Shown here one piece after another: positions 1 to 44,255 of a DNA stretch of 44,255 nt. Every line of letters begins with the position of its first letter. Position 1 is the stretch's first letter. Position numbers and translations under genes: made by a program. This DNA is from Actinomycetes bacterium (GTDB lineage Bacteria > Actinomycetota > Acidimicrobiia > Acidimicrobiales > Palsa-688). The DNA lies in the NCBI GenBank assembly GCA_021850325.1, contig JAJZMF010000039.1, forward strand, positions 1 through 44,255. Reading direction: 5' to 3'. The notes under the pieces are model-generated. The model was not told the origin of the DNA and made no database searches. It saw only the letters and a list, made by a program, of their open reading frames with translations.

Positions 1-983
1 CTCCAAGCCGTAACGGCGGCCCTCCTCCTCACCGGTCACGCCAGCGTGGCCGGCCTCGGGCTGCTGCAAGCGGGCGCCGGCTTGGGCTCGGCCCTCTTCG
101 GCCCAGCGGCCAGCGGTTTGGTGGCCGACCTGGCCCCCGGCGGCCAAGTGCGCCAGGCCAACTCCGTGCTGTCGATGTCCCAGGCGGTGACCCAGGTGGC
201 GGCCCTGGCCACGGCCGGCGCCGTCGTAGCGGGGCTCGGCCCCGGCGCTGCCTTCGCGCTCGACTCGGCCAGTTTCGCTGCCAGCACCCTCAGCCTGGCC
301 CTGGTGCGCTCCCCGGCCCTGGCGTCGCCGCCGGGCAACCGGCCCGCCCTGCTCGGCCAGCTCGGCCAGCTCGGCCAAGGCTGGCAAGCGGTGCGCCAGC
401 GCCCCTGGCTTGTCACCTACACGGCCCACGTGGCAGCGCTCAACACCCTCGCCGTGAGCCCGTTCTTCGTGCTCGGGCCGGTCGTGGCCAAGGCCTACTT
501 GGGCGGGGCGTCAGCCTGGTCAGCCATCGCCATCAGCTATGCGGCCGGGGCATTCGCCGGCAGCTGGGTCACGCTGCACTGGCGCCCGCCCCGGCCCATG
601 CTGGCCGCGTTCGCCGTCAGCCTGGCCTTGGCACCCCTGCTCGTCCTGCTGGCGGTGCACAGCCCTTTGCCGCTCCTCCTACCGGCCGGCGCGGCGGCCG
701 GAGCCGACGCCTCGGTCTACAACACGCTCGCTTCGACATGCCGCCAGGTGCACGTCCCTGACCATTTGTTGGCGCGAGCCTCCTCGTTCGTGACCTCGGC
801 GGCATCGTCGGCACGCCAGTCGGTATAAGCCTGGCGGGCGTCGTCGCGGACCGCTTCGGCACCGAGGCCGTGCTATCGTTCGGCGCCGCCTTGGTGCTGG
901 CCAGTGTGGCGGCCGCCATGGCGGTGCCTTCAGTCAGGCAACGCCTCCCCTTGGCGGCCCCCGGGCCCCTCAAAGCCCCATGA
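1..983 (+). pseudogene. MFS transporter, 5' end outside the window, frameshifted near its 3' end
   Basis: The frame is open from base 1, so the start lies upstream. It encodes hydrophobic helices separated by short charged loops, typical of a major facilitator permease of the drug-efflux kind. The frame stops at 826-828. Homology-like sequence resumes in the -1 frame at about 798 (GGIVGTPVGISLAGVVADRF...) and runs to a stop at 981-983. One base lost at about 790-800 explains this, by real mutation or by sequencing error. The resumed part has the last transmembrane helix and a short tail, so the intact protein would have had a normal end. The substrate is not deducible. With the two gene remnants further right, this suggests a region under weak selection. 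Confidence 0.75.
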
Positions 984-1188
984 GGCTCGTCACCCCTGGA
1001 CCCTCCGCGGCGCCAATATGCGCTCCAGTTGACGCCGTTCGGGCGCGGCAATAACCGTCGATCAGTATTACTCGCTGAGGCCGTTGCTACCCTGGCCTTC
1101 GGAGCGCAGATTAGATCTTCTCGCCTCGTCCAGCCCGGGAAGGAATGGGTACCTGTGGTTGTCCAGGCCTCCAGCCTTGTCCGTGACG

Positions 1189-2157
1189 TCAGCCAAGCCG
1201 CTCGCGGACCCACCAAAAGCAAAAGCCGGCCAAGACGAGCGCGAGACCAAGGAAGATCGCCATCTCGTACCACTGGAAGGCCCAGTAACGGCTTGCCGGT
1301 TGGTACACCAGTAGTTCTCGGAGCTGGCCAATACAGGCGGGCGCAGCCCGGCTCTGCAGACAAGCCCCGTGGTCGAGGAAGGTGCTGGCAACGGGATGGC
1401 CGGCCTTGTTGACGACCGCGGCTGAGTAGACCCAAGCCCCGGGCTTCGCCCCGACCAAGGTAAGCGGCCCGTTATTCACCGAGTTGTAGGTCATCCCAGA
1501 GGTCAAATGGAGCGGGCTTAGTACGCGCAGCGGCGTGATGAGGTGCGGCCGGGCCCACTGAGTGAAGCCAACTCGGGCCGCGGCAAAGACGCCGAGGGTG
1601 GTGGCCATTGCGGGCAGCGTCCGCCGGATCACAACTCCAGCTGCGACGCCGAGGGCAAAAGCGAACACCGTGTAGCCGATAGGGACGATGTCGCGCTGGT
1701 CGAACACCGAGGTGAACCGGTCTATGTTGACCCGGTCGAACGGGCTCGACCACCAGGTGAACATGAGGCTCAACAGTCCGGCCCCACCGGCACTGGCCAG
1801 ACCGACGAAGCCCAGCTTCACCAGGACCCACCGGCTGCGGGTGACGCCCTGGGCCCACACCAGGCGCTCGGTCCTAGCCTCGAGCTCTCGGGCCACCAGC
1901 GGCGCTCCCCAGAAGATCCCGACCAGAGCAGGCAAGGCGATGAGGACGTTCCCGAGGTCCTGCAAGAGACGGTCCTTGGAAGCGAACGCGGTCGTGGCCG
2001 CCGCGCAGTCACCGTGCACCGAGCAGTCGGCGACCGTCGTCGCATAGAGGTGGGCGAGGTGTGGCCCGGTCGCGACGAGGGCGATGGCGATGACCGCCAG
2101 GGCGCCGAAGGCCACCGCTGCTTGGGCACGGAACTGCAACCAGGTGAAGCGGATCAT
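1189..2157 (-). CDS. ABC-2 type transporter permease subunit
   Basis: The protein has 322 residues with about six hydrophobic segments. It has an N-terminal helix (IRFTWLQFRAQAAVAFGALAV), a large external loop containing two cysteines, and a C-terminal helix ending in WWVRERLG. The pattern, including the phrase APLVARELEARTERLVWAQGVTR, is that of actinobacterial ABC-2 permeases that pair with a single ATPase under YtrA-type GntR control. The ATG at 2157 overlaps the TGA of the upstream ATPase (ATGA), which fixes the start and indicates translational coupling. Its likely role is export, or resistance to a membrane-active compound, with the ATPase encoded just before it. The cargo is unknown. 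It is the last gene of the three-gene operon. Confidence 0.85.
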   Translation of the reverse strand: MIRFTWLQFRAQAAVAFGALAVIAIALVATGPHLAHLYATTVADCSVHGDCAAATTAFASKDRLLQDLGNVLIALPALVGIFWGAPLVARELEARTERLVWAQGVTRSRWVLVKLGFVGLASAGGAGLLSLMFTWWSSPFDRVNIDRFTSVFDQRDIVPIGYTVFAFALGVAAGVVIRRTLPAMATTLGVFAAARVGFTQWARPHLITPLRVLSPLHLTSGMTYNSVNNGPLTLVGAKPGAWVYSAAVVNKAGHPVASTFLDHGACLQSRAAPACIGQLRELLVYQPASRYWAFQWYEMAIFLGLALVLAGFCFWWVRERLG

Positions 2158-3074
2158 CGGACGACCCCCAGGTCGGGACGGCGCGAGGACTGACCGGCGC
2201 CCAGCGCCGGGCGCTCGGGACGAGGCGGGTTGCTCAAGTAGGCAAGGACGAGGTCGTCCAGGGTTACGGGCTTGATGGTCCAAGTAGGGTCGAGGACCGC
2301 TTGTTCTGTGCGGACCAGCAGCGTGGTCTGCTTGTCGGTGTGGCTCTCCTCGATCACCACCTGGTCCGCGGCAAGGCTGCTCGGGTCACGCCGGGGCCCC
2401 GAGAGGCGCCAATGGGTGGCCAGCAGGTCGGTCACCTCTCCGGCGAGCTGGACGCGGGAGCGAGCGAGGATTATGAGGTAGTCGCACACCCGCTCTAGGT
2501 CGCCAATGAGGTGGGACGACAACAGGACGCTCACGCCTCCGTGCGCAACGATCTCCATGAGGCTTTGGAGGAACTCTCGGCGAGCCAGGGGGTCCATGCT
2601 CGCCACCGGCTCATCGAGGATGAGGAGCTCGGGCCGTTTGGCGACGGCGATGGTGAGGGCGAGCTGGGCCCGTTGGCCGCCAGAGAGCGAGCCGGCCCGC
2701 TGCCTTGGGTCGAGGTCGAGCTGGCCAACGCGGCTCTCGGCGAAGCGATGGTCCCATGTGGCATTGAGGTACGCACCCATGCGCAGGTGCTGGGCTACCG
2801 ACAGGCCCGCATAGACCGGCGCGTCCTGGGCGACGAAGCCGACCTTGGAGAGTTGTTTGCTCCCCTCCGTGGGGCTGGCGCCCAGCACGTCGATAGTCCC
2901 TGCGCTCGGGGTGAGCAGGCCAACGGCGAGGTGGAGCAGCGTTGACTTGCCTGCGCCGTTGGGGCCGACGAGCCCGACCACCTTGCCCTCGGGGACGCTC
3001 AGCGTGCAGTCCCTAAGTGCCCACTTGTGGCCGTAGCGCTTGCCCACCTCATGGGTGGAGATCACTTGTGTCAT
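2154..3074 (-). CDS. ABC transporter ATP-binding protein (ABC-2 exporter type)
   Basis: The 306-residue cytoplasmic ATPase shows a complete nucleotide-binding domain: Walker A GPNGAGKST near residue 40, Q-loop VAQDAP, signature LSGGQRAQLAL, Walker B LLILDEPVASMDP and the H-loop histidine in LSSHL. A C-terminal region of about 90 residues follows, as in many exporter ATPases. It should energise the permease encoded directly downstream. Both ends overlap neighbours by ATGA: the start overlaps the GntR stop and the stop overlaps the permease start. The operon is therefore regulator-ATPase-permease. YtrBCDE-like and antibiotic-sensing exporters share this order, but the substrate cannot be read from sequence. 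Confidence 0.93.
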   Translation of the reverse strand: MTQVISTHEVGKRYGHKWALRDCTLSVPEGKVVGLVGPNGAGKSTLLHLAVGLLTPSAGTIDVLGASPTEGSKQLSKVGFVAQDAPVYAGLSVAQHLRMGAYLNATWDHRFAESRVGQLDLDPRQRAGSLSGGQRAQLALTIAVAKRPELLILDEPVASMDPLARREFLQSLMEIVAHGGVSVLLSSHLIGDLERVCDYLIILARSRVQLAGEVTDLLATHWRLSGPRRDPSSLAADQVVIEESHTDKQTTLLVRTEQAVLDPTWTIKPVTLDDLVLAYLSNPPRPERPALGAGQSSRRPDLGVVR

Positions 3075-3463
3075 GCCACTCCCACTGAGAAGCAATTGCG
3101 GATAGCCGTGCGGTAGATCGCTTCCATGTCGTCGGGGTCGAGGCCGGCCGAGCGCGCCTCGCTTACCCACGCCGTCATCGAGCCGAGGAAGCGAGCCTGC
3201 GCGGTCGGGTCGTTGCGGGGGGGGGTGCCGACGACAAAGGTCCCTTGCCCCGGGCGGGCTCGCACCAGGCCCTCCCGTTCAAGGTCCCGGTAGGCCTTGA
3301 AGACGGTGTTGGGGTTGATCGCCAGCTTGGCAACGACCTGTTGGGCGGTTGGCAGCTGGTCCCCCGGCTCCAAGATGCCGACGCGGAGAGCCTGGTGGAC
3401 CTGCTGGACGAGCTGGAGGTAGGTGGCGACGCCCGATCCCTCGTCAAGCTGGAACTCGATCAC
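3071..3463 (-). CDS. GntR-family regulator, YtrA subfamily
   Basis: The protein has 130 residues. It has an N-terminal winged helix (YLQLVQQVHQALRVGILEPGDQLPTAQQVVAKLAINPNTVFKAYRDLEREGLV) and a short helical tail of about 50 residues instead of a large ligand-binding domain, which defines the YtrA subfamily. I chose the GTG at 3463 because AGGGAAGGAG lies five bases upstream; a longer ATG frame from 3517 would run through the operator. It is probably an autorepressor of the operon. A sigma-70-like promoter lies immediately upstream, and a near-perfect 16-bp palindrome covers the predicted transcription start. YtrA proteins usually respond to cell-wall or membrane-active compounds; the inducer here is unknown. 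Confidence 0.9.
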   Translation of the reverse strand: MIEFQLDEGSGVATYLQLVQQVHQALRVGILEPGDQLPTAQQVVAKLAINPNTVFKAYRDLEREGLVRARPGQGTFVVGTPPRNDPTAQARFLGSMTAWVSEARSAGLDPDDMEAIYRTAIRNCFSVGVA

Positions 3464-3490
3464 ACCCACTCCTTCCCTAAGGGCATCCTT

Positions 3491-3506
3491 CACTAAGTAC
3501 CTAGTG
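3491..3506. promoter_or_regulatory. Operator palindrome for the GntR/YtrA regulator
   Basis: CACTAAGTACCTAGTG is an inverted repeat with a single mismatched pair in 16 bp. It begins two bases downstream of the -10 box and covers the expected start of transcription of the GntR operon, an ideal place for repression. Binding by the adjacent regulator is inferred from position. Confidence 0.75.
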
Positions 3507-3508
3507 GA

Positions 3509-3537
3509 AGAATACATCAGCTGACAGACCGCGTCAA
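3509..3537 (-). promoter_or_regulatory. Promoter of the GntR-ABC operon
   Basis: On the minus strand, TTGACG (3537-3532) and TATTCT (3514-3509) are separated by exactly 17 bases. This close match to a housekeeping sigma-70 promoter is clearer than any other in the window. The leader to the GTG start would be about 40 bases and contains the operator and a good ribosome binding site. Confidence 0.8.
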
Positions 3538-3858
3538 GGAGACAGACCCCAAGCCCGGGGGCATTGCGTCCGGAAGAACGCGATCAAGCCGGTGGCCACG
3601 CCGGTGAGACAGGGCTACCGGAGCGGAGCGCATGTGGGCGCTACTGAACAGGCCTAGCCGAGTTCCGGTGCCCGTCCTCGGCCTTACTCAAATGAGTAGT
3701 CACCGCGAACCCGGTCATGTGCGGCAAATAACGGGATATCTTGTGCGCCTTGACGACAGTGATGACCAATCAGGAGCGCGAGCACCGAATCGGCGTTCGG
3801 AGCGCCTTGGCGCTCGGCGGCACCAGGCCATTGGGCCGCACCGAATGTACAGCCACGG
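3538..3858. other. Intergenic stretch without a convincing gene
   Basis: No frame here reads like a conserved protein. The only structure noticed is a small inverted repeat (ACTCA-A-TGAGT at about 3687). The stretch separates the GntR operon promoter from the relaxase remnant and has no long coding frame. Confidence 0.5.
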
Positions 3859-4431
3859 TCACAGTGAAGGCCCACGATCAGCCGGCGTGACGGGCCCGTA
3901 AGCGGGTGAGGGCCGCGGGAGGGCTCGCACCACGCTCGCGGCCGTCGATGAGCGCGCCGGCCGCGTGAGCCCGTCGAGCTGGTCGCGGTAGGCGCCGAGC
4001 CCTCCTGCAAGTGTGCTGGCCGAGCGCTGCGCTTCGTGCCAACGGCGAGCGGTCTCCCCGTTTCCTGTCCTGTAGCGCTGCAGGGCTGCGGTCAGCCGTG
4101 CCACTTCGGCCTCGGCGCTGGCAACCCTACCGTCGAGGCACGCCAGCCCTGGGGTGACAAGGTCGTCCCGCCGGCGCTGGGCGTGATCGGCCGCCTCAAC
4201 CAACCTCGGCAGGCTGCGCCTGGCAGCGTGGCGGTCCTTCCACCTGCCGGAGCCCTGGGCGGCTTGCTCGGCTAGTTGCAGCGCGGCCAGGGCGACCCGG
4301 AGGCCCGCGGCGGCCTGGCCGGCTTCCGTCAGCGCGTGCGCGCCCATGCCGGACTCCAGGTCCGCGCGTTCCCGGTGCAGCCGCGCGAGCGTGGCCTGGG
4401 CTTGCTCGAGCCTGGGACCAGGGTCAGAACA
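3859..4431 (-). pseudogene. C-terminal remnant of a relaxase/TraA-like or other coiled-coil protein
   Basis: The longest ATG-started frame covers 3859-4347 (162 residues). The frame stays open and alanine/arginine-rich upstream to about 4431, giving roughly 190 residues. The text (EQAQATLARLHRERADLE..., RWHEAQRSASTLAGGLGAYRDQLDGL) is a long charged helix. It resembles the C-terminal tail of MobF/TraA-type conjugative relaxases of actinobacteria, but no catalytic domain is present. The frame has no proper start and breaks exactly where an MFS fragment on the other strand begins (4425-4431), so it looks like the left side of a recombination junction. The relaxase assignment rests on composition and context only. 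It could instead be another coiled-coil protein. Confidence 0.45.
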
Positions 4432-4769
4432 CCGGGATGGTCTTCTCGTTCTCGATGGCCATCCTCATCGCGTCACGCTCGATCCCTCGCCAGGTGGCTT
4501 TCGCCATCTTCGTCGGCACCGCGAAGCTCCACGGGCACATCGCTTCCATCTTCACGAGCGGCTTGCACGCCGCCTTCTACGCGTCGATGAGCTTCCTCGC
4601 GCTCGCCGCTGTCCTCTCTGCAATGCGAGGCCGGCACGGTCCCGTGCGGCACGTCGACCTGCCGGTCGCCGAGCAGCTCGGCTCGGAGTCGCACGCTCGC
4701 TCCCGCTCGCTGCCCGGTCTGGCCGGCAAGGGCGATACACCGCATCAGACAGCCGCCGACCCCTCCTGA
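4425..4769 (+). pseudogene. C-terminal remnant of a DHA2 (EmrB/QacA-type) MFS transporter
   Basis: From about 4425 the frame reads QNTGMVFSFSMAILIASRSI, then a segment ending FTSGLHAAFYASMSFLALAAVLSAMRGRHG. This matches the last two helices of 14-helix actinobacterial drug exporters, which end in a QNTG...GxHxAxxV...AxxSxxRxxH pattern. The upstream part of the protein is missing: the frame before 4425 is antisense to the relaxase-like remnant. The first ATG (4437) is internal to the family pattern, so this is a fragment rather than a small gene. About 40 residues of unrelated tail follow. The reductase gene starts 19 bases after its stop, so the pair may once have been an efflux-reductase operon. 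Confidence 0.7.
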
Positions 4770-4788
4770 ACAGAAAGGCACGCAGACA

Positions 4789-5397
4789 ATGAACATCGCA
4801 CTCATCGGTGCAACCGGACAGGTGGGCTCCCGAGTTCTTGCGGAGCTGCTCCTCCGCAACCACACGGTTACGGCCATCGTGCGCCGCCCGGAGGAGGTGC
4901 CGGTGCGTCCCGGCATCACGGCAAGGCGCGGCGACGCAGCGAACGAGAAGGACCTCTCGTCCCTGCTCGCCGGTCATGACGCCATCATCAGCTCGTTGCG
5001 CTTCTCGCAGGTCGATCCGCACAAGCTGCTCGGCGCGGTCCGCGCCTCCGGGGTGAGTCGGTACGTCGTCGTGGGCGGAGCCGGAAGCCTCGAGGTCTCG
5101 CCCGGCGTCAAGTTGATCGACACCGAGCGCCTCCCGGAACAGGTCAGGCCGGAGGCCGCGGCCGGCGTCGTCTTCCTCGACCTGCTGCGCGAGGAACCGG
5201 AGCTCGACTGGACCTTCGTCTCTCCTTCCGTGACGTTCGCCCCAGGGGCGCGCACGGGGAGCTTCCGCATCGGTGACGACGCCCTCCTCACCGGCCCGGA
5301 GGGAAGCCGGATCTCCTTCGAGGACTTCGCCCTCGCGCTGGTCGACGAGCTCGAGACCACCGCACACCCACGGCGGCGCTTCACCGTCGGGTACTGA
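4789..5397 (+). CDS. NAD(P)-binding reductase, atypical SDR (NmrA/YwnB-like)
   Basis: The 202-residue protein has an N-terminal Rossmann motif GATGQVGS at residues 7-14. A typical second strand, TVTAIVRRPEEV, follows, with arginines suggesting NADPH preference. Next come GHDAIISSLRF and the SGVSRYVVVGGAGSLEV segment characteristic of the NAD(P)H-binding (PF13460-type) group. The classical YxxxK pair is absent, as expected for this atypical family. Members are oxidoreductases or redox sensors with poorly known substrates. The ATG at 4789 has only a weak AAAGG upstream. The gene follows the MFS remnant by 19 bases and appears intact. No partner gene in the window points to a pathway. Confidence 0.85.
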   Translation: MNIALIGATGQVGSRVLAELLLRNHTVTAIVRRPEEVPVRPGITARRGDAANEKDLSSLLAGHDAIISSLRFSQVDPHKLLGAVRASGVSRYVVVGGAGSLEVSPGVKLIDTERLPEQVRPEAAAGVVFLDLLREEPELDWTFVSPSVTFAPGARTGSFRIGDDALLTGPEGSRISFEDFALALVDELETTAHPRRRFTVGY

Positions 5398-5822
5398 CGC
5401 TCGGACGCAGGAGGCGGCCATGTGGAAACGTGCCCGTGGCCGCTCGTGCCCCACCTTGGTCGTCACCGACGCGGGCCGTAGCGGGCTGGGGGCACACTCT
5501 GCTCGTCTTGGCCGCTCCCACATCGGCGCCCAACCGCCACTCCACTGGGTGACTCCGTCAGGGGGTCGTGATCAGGGCAGCCGCTATGCCTGCGGTAGGG
5601 CAGCCGAGGGCAGCAAGGGACTCCCGCCCGAGCAACGAGGAAGCGCCCAGGGTGACGGCGGGGTGGCGGACACCGGCGTGCGCAACGCTGCGTAGGGCAG
5701 CTTTGAGCAGGAGCCCTCAAGTCCGGCCCTCAATGGCACCCGTCGGAGATCGAGCCCGCCGCAAAACTGCACGTCAGCGGGTTGCCTCTACGCAGAGGTG
5801 CGCGAGAGGGCCAGGTAACGGG
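5398..5822. other. Gene-free stretch between the reductase and tRNA-Ala
   Basis: The frames here are arginine-, alanine- and proline-rich without recognisable domains, and none has a start with a ribosome binding site. I see no integrase, no terminal repeat and no clear terminator. The stretch abuts the 3' end of tRNA-Ala, a common integration point. Confidence 0.45.
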
Positions 5823-5896
5823 TGGAGGTGACCGGATTTGAACCGGCGACTTCTACGATGCGAACGTAGCGCTCTTCCGGGCTGAGCTACACCCCC
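5823..5896 (-). tRNA. tRNA-Ala (anticodon CGC)
   Basis: The cloverleaf is complete in 74 bases. The acceptor GGGGGTG (5896-5890) pairs with CACCTCC (5830-5824) and contains the G3:U70 wobble that marks alanine tRNAs. The anticodon stem CTACG/CGTAG encloses the loop TTCGCAT, giving anticodon CGC for codon GCG. The T arm CGCCGG/CCGGTC encloses TTCAAAT, and A73 is the discriminator base. The terminal CCA is not encoded. Confidence 0.95.
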
Positions 5897-5907
5897 GTAC
5901 CGGTCAG

Positions 5908-5913
5908 AGCCTA
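5908..5913 (-). promoter_or_regulatory. -10 box of tRNA-Ala
   Basis: TAGGCT on the minus strand lies 11 bases upstream of the tRNA 5' end. It is the same hexamer as the -10 box of the initiator tRNA at the other end of the window. No convincing -35 box is visible. Confidence 0.45.
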
Positions 5914-6039
5914 GCAGCGGCACCCTCGGCCCGCCCAGCCCGGGCCTGCCCGGACGGGCCACCGCCGGCCCGCGGGAAGCAACACGTGCCCCCCGGGACC
6001 GGCGGCTGGACGGGCCAGCTGTTCCGGCTGGGCGGAGGC

Positions 6040-7389
6040 TCAGCGCCTGGCGGCCCCCTTGGTGGAACTGCCTCGCCGCGCCACGGAGTCCACCGTAATG
6101 GCGGCCACGAGCACCAGGGCGGTGACCATGTAGGTGGCGGCGGCGTTCATGCCCAGCAGTCCGAGGCCGTTGGCGATGGCGGCGATGACCAGGGCGCCCA
6201 GCACGGCGTGGATGGGCTTGCCCCGGCCGCCGAAGAGGCTCGTGCCACCGATGACGGCGGCAGCCACGGCGTACAGCACGTAGGTGGGGTCGATGTTGGT
6301 GGAGATCGAGCCCAGCTGGGAGAGGTACATGATGCCGCCCACACCCGCCATGAGGCCTGTTATGCCAAAGGCAGCAGTCCGCATGAGGGTGAGGTTGATG
6401 CCGGCCCGCCGGGCCGCCTCGGCGTTGCCGCCGATGGCGTAGATGTAGCGCCCGAAGCGGGTCCGGCCGAGCACGAAGGTGGACCCGGCCAGTACGACGA
6501 GGACGATCGGCACGGCCCAGGGCACGCCCACGACGTGGCCACCGTGGCTACCGCGGTTGACGTTGCAGATGAGCACCAGCACCACCCCGGCCACCGCCAC
6601 GGCGCCGATCTTGAGCGCCGTGAGGCCGGCCGGCGGCGCCACCAGGCCCCGGGACTTGTGGCTCCTGTCCCGCCAGACGTTCAGGCCGCCGTAGAGCAGC
6701 ACCACGACCACCATTGCCACCCAGCTCGCAGTTGGTGTCAGGGTCCCGTTGACGTTGGCCAGGTCGGTGAGGATGTTGTTCGAGATCTCGATCACACCGC
6801 CGGTGGCCACCTGCAGGTGGTCGAACATCCAGAGCATGACACCCTCCCACCCGATGAACCCGCCCAGGGTCACGATGAAGGAGGGCAGGCCGAGCCTGGT
6901 GATGAGGGTGCCCTGGATGACGCCGATTGCCGTCGTGCCGGCAATGCCGGCCAGTATGGCGAGCCACCAGGTGAGGTTGAACGGCGGCGCCACGAGTGCC
7001 GCGGTGAGGCCGGCCCCGATGCCCGCCACGTAGACCACTGACAGGTCGATCTCGCCCAGCAGCAGCACGAAGACCTCGCCCATGGCGAACATGGCGTAGA
7101 CGACGGCCTGGATCAGCAGGTTGACGATGTTGCCCGCCGAGAGGAAGAGCGAGTTGGAGACCTGGAAGATGACGATGATGATGATGAGGCCGCCCAGCAC
7201 GGGCAGGATGCCGCTCTCACCCGAGCGCACCCTGGACCACCAGGCCTTGAGGACGTCGCCGAGCGTGGCGGCCACTACCTCGGGTGTGGTCGTCAGGGCG
7301 AGGTCGGACGCCGCGTCGGCGTCCATGGCTGCTACCGCACCGACCTCACCGGCAGCCCGGACATGGCCCGGGGAAGGTTCTTGGGGCAT
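6040..7389 (-). CDS. Sugar ABC transporter permease, XylH/RbsC family
   Basis: The 449-residue polytopic membrane protein has about ten helices. It carries the family's marker segments: FVLLLGEIDLSVVYVAGIGA, GLPSFIVTLGGFIGWEGVMLW, RFGRYIYAIGGNAEAARRAGI and AAVIGGTSLFGGRGKPIHAVLGALVI. A soluble N-terminal stretch of about 55 residues precedes the first helix. It forms the membrane pore of an importer for a pentose or related monosaccharide; the precise sugar is inferred from similarity to XylH. The gene lies three bases after the ATPase gene, so the two are co-translated. It is the last gene of the cluster. No terminator is visible before the tRNA. Confidence 0.92.
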   Translation of the reverse strand: MPQEPSPGHVRAAGEVGAVAAMDADAASDLALTTTPEVVAATLGDVLKAWWSRVRSGESGILPVLGGLIIIIVIFQVSNSLFLSAGNIVNLLIQAVVYAMFAMGEVFVLLLGEIDLSVVYVAGIGAGLTAALVAPPFNLTWWLAILAGIAGTTAIGVIQGTLITRLGLPSFIVTLGGFIGWEGVMLWMFDHLQVATGGVIEISNNILTDLANVNGTLTPTASWVAMVVVVLLYGGLNVWRDRSHKSRGLVAPPAGLTALKIGAVAVAGVVLVLICNVNRGSHGGHVVGVPWAVPIVLVVLAGSTFVLGRTRFGRYIYAIGGNAEAARRAGINLTLMRTAAFGITGLMAGVGGIMYLSQLGSISTNIDPTYVLYAVAAAVIGGTSLFGGRGKPIHAVLGALVIAAIANGLGLLGMNAAATYMVTALVLVAAITVDSVARRGSSTKGAARR

Positions 7390-7392
7390 TGC

Positions 7393-8199
7393 TCAGTTCT
7401 CCTGTGAGCCCGGTTGGGCGGGGGCCTTGAACCGGCTGGGGTCGGACACCGTGCCGGTGGTCATCAGCTCCACGACGCTCTGGCGGTCGTAATTGGACAC
7501 CGGCCCCTGGGACACCATGTGCCCGAGCCGAAGGACGGCGATACGGTCGGCAACCTCGAAGACGTCGTTGAGGTTGTGCGAGACCAGCATCACCCCGTAG
7601 CCCTGCTCGGCCAGGCGGCGGACCAGTCGCAGCACCATGGTCGTCTGGGCCACGCCGAGGGCGGCCGTCGGCTCGTCCAGGATCATGAGCTGGGAGTTCC
7701 ACAGCACCGCACGGGCCACGGCCACGGACTGGCGCTGGCCTCCGGAGAGCGACGAGACGGGCTGGCGGATCGAGCGCACGGTGGTGACCTGGAGGTCGGC
7801 CAGCGTGCGGCGGGCCGCCGTCTCCATCGGCCCCTCGTCAAGGGTGCGCAAGCGGGTCTTCTCCCGCCCGAGGAACATGTTCTGGACGATGTCCAGGTTG
7901 TCGCACAGGGCCAGGTCCTGGTAAACGGTTGCGATCCCGAGAGCGGCGGAGTCCTTGGGGGAGTTGATCTGGACCGGCTTGCCCCGCCAGTAGATCTGGC
8001 CCGCGTCGGGACCGTGGATACCCGAGATGGTCTTGATGGTGACGCTCTTGCCGGCACCGTTGTCACCGGCCAGCGCCGTGACCTCCCCGGCGGTGATGGT
8101 GAGGTCGATACCGCTCAGTGCCCTGACCGGCCCGAAGTGTTTTTCGACCCCGCGTAGTTCGAGCAGTGGCTGCCCACGCTCGAGCAAGCCCTCAGGCAT
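7393..8199 (-). CDS. Sugar ABC transporter ATP-binding protein, single-domain (XylG/FrcA-like)
   Basis: The 268-residue ATPase shows Walker A GDNGAGKS at 45-52, Q-loop VYQDLALCDNL, signature LSGGQRQSVAV, Walker B LMILDEPTAALG and H-loop LVSHN. It belongs to the carbohydrate-uptake CUT2 group, whose members usually carry two ABC domains in one protein of about 500 residues. Here only one is present, as in FrcA-type systems. It should form a homodimer, or pair with another single domain, on the permease encoded three bases downstream. The residue pattern CDNLxxxxNxFLGRE is shared with the ABC domain of the kinase fusion at 10728-13157, suggesting close paralogy. An RNA hairpin lies in the 261-base gap upstream. 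Confidence 0.93.
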   Translation of the reverse strand: MPEGLLERGQPLLELRGVEKHFGPVRALSGIDLTITAGEVTALAGDNGAGKSVTIKTISGIHGPDAGQIYWRGKPVQINSPKDSAALGIATVYQDLALCDNLDIVQNMFLGREKTRLRTLDEGPMETAARRTLADLQVTTVRSIRQPVSSLSGGQRQSVAVARAVLWNSQLMILDEPTAALGVAQTTMVLRLVRRLAEQGYGVMLVSHNLNDVFEVADRIAVLRLGHMVSQGPVSNYDRQSVVELMTTGTVSDPSRFKAPAQPGSQEN

Positions 8200-8404
8200 T
8201 GCTTACAAGCCCTCCTTCCGGCGCTCTCACCGCCGGAGGCAGGCTCCGCCGGCGACCGGCTGCAGGAACCTTAGCCTGGCCCGGCAGCCCGAACATCAAT
8301 TGGTGGCAGCCCCGAGGGCCGATGCCGAAGGTGGCCGGGCCGGGTACGGCCCGCCCCAGCCATCCGAGCGCCCATCGCCCTCCACCCGGGCCATGGGACG
8401 CCAA

Positions 8405-8432
8405 CGCCTGGGCCGCTTTCACGGCCCAGGCG
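8405..8432 (-). other. Intercistronic RNA hairpin between the binding-protein and ATPase genes
   Basis: An 11-bp perfect stem (CGCCTGGGCCG / CGGCCCAGGCG) encloses the six-base loop 8416-8421, 28 bases after the binding-protein stop. No U-run follows on the transcribed strand, so it is unlikely to be a full terminator. It may protect the 3' end of the binding-protein message or attenuate read-through, a common way to make more binding protein than permease. Confidence 0.6.
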
Positions 8433-8460
8433 TGACAGGAACACGTCCCGAGGTGTTGCC

Positions 8461-9657
8461 TCAGGCCTTGATGCCAGCTGCCTTGCAGGCCGCCGCCGAA
8501 GCGTAGGGAGCTGCGCACAGCTGCGCCGAAGGCACGAACTTGTCAGCGATGACAGTGCTGTTCATGTTCTTGGCAGTGACCCACTCCGGGGTCAGCAGCA
8601 CGGACTTGACCTGGACGTGCTTGACCGAGTCCAGCGTGGTGCCGTTCACCAGCGCAGCCGGAGGCGTCATGTGGGCACGGGCGTAGATGGCCAGAGCCGC
8701 AGCCGCCTGGGCCTCGAGGTAGATCGGCTTGTACACGGTCCCGCACTGGTAACCGGTGAGGATGTTGCCGAGGCCCGTCAGCGTGGCGTCCTGGCCGGTG
8801 ACCGGGAACGACTTCGGCTTGATGCCCTTGCTCTGGAGGTACTTGATGATGGGAGCGCCGTTCTCGTCGTTCGGCATCAGCACGGCGTTCATGTTGGCAT
8901 GGGCCGTGAACTGCTGCTGGAACTCGGTCAGGGCGACGCTGGGCGTCCAGGTACCGGCGGGCTGGCCGACATCGACGTACTTGCCGGACTTGAACAGCGG
9001 GTTGAGCACCGACATGTAGCCGTTGTAGAAGAGCGTGGCGTTGTTGTCGGTCGGGGCGCCCCGCATGACCAGCACCTGAGGCTTGCTCACGTGCCAGGCG
9101 TTGACGCAGCTCACCAGGCCCTGGCCGAGCAACTGGCCGACCCGCACGTTGTTGAAGCTGACGTAATAGTTGCGCACGCCACCCAGCGTCAGGCGGTCGT
9201 AGTCGATCGTCTGCACACCGTGGGCCTTGGCGTAGGCCTCGATCTTGGCGCCGACACCGGAGTCCAGCGGGTCCATGATGAGGACGCTGGCGCCCTTGGT
9301 GATGTCAGCCTGGGCCTGGGAGAACTCAGTGGCGTCGCTGCCGTGGGCGTTGACCACGCTGAACTGCGAGGGGCTGAGCCCGGCCTTCTCGAGGGCCATG
9401 GTGAGGTACGGCGCGTCGAACTCGACGTAGCGGGTGGAGGAGACGGTGTCGGGCAGGATGACGCCGATGCTCCCCTTGCCCTTGGCTGTGATCGCCTTGA
9501 GCTGCGCCATGGTCGTGAAGTTGCGGTTGAAGGAGCTGGCGGTGAGCCCCGAGGGGGCAGCCGATGCTGCGCCCACCTGGCCGACCAGGGCGCCCACCAT
9601 GGCGGTCACGGCAACCGATGCCGAAGCCAGGCTGCCGGCCTTCTTGGTAATTTTCAT
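8461..9657 (-). CDS. Sugar ABC transporter substrate-binding protein (XylF-like)
   Basis: The 398-residue protein has a Sec-type signal: KITKK, a hydrophobic core and an ASAA cleavage region near residues 31-34. No lipobox cysteine is present. The mature part is a periplasmic-binding-protein type I fold: GSIGVILPDTVSSTRY, AQADITKGASVLIMDPLDSGVGAKIEAY, VQTIDYDRLTLGGVRNYYVSF, VMRGAPTDNNATLFYNGY and KSFPVTGQDATLTGLGNILTGYQ. The phrases DYDRL and GQDA are typical of xylose-binding proteins. AAGGGG lies seven bases before the ATG. Being first in the transporter part, it likely has its own promoter in the 369-base gap upstream. With no lipid anchor it may bind the envelope by other means or be partly secreted. 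Confidence 0.9.
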   Translation of the reverse strand: MKITKKAGSLASASVAVTAMVGALVGQVGAASAAPSGLTASSFNRNFTTMAQLKAITAKGKGSIGVILPDTVSSTRYVEFDAPYLTMALEKAGLSPSQFSVVNAHGSDATEFSQAQADITKGASVLIMDPLDSGVGAKIEAYAKAHGVQTIDYDRLTLGGVRNYYVSFNNVRVGQLLGQGLVSCVNAWHVSKPQVLVMRGAPTDNNATLFYNGYMSVLNPLFKSGKYVDVGQPAGTWTPSVALTEFQQQFTAHANMNAVLMPNDENGAPIIKYLQSKGIKPKSFPVTGQDATLTGLGNILTGYQCGTVYKPIYLEAQAAAALAIYARAHMTPPAALVNGTTLDSVKHVQVKSVLLTPEWVTAKNMNSTVIADKFVPSAQLCAAPYASAAACKAAGIKA

Positions 9658-10026
9658 GCTTTATCCCCTTTGCCACACAAGATGTGGAGCGAGTACCGGA
9701 TGTCCGCGTCGCGTCGAGAACGGGCGCACAAAGGGGGACGCAACTTGGCACGCCCCCTGTCCTGCCCCCGCACACCTTCTCGGCATGCGCTCGACGTTGC
9801 CGGCCGGAGTGTTTTCGGTCAGCTCCGGCTGGGGAGAAGCTACGTCTGCATCTGTGAACGCGTGCGTGAACAGACGGCGAAGACTGTTAATAATCCATGA
9901 AGAGAGTGTGAACGCCGGCTGGGAGCGCCCAGGGGACAGAGGACCACCGCGGCCAGCAGGAACGGCGGACAGCCCTTCTGAGCTGCACTTCCTCCCATGC
10001 CGGGCGGGTGCTCGAGCGGGTGGCGT
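9658..10026 (-). promoter_or_regulatory. Upstream region of the sugar transporter genes with repeated GTGAAC boxes
   Basis: No gene is visible. Three copies of GTGAAC (minus strand GTTCAC) occur at 9854-9859, 9866-9871 and 9908-9913. The first two are 12 bases apart, roughly one helical turn. Direct hexamer repeats at this spacing suit an OmpR/KdpE-type regulator, and one is encoded immediately upstream. A TTATTAA-containing segment at about 9886-9892 is the most AT-rich part and could be a -10 region. Assignment to that regulator is inference. Confidence 0.4.
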
Positions 10027-10731
10027 TCAGCCCGGGACGAAGCGGTAGCCGGCTCTGGGCTGGGTCACGATCACCGGCGGCCCGCCGCCGCTTTCCAGCT
10101 TTGCCCGCAGCCGGCGCACATAGACGCGCACGTACTCGGTCTCCGTGGCGTAGCCGGGCCCCCACACACGGCGCAGGAGCTGGGCATGGGTCAACAGTTT
10201 GCCCCGGTTCACGGCCAGTTCACGCAGCAGGGAGAACTCCGTGGGCGTCAGGTGCACCACCTCCCCCGCCTTGGTCACCAGGCGCATCTCCAGGTCCACG
10301 ACCAGGTCGCCCACCTCTATGCGCAGAGGGGCGGCCTCGACCGGTTCGGCCGGCCGGGTACGGCGCAGGGTGGCAGTGATGCGGGCCAGGAGCTCCTCGA
10401 TGCCGAAGGGCTTGGTCATGTAGTCGTCGGCCCCGAAGTTGAGGGCGGCCACCTTGTCGTGCTGGCCCCCTCGGGCAGAGACCACGATTATGCCCACCGC
10501 ACTGCGCTCGCGCATCTCCCGGCACAGTTCGAACCCGTCGGCGTCGGGGAGCATGAGGTCCAGGAGCACTATGTCGGGCGACTCGGTCTCCAGCAACTGG
10601 AGGGCGTTGGAACCGTCGGTGGAGGTACAGGTGTCGTAACCCCGCACGGTGAGGTTGCTGCGGATGAGGTCGACGATGTTGGGGTCGTCCTCCACCAGGA
10701 GGGCCTTGGTCCGCTTGTCGGCTGTTGTCAT
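10027..10731 (-). CDS. OmpR-family response regulator (KdpE-like)
   Basis: The 234-residue protein has a receiver domain with acidic pocket EDD near residue 15, phosphoacceptor D58 in VLLDLMLPD and conserved K107 in MTKPFG. A winged-helix DNA-binding domain follows (LTPTEFSLLRELAVNRGKLLTHAQLLRRVWG, TEYVRVYVRRLRAKLE). The recognition-helix region TETEYVRVYVRRLR is the KdpE type. Its ATG overlaps the stop of the kinase fusion gene as ATGA, so the two are a coupled two-component pair. The transporter genes follow on the same strand, and repeated GTGAAC boxes upstream of them are candidate targets. Potassium control is possible from the KdpE likeness, but no kdp genes are present. Confidence 0.93.
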   Translation of the reverse strand: MTTADKRTKALLVEDDPNIVDLIRSNLTVRGYDTCTSTDGSNALQLLETESPDIVLLDLMLPDADGFELCREMRERSAVGIIVVSARGGQHDKVAALNFGADDYMTKPFGIEELLARITATLRRTRPAEPVEAAPLRIEVGDLVVDLEMRLVTKAGEVVHLTPTEFSLLRELAVNRGKLLTHAQLLRRVWGPGYATETEYVRVYVRRLRAKLESGGGPPVIVTQPRAGYRFVPG

Positions 10732-13157
10732 GCCACGTTGTCCCCCGGCCCCTCGACAGGGATCTCGACCAGGAACGAGGCTCCAGGTCGGCCCGTCTCC
10801 AACGAGATGCGGCCTCCGTGGGCCAACACGATACCGCGGGCGATCGAGAGCCCCAGGCCCGCCCCCGGGGCACCCGTCGTGCCCCGGGCCTGGGGGACGA
10901 ACAACTGGGCCTGCAGCTCCTCGGGTATGCCCCTCCCGTCGTCCGAGACCCTCACCGAGACCGTGTCCTCCCCCTGGGCCACCTCCACCCGGACGCGTAC
11001 CTCGGGCTGGTTGTGGCGCACGGCGTTGTCGAGCAGGTTCACGAAGACCTGTTCCAGGCGGTCATGGTCGGCCCACACCGGCGCCATCCCCGCCGGGCAG
11101 CTCACCTGGACGTTGGGCACCCGGTCGGGGGGCAGCACGGCCACCGCGGCCTCGATGACCAGGGGCAGGTCGCACCAGTCGCACTGCAGGCGCAGCAGGC
11201 CGCTCTCGATGGCGGAGAAGTCGAGGAGGTCGCCCACCAGCCGGCCCAGCCGGGCCGACTCCCCGGCGATCCGGTTCAGGAAGCGCTCCTGGCTCTCGCC
11301 GTCCCAGGTGACGTCGGAAGCCAGCAGGCTGCTGGCGTAACCCCGGATGGCCGTGAGCGGGGTACGCAGCTCATGGCTCAGGCGGGACAGGAAGTCCCTC
11401 TGCAACTGATGGGAGCGGCGAAGGGCGGCCGCCTGCTGATGGGCCTGCTCGGCTTCGTCCCGTTCCAGGGCCAGCCTGACCGAATGCGCGGCGTCGCCCA
11501 GGAGGGCAACCGCGTCGTCAGGGACCTCGCTCTCACCCCAACGGGCGATGAGGGCCGCTCTCCCCCCCGGGGCATCGAAGGTGGTGGCGATCGTGCTGGC
11601 TGCGGGCGGCCTCGCCAGCTCCAGGGGACCTGAGTGGGCGTGGGCCAGCGCCGCCACCGCGTCCCGCCCGTCCCGGCCCGTGGGTTCCAGGTGCGCCCGG
11701 TTGAGCTGGTCCACGCAGGCACCGCACCGGGCCGCGCCTCCGGGCGGTTTGAGCCAGAGCTCCACCTCTGCCGCCTTCAGGCCCCGCCGCAGGGACTGTA
11801 AGGCCAGGAGCAGGCCGGTCGACACCGGCTCCGGCCCGGCCAGGGTCTCCAGTACCTCGCGGATGGTCTCCAGTACCCGGTTGCGAGCCGTCACCTCCCC
11901 GAAGAGCTGGTCACGCTCGATGGTCCCCGCCGCGTAACCGGCGTAGAGCGACACCAGGTCCATCTCGTCCCGATGGGGCCGCCCCACGAAAGGCTGGCAG
12001 CCCGTGATGACCCCGATGAGGCCACTGGGCCCGATCAGGGGTACCGCCCAGGAGCTGCGGATACCACCGCGGCGGGCCACAGCGGCGAAGGCAGCCCACT
12101 CCGGGCTGGCGCTGACGTCCTCGGTCACCTGGAGCCGCCCGCTCATGGCCACCGCACCCATGGGCCCTCCTCCGGGGCCGACCGGGACGGCTGCCCAGGC
12201 CTCCATGACCTCGGGAGGCAGGCCGGCCGCAGCGACCAGGCGCAACGAGCCCTCCTCCAGCAGGTGAACGCACAGCTGCTCGATGCTCAGTGCCGAGCCG
12301 AGCGCAGAGACGATGAGGGGCAGGCTGGAGCGCGAGCGGGCCGAAGCCAGCTGGTCCACCAGGTTCTGGAGGCGGTTCAGCTGGTGACGGGCACTGGCAT
12401 CGGGCGCATGCCCTGACATGATCGCCACCACGTCGGCCGGGTGGGCGTCCTCGGGGGCAAGGTTGGCTGCCACCCGGCCCCGGTGCAGGACCAGGATGCG
12501 GTCGGCCAGGTGGAAGACCTGCTCGATGTCGTGGGAGACCAGGACGACCGTGGTCCCGTTTGCCTTGAGCCGCCCGATCAGTTGCTCCACCTGGCGGGCT
12601 TCCTGGACCCCCAGGGAGGCGGTCGGTTCGTCGAGCACCAGTATGCGGGGCCGGCTCTGCATGGCCCGGGCGACGGCAAGGAGCTGGCGCTGCCCGGTCG
12701 ACAGGGCCCGAACGGTGCGCACCGCGGAGAGCCTGATCCCGTAGGAAGCCAGCACCTCCTGAGCCTCCAGGGCAGCCCTCGCCTCGGATATGAAGACCCG
12801 GGAGCGCTCGCGCCCGAGGAACAGGTTCTCGGCCACGCCCAGGTTGTCGCACATGGCAGCGTCCTGCCACACAACGGCCAACCCGCTGGTCGCCGCGCCG
12901 GCGTTGGAGCGGACCCGGGCCCCATCGATGGTCACCTCGCCCGCACTGGGCCCGATGTCACCCGCTATGCAGCGCACCAGGGTCGACTTGCCCGCCCCGT
13001 TCTCACCGGTCAGGGCCACCAATTGGCCGGGCCAGACGTCGAAGCTCACCCCGCTGAGCACGGTCAGCTCCCCGAAGGACACCGAGAGCTGCCTCACCTG
13101 CAACAAAGGATGGGTGCCGTCGGCCACGGCCTCTGGGGAGAGAGCGGTCAGCACCAT
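10728..13157 (-). CDS. Fusion of an ABC-type ATPase with a GAF-containing sensor histidine kinase
   Basis: Domains of the 809-residue protein in order: a full sugar-type ABC ATPase at about 17-250, with Walker A GENGAGKST (51-59), Q-loop Q98, signature LSTGQ (152-156), Walker B ILVLDEP (172-178) and H-loop H209; a GAF-like domain at about 275-415; a second degenerate GAF-like region at about 430-565; a HisKA domain with H595 in SHELRTPL; and a HATPase with N-box VNLLDNAVRH, G1 SDDGRGIP and G2 GAGLGLSIARG. All catalytic residues of both ATPases are intact. No transmembrane helix is obvious, so it is cytosolic or docks on a membrane partner. It is coupled to the response regulator downstream, then the sugar importer. 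I infer that the ABC domain contacts the importer permease and couples transport to phosphorylation. No ribosome binding site precedes the ATG. Confidence 0.92.
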   Translation of the reverse strand: MVLTALSPEAVADGTHPLLQVRQLSVSFGELTVLSGVSFDVWPGQLVALTGENGAGKSTLVRCIAGDIGPSAGEVTIDGARVRSNAGAATSGLAVVWQDAAMCDNLGVAENLFLGRERSRVFISEARAALEAQEVLASYGIRLSAVRTVRALSTGQRQLLAVARAMQSRPRILVLDEPTASLGVQEARQVEQLIGRLKANGTTVVLVSHDIEQVFHLADRILVLHRGRVAANLAPEDAHPADVVAIMSGHAPDASARHQLNRLQNLVDQLASARSRSSLPLIVSALGSALSIEQLCVHLLEEGSLRLVAAAGLPPEVMEAWAAVPVGPGGGPMGAVAMSGRLQVTEDVSASPEWAAFAAVARRGGIRSSWAVPLIGPSGLIGVITGCQPFVGRPHRDEMDLVSLYAGYAAGTIERDQLFGEVTARNRVLETIREVLETLAGPEPVSTGLLLALQSLRRGLKAAEVELWLKPPGGAARCGACVDQLNRAHLEPTGRDGRDAVAALAHAHSGPLELARPPAASTIATTFDAPGGRAALIARWGESEVPDDAVALLGDAAHSVRLALERDEAEQAHQQAAALRRSHQLQRDFLSRLSHELRTPLTAIRGYASSLLASDVTWDGESQERFLNRIAGESARLGRLVGDLLDFSAIESGLLRLQCDWCDLPLVIEAAVAVLPPDRVPNVQVSCPAGMAPVWADHDRLEQVFVNLLDNAVRHNQPEVRVRVEVAQGEDTVSVRVSDDGRGIPEELQAQLFVPQARGTTGAPGAGLGLSIARGIVLAHGGRISLETGRPGASFLVEIPVEGPGDNVA

Positions 13158-13225
13158 GGCACCAGTGTGGCCCCGACGACCGAGCCGGGCCGGTCAGCCG
13201 GCGGCACGCCCTCCGGGGGCGGGGC

Positions 13226-14155
13226 TCAGTTGGCCTGCGCGAGGGCCAAGCTGGCGTAGCTGTCGAAGTCGCCGTATGCCAGGTCGTCGTCGGCGCCGCT
13301 GCCCTCCTGCCCGGGCCAGGAAGCGGGCGACGGCGCAGCCACTGCTGCCGGAGCAGCCTCCCCGGTCCAGCGGGGCGGTGCAGGGTGGGGCCTGCGCACC
13401 GGTGCCGGTGGCACGAAGCTGAGGGGACGAGGAGGCGCCACGTCGGGCCGAGACCTGGGCGCTGCGGCCAGGGGGCCGGGCACAAAGCCCCTCCCCCGGT
13501 TGACCTGGTCTGCGTACGCCTCCTGGTCGAACAGGTGCGGGCCTTGGACCTCGTACCGGTGGCCGGCGCCGTAGGGCTCAGGCTCCGCTTCGGTCGGCTC
13601 CAGCCACTCGGTCGGCCTGGACCGGCGCCTGGTTGCTTCGCCCTGGCGGGCCGCCGCCCGAGCCCGGCGGGGCGCCCGCGCCTCCCGGGGCACGCTGGCG
13701 GCAGGCCGGGCACCTGCGGCACGCACCAGGAGGAGCACGTAACCACCGAACGCCAGGTCGGCGACGACGTCGAGCCCGATGAGAGCGGTCGAACCGGTGA
13801 GCATGGCAAGTAGGAGGAGCACCACGGCCGCACCCCCCAGAGCCGAGAGCACGTCCCGCCGGCGCCGCCGCATAACCGCCCGGCGGTGGTTGGCCGCCGT
13901 AACCGCCAGGTGCTCGGCCAGGGGCAGCCCGGTCTCGGGGTTGCCCAGGCCGAGCTCCACCGCCCCGACCGCCGGCGCCGGGCGGGACGGTGCCATCCGG
14001 TTGGCCGGCGCCACCCGAGCGGGCGTGGCCTGGCGCAGCACGCGCAGCTCTCGACGGAACACGCCTATGGTGTCGGCGGTCGCCGGACGCCGGGTCCAGA
14101 GCCAATAGGCGAGGACTGCCACCCAGAGGCCTGCGACAAGAAGCTCAGTACCCAT
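13226..14155 (-). CDS. SepX/GlpR-like membrane protein, putative divisome component
   Basis: The protein has 309 residues from the ATG at 14155, seven bases after GGGGGAG; a TTG three bases earlier is less likely. It has an N-terminal helix (about 4-20), a soluble stretch of about 75 residues, an arginine cluster (RRAVMRRRRRD), two adjacent helices (about 103-145) and a long Pro/Ala/Arg-rich disordered tail. This layout and the neighbourhood of galU and molybdopterin genes match actinobacterial SepX (Rv0996), a division-associated protein. Primary sequence is too diverged to be certain. The kinase-fusion gene starts 68 bases downstream on the same strand, so some co-transcription is possible. 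Confidence 0.55.
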   Translation of the reverse strand: MGTELLVAGLWVAVLAYWLWTRRPATADTIGVFRRELRVLRQATPARVAPANRMAPSRPAPAVGAVELGLGNPETGLPLAEHLAVTAANHRRAVMRRRRRDVLSALGGAAVVLLLLAMLTGSTALIGLDVVADLAFGGYVLLLVRAAGARPAASVPREARAPRRARAAARQGEATRRRSRPTEWLEPTEAEPEPYGAGHRYEVQGPHLFDQEAYADQVNRGRGFVPGPLAAAPRSRPDVAPPRPLSFVPPAPVRRPHPAPPRWTGEAAPAAVAAPSPASWPGQEGSGADDDLAYGDFDSYASLALAQAN

Positions 14156-14241
14156 CAAGCAACTCCCCCGACTACCCCGGAACTTCCTAAGACGGTAGCC
14201 GGTACTGGTGCACCGATGGTGGATCCCCAGGTAAGCAAAAG

Positions 14242-14838
14242 CTAAAAACCGGTGCTGTCGAAGTCGCCAGGTCGTTCCCCGAGGTCTCCCCCGGTCCCCA
14301 CGAGGTGGTCGATGTCCTCTTCGACGGGCAGGGCCCGGTTGGGCTCAGCCATGCCGGTGGTCTCCCCGCGACGCCAGTTGCCGCTGCGGCCGCCGGTCTT
14401 CTCCCACAGGGCCAGATCCCCGATGACCATGCCCCTGTCGAAGGACTTGCACATGTCGTAGACGGTGAGGGCCGCAACCGAGCACGCGGTCAGCGCTTCC
14501 ATCTCGACACCGGTCCGGTCCACCGTCTCCACCTGTGTCTCCACCTCGACGTAGTCGTCACCGATGGTGAAATTGATCGTCACGGCGCCGACCAGCAGGG
14601 GGTGGCACAGCGGTATCAGGTTCGCCGCCTGCTTTGCCGCCTGGATCCCCGCCACCCGGGAGACGGCCAGGACATCACCCTTGGTTATGGCATTGCTGGC
14701 CACTTTGGCGGTGGTCTCCGGCTTCATGTGCACCCGGCAACGGGCGATCGCCCGGCGGTGAGTGGGCTCCTTGGGCGTCACGTCCACCATCCGCGCACGC
14801 CCCAAGGGATCGATGTGGGTCAGACCGCGTTCGGGCAC
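14242..14838 (-). CDS. moaC: Cyclic pyranopterin monophosphate synthase MoaC
   Basis: With MoaA it makes cyclic pyranopterin monophosphate, the first committed step of molybdenum cofactor synthesis. The family signatures are exact: THIDPLGRARMVDV, KGDVLAVSRVAGIQAAKQ, LIPLCHPL and VEMEALTACSVAALTVYDMCK, the last containing the catalytic Asp and Lys. I chose the GTG at 14838 because family members begin just before LTHxDxxGxARMVDV; the longer open frame upstream is not MoaC-like. At 198 residues it exceeds the usual 160 or so. A polar tail of about 40 residues after LALWEKTGGRSG carries many Asp and Glu. moaA lies upstream on the same strand. Confidence 0.95.
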   Translation of the reverse strand: MPERGLTHIDPLGRARMVDVTPKEPTHRRAIARCRVHMKPETTAKVASNAITKGDVLAVSRVAGIQAAKQAANLIPLCHPLLVGAVTINFTIGDDYVEVETQVETVDRTGVEMEALTACSVAALTVYDMCKSFDRGMVIGDLALWEKTGGRSGNWRRGETTGMAEPNRALPVEEDIDHLVGTGGDLGERPGDFDSTGF

Positions 14839-14903
14839 GGGCGCAAGTCTAGGTCCCCGCCGCCGGCAGGGGGGCCCGGCGGGCCCCGGGGCCCGCCAAC
14901 TGC

Positions 14904-15890
14904 TCAACCGCCGATCTGGCTCATACTGCGGGTGGGGCGCACGAAGGTGACCCGGCCGATGGCATGGCCCGCCCACTTGGCTGCTACCTCCGCCTCGATC
15001 GCCGCTGCCACCTCTTCGTCGGTGGCCCCGCCCCGCAGCAACGGCCGCAGGTCGCGCTCGGTGACCGAGAAGAGGCAGCTGCGCAGGGCACCTTCAGCCG
15101 TGAGACGGGCGCGGTCACAGTCCCCGCAGAAGGGCCGCGTCACGCTGGCGATGACCCCAACCGTGCCCCGGCCGTCCGAGTAGCGGAACCGTTCTGCGGG
15201 CTGGCTCCCCCTTGCCCCCATCGGCTCCAGTGCAAAGACCTCCTGGAGCCGGCTCAGCACCTCCTCGGCGGGGACCACCCGCTCCGCCGACCACTCCCCC
15301 GCGCCGTCCAGGGGCATGAACTCGATGAAGCGCACCTCCACTCCGAGCTCACGGCCCCATCGGGCCAGGTCGACCACCTCGTCGTCGTTGAAGCCCCGCA
15401 TCGTGACCGTGTTGACCTTCACCGGGTGCAGGCCCGCCTCCAGCGCCGCCTCGATGCCCTGTAGCACCTGGCCCAGCACATCACGGCCCGTCATGGCGGC
15501 GAAGCGCTCCGGTTGGAGGGAGTCGAGGGAGACCGTGACCCGGTGGAGGCCGGCCTGGGCCAGTGGGCGTGCCAGCCGGGCCAGGCTGGCCCCGTTGGTG
15601 GTCATGGACAGCTCCACGGGCAGAGCGGCCAACCGGCGCACCAGCTCGGGGAGGTGCGCCCGGGCGGTCGGCTCACCGCCGGTCAGGCGCACGCTCTGCA
15701 GCCCGAAGTGGTGGACGAAGATGGAGACGACCCGCTCGACCTCCTCGAAGGTGAGGATCTCCTCGCGGGGCAACCAGCGCATGTCCTCGGCCGGCATGCA
15801 GTACCGGCACCGGAAGTTGCAGCGGTCGGTGACCGAGACCCGCAGGTCGACGACCTGGCGGCCGAAGCTGTCAACTAGAGCCCGTGGCAC
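14904..15890 (-). CDS. moaA: GTP 3',8-cyclase MoaA (radical SAM)
   Basis: This 328-residue radical-SAM enzyme rearranges GTP to 3',8-cyclo-GTP, the substrate of MoaC. The SAM cluster motif CNFRCRYC has Cys24, Cys28 and Cys31. The second 4Fe-4S cluster is bound by cysteines in the C-terminal FCGDCDRARLTAEGALRSCLF, and the essential C-terminal glycine pair is present as the last two residues. Other conserved segments are VRLTGGEPTAR, VSLDSL and EFMPLDGAGEW. The start is a GTG at 15890 with GGAG five bases upstream. moaC follows 65 bases downstream, so the two form a small cofactor operon within the conserved sepX-moa-galU neighbourhood. Confidence 0.97.
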   Translation of the reverse strand: MPRALVDSFGRQVVDLRVSVTDRCNFRCRYCMPAEDMRWLPREEILTFEEVERVVSIFVHHFGLQSVRLTGGEPTARAHLPELVRRLAALPVELSMTTNGASLARLARPLAQAGLHRVTVSLDSLQPERFAAMTGRDVLGQVLQGIEAALEAGLHPVKVNTVTMRGFNDDEVVDLARWGRELGVEVRFIEFMPLDGAGEWSAERVVPAEEVLSRLQEVFALEPMGARGSQPAERFRYSDGRGTVGVIASVTRPFCGDCDRARLTAEGALRSCLFSVTERDLRPLLRGGATDEEVAAAIEAEVAAKWAGHAIGRVTFVRPTRSMSQIGG

Positions 15891-15951
15891 TGGTGCTCCA
15901 GGCTAACCCCATGTTCGGGCAACCGAACACCCCGGGCACGGGAGGCCACGC

Positions 15952-16833
15952 CTAGTGCTGGTCCTGGGCCAGACGCCGGACCAGGTACTGGCGGAAGGCC
16001 GGGCCCAGGTCCTCGCGCTCCAGGGCCAGCTCCACCGTCGCCTGCAGGTAGTCCAGCTTGTTGCCAACGTCGAAACGGCCGTCCCGGAAGGTGTACCCGT
16101 AAACGGGCTCCTGCTCCGCCATGACCTTGATGGCGTCCGTCAGTTGGATCTCGCCCCCCCTGCCGGGCTTGGTGGTGGCAAGCAGCTCGAAGATCCCCGG
16201 CCCGAACACGTACCGTCCCATCACGGCCAGGCGGGAGGGGGCCTCTTCCGCTGGCGGCTTCTCCACCAGGTCGTGGACCCGGACGATGTTGCCCGAGAGG
16301 GGCTCAACCGCAGCGCAGCCGTAGGACGAGATGTCCCTTTCCGCTACCTCCTTCAAGGCGATGACACTGTGCCCGTGCTCCTCGTAGGCGGCCAGCATCC
16401 CGGCCAGGATCCCTGAGCCGGGGTGCATGATGTCGTCGCCCAGCATGACCACGAAGGGCTCGCTGCCCACGTGCTCTGCGGCCACCGCCACAGCGTGGCC
16501 CAGCCCCTTGGGCTCGCCTTGGCGCACGTAGTGGATGTCCGCCATCTCCGCGATACGGCGCATCTCGGCCAGCTCGGCCTCCTTGCCCCCCTGCTCGAGG
16601 TAGTACTCGAGCTCGAACGAGCGGTCGAAGTGGTCCTCGAGCGTCCTCTTGCCCCGGCCGGTGATCACCAGGATGTCGGTGATGCCCACCGACACGGCCT
16701 CCTCCACCACGTACTGGATGGCCGGCTTGTCCACCAGGGGGAGCATCTCCTTGGGCTGCGCCTTGGTGGCCGGCAGGAAGCGGGTGCCCAAGCCGGCGGC
16801 AGGGATCACGGCCTTGCGTACTGCTTGGGGCAT
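15952..16833 (-). CDS. galU: UTP-glucose-1-phosphate uridylyltransferase GalU
   Basis: The 293-residue enzyme makes UDP-glucose from UTP and glucose-1-phosphate for cell-envelope and storage polysaccharides. Signature segments are AAGLGTRFLPATKAQPKEML (nucleotide loop and catalytic Lys region), VDKPAIQYVVEEAV, ILVITGRGKRTLEDHFD, YVRQGEPKGLGHAV, VMLGDDIM and YTFRDGRFDVGNKLDYL. The ATG at 16833 has AAGGAG nine bases upstream, so the longer frame beginning MLPKEIWQ is rejected. In mycobacteria galU sits in the same neighbourhood as the Ruc-type gene (here divergent, at 17077), the molybdopterin genes and sepX. Confidence 0.97.
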   Translation of the reverse strand: MPQAVRKAVIPAAGLGTRFLPATKAQPKEMLPLVDKPAIQYVVEEAVSVGITDILVITGRGKRTLEDHFDRSFELEYYLEQGGKEAELAEMRRIAEMADIHYVRQGEPKGLGHAVAVAAEHVGSEPFVVMLGDDIMHPGSGILAGMLAAYEEHGHSVIALKEVAERDISSYGCAAVEPLSGNIVRVHDLVEKPPAEEAPSRLAVMGRYVFGPGIFELLATTKPGRGGEIQLTDAIKVMAEQEPVYGYTFRDGRFDVGNKLDYLQATVELALEREDLGPAFRQYLVRRLAQDQH

Positions 16834-17025
16834 CTGCCAAATCTCCTTAGGAAGCACGGGCCACCGGGAGCGTTCGGTGGCTCACCGGGCCATCATGTTC
16901 TACCACCCTTGGCCACTTCCGATAACTGGGGGCACCACCGAGCCCGGAGGGCCGGCTGCGGCCCGGTCCACCTCGCGCCGTCCCTGGCCACCCTCGCCGT
17001 CAGGCCACGCTAGTACGGGAACGGG

Positions 17026-17031
17026 TACACT
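17026..17031 (+). promoter_or_regulatory. -10 box of the zinc-ribbon chaperone gene
   Basis: TACACT lies directly against the CIRCE element, its last base being the first base of that element. No clear -35 box is seen 16-18 bases upstream. HrcA bound to CIRCE would cover the transcription start. Confidence 0.4.
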
Positions 17032-17057
17032 TAGCACTGGAAGGCAAAGAGTGCTAA
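17031..17057. promoter_or_regulatory. CIRCE element (HrcA operator)
   Basis: TTAGCACTG, nine bases, then GAGTGCTAA: the 9-9-9 CIRCE arrangement with one deviation from the consensus TTAGCACTC-N9-GAGTGCTAA. It sits 19 bases before the start of the zinc-ribbon gene. CIRCE is the binding site of the heat-shock repressor HrcA. Its use here implies coregulation with groESL; the repressor itself is not in the window. Confidence 0.92.
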
Positions 17058-17076
17058 CGAAAGGGCAGCCACACCC

Positions 17077-17406
17077 ATGCCTACGTACGAGTACGCCTGC
17101 AAGACATGCGGCGAGCACCTGGAGGTCGTCCAGTCGTTCAAGGACGACGCCCTGACCGAGTGCCCCAGCTGCGGCGGGGCCTTGCGCAAGGTCTTCGGCA
17201 ACATAGGCATCAGCTTCAGGGGCAGCGGCTTCTACAAGACGGACAACCGCTCGGACCGCAAGGCTGTCGGTTCGAGCGCACCCGCGGCCAAGGGCGAGAC
17301 CAAGGCCGAGAGCACGACGTCGGGCTCGGCGGCCAGCACGTCGAGCAGTTCGGCCGCCTCCTCCTCTTCTTCGACAACGACTTCGGGCTCGTCCGCGGTC
17401 GCCTGA
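17077..17406 (+). CDS. FmdB-type zinc-ribbon protein, likely redox-regulated chaperone (Ruc/Rv0991c type)
   Basis: The 109-residue protein has an N-terminal zinc ribbon MPTYEYACKTCGEHLEV with Cys8, Cys11, Cys29 and Cys32 (two CxxC knuckles), then FGNIGISFRGSGFYKTDNRS. A tail of about 45 residues is nearly all Ser, Ala, Thr and Gly and must be disordered. Mycobacterial Rv0991c (Ruc) has the same plan: its ribbon releases zinc on oxidation and the disordered tail binds unfolding proteins; it is coregulated with heat-shock chaperones. The CIRCE element upstream and the galU neighbourhood strengthen the assignment. AAAGGG lies upstream of the ATG. Chaperone activity here is inferred. Confidence 0.85.
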   Translation: MPTYEYACKTCGEHLEVVQSFKDDALTECPSCGGALRKVFGNIGISFRGSGFYKTDNRSDRKAVGSSAPAAKGETKAESTTSGSAASTSSSSAASSSSSTTTSGSSAVA

Positions 17407-17418
17407 CCGGGCCGGTAC

Positions 17419-17447
17419 CCGGGCCGGGGCTCCAGCTCCCGGCCCGG
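17419..17447. terminator. GC-rich hairpin between convergent genes
   Basis: The stem CCGGGCCGGG / CCCGGCCCGG (10 bp, perfect) encloses a nine-base loop, 12 bases after the zinc-ribbon gene and 40 bases from the end of msrA on the other strand. There is no U-tract, so it may be a weak or Rho-assisted terminator. Confidence 0.5.
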
Positions 17448-17487
17448 CCGAGCGGGCCCGGGACCGGAGCTGTCCCGGACCTGCCGC

Positions 17488-18078
17488 CTAGCCCAGAGGT
17501 GCCCTCGCCACCCCGACCGGGCAGGCGAGGCCCGTGCCGCCCAGGCCGCAGTAACCGTTCGGGTTCTTGGCCAGGTACTGCTGGTGGTACTCCTCGGCCA
17601 GGTAGAACGGGCCGGCCGGTGTGACCTCGGTCGTGATCGCCGGGTAGCCGGCTGCCGTGAGCACCTCCTGGTAGGCGCCCCGGGAAGCGGTTGCCGCCCG
17701 GCTCTGGGCCTCGTCGAAGGTGAACACAGCGGAACGGTACTGGGGGCCGACGTCGTTGCCCTGGCGCATGCCCTGAGTGGGGTCGTGGTTCTCCCAGAAG
17801 ACCTGGAGCAGCTGCGAGTAGCTCACGGTCGCAGGGTCGAAGACCACCAGCACCGTCTCGGCGTGGCCGGTGAGGCCGGTGCACACCCTCTCGTAGGACG
17901 GGTTGGGCACGCGCCCTCCCGAGTACCCCACCGCGGTCACCACGACACCGGGCGTGTTCCAGAAGACCCGCTCCGCCCCCCAGAAGCACCCCAGAGCGAA
18001 CATCGCCCTCTCCGAGCCCTCCGGATGGGGGCCCTCGAGGGCCCGGCCGTTGACGTAGTGCTGCAGTGACAACCCCAT
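17488..18078 (-). CDS. msrA: Peptide-methionine (S)-S-oxide reductase MsrA
   Basis: It repairs oxidised methionine in proteins. The catalytic motif GCFWGAE has the nucleophile at Cys31 in the 196-residue form chosen here. Other conserved parts are [42 protein letters not shown] and EEYHQQYL. Near the C terminus, Cys residues in [13 protein letters not shown] can serve as resolving cysteines. Three starts are possible: GTG 18099 (overlapping the tldE stop), ATG 18090, or ATG 18078 with GGAGG four bases upstream. I chose the last. It is probably co-transcribed with tldD-tldE. The adjacent Ruc-type gene makes this a small oxidative-protein-repair neighbourhood. Confidence 0.95.
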
Positions 18079-18091
18079 ATGCCCTCCCATC

Positions 18092-19435
18092 TCAGGCACC
18101 GCTCATCGACATCTCGGAGATGGCCAGGGTCAGCCCGGCCGCCGAAGAGGGCAGCCACTCGATGTCGTTGCCCACGGCGGCCACCCCTTGCAACATGCGC
18201 TGGATACTGGAGGCGATCGTGACCTCCCGGACCGGCTCGGCCACCTCACCGCCCCTGAACATGACGCCCTCCGCCCCCACCGAGAAGTCACCGCTCACCG
18301 GGTTGACCCCCGAGTGCAGGCCGGTCACCGACTGCACGAGCAGACCGTCGCCCAGTTGAGCGAGCACCTGTTCGGGAGTGCTCCGGCCCGGGGCCAGGAC
18401 CAGTGCCCTCGCCCCCACCCCGGGAGCAGACTTGAAGCCGGCCCGGGCGGCGCTGGCCGTCGAAGCCGTGCCCGCCCGCCTGGCCGAGGTGCTGTCGTAG
18501 AGGAACGCCCTCAGCACACCGGCTTCTATCAGGGTGTTGCGCCTGCACGCCAAGCCCTCGTCGTCGAAGGTCGAAGCTCCCCAGGCGGCCGGGTTGGTGG
18601 GGTCGTCGACCAGGCTCACCAGCGGGCTGCCCACGGGCTCGCCCAGCCGGTCGGCGAACAGAGAGATGCCCTTCAGCACCATCTCACCGCTGAGCACCGA
18701 ACCGAGCAGGCCCACCAGCTGAGCGCTGACCCTGGGCTCGAACACGACCGGCAGGTACGCCGAAGGCGCTTGCCGCGCCCCGAGCAGGCGCACGGCCCGC
18801 TGCACGGCGTCCCGGGCCGCCTTGTCCAGGTCCAGGTCGGCCGGCCCCCTGCCCACGCTGTAGCCGTAGGCGGTCTGGCTGGCGTCACCTTCGCCTGCCA
18901 CCGCCACGGCCGAGACGTAGCAGGCCGTCGAACGGTCGCTGGCCACGACACCGAGCGAGCTGGCCAAGGCCATCTCGGCGGCCACGTCGCCCCAGGTGGC
19001 CTGCTCCACCACACGCACCCGGTGGTCGCCCGCCCTGACCCGGCGCTCGAGGTCCAACGCGGCAGCCACCTTGGCCGCGGCAGGGAAGGACGCCAGCTCG
19101 TCCCGCCACAGGTCCAGGGCAACAGCGCTCACCCCGTCGGGCACGGGCAGGCCCACCCACTCCTCCGCCGTGGCGAAGCCGGCGTTGTCCCTGGCCTCCT
19201 CCAGGGTCTCGCCCAGAGCAGCCTCGTCGAGCGCCCCCGCATAGGCGAACCCCTGGCGACCGGCGGAGACAACCCGGATCCCGGCACCGGCCGAGGTGGC
19301 AGAGGACACTGACTCGACGTCGCCCTCGTAGACCCTCACCTCGGTCTCGGTACCCCGGGTCACGTACACCTCGACGTCCTCACCCTGCCTGGCCCACCCG
19401 GCGACCCGTTGGGCCAGCTCCAGCAGCTCGCTCAT
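18092..19435 (-). CDS. pmbA: TldE/PmbA-family metalloprotease subunit
   Basis: The 447-residue partner of TldD has [41 protein letters not shown] at the N terminus. Its middle carries [54 protein letters not shown] and a C-terminal [20 protein letters not shown]. It lacks the HExxxH metal site, as expected of the TldE side of the TldD-TldE heterodimer. Known roles are proteolytic maturation of ribosomally made peptides (such as microcin B17) and antitoxin turnover. The ATG at 19435 overlaps the tldD stop (ATGA), so the two are made together. No peptide precursor gene is visible in the window. Confidence 0.94.
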
Positions 19436-20850
19436 CGCGCCGTCCCCCCGATGGTGAGCGCCCGCACCCGCAGGGTGGGCTGGCCCATCCCCACCGGCAC
19501 CCCCTGGCCCTGCTTGCCGCACGTGCCGGGCCAGCCCATGGCGAAGTCGTTGCCGATCACATCTATGTCCTTCAGCACCTGGGGCCCGTTGCCGATCAGG
19601 TTGGCGTCCCGTACCGGGTGGGTTATCCGGCCGTCCTCGATCAGGTAGGCCTCGGTCATCCCGAAGACGAAGTCCCCGGTGGCGGTGTTGACCTGCCCCC
19701 CACCGAGCTGGGCCACGTAGATGCCGTGCGGGGTCTGGCGGACGATCTCGTCGGGGTCCTCGGTCCCATTGAGCAGGAACGTGTTGGTCATGCGGACCAT
19801 GGGCAGGTGCTGGTAGCTCTCCCGCCGCCCGTTGGCCGGCGCCTGCCTGCCGTCCTGGCGGGCCCGCAACCAGTCCCACATGTAATCGGTGAGGACGCCG
19901 TCCTGGATGAGGACGTTGCGGGAGGTGGCGTGGCCCTCGTCGTCGACGGCCAGGGCGCCCCACTCGTGGCTCATGGTCCCGTCGTCCACCAGGGTCACCA
20001 GGGGGCTGGCCACCTGCTCGCCCACCCGGCCGGCGAACACCGAGACCGCTTTGGCTATGTGGTCGGCCTCCAGACCGTGCCCACAGGCCTCGTGGAAGAG
20101 CACGCCGCCGCTGCCGCACTTGATGACCACCGGCATGCTGCCCGAGGGCGCCGGCCTGGCCTCCAACTTGAGCAGCGCCCTCCGGGCGGCAGCCCTGCTC
20201 GCCTCCTCCACGTCATAGCCGTCGAAGAACTCGAAGCCCATGGTGGCCCCGCCCGACTCCATCCCCGTCTGCATGCCGGCGTCCCCGTTGGCCACCACCG
20301 AGACCGAGAAGCGGGCGCGGACCTGGTCGTCGCCGGCCAGGACACCCTCCGAGTTCGCCACCAGTATCCGGCGCCTGCTCTCCCGGTACGCCGCCGTCAC
20401 CTGGCGCACCGCGCCCCCGGTGGAGCGGGCAGCCGCATCCGCCCGGCGCAGCATGTCGACCTTGGTCGACTTGGGCACCGACGCCGGGAGGACCTCGACC
20501 GGCGAGGGCTTCGGCCGCCCTGACGGGCTGAGGCCCACCTCCTTGGCACCACCCCCGCCCGCCCGGGCCGCAGCCGAAGCGGCCTCGGCCGCGGCCAGCA
20601 GGCCGGCCTCGGAGAGGTCGGCCGTGTGGGCGAAACCCGTGGTCCGGCCGGACACGACCCGGATGCCGGCGCCGCGGTCACGGCCCGAGCTCAGGTCCTC
20701 GATACGGCCGTCGTCCAGGGATATGACCGAGCCCCGACGGTCCTCGGCGAAGACCTCGGCGAACTCGGCACCCGTCGCCAGCGCACGGCCCAGTACCCGG
20801 GACAGGGTGGGCGTGGCTATGAGCTGTTCGCTGCCTGCAGTAGCTGCCAT
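19432..20850 (-). CDS. tldD: TldD-family metalloprotease subunit
   Basis: The 472-residue catalytic subunit carries the zinc site HEACGH in GGVLFHEACGHGLEADHI. Other family segments are the N-terminal GAEFAEVFAEDRRGSVISLDDGRIEDLSSG, SPLVTLVDDGTMSHEWGALAVDDEGH, RMTNTFLLNGTEDPDEIV, GGGQVNTATGDFVFGMTEAYLIEDG and KQGQGVPVGMGQPTLRV. It forms a heterodimer with the coupled downstream subunit and cleaves unfolded or modified peptides. It lies head to head with dxs across 93 bases, with a TAGCCT-like -10 box (20867-20862) 11 bases before the ATG, implying a very short leader. Confidence 0.95.
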   Translation of the reverse strand: MAATAGSEQLIATPTLSRVLGRALATGAEFAEVFAEDRRGSVISLDDGRIEDLSSGRDRGAGIRVVSGRTTGFAHTADLSEAGLLAAAEAASAAARAGGGGAKEVGLSPSGRPKPSPVEVLPASVPKSTKVDMLRRADAAARSTGGAVRQVTAAYRESRRRILVANSEGVLAGDDQVRARFSVSVVANGDAGMQTGMESGGATMGFEFFDGYDVEEASRAAARRALLKLEARPAPSGSMPVVIKCGSGGVLFHEACGHGLEADHIAKAVSVFAGRVGEQVASPLVTLVDDGTMSHEWGALAVDDEGHATSRNVLIQDGVLTDYMWDWLRARQDGRQAPANGRRESYQHLPMVRMTNTFLLNGTEDPDEIVRQTPHGIYVAQLGGGQVNTATGDFVFGMTEAYLIEDGRITHPVRDANLIGNGPQVLKDIDVIGNDFAMGWPGTCGKQGQGVPVGMGQPTLRVRALTIGGTAR

Positions 20851-20943
20851 GGTGGCGCCCCAGGCTAGTACCCCGTCGCCTCCATCGGGCGGGGTGGCGG
20901 CGCGGGGTGCGCGTCACCTCCCGCACGCGAGTAGCTTTGAAGG

Positions 20944-22962
20944 GTGCTGTTGGAGACGATCAACGGCCCGAGCGACCTGCGGCGCTTGGACTACGACCAG
21001 CTCGATGCCCTGGCGGCCGAGATGCGGGAGTTCATCGTCAAGGCGGTGTCGTCGGCCAACGGCCACCTCGGCAGCAACCTGGGGGTGGTCGAGCTGACGC
21101 TGGCCCTCCACAGGGTGTTCAGCTCACCTCGGGACTACCTGTTGTGGGACACGGGCCACCAGGCCTACGTCCACAAGCTGGTCACGGGCCGCCGTGACAT
21201 GTTCACCACCCTGCGCCAGGAGGGGGGCCTGTCCGGTTACCCCTCACGGGCAGAGTCGGTGCACGACTGGGTGGAGAACAGCCACGCATCGACTGCGCTG
21301 TGCTACGCCCACGGCATCGCAGCCGCGGTCAGGCGCAGCGCCAACCCGGACCGTCATGTGGTGGCGATCGTGGGCGACGGGGCGCTCACAGGGGGCATGG
21401 CCTACGAGGGCCTGAACAACCTGGGGCACAGCGGCTCGAGGGTGATCGTGGTCCTCAACGACAACGGCCGCAGCTATGCCCCGACCGTCTCGCGGCTCTC
21501 CGAGAGCCTGAGCCGGCTGCGCCTGCACCCCGGGGTGAGCTCGGCGCGCCGGCGCATCGAGACCGCAGTGCGCGACCTGCCCAGAGTGGGCAACCTCGCC
21601 TACTCCAGCCTGCAGGGCTTCTATTCCGCCGTGCGGGAGGTGATCGAGCCACCGGTGTTCTTCGAGACGCTCGGCGTCCGCTACGTGGGGCCCCTGGACG
21701 GCCACGACATCGCCGGCATGGAACAGGCCTTCCGGCAGGCCGCGGCCTACGACGGCCCGATCGTGGTCCACGTGCTCACCCAGAAGGGCCGCGGCTACGG
21801 TCCCGCCGAGGAGGACGACGAGAAGCGCCTCCACGACGCAGGCTCCTTCGACCCCGCGGTAGGGCCGACCGCGTCGTCGCGGGCCCTGAAGGGCTACACG
21901 CTGGCTTTCAGCGAGGCCATGCTCGAACTGGGCGAGCAGAGGCCCGACCTGGTGGCCATCACGGCCGCCATGCCCGGGCCGACCGGCCTCCTACCTTTCC
22001 AGGAGCGGTTCCCGGACCGCTTCTTCGATGTCGGCATCGCCGAGCAGACGGCGGTCACCTCTGCGGCCGGCATGGCCATGGGCGGCCTCAAGCCGGTGGT
22101 CGCGGTGTACTCGACCTTCCTCAGCCGGGCCTTCGACCAGACCAACCTGGACGTCGGCCTCCATGGGCTCCCGGTCGTGTTCGCCCTGGACCGGGCGGGC
22201 ATCACCGGCGACGACGGCCCCAGTCACCACGGCATCCTGGACATGGCGCTCTGCCTGGCCATCCCGGGCATGACCATATTCGCCCCCTCCTCGGCCGAGG
22301 AGCTGAAGGTCATGCTCGCCACGGCGGTCGGGCTCTCCGGCCCTGCCGTGCTGCGCTACCCCAAGACAGAGGCACGTCATGTTGGCGCAGACCAGGTGGG
22401 CTCGGGCCTGTCCGCCCGCCGGTTGCGCCGGGGCGACGGCAGCGTGTGCGTACTGGCGGTGGGCAAGCTGCTCGAGGCAGCCGAGGAGGCGACAACCCTC
22501 CTCTCGGCCGAGGGTGTCGAGGCGACCCTCTGGGACGTCCGCCTGGTGCGGCCTCTCGACCCGGCAATGGTGGCGGACGCCGGCAGCCACCGCTTCGTGG
22601 TCACTGTCGAGGACGGGGTGCGCAACGGCGGGGCAGGCAACTACATAGCCGACGCCATAGCGGACCTGCAGGCCAGCCGTCAGGGCCCCCCCGTGCTCAA
22701 CCTCGGCGTGCCCACCTCGTACATACCCCAGGGCAAGCCCGACCGGATACTGGGCCGCCTTGGCCTGGACGGGCCGGGCTTGGCGGCCTCCATATTCAAG
22801 GCGCTCGAGCACATGGACAGCCCAGCCGAGGCCGGGGCTGCGCCCGCCGGCAGCCCCATCGGGGGCAACGGGCAGGACGGCTCCTACGGGGCGCCGGGGA
22901 TGAACGGGACCGCGCAGAGCGAGATCGACATCTCAGAGCCGGTGGCAGAGCGACGCCGCTGA
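20944..22962 (+). CDS. dxs: 1-deoxy-D-xylulose-5-phosphate synthase
   Basis: The 672-residue TPP enzyme condenses pyruvate and glyceraldehyde-3-phosphate, the entry step of the MEP isoprenoid pathway. Evidence: SSANGHLGSNLGVVELTLALH, LLWDTGHQAYVHKLVTGR, the TPP motif GDGALTGGMAYEGLNN...NDN, the pyrimidine-domain DVGIAEQTAVTSAAGMAMGGLKPV, and DRAGITGDDGPSHHGILDMA. The last 50 or so residues (GAAPAGSPIGGNGQDGSYGAPG...) are low-complexity and not part of the fold. The start is a GTG at 20944. TAGCTT lies six bases upstream, so the message may be leaderless or nearly so. It ends four bases from the convergent YqhA-family gene. Confidence 0.97.
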   Translation: MLLETINGPSDLRRLDYDQLDALAAEMREFIVKAVSSANGHLGSNLGVVELTLALHRVFSSPRDYLLWDTGHQAYVHKLVTGRRDMFTTLRQEGGLSGYPSRAESVHDWVENSHASTALCYAHGIAAAVRRSANPDRHVVAIVGDGALTGGMAYEGLNNLGHSGSRVIVVLNDNGRSYAPTVSRLSESLSRLRLHPGVSSARRRIETAVRDLPRVGNLAYSSLQGFYSAVREVIEPPVFFETLGVRYVGPLDGHDIAGMEQAFRQAAAYDGPIVVHVLTQKGRGYGPAEEDDEKRLHDAGSFDPAVGPTASSRALKGYTLAFSEAMLELGEQRPDLVAITAAMPGPTGLLPFQERFPDRFFDVGIAEQTAVTSAAGMAMGGLKPVVAVYSTFLSRAFDQTNLDVGLHGLPVVFALDRAGITGDDGPSHHGILDMALCLAIPGMTIFAPSSAEELKVMLATAVGLSGPAVLRYPKTEARHVGADQVGSGLSARRLRRGDGSVCVLAVGKLLEAAEEATTLLSAEGVEATLWDVRLVRPLDPAMVADAGSHRFVVTVEDGVRNGGAGNYIADAIADLQASRQGPPVLNLGVPTSYIPQGKPDRILGRLGLDGPGLAASIFKALEHMDSPAEAGAAPAGSPIGGNGQDGSYGAPGMNGTAQSEIDISEPVAERRR

Positions 22963-22966
22963 TCGC

Positions 22967-23509
22967 CTAACGTTCGCCGTGCCCCTGGCCGGCGAAGCGG
23001 ACGAAGGCGGTGAGGGCCAGGACGACCACGGCGGTACCGGCCCCGGTCTCCAGCACCTCGGCACCTCGGCTCGCGTCCACCACCACCTCGACGAAGCTCA
23101 CCGAGGCCACCAGCACGATCATGCCGATAACCCGTACCTTGAGGTCGTTCAGGTCCCGCATGACCAGCCAGTCGGGCAACCTCCGGTCCCTGCCGGCGGT
23201 GCCAACCCGGCCGATGAAGAGCTCGTAGAACCCGACCGAGGCGATCAGCATGGTGGCCCCGATGAGGAAGAGGTCCACCACCAGCAGGAACAGGCCGATC
23301 CTGTTACCGACCGGGAAGGGGTGCTGGACGACGTCGACCAACGACCGCACGAAGAGCGCGGCACCGTAGACGAACGCCCCCAAGGCCGCGAGCAACAGCA
23401 CCACCACGGGGACGAGCACCAGCAGCCCCGACCAGCTGAGGAGCATCTCGAAACGCCCATCAGCGGGCCTGGGCACCTCCCCACCCGCGCCCTGCCGCTC
23501 CTCGCTCAC
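22967..23509 (-). CDS. YqhA-family (UPF0114) inner-membrane protein
   Basis: The 180-residue protein has four predicted helices. The first is LLVLVPVVVLLLAALGAFVYGAAL, the second lies around FLLVVDLFLIGATMLIASVGFYELFI, the third is VIGMIVLVASVSFVEVVV and the last is TAVVVLALTAFVRFAG. LFLIGATMLIASVGFYELFIG and LPDWLVMRDLNDLK identify the UPF0114/YqhA group, whose function is not established. I chose the GTG at 23509 (VSEERQG...); the longer frame upstream is arginine- and cysteine-rich without homology-like content. It converges on dxs and diverges from the 208-residue gene at 23681. Confidence 0.85.
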   Translation of the reverse strand: MSEERQGAGGEVPRPADGRFEMLLSWSGLLVLVPVVVLLLAALGAFVYGAALFVRSLVDVVQHPFPVGNRIGLFLLVVDLFLIGATMLIASVGFYELFIGRVGTAGRDRRLPDWLVMRDLNDLKVRVIGMIVLVASVSFVEVVVDASRGAEVLETGAGTAVVVLALTAFVRFAGQGHGER

Positions 23510-23680
23510 GGGCCTAGGGGTGGCGGGCCGGCGGAGCGTGCACGTCCCGCACCCTAGCGCCCCGGGCACGTGGTGTTGAAAGCCGGGCCGGCACCGGGCC
23601 GGTACCTTCCGTCCGCTGGCCACCGGCCGGCGGTCGAGCTTCCCCTCTGGCGTACCGGACCGACCCGACGGAGGTCACAA

Positions 23681-24307
23681 ATGCTCACCCTGCTCTGCCA
23701 CGCACCTGAGGTCCTGCGCGTCCGGCCCTGGCCCGACGACGTCCTCGACCACCTGGGCTTCGACCCCAGGGCGGCATATGTGGAGGATTACTGGCTCGGG
23801 GTGCTCGGGCCCAGTACCGTCTGGTTCCTACGCCGGGTGGCCGCCGGGTTCGACTACAGCCCCACCGGTTTCGACCTCGACCTGCCCGAGACGGCAAGGT
23901 CGCTGGGCCTGGGTGACCGCAGCGGGCGCAACTCCCCCTTCGTGAGGGCCATAAACCGCACCGTCCAGTTCGGGCTCGCCCGCTTGAGCGGGGAACAGGA
24001 GCTGACGGTACGCCGCCGCCTCCCGCCACTGAACCGCGCCCAGGTGGCCCGCCTCAGCCCGGCCATGGCGGAGCGTCATGAGCGCTGGCAACGGGAGCAG
24101 GCCGAGGAGCCGGTGGCCGAGCAACGGGCACGACGGGCCAGACAGCTCGCTCTTTCCCTTCTCGCCCTGGGCAACGACTACGGGTCGGTTGAGCGCCAAC
24201 TGCTCCGTTGGCGCTACCCCGGCCCTACGGTACGCGACGCCGTCGCCTGGGCGGTCGCCCAGTCCTGCCTCGCCGCAGATGAGCCGGTCCCCACGAGCCT
24301 GTCGTGA
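23681..24307 (+). CDS. Uncharacterised protein, 208 residues
   Basis: I do not recognise a named family. The ATG at 23681 has GGAGG six bases upstream, so the start is good. The N-terminal half has aromatic and acidic residues: HAPEVLRVRPWPDDVLDHLGFDPRAAYVEDYWLGVLGPSTVWFLRRVAAGFDYSP. The middle has TVQFGLARLSGEQELTVRRRLPPLNRAQVARLSP. The C-terminal third is a charged helix, then VRDAVAWAVAQSCLA. There is no signal peptide or membrane helix, so it is probably cytosolic. LPPLNRAQVARLSPAMAERHERWQ recalls helical adaptors but is not diagnostic. It converges on the Pro-rich protein gene, 11 bases away. Confidence 0.8.
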   Translation: MLTLLCHAPEVLRVRPWPDDVLDHLGFDPRAAYVEDYWLGVLGPSTVWFLRRVAAGFDYSPTGFDLDLPETARSLGLGDRSGRNSPFVRAINRTVQFGLARLSGEQELTVRRRLPPLNRAQVARLSPAMAERHERWQREQAEEPVAEQRARRARQLALSLLALGNDYGSVERQLLRWRYPGPTVRDAVAWAVAQSCLAADEPVPTSLS

Positions 24308-24318
24308 GGGCCGCCGCC

Positions 24319-24906
24319 TCAGCTCTGCTGGTCCCCCAGGTACGACCCGGTGGGCAGGGTGCCCGGCGAAGACGGGCCCGCTGCCCCGCTCTGCTCGGTG
24401 CCGGCCGGGTTGAGCACCTCCCCCTGCGGCAACGGGCCCGTACCGCCCGGGCCGAAGGGCGGTAGGACGGCAACGGGCTGCCCGGGCACGGTGGTCGGGC
24501 CGGGCGCGGTGGTCGGGCCGGGCGCGGTGGTCGGGCCGGGCGCGGTGGTCGGGCCGGCGGGGTACGCCGGCGCCACCGGGTGGCCCACGGTTGCCCCGGT
24601 GGGTACCGCAGCGACCGGGCCGACCCCTCCGGGCAGGAACCCGCCGTCCTCGCCCGGGGGCGGAACGGCCGCGGTCACCCCGACCGGGCCGTACTGGGCC
24701 TCGAACGCTGCCAGCTGCTCCATCAGCTCCCGCACCCTGCCCTCCGAGCCGGGCACCGCCCGGCCGCTGCGCTCGAGGTAGAGGTGGCCTCCGAGCTCGA
24801 GCAGCAGTGCGTCCGACTGCTTCTTGACCTGCATCCCGGCCAGCCGCGTCTGGCCGGCCTCGACCAGGGTCGTAGCCTGCGAACGTACCTTGTCCAAGAA
24901 CCCCAT
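24319..24906 (-). CDS. Small helical protein with a Pro/Gly/Thr-rich repeat tail
   Basis: The 195-residue protein starts with GFLDKVRSQATTLVEAGQTRLAGMQVKKQSDALLLELGGHLY, a charged helix of a kind seen in actinobacterial proteins of unknown function. From about residue 75 it is low-complexity Pro, Gly, Ala, Thr and Val, including about four tandem PGPTTA units encoded by an 18-bp DNA repeat. It lies eight bases downstream of the AIM24-family gene and is surely co-transcribed with it, suggesting a shared membrane- or envelope-related job. No signal peptide is seen. Function unknown. Confidence 0.75.
   Translation of the reverse strand: MGFLDKVRSQATTLVEAGQTRLAGMQVKKQSDALLLELGGHLYLERSGRAVPGSEGRVRELMEQLAAFEAQYGPVGVTAAVPPPGEDGGFLPGGVGPVAAVPTGATVGHPVAPAYPAGPTTAPGPTTAPGPTTAPGPTTVPGQPVAVLPPFGPGGTGPLPQGEVLNPAGTEQSGAAGPSSPGTLPTGSYLGDQQS
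24491..24557. repeat. 18-bp tandem repeat within the Pro-rich tail gene
   Basis: The unit GTGGTCGGGCCGGGCGCG occurs three times without change, followed by a partial fourth copy. It keeps the reading frame and encodes PGPTTA repeats on the minus strand. Copy number probably varies between strains by slippage. Confidence 0.9.
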
Positions 24907-24914
24907 CGCAGGTC

Positions 24915-25676
24915 CTAACCCCGCAGCAGGTTGCCGAGCACGCCGCCCACGACCCCGCCCTCAGCTGCCGGGACCACCTGGGACTGGTCACCCAGGTAGG
25001 GCCCGAGGGCTGCGGCCAGGTTGGGCAGCGGCATGGACTGCAACCAGATCCGGCCCGGACCGGTCAGGGCGCACAGCCAGAAGCCGTCCGCCCCGAAGAT
25101 GCGGTTGGCGATGCCCTGCACCCGCTGGACCCGGAAGCTGACCGTCTCCTGGAAAGCACCTACGTGGCCCGGGTGCACCAGGAGGCTCTGGCCGGGCCCG
25201 AGGTCGTAGGTCGTCACCTCGCCCGAGAGCTCGACCCACGCCGTCCCCTGGCCCTCGAGGCGCTGGAGGATGAAACCCTCCCGGCCGAACAGGGCGCCGC
25301 CCAGGCTCTGCTGGAAGCCCATGCTCGGGGTTACGCCGTTGGTGCCGCAGACCCACCCGTGGCGATGGACCATGTAGCCCTGACCTGGCGCCACTTCGAG
25401 CGGGAAGATGTGGCCGGGCACCTTGGCCGCGAAGGACACCATGCCCTGGCCGCCGACGGCCTGGTAGACGGTCAGGAAGAGGCTCCCCCCGCCCATCACC
25501 CGCTTGAGGCCGCCCAGCAGGCCACCTCCACCGCCCTGGCCGGCCGAGGTCGTCTGGCTCATCTGGATGTTGGGCGTCATCCAGGAGAGCTCCCCGTGGT
25601 CGGAGACCAGCTGCTCCCCCGGGTCCAGCACCATCTCGAGGACCGGCATCGTAGAACCCTTGACCTGAGCCTGCAC
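24915..25676 (-). CDS. AIM24/TIGR00266-family protein
   Basis: The 253-residue protein opens with VQAQVKGSTMPVLEMVLDPGEQLVSDHGELSWM, the hallmark of the TIGR00266/AIM24 group, a double beta-roll fold. Later it has KVPGHIFPLEVAPGQGYMVHRHGWVCG, FILQRLEGQGTAWVELSGEVTTYDLGPGQSLLVHPGHVGAF and GFWLCALTGPGRIWLQSMPL. A glycine-rich loop GQGGGGGLLGGLKRVMGGG replaces the usual insert. I chose the GTG at 25676 because GAGGGGG precedes it and the family begins just before the MPVLE segment. Bacterial members are linked to membrane organisation, but function is unproven. The helical Pro-rich gene follows eight bases downstream. Confidence 0.88.
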   Translation of the reverse strand: MQAQVKGSTMPVLEMVLDPGEQLVSDHGELSWMTPNIQMSQTTSAGQGGGGGLLGGLKRVMGGGSLFLTVYQAVGGQGMVSFAAKVPGHIFPLEVAPGQGYMVHRHGWVCGTNGVTPSMGFQQSLGGALFGREGFILQRLEGQGTAWVELSGEVTTYDLGPGQSLLVHPGHVGAFQETVSFRVQRVQGIANRIFGADGFWLCALTGPGRIWLQSMPLPNLAAALGPYLGDQSQVVPAAEGGVVGGVLGNLLRG

Positions 25677-25974
25677 GTGCTCCCCCTCTGTGTGGCCAGC
25701 CTCCGGCAGCACAGCTGGCGCCAACCCGGCTGCGCCGATCATACCCGGGGACCGGCCCGCTGGTGCGCCCCTGGGCCCCGGGCACCAGGTGCGCCACAGG
25801 CCGCACGGAGGCCCTGCGGCGCGCCATTATGAGAGGAGGCCGGCGTCCCGCCAGGGCGATGGCCGCACGCCCCGGGCAGGAGACGGGACAGACCGGAGGG
25901 GGCCGGCCCCGACGGTCCAGCCGGACCGGACGGCCCGGACGGACCGGATGACAGAGGAAAGGAACGCTTTTACC
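25677..25974. other. Divergent intergenic region, AIM24-family gene and uxaA-like gene
   Basis: The 298 bases are GC-rich with no believable gene. AAAGGA lies ten bases before the uxaA-like ATG. Promoters for both directions must be here, but I can identify no hexamers with confidence. Confidence 0.4.
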
Positions 25975-27513
25975 ATGACCGCGAGCGTCACAGCTGTCCG
26001 TCTGCGGCCCGAGGACACGGTGGCCGTGGTCAGCGCACCCGTACCGGCGGGCACCGAACTGAGGGTGGGCGACCAGGTCGTCAAGGTGGCCCAGGACGTG
26101 CCCGCCGGCCACAAGGTGGCGGTGGCCGCAGCACCAGCCGGGAGCGAGGTGCGCAAGTACGGCCAGGTGATCGGCCTGGCCACCGTTGACATCAGGCCCG
26201 GCGAGCACGTGCACACCCACAACCTCGCCTTTGCCTCCCTGGGCCGGGACTACGCGTTCTGTGCCGACCTGGAGGCTTCGCGTATAGCCCCGGCAGCACC
26301 GGTGGCCACCTTCCAGGGGATCGTCCGGCCCGACGGCCGGGTTGCCACCCGCAACTACATCGGCATAGTCACCACGGTCAACTGCTCGGCCACGGTGGCC
26401 CGGATGATCGCTGCCCGATTCCAACGGGGCCCGGGGCTGCTGGACGAGTTCCCCCGGGTCGACGGCGTGGTCGCGCTCACCCACGGTTCGGGCTGCGGGA
26501 TGACCGGGTCGGGGGAGGGTTTCGACCTCCTGCGCCGGACCCTGCAGGGCTACGCGGTCCATCCCAACTTCGCCGGCCTGGTGGTGCTGGGACTGGGCTG
26601 CGAGGTCAACCAGGTGAGCGCCCTGGCCGAGAGCCTGGGCGAGCCCGTGGGCGCCCCCGTGCTGCCCATGACCATCCAGGGCAGCGGAGGCACCAGGGCC
26701 ACGGTGGAGCAGGCGACCGAGGCGGTCCTGGAGATGGCCCGCCAGGCCGACCGCGTGCAGCGGGTGCCGGTGCCCGCCAGCCACCTCGTCCTGGGCCTGG
26801 AGTGCGGCGGGTCGGACGGCTACTCGGGCATCACAGCCAACCCTGCCCTCGGGGTGGCGGCCGACATCCTGGTCAGCCACGGCGGGACCGCGGTGCTGGG
26901 CGAGACCCCCGAGATATACGGCGCCGAGCACCTGCTCACCCGACGTGCCACCAGCCCCGAGGTCGGCCAGAGGCTGGTTGACCGCATCGCCTGGTGGGAA
27001 CGCTACGTGGCGACCCTCGACGCCAGCCTGGACAACAACCCCTCACCCGGTAACAAGGCGGGGGGCCTCACGACCATCCTGGAGAAGTCCCTGGGGGCGG
27101 TGGCCAAGGGTGGCAGCAGCCCGCTCAGCGCCGTCTACGAGTACGCGGAGCCCATAACCGAGCGGGGCTTCGTCTTCATGGACACCCCCGGCTACGACCC
27201 CGTGTCGGTCACCGGCATGGTGGCCGGCGGGGCAAACGTGGTGTGCTTCACGACCGGCCGGGGGTCGGTCTTCGGCTCCAAACCGGCACCATGCCTGAAG
27301 CTGGCCACCAACACCGAGATGTACAGCCGCATGGAAGGCGACATGGACGTCAACTGCGGCGGCGTCGTCGATGGCAGTGCCACCGTCGAGTCTCTGGGCA
27401 GGGAGATCTTCGAGCTCGTCCTGGAAGTGGCCTCGGGCCGCCAGACCAAGAGCGAGGAGCTCGGCTTCGGCGACGAGGAGTTCACCCCCTGGCAACTGGG
27501 GGCGGTGCTCTGA
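25975..27513 (+). CDS. UxaA-family (altronate/galactarate-type) dehydratase
   Basis: The 512-residue protein contains both parts of the family in one chain. The N-terminal SAF-like domain is RLRPEDTVAVV...VPAGHKVAVAAAPAGSEVRKYGQVIG (about 1-80), with the metal-binding HTHN in GEHVHTHNLAF. The large dehydratase domain has GRVATRNYIGIVTTVNCSATVARMI, VVALTHGSGCGMTG, LGLGCEVNQVS, LGLECGGSDGYSGITANPALG and DNNPSPGNKAGGLTTILEKSLGAVAKGG. It removes water from a sugar acid such as altronate; the exact substrate is not known. The ATG at 25975 fits the family start; a second ATG at 25948 lacks a ribosome binding site. The hydrolase gene begins about nine bases after its stop. Confidence 0.93.
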   Translation: MTASVTAVRLRPEDTVAVVSAPVPAGTELRVGDQVVKVAQDVPAGHKVAVAAAPAGSEVRKYGQVIGLATVDIRPGEHVHTHNLAFASLGRDYAFCADLEASRIAPAAPVATFQGIVRPDGRVATRNYIGIVTTVNCSATVARMIAARFQRGPGLLDEFPRVDGVVALTHGSGCGMTGSGEGFDLLRRTLQGYAVHPNFAGLVVLGLGCEVNQVSALAESLGEPVGAPVLPMTIQGSGGTRATVEQATEAVLEMARQADRVQRVPVPASHLVLGLECGGSDGYSGITANPALGVAADILVSHGGTAVLGETPEIYGAEHLLTRRATSPEVGQRLVDRIAWWERYVATLDASLDNNPSPGNKAGGLTTILEKSLGAVAKGGSSPLSAVYEYAEPITERGFVFMDTPGYDPVSVTGMVAGGANVVCFTTGRGSVFGSKPAPCLKLATNTEMYSRMEGDMDVNCGGVVDGSATVESLGREIFELVLEVASGRQTKSEELGFGDEEFTPWQLGAVL

Positions 27514-27521
27514 CCCAGGGC

Positions 27522-28499
27522 GTGCAGCCGGCCCTGGCCCAGGGCACGTCGGGCGTGAGCACGGCACCCCGCGAGCTCCTGGTGGACGTGGGGGACGGGC
27601 CCGCGGTGCGCGCCTGGGAGGCGCCGGGGCCGCCCGGCGCTCCGGCGCTGCTGCTCCTGCACGGATGGACGGCCACCGCTGCCCTCAACTGGTACGGCGC
27701 CCTGCCCTACCTCGGCCGGCAGTTCCGCGCTCTGGCGCCCAACCTGCCCGGTCACGGCAGCGGGGGGCCCCGGGACAGGCCCTTCAGCCTGGACCGCTGT
27801 GCCGACGAGCTGGCCCGTCTCATGGTGCAGGCCGATCTGGTAGGGGCGGTCGTGGTGGGCTACTCCATGGGAGGGGCCGTGGCCCAGGTCCTGGCCCGCC
27901 GCCACCCCGAGCTGCTCGGTGGAGCGGTCATGTGCGCCACCGCCGCCGAGTTCGCCAGCCTGACCTGGCTGCGGCCGGCGGTCCGGGTCACGGCACGAGC
28001 CTGGTCGTCGGCGCTGCGCCGTTGGCCCGGCGCCGCTCAGCAACTGCTCGCCTGGCGCCTCGGGCGCCACGACGCTGCCACGGCACGCGCTGCCCGCCGG
28101 CAGGGCGAGCAGGCTCCCGGCCCGGCGGACCGGGCTGCAGGTGCGGCTGCAGCGCCGAGGCCTATGACCTGGCTGCGGCCCGTCCCCCACCCCCAGTGGG
28201 CGTTGGACGAGCGGGCGGAAGCCCAACTGGCGGCCCTGGTCGAGGCAGGGGCCGAGCTCAACGCCTATGACAGCTCCTCTTGGCTGCCCGGTCTCGGGGT
28301 ACGTTCCGCCGTGGTGGTGACAACGCGCGACACAGTGGTGGCACCGGCGCGCCAGGAGGCACTGGTCCGCCTGCTCCCCGGTGCGGCCCGCTTCGAGGTG
28401 GCGGCCGGGCACGACGCTGTCGTCTCCAGGCCCGACCTCTTCCTGCCCGTCCTGGCTGAGGCCTGCCGGTGTGCCGCATGCCCTGTCGCATACCCCTAG
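27522..28499 (+). CDS. Alpha/beta-hydrolase fold protein
   Basis: The protein has about 325 residues if it starts at the GTG at 27522; the GTG at 27555 is equally possible and the ribosome binding sites are poor. Visible parts are the oxyanion region LLLLHGWTAT, NLPGHGSGGPRDRPFSLD, nucleophile Ser115 in GYSMGG, acid in TTRDTVVAP and His in AAGHDAVV, so the catalytic triad is complete. A cap region rich in Arg and Ala lies between. It could be an esterase or lactonase; a lactonase acting with the sugar-acid dehydratase upstream would make sense but is only inference. Its last codons run into the palindromic operator of the next gene. Confidence 0.88.
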   Translation: MQPALAQGTSGVSTAPRELLVDVGDGPAVRAWEAPGPPGAPALLLLHGWTATAALNWYGALPYLGRQFRALAPNLPGHGSGGPRDRPFSLDRCADELARLMVQADLVGAVVVGYSMGGAVAQVLARRHPELLGGAVMCATAAEFASLTWLRPAVRVTARAWSSALRRWPGAAQQLLAWRLGRHDAATARAARRQGEQAPGPADRAAGAAAAPRPMTWLRPVPHPQWALDERAEAQLAALVEAGAELNAYDSSSWLPGLGVRSAVVVTTRDTVVAPARQEALVRLLPGAARFEVAAGHDAVVSRPDLFLPVLAEACRCAACPVAYP

Positions 28500-28508
28500 G
28501 GGTATGCG
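28487..28508. promoter_or_regulatory. CsoR/CstR-type operator (site 1)
   Basis: A perfect 22-bp palindrome with core ATACCCCTAGGGGTAT, i.e. TACCC-N4-GGGTA. It overlaps the hydrolase stop codon and precedes the 45-residue protein gene by 44 bases. Palindromes of this design bind CsoR-superfamily repressors that sense copper, persulfide or formaldehyde. Two further copies occur in the window. Confidence 0.8.
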
Positions 28509-28509
28509 C

Positions 28510-28515
28510 TACACT
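28510..28515 (+). promoter_or_regulatory. -10 box for the 45-residue protein gene
   Basis: TACACT begins two bases after the palindrome. The operator would lie in the -35/spacer region, where a bound repressor excludes polymerase. No good -35 box is seen. Confidence 0.4.
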
Positions 28516-28551
28516 AGTCCCGGTACCTTTCCCTTCCCAAGGAGGACTCCC

Positions 28552-28689
28552 ATGTGCTCACCTGCCGAATGCCCCAAATGCCACAAGGTCACCTGGTCCG
28601 GGTGCGGCCGCCACGTGGACCAGGTCATGCGCCACGTCCCGGCCCAGGACCGCTGCCGCTGCGACGAAAGACAGGGTGCCTCCCGCTGA
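28552..28689 (+). CDS. Small Cys/His-rich protein (45 residues)
   Basis: The protein has six cysteines and two histidines paired as CPKC, GCGRHVDQVM and RCRC. This suggests bound metal (zinc or copper) or a thiol/persulfide role. GGAGG lies six bases before the ATG. I recall similar short proteins (the TW-GCG-HVD pattern) in many actinobacteria but know of no proven function. Its own operator is a perfect CsoR/CstR-type palindrome, shared with the rhodanese-fused reductase and a DUF2892 gene, so it is probably induced by reactive sulfur or copper. A bidirectional terminator follows. It is cytosolic by sequence. Confidence 0.82.
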   Translation: MCSPAECPKCHKVTWSGCGRHVDQVMRHVPAQDRCRCDERQGASR

Positions 28690-28698
28690 GCGAGCGAC

Positions 28699-28737
28699 AA
28701 AAAAAGCCGGCTCCGTCCAACGGAGCCGGCTTTTTTT
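28699..28737. terminator. Bidirectional intrinsic terminator
   Basis: Stem GCCGGCTCCG / CGGAGCCGGC with the five-base loop TCCAA, flanked by seven A before and seven T after. The A/T tracts can also pair. It serves the 45-residue gene (plus) and the reductase-rhodanese gene (minus). It is the clearest terminator in the window. Confidence 0.95.
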
Positions 28738-28778
28738 GTTCGTGGCGGAGGAACGGCCGGGGCGCGTCCCTCCCGGCC

Positions 28779-30428
28779 TCAATAGTGGGACAGCTGTGTG
28801 CCCGCCCTCCAGGTCAGGTACCCGCCGTCGAGGTTGGCCACGTTGAAACCCCGGGAACGCAGCATCTGCCCTGCCGTGTGGGCACGTACCCCGACCTGGC
28901 AGTAGACGACGACCTTGCGGCCCTCGAGCTCGCGCGAGCGTTGGCGGATCTGGTCCAGAGGGATGTTGAGCGAGCCGGGTATGTGGCCCAGTGCATGCTC
29001 ACCCCGGGTGCGCACGTCGACCAGGAGCGCCCCGTCGCCCACCCGGTCCGCCAGCTCGTGCCACTGCACGGTCTCCTCCTGGCCGCTCAGGCGGTTCGCG
29101 GCCACATAACCGAGCATGTTGACCGGGTCCTTGGCCGAGCCGTAGGGCGGCGCATAGGCGAGCTCCAGATCGGCCAGGTCGGGGGCGCTGAGACCGGCCC
29201 GCATGGCCGTGGCGACGACATCGATGCGCTTGTCCGCCCCCTCGGTCCCCACCGCCTGAGCGCCCAGCACCGCCTCGGTCTCAGGGTCGACCAGGAGCTT
29301 GAGGGACACGCGCCCGGCGCCGGGGTAGTAGCCGGCGTGGGCGGTGGGATGGGTGTGCACCGCCAGGTAGGGGCGACCGGCGGCACGCAGCCGCTTCTCG
29401 TTCCAGCCCGTCACGGCAGCCGTGAGCCCGAACACCTTGATGATGGCAGTACCCAGCACGGGCCGGAACGGCCGCCCCCGGCCCGCGATGTCGTCGGCCA
29501 CCATCCGGCCCTGACGGTTGGCGATGTTCGCCAGCGGGACGAGCACGCGGCCCTGGTCGTTCACGCCCTCCTTCTCGACCGCGTCCCCGATGGCGTAGAT
29601 GCGGGGGTCGGAGGTACGCAGCCGCTCGTCGACGGCGATGCCGCCCAACGGGCCCAGCTCGAGGCCGGCCTGGCGGGCCAGTGCCGTGTCGGGCCGCACC
29701 CCGATGGCAAAGACCACCACGTCGGCGGGCAACGTGGCCCCGTTGGAGAGCTCGACGCTATCGGGGAGCACTTTTGTCAATGACGTCCCCACTACGACGT
29801 CGACCTTGTGGGCGGCCAGCTCGGAGTGCACGAGAGCGGCCATCTCGGTGTCCAGGGGGGCCAGCACCTGGTCGGCGAGCTCCACCACTGTCACCGCCAT
29901 CCCGGCCCGGCCCAGGTTCTCGGCCAGTTCGAGCCCGACGAAGCCTCCCCCCACCACCACGGCGGTGGGGGTCACCCCCAGCGGGTGCGACAAGGCAGCC
30001 GTCGCAGCCTTCACCTTGTCCATGTCCTCCACCGTCCTCATGGTGAACGCCCTCTCCACGCCCGGCACATCGGGGACGAACGGGACAGCTCCGGGCGAGA
30101 GCACGAGGTGGTCCCAGTGCAGCTCGTAACGCTCGTCCGTGATGACGTTGCGCACCGCGACGGTCGAGCGTGCACGGTCCACCGAGAGCACCTCACTGTC
30201 CACCCTGACGTCCATCCCGAGCTGGGCCCGCAGGGCCTCCGGGCTCTGGAGGAGGAGGTCGTCGCGGTCGGCGATGACACCTCCCACGTGGTAGGGCAGG
30301 CCGCAGTTGGCATAGGAGACGTAGTGGCTGCGCTCCAGGACGATTACCTCTTCGGCGTCGTCCAGCCGGCGCAAGCGGGCAGCCGCGGACATACCGCCCG
30401 CGACGCCGCCAACGATTACGGTTGTCAT
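28779..30428 (-). CDS. CoA-disulfide reductase fused to rhodanese (CoADR-RHD type)
   Basis: The 549-residue flavoprotein has an FAD motif VIVGGVAGGMSAAARLRR, single active-site Cys42 in YANCGLPY (the CoA-disulfide-reductase type with one cysteine), an NAD(P)H motif VVVGGGFVGLELAENLGRAG, FAD-binding IYAIGDAV and a dimerisation domain. From about residue 455 it carries a rhodanese domain with catalytic Cys510 in CQVGVR. Such fusions reduce CoA-disulfide or CoA-persulfide and handle sulfane sulfur. The operator TACCC-N4-GGGTA lies 13 bases upstream of the ATG, so it has its own regulated promoter. I infer a role in reactive-sulfur detoxification. Confidence 0.93.
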   Translation of the reverse strand: MTTVIVGGVAGGMSAAARLRRLDDAEEVIVLERSHYVSYANCGLPYHVGGVIADRDDLLLQSPEALRAQLGMDVRVDSEVLSVDRARSTVAVRNVITDERYELHWDHLVLSPGAVPFVPDVPGVERAFTMRTVEDMDKVKAATAALSHPLGVTPTAVVVGGGFVGLELAENLGRAGMAVTVVELADQVLAPLDTEMAALVHSELAAHKVDVVVGTSLTKVLPDSVELSNGATLPADVVVFAIGVRPDTALARQAGLELGPLGGIAVDERLRTSDPRIYAIGDAVEKEGVNDQGRVLVPLANIANRQGRMVADDIAGRGRPFRPVLGTAIIKVFGLTAAVTGWNEKRLRAAGRPYLAVHTHPTAHAGYYPGAGRVSLKLLVDPETEAVLGAQAVGTEGADKRIDVVATAMRAGLSAPDLADLELAYAPPYGSAKDPVNMLGYVAANRLSGQEETVQWHELADRVGDGALLVDVRTRGEHALGHIPGSLNIPLDQIRQRSRELEGRKVVVYCQVGVRAHTAGQMLRSRGFNVANLDGGYLTWRAGTQLSHY

Positions 30429-30440
30429 AATCCCAGCCTA

Positions 30441-30454
30441 TACCCCCCCGGGTA
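30441..30454. promoter_or_regulatory. CsoR/CstR-type operator (site 2)
   Basis: TACCC-CCCC-GGGTA, with an extra A at 30440 (ATACCC...GGGTAC), lies just upstream of the reductase-rhodanese start and within the 47-base gap after the IclR gene. The spacing equals that of site 1. Confidence 0.7.
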
Positions 30455-30475
30455 CCGTTGTCCAAGAGGCTTGCG

Positions 30476-31243
30476 TCACTCCGCCCAGGGGCCCTGCCCG
30501 GGCAGGGCCCCTCCGCCGGCCGGGGCGGCGGCACCTGCGCTGGTGGTGCCGGTGGGCATGCCGGTGACAGGCACCGGTGCCGTCGTACGGGCCAGCGCCC
30601 GGGCCACCTCCCCGGCGGCCTGGACGACCAGGTGACCGTAGCGGTAGCCAGGTGACCGGCTGGTGCGCTCGACCGGGCCGGAGACCGACACCGCGGCCAC
30701 CAACACCCCCGCCTCGGTCACCGGCGCGCTCACCGAGGCCACCCCGACCTCCCGTTCCTCCACGCTCTCGGTCCAGCCCGCGGGGTCGCTCGGGGGCAGG
30801 CCGGAGAGCACCCGGCCGGCGGAACCGAGCTCCAGGGGCAGTGAGGCGCCCGGGGCGACGATGGTGCGCAGGCTGTGGGGGGACTCCAGCGACACTATGC
30901 ACACCCGCCGGCCGCCCTCGGCCACGAAAAGCTGGGCGCTCTCGCCGGTCAGGTCCCGCAACCGGGCCAGGGCCGGGCCGGCGGCTTCGGCCAGGCTGGG
31001 GCGCTGGCGCGCCGCCGACGTCCCCAGTTCGACCAGGCGCGCACCCAGGCGGTAACCGCCGTCGGCCCCCTTGTCCACCAGCCCATGGGCCACCAGGGCA
31101 CTGGCCAGCCGGTGGGCGGTGGCACGGGGCAGGCCCAGTGCGGCCGTGAGCCCGGCCAGGCTGGTGGGCCCGGCGGCAGCCAGGTGGTCCAGCAGGGCCA
31201 CCGCCTTGCCCAGTGAGGCCGCACCGGGTACGCTGTCTCTCAT
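30476..31243 (-). CDS. IclR-family regulator, likely NdgR/LtbR-type regulator of leuCD
   Basis: The 255-residue protein has an N-terminal winged helix (SLGKAVALLDHLAAAGPTSLAGLTAALGLPRATAHRLASALVAHGLV) and an IclR effector domain. The C-terminal 30 residues are low-complexity Pro, Gly and Ala. It faces leuC across 104 bases, as NdgR in Streptomyces and LtbR in Corynebacterium do. Those proteins repress or activate leucine synthesis, so the same role is inferred. I chose the ATG at 31243. It has no ribosome binding site but lies six bases after a -10-like TACTAT, so the message is probably leaderless. A long alternative start at 31279 is rejected. Confidence 0.88.
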   Translation of the reverse strand: MRDSVPGAASLGKAVALLDHLAAAGPTSLAGLTAALGLPRATAHRLASALVAHGLVDKGADGGYRLGARLVELGTSAARQRPSLAEAAGPALARLRDLTGESAQLFVAEGGRRVCIVSLESPHSLRTIVAPGASLPLELGSAGRVLSGLPPSDPAGWTESVEEREVGVASVSAPVTEAGVLVAAVSVSGPVERTSRSPGYRYGHLVVQAAGEVARALARTTAPVPVTGMPTGTTSAGAAAPAGGGALPGQGPWAE

Positions 31244-31249
31244 AGCGGA

Positions 31250-31255
31250 ATAGTA
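31250..31255 (-). promoter_or_regulatory. -10 box of the IclR gene (leaderless)
   Basis: TACTAT on the minus strand lies six bases before the ATG, so transcription would start at the A of the start codon. No clear -35 is seen; the adjacent palindrome overlaps the spacer. Confidence 0.45.
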
Positions 31256-31270
31256 TCCCACCATATGGGA
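31256..31270. promoter_or_regulatory. Operator palindrome in the leuCD-iclR divergent promoter
   Basis: TCCCA-CCATA-TGGGA is an inverted repeat between the divergent starts, directly beside the regulator's -10 box. It is a plausible site for the IclR regulator acting on both directions. Confidence 0.55.
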
Positions 31271-31347
31271 CAAGGCCATCCAAGCCCGTCCTCACCGGGC
31301 CCGTACGCAAGGCCCCGGGGTGCCCCGCCAGTGACAAGGAGGCAATG

Positions 31348-32757
31348 ATGGGTAACCAAGCCCGGCCGTCCACCCTGGCCGAGAAGGTCTGGCAACGTCA
31401 CCTGGTGCGCTCGGCGCCCGGTGAGCCCGACCTGCTCTACATCGACCTGCACCTGGTGCACGAGGTCACCTCGCCTCAGGCCTTCGACGGCCTCCGCCTG
31501 GCCGGGCGCCGGGTACGCCGGCCGGACCTGACGGTCGCCACCATGGACCACAACGTGCCCACCACGGAGCTCGCAGTCGTGGAGGACCCGGTCTCGGCCC
31601 GTCAGATGGAGGTGCTCGCCGCCAACTGTGCCGAGTTCGGGATCAGCCTTTTCCCGATGGGCCACGCCAACCAGGGCATCGTCCACATCATCGGGCCCGA
31701 GCTGGGGCTCACCCTCCCGGGCATGACGGTGGTGTGCGGGGACAGCCACACGTCGACCCACGGGGCCTTCGGTGCTCTCGCCTTCGGCATAGGCACGAGC
31801 GAGGTAGAGCACGTCCTCGCCACCCAGACCCTCCCCCAGAGCCGGCCCAGGACCATGGCCGTCAACGTGGAGGGCGCGTTGCCGGCGGGGGTGACGGCCA
31901 AGGACGTGGTCCTTGCCATCATCGGCCGTACCGGTACCGGGGGTGGGATCGGCCATGTGATCGAGTACCGCGGCAGCACCATCCGAGCCCTGTCCATGGA
32001 AGGGCGGATGACGGTTTGCAACATGTCGATCGAGGCCGGGGCGCGCGCCGGTATGGTGGCCCCCGACGATACGACCTTCGCCTACATCGAAGGCCGCCGG
32101 TTCGCCCCCAGGGGGAGCGCCTGGGAGGTGGCGCTGGACGACTGGCGTTCCCTGGCCACCGACGAAGGGGCGGAGTTCGACAAGGTGGTGGACATCGACG
32201 CCGCTACGCTCAGCCCCTACGTGACCTGGGGCACCAACCCGGGGCAGGTCATCCGGCTGGACGGCTCGGTCCCCTCTCCCGACGAGCTTGACGAGCCCTC
32301 GGCCCGGGAGGCTGCCCGACGGGCACTGGCTTACATGGGCCTGCAGCCCGGCACGCCGATGCGCGAGGTCACGGTGGGCACGGTCTTCATCGGCTCCTGC
32401 ACCAACGGGCGGATCGAGGACCTGAGGGCAGCAGCCGCGGTGGCAGCCGGTCGGTCGGTCGCCCCCGGGGTGCGCGCCCTGGTCGTCCCCGGGTCGGGCC
32501 AGGTCAAGGAGCAGGCAGAGCGGGAGGGCCTGGACCGGGTGTTCCGACAGGCCGGCTTCGAGTGGCGCAATCCCGGTTGCTCGATGTGCCTGGCCATGAA
32601 CCCGGACAAGCTCGCCCCGGGCGAGCGTTCCGCCTCGACCTCCAACCGCAACTTCGAGGGCCGCCAGGGCCCCGGCGGCCGCACCCACCTCGTCTCCCCC
32701 GCCGTCGCTGCCGCCACCGCCGTCGCCGGCCACTTCGCCTCACCGGAGGACTTCTGA
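31348..32757 (+). CDS. leuC: 3-isopropylmalate dehydratase large subunit
   Basis: The 469-residue aconitase-family subunit interconverts 2- and 3-isopropylmalate in leucine synthesis. Iron-sulfur ligands are visible as C in GSCTNGR and the two C in [26 protein letters not shown] and [24 protein letters not shown] are diagnostic. Two ATGs adjoin; I chose the second (31348), which is five bases after AAGGAGG. The first would be only two bases away. leuD follows with a one-base overlap. The divergent IclR gene is the likely regulator. Confidence 0.97.
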
Positions 32758-33356
32758 TGCAACCAGTAAGAGCCATCACCGGTCGCGCCGTCCCCCTGGA
32801 CCGCAGCGACGTCGACACGGACCAGATCATCCCCGCCTCGTGGCTGAAGAGAGTGGAACGGACCGGCTTCGGCCAGGGCCTGTTTGGCCAATGGCGTGAC
32901 GACCGGGGCTTCGTCCTCAACAAGCCCGAGCATGCGGGCGCCACGGTCCTGGTCGCCGGGCCCAACTTCGGGACCGGGTCGTCCCGGGAGCACGCCGTGT
33001 GGGCGCTCATGGACTACGGCTTCCGGGCCGTCGTGTCCCCACGCTTCGGGGACATATTCCGCAACAATTCGACCAAGTCCGGCCTCGTGCCGGTCCAGGT
33101 CAGCCCCGACGTGGCAACAGCGCTCATGGAAGCCGTGCAGGCGGACCCGACGCTCGAGGTGACCATCGACGTCGAACGCCTGCGGCTGGAGGCCCCGGCA
33201 GCCGGCATCGAGGCGAGCTTCCCCCTCGACCCCTTCACCCAGCACCGGCTGTTGGAGGGCCTGGACGACATCGGCCTCACCCTGCAGTACGCAGACGACA
33301 TCAGCTCCTACGAGCCCGGCCGGCCCTCCTGGCTGCCCTCGTTGGCCGGCCACTGA
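32757..33356 (+). CDS. leuD: 3-isopropylmalate dehydratase small subunit
   Basis: The 199-residue partner of LeuC carries [32 protein letters not shown] at the N terminus and [43 protein letters not shown]. The stop of leuC and the ATG of leuD overlap as TGATG, so both subunits are coupled in translation. Length and motifs are normal. Confidence 0.97.
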
Positions 33357-33482
33357 GCGTCCCCGCCCGGACCGGGCGCGCCGTCGCGACGGCCACCCGG
33401 CCCGGGCCGGCTCAACCGGCCAGGAGAGGGGCGATGACCAGCACGCCTGCACGGCGACCGCGCCGGTACTCTGGCACCGGCG

Positions 33483-34508
33483 TCAGCCGGCCGGCCGAGC
33501 AGCCCGGGCCCGGAGGGCCCGAGCTCTCTCACTGGCGTTGCCGGCAACCGCTGCCGCGAACAACCTGGCCGTGCGTGGCAGCCCGTGCAGGAAGCTCGGG
33601 TCCCAGAACCCGCCGGCCCACTTGTCGAAGATCCCGTGCGACCCCCGGTCGGCGACGCGGTCGACGGGGTGACGGAGGTTGGCCGGGCGGTCGGGGTCGA
33701 TGGGCTGGTCGGTGAACTGGCTGTCCCACGCAGCCATGGCTGCATAGTGGTCACCGACACCCCGGAACAGCGAGTCGCAAGCCACCAGGACCTTGTTCCA
33801 GCTGCCGAGGACCTTCTCCCGGCGCCCGTCGAGTGCCACCTGCAGGATGGCGCGGGCCGCCGTTTCGGGCTGGTAGATGGGCGGGACCGGTTGGGGGTGC
33901 CGGTCGAAGGTGGTCTGGCACCATCCGAACTGCGGCGTGTTGACCGCTGGGAGGTGGACCATGGAGAGGTGGACCCCGCTCTGCTCGTGGAGCAGTTCGG
34001 CGCGGGTCGATTCGAAGAAGCCCCGGCAGGCGAACTTGGCCGAACAATAGGCCGACTGTAGCGGTATGCCGACGAAGGCCAGCGCAGAGCCGACGTTGAC
34101 GATGCTGCCCCGGTCCCTGGGCCTCATGTGCCTGAGGGCTGCCATGGTGCCCCAGACCTGGCCGAGGAAGGTGACCTCGACCGCCCGCTGGAAGTCGGCC
34201 GGGACGAGCTCCCAGGACGGCGCGAACACCGTCGTCATGGCGTTGTTGACCCACACGTCGACCTCGCCCAGGTCGTCCTCGACGCGCTGGGCGGCCCTGG
34301 CGACGGCCCCGGCGTCGGCCACGTCCACCTCCACCGCCAGTGCCGCCCCACCGAGTGCCTCCACCTCTTCCCTTGCTGCGCTCAGGCCTGCGTCGCCCCG
34401 CGCCAGGAGGGCGACATCAAAGCCGCTGCGGGCGAACGCCACCGCCGTGGCACGCCCTACCCCGCCCGAAGCCCCGGTGATGACAGCCTTCTTCCGCACC
34501 TGTCCCAT
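33483..34508 (-). CDS. Short-chain dehydrogenase/reductase with C-terminal extension
   Basis: The 341-residue protein has the cofactor motif TGASGGVG (11-18), NNAM near 88-91, the catalytic serine in VNVGSALAF (about 141) and the YxxxK pair Tyr154/Lys158 in YCSAK. A tail of about 100 residues after the Rossmann fold contains many prolines, tryptophan and arginine. The ATG has GGGAAGGGA nine bases upstream. It is the last gene of a six-gene operon with a TPP enzyme, GMC oxidoreductase and enolase-superfamily enzyme, so it probably reduces or oxidises an intermediate of that pathway. Substrate unknown. A weak GGCCGG-CTCAA-CCGGCC hairpin at 33405-33421 lies between it and leuD. Confidence 0.9.
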   Translation of the reverse strand: MGQVRKKAVITGASGGVGRATAVAFARSGFDVALLARGDAGLSAAREEVEALGGAALAVEVDVADAGAVARAAQRVEDDLGEVDVWVNNAMTTVFAPSWELVPADFQRAVEVTFLGQVWGTMAALRHMRPRDRGSIVNVGSALAFVGIPLQSAYCSAKFACRGFFESTRAELLHEQSGVHLSMVHLPAVNTPQFGWCQTTFDRHPQPVPPIYQPETAARAILQVALDGRREKVLGSWNKVLVACDSLFRGVGDHYAAMAAWDSQFTDQPIDPDRPANLRHPVDRVADRGSHGIFDKWAGGFWDPSFLHGLPRTARLFAAAVAGNASERARALRARAARPAG

Positions 34509-34547
34509 CAGCCGTTGTCCCTTCCCTTGAAGTCAGCCATTACCGGG

Positions 34548-35642
34548 TCACGCCACCCGCAGCTCTTCGGCGTCAGCAGCCTTGAAGCTCAAGCCGTGGC
34601 CCGGGGCGCCACCGGGGGCCAGGGCACCACCCGCTGGGACCAGGGCACCGTCGAAGTAACGGCCCTCGATCCGCTCGTGGTCCCAGAAGTACTCGACATG
34701 GCTCAGGTTGGCCACGCTGCCGGCCACGTGGGCGTGGAGGTTGGGGGCACAGTGCCCTGACACGTTGAGGTTGTGGGCGGCGGCGAGGTGAGCGACGGCC
34801 AGCCAGGCGGTGATGCCGCCGACCCGGGTGACGTCAACCTGTGCACAGTCGACGGCGTCATCGGCAACCAGGGCGGCAAAGTAGCTGGGGTGGTAGCCGT
34901 ACTCCCCGGCAGCAACGTCGCAGTCGACCATGTTGCGCACCTGGCGCAGCCCCGCATGGTCGTCGGAGCTGACAGGCTCCTCGAACCAGCTCACCCCGGC
35001 GTCACCGACCATCATGCGGGCGAGACGGACTGCCTGCTTGGCGGTGTAGGCACCGTTGGCGTCGACGAAGAGCTCGGCGTCATCGCCGATCACCCGTCGA
35101 GCGAGCCGTACCCGGGCCATGTCGCGGGCCGTGGCACGCCCCCAAGACTCACCGATCTTGATCTTGGCACGGGGTATCCCCAGTTCCCCGGTCCAGTGCT
35201 CGAGCTGACGAGCGGTCTGGCGGTCGTCGTAGGTCGTGAACCCACCGCTGCCGTACACCGGCACGTCGGCCCGGGCCCGGCCCAGCAAAGAGACCAGCGG
35301 TAGGCCGAGCAGGCGGGCCTTCAGGTCCCACAGGGCGATGTCCAGGGCCGAGATCGCGCTCGCCGCGATGCCGGGACGGCCGTCGTTACGCACTGCGCGG
35401 GCCATGGCCTCGTGCAGGGCTGGGACGTCCATGGGCTCCCGGTGGGCAACGCACCCGGCCAAGCGCTCCTTTATGACCGCGGCGGCAGCCGGGCTGGCGT
35501 AGCTGAACCCCATACCGGTCACGTCGGCCGCCGTCACTGTCGACACCACCAGCCCGGTGGCGTCCCAGGCCAGGGTGCCGTCGCCTTCCGGGCTGTCCGT
35601 AGGGACCCGGTAGGCAGCCGACGTCACTCGCTCGATCCTCAT
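34548..35642 (-). CDS. Mandelate racemase/muconate-lactonising family (enolase superfamily) enzyme
   Basis: The 364-residue protein has a capping domain and a TIM barrel. The base lysines are in AKIKIG, the metal ligands in LFVDANGAY, SWFEEPVSSDD and AAGEYGY, and the histidine in SGHCAPN. This pattern fits acid-sugar dehydratases or racemases. The exact sugar acid is not readable. It starts ten bases after the GMC gene stop, with GAGGTGG just upstream; the longer frame to 35711 is a shadow of the GMC gene. It would act on an acid made by the GMC/subunit-3 pair, an inference from operon order. Confidence 0.9.
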   Translation of the reverse strand: MRIERVTSAAYRVPTDSPEGDGTLAWDATGLVVSTVTAADVTGMGFSYASPAAAAVIKERLAGCVAHREPMDVPALHEAMARAVRNDGRPGIAASAISALDIALWDLKARLLGLPLVSLLGRARADVPVYGSGGFTTYDDRQTARQLEHWTGELGIPRAKIKIGESWGRATARDMARVRLARRVIGDDAELFVDANGAYTAKQAVRLARMMVGDAGVSWFEEPVSSDDHAGLRQVRNMVDCDVAAGEYGYHPSYFAALVADDAVDCAQVDVTRVGGITAWLAVAHLAAAHNLNVSGHCAPNLHAHVAGSVANLSHVEYFWDHERIEGRYFDGALVPAGGALAPGGAPGHGLSFKAADAEELRVA

Positions 35643-35652
35643 CTCGTCCACC

Positions 35653-37323
35653 TCAGTCCCGCCTCGAGAAGTCGGCGCCGGCCCGGCCGGCAGCCACGAG
35701 GTGGTCGGCACAACGGGCTACCAGGGCCATGATGGTCAGCGCCGGGTTGGCCGAGCCCTGGGTCGGCAGCACGCTGCCGTCGGTCACGAGCAGGTTGGGG
35801 ACGGCGAAGCTGCGCAGGTCGGGCCCGACGACACCGTCCTGCTCGGTCCTGGACATGCGGCACCCGCCGACCAGGTGCGCGTAGCGCTTTATGGTCATAA
35901 CCTCGCACGCCCCGGCTGCCGTGAGGATCTGCTCCATCTTCTCCTGGGCCGCAGTCATGAGCATGCGGTCGTTATCGCACTGGGTGTAGGTAAAGCGCGC
36001 CACAGGCAACCCGAACCGGTCGGTGTGCTCAGCAAGGTCCACGGCATTGTCGTAGAGGGGCAGGAACTCGCACAGGGAACCGAGAGTGGCCCAGTGCACG
36101 TAGTCCCGCATGTACTCGCGCAGGACCTCCCCCCAGTGGCCCTGGGCGCTGACGTGCTCGGCGTGGGTGATCGGCAGGGGCGACACGTTCTGGACAGAGA
36201 AGCCACGCCGGTAGGGCTTGCCAGGGTCGGTCTCATAGAAGTCCTCGCTGGACACCTCGGGGGGCGGCCCTTTGTACATCCGGATCTCCTCGTCGAAGCG
36301 GCCGGAAGTCTGCGCCGCGCCCTGCACCATGAGGTAGTGGCCCACCTGCCCATGGTTGTTGAGGAGGCCGTTGGGGTAGCGGCGCTGGGCGGACAGCAGC
36401 AGGAGGCGGGGGGTCTCGATGGAGTAACCGGCCACCGCCACCATACGGGCCCGTTGGAAGTGCTCCACCCCACCCCGGAAGTACCGGGCACCGCAGGCAC
36501 GCCCCATCTCGTCGAGGACGAGGCCACTGACCGTGCAGTTGGCCCGGACCTCCGCCCCGTGGGCCAGGGCGTCGGGGATGTGGGTGACCAGCGGCGAGGC
36601 CTTGGCGTTGACCTTGCACCCCTGGAGGCAGAACCCCCGGTAGATGCAGTGGTCACGACGGCCGAACCGTCCGTTGGGGATGGCCACCGGGCCCACCCGG
36701 GCCCTGGTACCCGTGGCTGCCGCACCCCTGAGGAAGATCTCCCCGTTGCCGCTCACAGGGTGGGCGTGATGGGGGTAGGTGTGCGGGTCGCCCCACGGCC
36801 AGTCCTGGCCGGCAACCGGGAGCTCGGCCTCGAGCTGCTCGTAGTAGGGCTTCAGGTCGGAGTAACTGATGGGCCAGTCGGCGCCGACGCCGTCGGCGCT
36901 GTAGGTGCGGAAGTCGGAGGGGTGAAAGCGGGGGACGTACCCGGCAAAGTGCACCATGGAGCCACCCACGCCCCGGCCCGAGTTGTTCGAGCCCAGCGGC
37001 ACCGGGTCCTCACCTGCGAGCACCCGGGGATCGGTCCAGTACAGGCGGTGCGAGCCCAGCTCGTCGCTCACCCAGTCCCGGTCCGGGTCCCAGAACGGGC
37101 CGGCGTCCAGTGCCGCCACCTTCCACCCGGCACGGGCCAGGCGCTGCAGGAGCACCGAGCCACCCGCTCCGCAGCCGACTATCAACATGTCCAGTTCCTC
37201 GCTGTCGGCGAAGCGGCGCATTCCCGCTCGCGCCTGGTGGTCGGCCCGGTCCTGGCCCGCAGGGACCAGCCACGCCGAGGCGTTGCGGTCCCGTACGTCC
37301 CGGTCGGTGAGCTGGAGCCTCAT
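35653..37323 (-). CDS. GMC-family FAD oxidoreductase (gluconate-2-dehydrogenase large-subunit type)
   Basis: The 556-residue flavoprotein has a Rossmann motif MLIVGCGAGGSVLLQRLARAGW at about 46-67, a GGSMVHFAGYVPRF segment, a Cys-rich CIYRGFCLQGC loop, and a C-terminal HLVGGCRM and SANPALTIMALVARCADHL typical of GMC enzymes. The ATG at 37323 overlaps the subunit-3 gene stop (ATGA). It should oxidise a sugar or sugar-acid alcohol with FAD, the partner subunit aiding electron transfer or membrane targeting. No signal peptide is visible at the N terminus, unlike the periplasmic gluconate enzymes. It sits in the middle of the packed operon. Confidence 0.9.
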   Translation of the reverse strand: MRLQLTDRDVRDRNASAWLVPAGQDRADHQARAGMRRFADSEELDMLIVGCGAGGSVLLQRLARAGWKVAALDAGPFWDPDRDWVSDELGSHRLYWTDPRVLAGEDPVPLGSNNSGRGVGGSMVHFAGYVPRFHPSDFRTYSADGVGADWPISYSDLKPYYEQLEAELPVAGQDWPWGDPHTYPHHAHPVSGNGEIFLRGAAATGTRARVGPVAIPNGRFGRRDHCIYRGFCLQGCKVNAKASPLVTHIPDALAHGAEVRANCTVSGLVLDEMGRACGARYFRGGVEHFQRARMVAVAGYSIETPRLLLLSAQRRYPNGLLNNHGQVGHYLMVQGAAQTSGRFDEEIRMYKGPPPEVSSEDFYETDPGKPYRRGFSVQNVSPLPITHAEHVSAQGHWGEVLREYMRDYVHWATLGSLCEFLPLYDNAVDLAEHTDRFGLPVARFTYTQCDNDRMLMTAAQEKMEQILTAAGACEVMTIKRYAHLVGGCRMSRTEQDGVVGPDLRSFAVPNLLVTDGSVLPTQGSANPALTIMALVARCADHLVAAGRAGADFSRRD

Positions 37324-38051
37324 GCCTTCGGCCTCTCCTGTGGCAGCCCGGCCCTCCGGCGTCCGGGTGGCCCGGCGAGCGCACGGTGGGAACGACGGGC
37401 CTGCTCGGCGCGCTCCCCCCACTCCACCGGGTCGCCGCCGACCCCGTCCGGGACCTCCCATCGCTCGCGCGCCCCGACCCCGAGGTTCTTGTAACCACGC
37501 GGGTAGGCGGGGCCGCCGAAGCCGATCTCGTTCCACGCCCAGGGATGGGAGTAGAACGCAGCGCAGGCGTAACGGGACCACAGAGACCACACGTGCCCGG
37601 CATTGAAGCCATGCCATACCTCGGCCTCGGTCAGGGCCTGGAGCAGGCCTGCCTGGTCGGCCCGGTCCAGGGCGTGGAACGCCGCTCCGTGCTCCTGCTG
37701 GGCTTCGTCGTCGAGAGCCGCAAGCGATGCCCGCCAGGCGTCGGCGTCCTCGGGCATGTCCTCGTAGTACCAGCCGTCGGTCATGCCCAGTGCCAGGCGC
37801 TGGTCGACCAGCTCCAGTACCGGGACCCTGGGCTCGTCCTCCTGGGCCAGCAGCCGGTCGAAGAGGGCGCCGGCCGTAGCCTGCTCAGCGGGCGTGAAGA
37901 AGCTGTACTCCGGTGGCGGGGACAGGCGCGCCAGGACGACCCCGGCAGTGACGTCGTCCCAGCGGTCGACCTCCGACAGGACATCGAAGCCGGTGAACCG
38001 CCCACGGCCACCGGGGGTGACCGCCCGGCTCGACGGCGGGACAAAAGGCAT
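37320..38051 (-). CDS. Gluconate 2-dehydrogenase subunit 3-like protein
   Basis: The 243-residue protein has the subunit-3 pattern FFTPAEQATAGALFDRLL, then many acidic residues and a conserved HPWAWNEIGFGGPAYPRGY near the C terminus. Such proteins accompany GMC oxidoreductases. The usual Tat signal is missing, so it may act in the cytoplasm or rely on the co-encoded membrane protein. GGAAGGTGG lies upstream of the ATG. Its stop overlaps the GMC start, and the 152-residue membrane protein gene ends three bases before it. Confidence 0.85.
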   Translation of the reverse strand: MPFVPPSSRAVTPGGRGRFTGFDVLSEVDRWDDVTAGVVLARLSPPPEYSFFTPAEQATAGALFDRLLAQEDEPRVPVLELVDQRLALGMTDGWYYEDMPEDADAWRASLAALDDEAQQEHGAAFHALDRADQAGLLQALTEAEVWHGFNAGHVWSLWSRYACAAFYSHPWAWNEIGFGGPAYPRGYKNLGVGARERWEVPDGVGGDPVEWGERAEQARRSHRALAGPPGRRRAGLPQERPKA

Positions 38052-38054
38052 CAG

Positions 38055-38513
38055 CTAGCCACCTTCCCCTTCGCGGCGCAATAGCGCCGACAGGAGGCCC
38101 ATGCCGCCGACCAGGCCAGCCAAGAGGGGGGCGAACACCGGTGGGCCCATCTCGATGTTGTACGCCAGGTTCGCCCTACCACCCGGCTTGTGCAGGGCAC
38201 CACGCCAGTGGAGGAACGTACCTTGGACGCTGTTGGCCACGACAACTGCCGACGCGAGCGGGAGCACGGTCCGGGCCGCCCGGCTGCTGAACACGGCAGC
38301 CACCCCCGCCGGGACGACTGCCGGTACGGTGACCAGCGGCCACCACATCATCTTGTTCCCGAAGCTGGCCCCGTCGTGCTCGATGAAGATCTCGGCTGCC
38401 GTCACGGCCGCACCCGCTGCGGCCAGGCCGGCCAGGGCACGCTGGAAGCGGCCGGTCCTGACCTCGCCCACCGCCCTGGCCACCCAGTGGGCCTTCCCGG
38501 GCCCTCCGCTCAC
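38055..38513 (-). CDS. Small four-helix membrane protein of the TPP-GMC operon
   Basis: The 152-residue protein starts at a GTG overlapping the TPP-enzyme stop as GTGA (38513-38510), so its start is certain. Helices lie around ALAGLAAAGAAVTAAEIF, WPLVTVPAVVPAGVAAVF, VLPLASAVVVANSVQG and VFAPLLAGLVGGMGLLSALL. IEHDGASFGNKMMWWP and FLHWRGALHKPGG are recognisable loops. I know of no function. It may anchor or feed electrons to the GMC/subunit-3 pair. The larger frame seen upstream of 38513 is a shadow of the TPP gene. Confidence 0.8.
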   Translation of the reverse strand: MSGGPGKAHWVARAVGEVRTGRFQRALAGLAAAGAAVTAAEIFIEHDGASFGNKMMWWPLVTVPAVVPAGVAAVFSSRAARTVLPLASAVVVANSVQGTFLHWRGALHKPGGRANLAYNIEMGPPVFAPLLAGLVGGMGLLSALLRREGEGG

Positions 38514-40318
38514 CTGTCGGCGTCCTTGCGGCCGGGCAGGAACTCCTGCACCTTCTGCCTGATACCGGTGCGCAGCACTCCCCCAGCGTCCTCGTCGCCA
38601 CCCAGGACCGCCTTGGCGGTCGACTTCACCTGTGACCAATCGGCGTGAGGTGGGATCGGCGGTACGTCGGGGTCGCAGTGCACGTCGAGCACCATGGGAC
38701 GGCCGGCACTGAGGGCCCTGTCCCAGGCCGGGCCGATCTCGTCCGGGTCGTCCACCTCGAGCGCGCCGAGCCCGAAGGTACGTGCCACCTCGGCGTACGA
38801 GATGTCGGGGATGGTCTGGGACTCGACGAACTTCGGGGAACCGGCCATGGCCCGCATCTCCCATGTCACCTGGTTGAGGTCGTTGTTGTGGACCACGGCC
38901 ACCACCAGCCGCGGGTCGGGCCACTCCTGCCAGTAGCGGGCGACCGTGATCAGCTCGGCCATCCCGTTCATCTGCATCGCGCCATCGCCGACAATGGCCA
39001 CGGCTGGGCGGTCCGGGTGGGCGAACTTGGCGCCGATGGCGTAGGGGACGCCAGGGCCCATGGTGGCCAGGTTCCCCGACAGCGACCCCCGCATCCCGCC
39101 CCGCATGTCGAACAGGCGGGCGTACCAGTTGGCCGCCGACCCCGAGTCGGATGAGACCATGACGTCGGCTGGCACACGTGAGCTCAGCTCCCAGACCAGG
39201 CGCATGGGGTTGACGGTGCGGGGCCGACCGCTGGCGGTCATGGCCTGTCGCTCCATGGTGTTGCGCCAGTGGACCACCGACGCTTCCACCGAGCTGCGCC
39301 AAGAGCGGTCGCTCTTGGGCTCGAGCAGTGGGAGCAGCGCCCTCAGAGCAGCCTTTGCGTCGGCTACCAGGTTAACCTCGTAGGGGTAGCGCATCCCTAT
39401 CTGCTTGGCGTCGAGGTCGATCTGGACCGCCCTTGCCTGGCCGAACTCGGGCATGAACTGGGTATAGGGGAAGCTCGACCCGACAGTGAGCAGCGTGTCG
39501 CAGTCGCGCATCATCTCATAGGACGGACGGGTGCCCAGCAACCCGATGGAGCCGGTGCCGAAAGGCAGGTCGTCGGGTAGCACGTCCTTACCGAGCAGGG
39601 CTTTGGCCACCCCCGCGCCAAGCACCTCCGCCACCTGCACGACCTCCTCGGCCGCGCCCCGGGCACCCTGGCCCACCAGGACCGCCACCTTGGACCCGGC
39701 GTTCAGGATCTCCGCCGCCTGCCGGAGCGCCTGCTCGTCGGGCGCCGCCATCGGCCAGGCGACACCGAGGCTGGAGGGCACCATCTTGAACGCGTGCGCC
39801 GGCGGCGAGTAATCGACCTCCTGAAGGTCGGACGGGATGATGACACACGTGGGGGCGCTCTCGGACAGCGCTACACGGAACGCCCGGTCGATGAGGTTGG
39901 GGAACTGCTCGGGGACCATTGCCGTCTGGACGAAGTGGTGGCAGACGTCCTTGAACAGGCTCTGCAGGTCCAGCTCCTGCTGGTAGGAACCACCCAGGGC
40001 CGAGCGGCTCGTCTGGCCCACCACGGCCACCACCGGCACATGGTCCAAAGCCGCGTCGTACAACCCGTTCAGCAGGTGGACGGCTCCCGGGCCGGACGTC
40101 GCCGTGCACACCCCCGGCCGACCGGAGAACTTGGCATAGCCGACCGCCTCGAAGGCCGCCATCTCCTCGTGGCGGGCCTGCACGAACTTCGGCTTGTTCT
40201 CTGCCCTCCCCCACGCCGCCAGGAGCCCGTTGATGCCGTCACCGGCGTAGCCGAAGACCTCCTCGGCACCCCAGTCCCGCAACCGCCTCAGCACCACGTC
40301 CGCGACCGTTCCACCCAC
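38510..40318 (-). CDS. Thiamine pyrophosphate-dependent enzyme (pyruvate-oxidase/acetolactate-synthase family)
   Basis: The 602-residue protein has the three-domain TPP plan. The N-terminal domain has GYAGDGINGLLAAW and the TPP-activating glutamate in ARHEEMAAFEAVGYA. A central domain has KVAVLVGQGARGA and VQIDLDAKQIGMRYPYE. The C-terminal TPP motif is GDGAMQMNGMAEL...NNDLNQVTWE. It resembles PoxB-like pyruvate oxidases. The GTG at 40318 has GAGGAGG nine bases upstream; the ATG frame to 40351 is unlikely. It is the first gene of the operon with the membrane protein, GMC pair, enolase-superfamily enzyme and SDR. It probably acts on a 2-keto acid made by the pathway; this is inferred. Confidence 0.93.
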   Translation of the reverse strand: MGGTVADVVLRRLRDWGAEEVFGYAGDGINGLLAAWGRAENKPKFVQARHEEMAAFEAVGYAKFSGRPGVCTATSGPGAVHLLNGLYDAALDHVPVVAVVGQTSRSALGGSYQQELDLQSLFKDVCHHFVQTAMVPEQFPNLIDRAFRVALSESAPTCVIIPSDLQEVDYSPPAHAFKMVPSSLGVAWPMAAPDEQALRQAAEILNAGSKVAVLVGQGARGAAEEVVQVAEVLGAGVAKALLGKDVLPDDLPFGTGSIGLLGTRPSYEMMRDCDTLLTVGSSFPYTQFMPEFGQARAVQIDLDAKQIGMRYPYEVNLVADAKAALRALLPLLEPKSDRSWRSSVEASVVHWRNTMERQAMTASGRPRTVNPMRLVWELSSRVPADVMVSSDSGSAANWYARLFDMRGGMRGSLSGNLATMGPGVPYAIGAKFAHPDRPAVAIVGDGAMQMNGMAELITVARYWQEWPDPRLVVAVVHNNDLNQVTWEMRAMAGSPKFVESQTIPDISYAEVARTFGLGALEVDDPDEIGPAWDRALSAGRPMVLDVHCDPDVPPIPPHADWSQVKSTAKAVLGGDEDAGGVLRTGIRQKVQEFLPGRKDADR

Positions 40319-40728
40319 GCAAACCGACCTCCTCGCCGTTCGGACCGCCACTGCCCTTCGTACCCACTTGTACCCAGAACATGTGGCAAGCCCCCCAGCG
40401 GCTGTCGGCCTGGTGGCTGACGGCGCTACGGCGGCAACGCTGCCGGCGCTCGGCGCGGACGCTCAGACAGATGAGGCCTGAGAGTGCCGGGCACCCGGCG
40501 CCCACTGGTCACGGCACCTTCGGGTCGCCCGTCGGGCCTGGTTGACCAACTGCAGCCACGCGGGCCCCAGGCAGGTACGGCGGTCGTCGGGACGCGGAGA
40601 GGCGGGTGACCAGGCCGTACCACGGCGAACAGGTCGGTCTGCGACCTGGGTACGGGCCGACCGACGAGCCTCGCTGGGGCCGGCGCACTACGCGTGGGAG
40701 GTGCAGCTTGGCCCCTGCCGCGCTCGTG
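40319..40728. other. Upstream region of the TPP operon, no gene seen
   Basis: The 410 bases have no believable coding frame. On the minus strand, GGGTAC occurs twice as a direct repeat ten bases apart (40360-40375, plus strand GTACCC), about 45 bases upstream of the TPP start. The rest is GC-rich with nothing recognised. Confidence 0.45.
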
Positions 40729-41292
40729 CTATGCGAAGCGGGAGCTGTCCGCCGGGTAGCGCTCGGCGCTGAGACCGACCGGGCTCGAGGGCGGAGCGCC
40801 CACCGGTGCCAGCCTTACCAGGGCGTTGTAGGTGACGAGGGCGATGGCGACGTGCATGACCATGAGCACCAGGACAGCGTGAAGGGGGTCACCCCTGTAG
40901 AGCAGGGCCAGGTCGGGCAGGAGCAGGACTGCGGACACGGCCCAGGCCAAGCGCAGGAAGATCCAGCGGGGGGCTGAACTGAAGCGGGTGACCACAGGCC
41001 AGCCGGCCGAGGCTATCAGTACACCGATGATCGTCAGCGCTGCGTAGTCGGAGAAGCGGAAGTGGACATAGCCCTTGGTAGAAGGGAACACCGCGGTGCC
41101 GATGACCACCAGGATGGCGTCTACCACCAGCGAACCGACGACCGAGGCCACTGTGGCACCGACCAGGCGCGCACGCGTGGGCTGGGCGTGCGGCGGGCTC
41201 AGGTGGAAGCGGCCGTACTCCAGCAGGCGGCGGGACGGGGCAAAGCCCATGGCCGTCTGCACGAGAGGGTTTTCGTCGGTCAATGGCTTCAT
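40729..41292 (-). CDS. Four-helix membrane protein, DUF6069-like
   Basis: The 187-residue protein has an N-terminal cytosolic part of about 45 residues, then four helices: TVASVVGSLVVDAILVVIGTAVF, YAALTIIGVLIASAGWPVV, LAWAVSAVLLLPDLALL and VLVLMVMHVAIALVTYNALVRL. The pattern is seen in DUF6069 proteins of actinobacteria. The ATG at 41292 has GGAGG nine bases upstream. Function is unknown. It lies between the TPP operon promoter and a CsoR-type operator, with no obvious operon partner. Confidence 0.75.
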   Translation of the reverse strand: MKPLTDENPLVQTAMGFAPSRRLLEYGRFHLSPPHAQPTRARLVGATVASVVGSLVVDAILVVIGTAVFPSTKGYVHFRFSDYAALTIIGVLIASAGWPVVTRFSSAPRWIFLRLAWAVSAVLLLPDLALLYRGDPLHAVLVLMVMHVAIALVTYNALVRLAPVGAPPSSPVGLSAERYPADSSRFA

Positions 41293-41643
41293 GTGCACTT
41301 GCCTCCGTGAGCTATGGCCGGTGCCCGCCGCGCTTGGGCCTCCGGGCGGCACAGGAACGCGCTCTTCCTGTAAAGGGGAACTGGCTGGTCCCAGTGTGGG
41401 TGGCCCACCTGAAGGGACTATGAAAGCGGCAACGCTCCCGTTCCGGTTGGTCCGGCATGCGCCCTTTGCGCCTGCAACCGGGTCGGGGCGTGGGCGTGGC
41501 GCGGCCGCTCCGTCACGCGGTGCGGCCGGGTAGGGCCTTTGGTCACTTCCGTCCGTCCCGGGAAGGTGGCACCCCGCCCTGTTGTTGCCATGTATACCCC
41601 CCGAGGTACCAAGGCCTCGGGGACGTCATCCGGAGGTCCCACA
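41293..41643. other. Divergent promoter region with CsoR-type site; no gene
   Basis: The 351 bases between the DUF6069-like gene and the DUF2892 gene hold no believable coding frame. The operator at 41595-41608 and a GGAGG ribosome binding site lie at the right edge. Confidence 0.5.
41595..41608. promoter_or_regulatory. CsoR/CstR-type operator (site 3)
   Basis: TACCC-CCCG-AGGTA shares the TACCC-N4-GGGTA spacing of sites 1 and 2, with one change in the right half. It lies 35 bases before the DUF2892 gene. Confidence 0.6.
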
Positions 41644-41856
41644 GTGCCTGTCGTCCGTTTCATGGAGAGCACCGCCGGGCGGCTCGCCCGGGTAGTAGCC
41701 GGCCTGGTCATGGTCGGTGTAGGCGTCTGGCTCGGCGGCCCGTTCTGGGCCCTGGCCGCAGTGGGGCTCGTCCCCCTGGCTGCCGGCGCGCTGAACGTCT
41801 GCCTCATCGCCCCTCTGTTCAAGGCACCCCTGCGTCACAAGGGCAGTGCCGCCTGA
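41644..41856 (+). CDS. DUF2892-family small membrane protein (YgaP transmembrane type)
   Basis: The 70-residue protein has two helices separated by a short turn: VVAGLVMVGVGVWLGGPFWALAAVGLVPLAAG, then LNVCLIAPLF. This is the transmembrane hairpin found in DUF2892 proteins and in the membrane part of YgaP rhodanese. The start is a GTG at 41644 with GGAGG seven bases upstream; earlier ATG frames would cross the operator. DUF2892 proteins often travel with rhodaneses, and site 3 upstream links it to the rhodanese-fused reductase at 28779-30428. One cysteine lies in the second helix. Confidence 0.8.
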   Translation: MPVVRFMESTAGRLARVVAGLVMVGVGVWLGGPFWALAAVGLVPLAAGALNVCLIAPLFKAPLRHKGSAA

Positions 41857-41928
41857 GAGCTCCAGGCCCGCCAACCGCTCGGGCGCAGGAGCGGGCCGGG
41901 GGGACGCCGCGCGTCCCCGGCCCGGTCG

Positions 41929-42093
41929 TCAATGCTGGCGGTGGCGGATCATCCCCATCATCTTCAGGTTCACCCGGACAAAGCGCCACACCTGCCAGGG
42001 CAGGAAGGTCCTGAGGAAGACGGTGAACCGGGTGGGCCGCGTCACGTAGACGTCGCTCCGGCCTGATCGGGGGACAGGGGTGGTACCGGTCAT
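41929..42093 (-). CDS. 54-residue basic protein downstream of the SQR-like gene
   Basis: The protein is MTGTTPVPRSGRSDVYVTRP, then TRFTVFLRTFLPWQVWRFVR, then VNLKMMGMIRHRQH. The second half is an amphipathic, arginine-rich helix with aromatic residues, suiting a membrane-surface or subunit-binding role. The ATG lies two bases after the stop of the SQR-like gene, so translation is coupled. I do not know a named family. Its small size makes it easy to overlook. It may help seat the flavoprotein on the membrane. Confidence 0.7.
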   Translation of the reverse strand: MTGTTPVPRSGRSDVYVTRPTRFTVFLRTFLPWQVWRFVRVNLKMMGMIRHRQH

Positions 42094-42095
42094 GA

Positions 42096-43541
42096 CTACT
42101 CCGGGATGAGGGGCCAGCCCGGGCGCAGCTTGGCCTTGTAGATGAACATGTGGTGAAGAAGGATCTTTATCCAGTGACCCGCCAGGCCTATCTCACCGAA
42201 GGTACGCTTGGCGTCCCGCCCGTAGAGCGGGTAACGCTCGAAGTCCGGCACCACAGGGAAGACGGTCATAGAAGCGGCGGTCCCGGTGAACGGGTTGGCA
42301 CCAGCCGAAGCAACACACGCAGCCCCCATCTCGGCCATCGAAGCATGAGCGGTGGGGCCTGCTGCTCCGTTGACCATGTCCACCACGCTCCGGGCCACCG
42401 CTTTGCCGATACCGGCCGAGGGCATCCCCGTCCGGGGTGGCGCGGGGGCGATGAGCGTGCCCTTGGGGCTGGTGTAGGGCCGCGAGATGGCATGGGGCGG
42501 CGCGAACGCGATCCCGGCGGCGAAGATATTGGGGTACGCAGGGCTCTGGTACGTGCGCGGCCAGTCGGCTGCCCTCCACTGCTCGTAAGGCTTGGGGGTG
42601 TAGTCGGCATCGACACGCATGAAGCCGTTGGGCATGAACAACTTGGCCGTGATGTCCTCGCCCAGGCGGTCGTACGCCTGGAGGCCCACACCCGAGAACG
42701 GGGGTAGCAGCATGGCGAAGTCGAAGGGCTGCTCCCCCTCGGCCCCCTCGACCGTCTCGTAGAATGCCCTGCCGACGTCGACCTTCTGAACGTGGGCCCG
42801 GGTTACCCAGTCGATGCCCCTCTCGGCGAACAGAGAGGCGGCGAACACGCTGCTCGGGACCACGTAACCCGCCCGGGTCAGGTGCATCCCGCCCATCCCG
42901 AAGTCGCCGAGCTCGTACTCGTTGGTTATCCAGACGATCTCGGCCTTGTCCCGCACGCCACGGGCGCGCAGCTCGAACTCCAAGTTGACGATGTACTCGA
43001 AAGCCGCCCCCTCACAGGTGCAGGCGCCGTGGCCCGTACCCACCAGGAACCTCTGGCGCTCGCCCCGGCGCATCCGCTGCACCGACTCGTCCAGCGCGGC
43101 CGCCGTCTGGACGGCATGCTCCGCCGTGCACACCGAGAGGCTGTTGGCGCCGGGACCGAGCCCCTCGGTCATGTCGAAACGCAGCTTGGGGCCGGTGGCG
43201 TTGATCAGGAAGTCGTAGGGCACCCTCGTGGGCCGACCGGTCCCTGCGCCATCGACCACGACGTAGGGGGTGGGGTCGGCCGCGTCACCCTCGGGGCGCA
43301 CCTCCCGGGCTGCGCCCTGCACGAACTCGACCCCATGGCGCTCGTACACCGGGGCCAGCGGGATGTTGACCTGGGAGGGCCCCATCAGGCCCACCCCGAC
43401 CCAGATGTTGGAGGGCACCCAGTTGTAGTAGTCGTTGGGTGACACGACCGTGACCGTGTGGCCGCGGCCCAGCCACCGGCGGGCGAACGAGGCCGCCGTG
43501 TGCCCGGCGATCCCCGCCCCCAGGACCACGACCCGGCTCAT
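42096..43541 (-). CDS. Sulfide:quinone oxidoreductase-like flavoprotein
   Basis: The 481-residue flavoprotein has the FAD motif VVVLGAGIAGHTAASFA, the second-strand segment TVTVVSPNDYYNWVPSNIWVGVG, FLINATGPKLRF and GTGHGACTCEGAAFEYI with two cysteines. A C-terminal aromatic/basic tail (HWIKILLHHMFIYKAKLRPGWP) fits membrane association. This is the SQR family pattern; related enzymes can use other electron donors, so sulfide is probable but unproven. The ATG lacks a ribosome binding site. Upstream lies a cluster of TGTCA/TGACA boxes. A 54-residue gene follows two bases downstream. Confidence 0.87.
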   Translation of the reverse strand: MSRVVVLGAGIAGHTAASFARRWLGRGHTVTVVSPNDYYNWVPSNIWVGVGLMGPSQVNIPLAPVYERHGVEFVQGAAREVRPEGDAADPTPYVVVDGAGTGRPTRVPYDFLINATGPKLRFDMTEGLGPGANSLSVCTAEHAVQTAAALDESVQRMRRGERQRFLVGTGHGACTCEGAAFEYIVNLEFELRARGVRDKAEIVWITNEYELGDFGMGGMHLTRAGYVVPSSVFAASLFAERGIDWVTRAHVQKVDVGRAFYETVEGAEGEQPFDFAMLLPPFSGVGLQAYDRLGEDITAKLFMPNGFMRVDADYTPKPYEQWRAADWPRTYQSPAYPNIFAAGIAFAPPHAISRPYTSPKGTLIAPAPPRTGMPSAGIGKAVARSVVDMVNGAAGPTAHASMAEMGAACVASAGANPFTGTAASMTVFPVVPDFERYPLYGRDAKRTFGEIGLAGHWIKILLHHMFIYKAKLRPGWPLIPE

Positions 43542-43570
43542 CGTTGGGCCCGCGCCCTCGACCGCAGACT

Positions 43571-43622
43571 TGTCAGCACAGTTGCAAACACTGTCAGTGG
43601 GGCGCCGTCTGTGACAGTGACA
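43571..43622. promoter_or_regulatory. Cluster of TGTCA/TGACA boxes upstream of the SQR-like gene
   Basis: TGTCA occurs at 43571 and 43592, TGACA at 43612 and 43618. CACTGTCA (43589-43596) and TGACAGTG (43612-43619) form a perfect inverted repeat with a 15-base spacer. This arrangement 30-80 bases before the start suits an operator. The regulator is unknown. Confidence 0.5.
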
Positions 43623-43674
43623 AAAGTCCCATTACCGCCCCGGTGCCAGGCCTGAGCCGCCCCGTCCGCCGTCC

Positions 43675-43938
43675 CTACTGGTGGGCCTCGGCGCACCGAA
43701 CGCCACAGGGCCCCACCAGCGCCGAGTGCGGGGTGCCCGCCTCCAGCACCAGCTCGTCGCCGGCGGCCAGCGCTACCTCTCCCTGGGGGCCCGAGAACAC
43801 GATCGAGCCCGCCAGGCAGCACAGGTACTTGCGATAGGGGTGGGAGTGCTCCTCGTACCGCGTACCTGCAGCATTGGCCCACACGTACACCTGCCGGCCA
43901 TGCTGGCTCATGCGCTCGACGAAGCCCGTCTCGTCCAC
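43675..43938 (-). CDS. Small cupin-fold protein
   Basis: The protein has about 87 residues from the GTG at 43938. The cupin motifs are GTRYEEHSHPYRKYLCCLAGSIVF, with metal-type histidines, and GDELVLEAGTPHSALVGP. It is a single-domain beta-barrel of unknown substrate. Longer frames upstream are arginine-rich and less convincing. It lies between the SQR-like promoter and the initiator tRNA. A metal-dependent thiol oxygenase is one possibility, but nothing in the sequence decides it. Confidence 0.7.
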   Translation of the reverse strand: MDETGFVERMSQHGRQVYVWANAAGTRYEEHSHPYRKYLCCLAGSIVFSGPQGEVALAAGDELVLEAGTPHSALVGPCGVRCAEAHQ

Positions 43939-44042
43939 AACCCCGAGGCTACGCGCGGCGCGGTGCAGCCGTGGCGCCCTTGCCAGGACCGGTCCCCCGG
44001 GCGCGCCGAGGACAGGCGCCGAACAGCCTCTGACCCGGGCTT

Positions 44043-44071
44043 TTGTCACCGCGGGTGGGACCTGTTAGGCT
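44043..44071 (+). promoter_or_regulatory. Promoter of the initiator tRNA
   Basis: TTGTCA (44043-44048) and TAGGCT (44066-44071) are separated by 17 bases. The tRNA begins seven bases after the -10 box, so transcription starts at or next to its first base. Confidence 0.7.
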
Positions 44072-44078
44072 GGAGGTC

Positions 44079-44155
44079 AGCGGGGTGGAGCAGTCAGGTA
44101 GCTCGTTGGGCTCATAACCCAGAGGTCGCTGGTTCAAATCCAGCCCCCGCCACCA
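44079..44155 (+). tRNA. Initiator tRNA-fMet (anticodon CAT)
   Basis: The cloverleaf is complete, 77 bases including an encoded CCA. The anticodon loop CTCATAA has CAT. The anticodon stem has the three consecutive G:C pairs (GGG/CCC) of initiators, and the D arm GGAGCAGTCAGGTAGCTC and T arm GCTGG-TTCAAAT-CCAGC match bacterial initiators. Base 1 is A and base 72 is C, an unpaired position as initiators require, but not the usual C1-A72. Confidence 0.95.
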
Positions 44156-44193
44156 AGTACGGGCGTTTTCCGCGCCTTGTTGCGTATGCACAG

Positions 44194-44222
44194 GCCGCTG
44201 ACCAGCATGTTTGGTCGGCGGC
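44194..44222 (+). terminator. Hairpin downstream of the initiator tRNA
   Basis: GCCGCTGACCA pairs with TGGTCGGCGGC (11 positions, one a wobble pair) around a seven-base loop. A T/G-rich run follows. It is placed as a terminator of the tRNA transcript, without a strong U-tract. Confidence 0.5.
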
Positions 44223-44228
44223 TTCTGT

Positions 44229-44252
44229 GTTTGTGGGGAGAGTTTGTGGGGA
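44229..44252 (+). repeat. Short direct repeat at the window end
   Basis: GTTTGTGGGGA occurs at 44229-44239 and again at 44242-44252, 13 bases apart. It is close behind a tRNA gene, where integration sites are common. No integrase is visible before the window ends. Confidence 0.5.
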
Positions 44253-44255
44253 CCT

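What the first reader, a model, noticed from the sequence alone, without database searches (positions are those of the whole stretch)
10728..13157. An ABC-type ATPase fused to a GAF-containing histidine kinase
One uninterrupted 809-codon frame joins a complete sugar-type ABC ATPase (Walker A, Q-loop, signature, Walker B and H-loop intact) to one or two GAF-like regions and a complete HisKA/HATPase kinase. Known transport-sensing systems such as BceS/BceAB and KdpD use separate transporter proteins or different sensor domains. I do not recall a described protein with this order. The design suggests that ATP binding or cycling at the ABC domain, perhaps docked on a permease, controls phosphorylation.
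Basis: partly seen in the sequence, partly recalled or inferred. Interest (0 to 1): 0.88.

Follow-up and report, generated by a model that had tools for sequence, protein, structure and literature searches.

The report
Sensor kinase built on transporter motor
This bacterial protein joins the ATP-burning motor of a sugar-type importer to a signalling kinase, and the same unusual protein recurs in soil actinobacteria beside an importer that it probably switches on, so it may let a cell sense a nutrient by feeling its own transporter work.

Summary
The fusion is real: window 10728-13157, minus strand, 809 aa: ABC ATPase, two GAF folds, HisKA, HATPase. It is no assembly accident: I found 61 distinct fusions, two in complete Conexibacter chromosomes. 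All 41 loci with at least 4.3 kb downstream have a CUT2-type binding protein and permease, 40 a separate ATPase. An OmpR-type regulator follows in 53 of 54. The fused ABC domains form one clade beside mainly single-domain CUT2 ATPases. Their permease-facing stretch is their best-conserved part, while catalytic residues decay in one clade. GAFs are dispensable: two proteins join ABC directly to the kinase. In L166 it is the only ABC gene found within 17.4 kb. Before the binding-protein gene lie conserved direct repeats: 44 of 48 gaps (0.28 expected from shuffles, 10 on the reverse strand); 27 show the complete form with a -10 box, none on the reverse strand. Best reading: a sensor kinase that docks on the importer's permease through a converted motor domain and switches on importer synthesis. 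Docking and signalling are inferred. My paper searches found no description.

The parts
10728..13157 (-). ABC ATPase - GAF - GAF - HisKA - HATPase fusion protein, 809 aa (P0001)
   Evidence: 61 distinct fusions
12402..13109 (-). ABC ATPase domain, residues 17-252, CUT2 type
   Evidence: Pfam; NCBIfam best hits are N-terminal halves of YtfR, AraG and the xylose ATPase, far below equivalog cut-offs; tree
12807..12884 (-). Q-loop and start of helical subdomain (residues 92-117), the surface that in ABC importers contacts the permease; most conserved stretch of the domain
   Evidence: role of the region recalled from ABC transporter structures
11973..12332 (-). first GAF domain, about residues 276-395
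   Evidence: Pfam, AlphaFold2 model
11538..11825 (-). second, degenerate GAF-like fold, about residues 445-540 (no Pfam match)
   Evidence: AlphaFold2 model; Foldseek ranks 1-2 are bacteriophytochromes over 643 and 683 columns, but with low TM-scores (0.27-0.32), so the domain arrangement is not matched
11199..11402 (-). HisKA (phosphoacceptor His595), residues 586-653
   Evidence: Pfam; H595 invariant in the 42 rows of A3
10752..11069 (-). HATPase_c, residues 697-802
   Evidence: Pfam
10027..10731 (-). OmpR/PhoB-type response regulator, ATG overlapping the kinase stop by 4 bases
   Evidence: Pfam Response_reg + Trans_reg_C; junction; next to the fusion in 53 of 54 loci
9837..9902 (-). predicted operator/promoter: two pairs of TTMAY-type direct repeats and TANNNT at 11 nt
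8461..9657 (-). periplasmic sugar-binding protein, XylF/ChvE-like, 398 aa
   Evidence: Pfam Peripla_BP_4; NCBIfam (below equivalog cut-offs)
7393..8199 (-). separate single-domain CUT2-type ATPase, 268 aa
6040..7389 (-). CUT2-type permease, GguB-like, 449 aa
   Evidence: Pfam BPD_transp_2; NCBIfam (below equivalog cut-off)

Best explanation
It is the sensor kinase of a two-component system whose input module is a converted ABC motor. A CUT2-type ATPase was fused, probably once, to a histidine kinase. The product still docks with its Q-loop/helical surface on the permease of the importer encoded beside it, probably in place of one or both ordinary ATPase subunits. Loading of the permease by sugar-bound binding protein, together with ATP binding, changes the position of the ABC domain. 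The helix that follows carries this, directly or through the GAFs, into the kinase dimer. The phosphorylated OmpR-type regulator then binds the direct repeats before the binding-protein gene and switches on the importer. SHOWN: the fusion, its recurrence, the gene order, one clade, motif patterns, the repeat pattern. INFERRED: docking, sensing of the transport state, direction of control, regulator-operator pairing. UNKNOWN: substrate (the binding protein is XylF/ChvE-like only), GAF ligand, stoichiometry.
For: (1) Neighbours: binding protein and permease in 41 of 41 loci with at least 4.3 kb downstream, an ATPase in 40 of 41, one of these (L161) of another class; regulator in 53 of 54 with at least 900 bp. 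The GTDB scan used two peptides of the kinase helix, not transporter genes, and 0 of 17 unfused kinases from that scan have binding protein, operon ATPase or permease by the same models in the DNA held; those 17 are all Burkholderiales by title, so this is not a matched control. (2) Origin: 61 fused ABC domains are one clade (SH-aLRT 95), beside a group of mainly single-domain CUT2 ATPases. (3) Permease-facing stretch 92-117 has the lowest mean entropy of the fused domain (0.84, against 1.38 around Walker A and 1.09 signature-Walker B) and is most often identical to the operon ATPase (0.61, against 0.57 and 0.48). (4) Walker A Lys, Q-loop Gln and Walker B Asp are invariant (61 of 61) but H-loop His is kept in 52, signature Ser in 55, catalytic Glu in 59, while the operon ATPases keep all six in 40 of 40. 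(5) ABC and kinase are the constant core: L101 and L105 have no GAF, and in the L105 model one 46-residue helix follows the ABC domain. (6) L166 has binding protein and permease but no second ABC match in 17.4 kb, and its fused domain has the catalytic motifs. (7) Direct repeats in 44 of 48 regulator-to-binding-protein gaps (0.28 expected), complete two-pair form with -10 in 27 (0.00 expected, 0 on the reverse strand). (8) Partial correlation of distances: ABC-permease 0.44 (5-95% 0.35..0.53), between binding protein-permease 0.50 and ATPase-permease 0.37; ABC-ATPase -0.06.
Against: No protein contact, phosphorylation or DNA binding was measured or modelled; only monomers could be folded. The docking stretch is also the most conserved part of the operon ATPases (entropy 0.42), so common ancestry could leave the likeness. 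The correlations are weak evidence: ABC and HK, on one chain, give only 0.09, while pairs without known contact give 0.38 (ABC-RR, HK-ATPase), 0.35 (RR-SBP) and -0.42 (RR-permease). L166 is one MAG and another ATPase could act in trans (one with its own binding protein and permease lies on another contig). An importer of the same ATPase clade occurs without the fusion within 19 kb (L169). L085 has a fusion but no intact regulator or importer in 2.5 kb. Direct repeats were missed in 4 of 48 gaps and found on the reverse strand in 10 of 48.
Confidence: 0.6

Rival explanations
1. The ABC domain does not touch the permease. It is a cytosolic ATP/ADP sensor or nucleotide-controlled dimerisation device that sets kinase activity, with the GAFs sensing a metabolite; linkage to the importer reflects only what the regulator controls.
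For: Tested ATP-binding residues are invariant while hydrolysis residues drift; no convincing transmembrane segment; kinase and regulator are complete.
Against: The permease-facing stretch would not need to be the best-conserved part of the domain, and it largely survives in members that lost the H-loop His; no other ABC gene was found beside the permease in L166; the domain is specifically of the CUT2 class.
Confidence: 0.2
2. The fused protein is a working second ATPase of the importer (homodimer or heterodimer with the separate ATPase), and the kinase part mainly tunes transport rather than sensing it.
For: Most members keep the catalytic motifs; L166 has no other ABC match in the operon; the two loci of one genus, L161 and L177, have only an ATPase of another class.
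Against: In the eight-member clade with Arg at the H-loop, five of eight also have altered signatures in the same polypeptide, which would damage both sites of a heterodimer; ABC-ATPase partial correlation about zero; an adjacent regulator and repeat operator point to transcriptional output.
Confidence: 0.12
3. An ordinary GAF-sensing cytosolic histidine kinase that carries a vestigial ABC domain.
For: Foldseek ranks bacteriophytochromes (GAF-type folds plus kinase) first, though with low TM-scores.
Against: The GAF part, not the ABC domain, is what is shortened or lost: 2 of 61 have a 10-residue linker and 8 of 61 a linker of 124-192 residues; Walker A Lys, Q-loop Gln and Walker B Asp are invariant.
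Confidence: 0.06
4. Artefact of assembly, frameshift or gene calling.
For: Nearly all loci are metagenome-assembled genomes (titles).
Against: 61 distinct fusions with the same domain order, two in complete Conexibacter chromosomes (NZ_CP097127, NZ_CP097128), and the same downstream gene in 53 of 54.
Confidence: 0.01

Closest known systems
Bce modules (BceAB ABC transporter with BceS histidine kinase and BceR)
   Same: Kinase without its own sensing domain that reads an ABC transporter and raises transporter synthesis in a loop ('flux sensing'; PMC10314905 and PMC8534201, passages read).
   Different: BceS is a separate membrane kinase that contacts the permease BceB through its TM helices; the transporter handles peptide antibiotics. 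Here the kinase looks soluble, is fused to the ATPase, and the partner is a sugar-type importer.
Transporter-fused histidine kinases: SLC5/STAC kinases (CbrA, CrbS) and Amt5 (KsAmt5)
   Same: One polypeptide joins a transporter-derived module to a kinase (PMC7096432 abstract; PMC8534201 passage; PMC9100948 and PMC5715377 search listing only).
   Different: Those fuse the membrane carrier or channel itself; here the soluble ATP motor of an ABC importer is the fused module.
CUT2 (RbsA/XylG/FrcA-like) importer ATPases
   Same: The ABC domain groups with this class and keeps its motifs.
   Different: Carries GAF and kinase domains; hydrolysis residues are lost in one clade.
ABC ATPases with C-terminal regulatory domains (MalK, MetN, OpuA CBS; recalled)
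   Same: Regulatory module fused behind the ATPase.
   Different: Those modules regulate transport; here the added module is a complete histidine kinase with its own regulator.
XylFII-LytS and other binding-protein-dependent sugar kinases (recalled; only search listings seen)
   Same: Two-component control of a sugar ABC importer.
   Different: Sensing there is by a binding protein and a membrane kinase, not by an ATPase domain.

Membership tests
Orthodox OmpR-paired histidine kinase (HisKA class) | HisKA with phosphoacceptor His, HATPase_c with N and G boxes, adjacent response regulator | tested here: met
   (H595, N711, D739, G741, G769 invariant in 42 rows)
CUT2 importer ATPase | ABC domain closest to RbsA/XylG-type ATPases | tested here: met
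CUT2 importer ATPase | two ABC domains in one chain (recalled for classical RbsA/XylG) | tested here: not met
   one ABC domain only; its nearest relatives in the tree are mainly single-domain ATPases
CUT2 importer ATPase | complete hydrolysis motifs | tested here: inconclusive
   present in the window protein (signature LSTGQ); in the family H-loop His kept in 52 of 61, signature Ser in 55 of 61, catalytic Glu in 59 of 61
CUT2 importer ATPase | assembles with a permease and drives transport | not testable with these tools
   only indirect evidence
Bce-type flux-sensing module | separate membrane-anchored kinase with two TM helices and BceAB-type transporter | tested here: not met
   no convincing TM segment; importer with binding protein
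SLC5/STAC or Amt transporter-kinase fusions | fused membrane carrier or channel domain | tested here: not met
   Pfam shows ABC_tran, no membrane domain
KdpD | KdpD/USP N-terminal domains and TM region | tested here: not met
   none found by Pfam; NCBIfam KdpD matches only residues 558-803, 127 bits against a cut-off of 1123
OmpR/PhoB-type regulator and target promoter | winged-helix regulator with direct repeats about 11 bp apart before a -10 box (recalled) | tested here: inconclusive
   regulator domains met; repeats in 44 of 48 gaps, complete form in 27; binding itself not tested

The most novel reading that the evidence does not exclude
A previously undescribed class of sensor in which the transporter's own ATP motor is the sensory domain: the kinase rides on the nucleotide-binding subunit, so the import cycle (or its arrested ATP-bound, substrate-loaded step) is converted directly into histidine phosphorylation, in the minimal Conexibacter form through one helix from ABC domain to phosphoacceptor and in L166 with the motor-kinase as the importer's only ATPase.
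Probability: 0.4. Interest if true: 0.9.

Novelty: new variant of a known kind. Interest (0 to 1): 0.78.

Why it matters
How bacteria sense transport activity rather than substrate concentration is known mainly from Bce modules and a few carrier-kinase fusions. Here sensing could be reduced to one soluble protein with natural variants (long, short or no GAF part; intact or decayed hydrolysis motifs; with or without a separate ATPase beside it) and a predicted operator. That would let one ask directly whether a kinase reads ATP binding, hydrolysis or docking of an ABC transporter.

Tried and rejected
Assembly artefact: rejected (61 fusions, two in complete chromosomes). Heterodimer of fused ABC with the operon ATPase as the main working form: disfavoured (both sites would be damaged in part of the H-to-Arg clade; partial correlation about zero). 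Substrate from neighbouring catabolic genes: no shared downstream gene among the few ORFs I tested; mixed hits such as MacB-like, glycosyl hydrolase 3, amino-acid permease, mannosyltransferase, so the sugar stays open. Riboswitch or other RNA family in the leader: no match at gathering thresholds, only two tRNAs in the window. First operator patterns were too strict: searches missed the window's own copy, whose second pair is spaced by 12 bp (one search hit one chance-like site inside the regulator gene); the strict N5 form was in 10 of 48 gaps and in 0 of 58 stretches of 400 bp before the fusion's ABC domain, and a relaxed N5 form in 32 of 48 gaps (0.025 expected from mononucleotide shuffles). 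The N5-6 pattern was loosened after I had seen seven close sequences and the list, so it is not a blind test; outside those seven it finds repeats in 37 of 41 gaps and the complete form in 21 of 41. Solved-structure searches: no PDB chain matched the GAF region by phmmer at E 0.01; the 60 of 544 matches of the full profile that were shown are ABC proteins. Paper searches for an ABC-ATPase/kinase fusion showed none in the titles and abstract starts listed; PMC1698476 was checked because of its term counts and its passages list separate E. coli genes; passages of PMC11109136 name other fusions, not this one. Dropped before counts: 7 truncated or frame-broken loci (L074, L084, L087-L091) and 17 unfused kinases; for the distance correlations also L161, L062, L092, L095 and loci without all six genes.
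Full report
WHAT IS THERE. The reported stretch holds one open frame on the minus strand, 809 aa, starting with ATG at 13157. Pfam finds ABC_tran, GAF, HisKA and HATPase_c above their cut-offs. The AlphaFold2 model made with 42 sequences (mean pLDDT 83.5, pTM 0.40) shows an ABC domain, a GAF fold at about 276-395, a helix 396-440, a second GAF-like fold at about 445-540 and a 64-residue helix (549-612) into the kinase dimerisation region. The low pTM means that the placing of the domains against each other is not known. Foldseek puts two bacteriophytochromes first (643 and 683 columns, but TM-scores of only 0.27-0.32); ABC ATPases fill most of the following rows. The kinase stop overlaps the start of an OmpR-type regulator by four bases. 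After a gap of about 370 bp follow a XylF/ChvE-like binding protein, a single-domain CUT2-type ATPase and a GguB-like permease. Upstream lie a gene with weak SepX/GlpR similarity and molybdenum-cofactor genes.

IS IT CONSERVED. In the window's own family, 14 of 25 genomes examined (own, genus, family) carry the fusion or its pieces (one, G013, is broken into frames; G007 matched with an ordinary kinase only). A scan of one genome per GTDB species with two peptides of the kinase helix, confirmed by tblastn with the GAF-to-HisKA region, gave 77 loci: 53 with the fusion in one frame, 7 truncated or frame-broken, and 17 unfused kinases. With the window and seven loci from the genome search this makes 61 distinct fusions; two more came later (L176, L177). 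Record titles name Acidimicrobiales, Streptosporangiaceae, Solirubrobacterales, Frankiales, Nakamurella and two complete Conexibacter chromosomes. One locus titled Melainabacteria (L064) may be a binning error; I did not test that. It is rare: 8 of 296 genomes of the class matched the GAF-region model (two of them are the window's own genome and its congener) and, by my reading of the rows, 4 of 396 of the phylum carry the fusion (85 had a match, the other 81 are ABC domains alone; only two candidates per genome were scored, so 4 is a lower bound).

NEIGHBOURS. Among 61 loci, 54 have at least 900 bp of downstream sequence and 53 of them have the regulator on the same strand next to the kinase; the exception is L085, which runs into riboflavin genes. 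Of 41 with at least 4.3 kb, 40 pass my filter for binding protein, ATPase and permease, 38 of them on the same strand; two (L079, L083) are convergent. The forty-first, L166, has binding protein and permease (187 bits, just under my cut of 200) but no separate ATPase: no other frame in its 17.4 kb matched my two ABC models even at E 10, and the next gene is an SRP54-type GTPase. Its fused ABC domain has the catalytic motifs. The same genome has another CUT2 set with its own ATPase elsewhere, so help in trans is not excluded. In L161 and L177, one genus, the ATPase near the usual binding protein and permease is of a different class and comes with its own permease (in L161 also its own binding protein). 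The 17 unfused kinases of the scan have no binding protein, operon ATPase or permease by the same models in the DNA held; by title they are all Burkholderiales, so they are a rough control only. Conversely an importer of the same ATPase clade exists without the fusion within 19 kb (L169).

ORIGIN AND MOTIFS. In a quick maximum-likelihood tree of 137 ABC domains the 61 kinase-fused ones form one clade (SH-aLRT 95), beside a group of mainly single-domain CUT2 ATPases (support of that group 80); 37 of 40 operon ATPases fall in one clade with one other ATPase. This was the quick method without bootstrap, and long branches were flagged. Walker A lysine, Q-loop glutamine and Walker B aspartate are invariant in 61 of 61. 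The H-loop histidine is kept in 52 (8 Arg, 1 Asn), the signature serine in 55, the catalytic glutamate in 59. The 40 operon ATPases keep all of these; one has Glu for the signature Gln. The eight H-to-Arg proteins are one clade in the tree (SH-aLRT 91), which includes the short-linker (124) and GAF-less forms and one long form; five of the eight also have altered signatures. Residues 92-117 (Q-loop and start of the helical subdomain), the region that in known importers meets the permease (recalled), have the lowest entropy of the fused domain (0.84) and the highest identity with the operon ATPase (0.61; next 0.57 for signature-Walker B), and the pattern largely survives in the H-to-Arg clade. 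The same stretch is also the most conserved part of the operon ATPases (0.42), so shared ancestry explains the likeness; its retention while the rest drifts only suggests use.

GAFs ARE OPTIONAL. By linker length, 51 of 61 have 270 residues or more between ABC and kinase, 3 have 173-192, 5 have 124 and 2 have 10. Pfam sees one GAF in L095 and none in L096, L101 and L105. In the last two the ABC domain runs into the kinase; the L105 model (mean pLDDT 83.9, pTM 0.54) has one helix, 232-277, after the ABC domain, though its confidence there is only about 60-71.

OPERATOR. In 48 loci with a usable gap between regulator and binding-protein gene, direct repeats of TTHAY type spaced 11-12 bp occur in 44, against 0.28 expected from dinucleotide shuffles; on the reverse strand they occur in 10, so shuffles understate the background. 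The complete form, two pairs and TANNNT 10-12 nt downstream, occurs in 27, against 0.00 expected and 0 on the reverse strand. The window copy is 9837-9902. The pattern was loosened after I had seen seven close sequences and the list; outside those seven it gives 37 of 41 and 21 of 41. Repeats of this spacing are typical of OmpR/PhoB regulators (recalled). That this regulator binds them is inference.

CO-EVOLUTION. For 39 loci, partial correlations of pairwise distances are 0.59 for kinase-regulator, 0.50 for binding protein-permease, 0.44 for fused ABC-permease, 0.37 for ATPase-permease and -0.06 for fused ABC-ATPase (medians of 300 subsamples). The first, second and fourth are known contacts by general knowledge, and the third fits docking. 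But ABC and kinase, on one chain, give only 0.09, and pairs without known contact give 0.38 (ABC-regulator, kinase-ATPase), 0.35 (regulator-binding protein) and -0.42 (regulator-permease), so this is only a hint.

MECHANISM. I think the fused ABC domain is a paralogue of the importer's ATPase that docks on the same permease and reports its state to the kinase, which through the regulator raises importer synthesis. Since the tested ATP-binding residues never change but hydrolysis residues do, the signal is more likely the docked, ATP-bound state than turnover. Whether substrate flux switches the kinase on or off cannot be told from sequence.

NOVELTY. Kinases that read ABC transporters (Bce; PMC10314905 and PMC8534201, passages read) and kinases fused to carriers or channels (CbrA, PMC7096432, abstract; Amt5 in PMC8534201, passage) are known. 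I saw no described kinase fused to an ABC ATPase in the listings, which cover open-licence PMC papers only. No PDB chain matched the GAF region by phmmer. I therefore call it a new variant of a known kind, with a case for more.

Noticed in passing
window 9837-9902 (-): Two-pair direct-repeat operator with -10 box before the binding-protein gene; at least one repeat pair in 44 of 48 loci.
   Followed up: yes
L166 (G563:C97): Operon with fused kinase, regulator, binding protein and permease but no separate ATPase gene found; an SRP54-type GTPase gene follows.
   Followed up: partly
L161 and L177 (one genus): A second CUT2 permease and ATPase of another class (in L161 also a binding protein) sit between the regulator and the usual binding protein and permease, which lack their own ATPase.
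   Followed up: partly
L101 and L105 (Conexibacter sp. DBS9H8, complete genome): Minimal form: ABC domain joined directly to the kinase, no GAF.
   Followed up: yes
L085: Fusion with no intact regulator or importer in 2.5 kb downstream and no match to the first GAF; may be a decaying copy.
   Followed up: partly
window 13226-16857 (-): MoaC, MoaA, a nucleotidyltransferase and a weak SepX/GlpR-like gene precede the fusion; the same order is seen in L029, L031, L032 and L033.
   Followed up: no
window 5823-5896 (-) and 44079-44152 (+): Two tRNA genes found by Rfam, the first just downstream of the permease.
   Followed up: no
L169 (G406): Importer of the same ATPase clade without the kinase fusion, beside TetR, MMPL and glycosyl hydrolase 12 genes.
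   Followed up: partly
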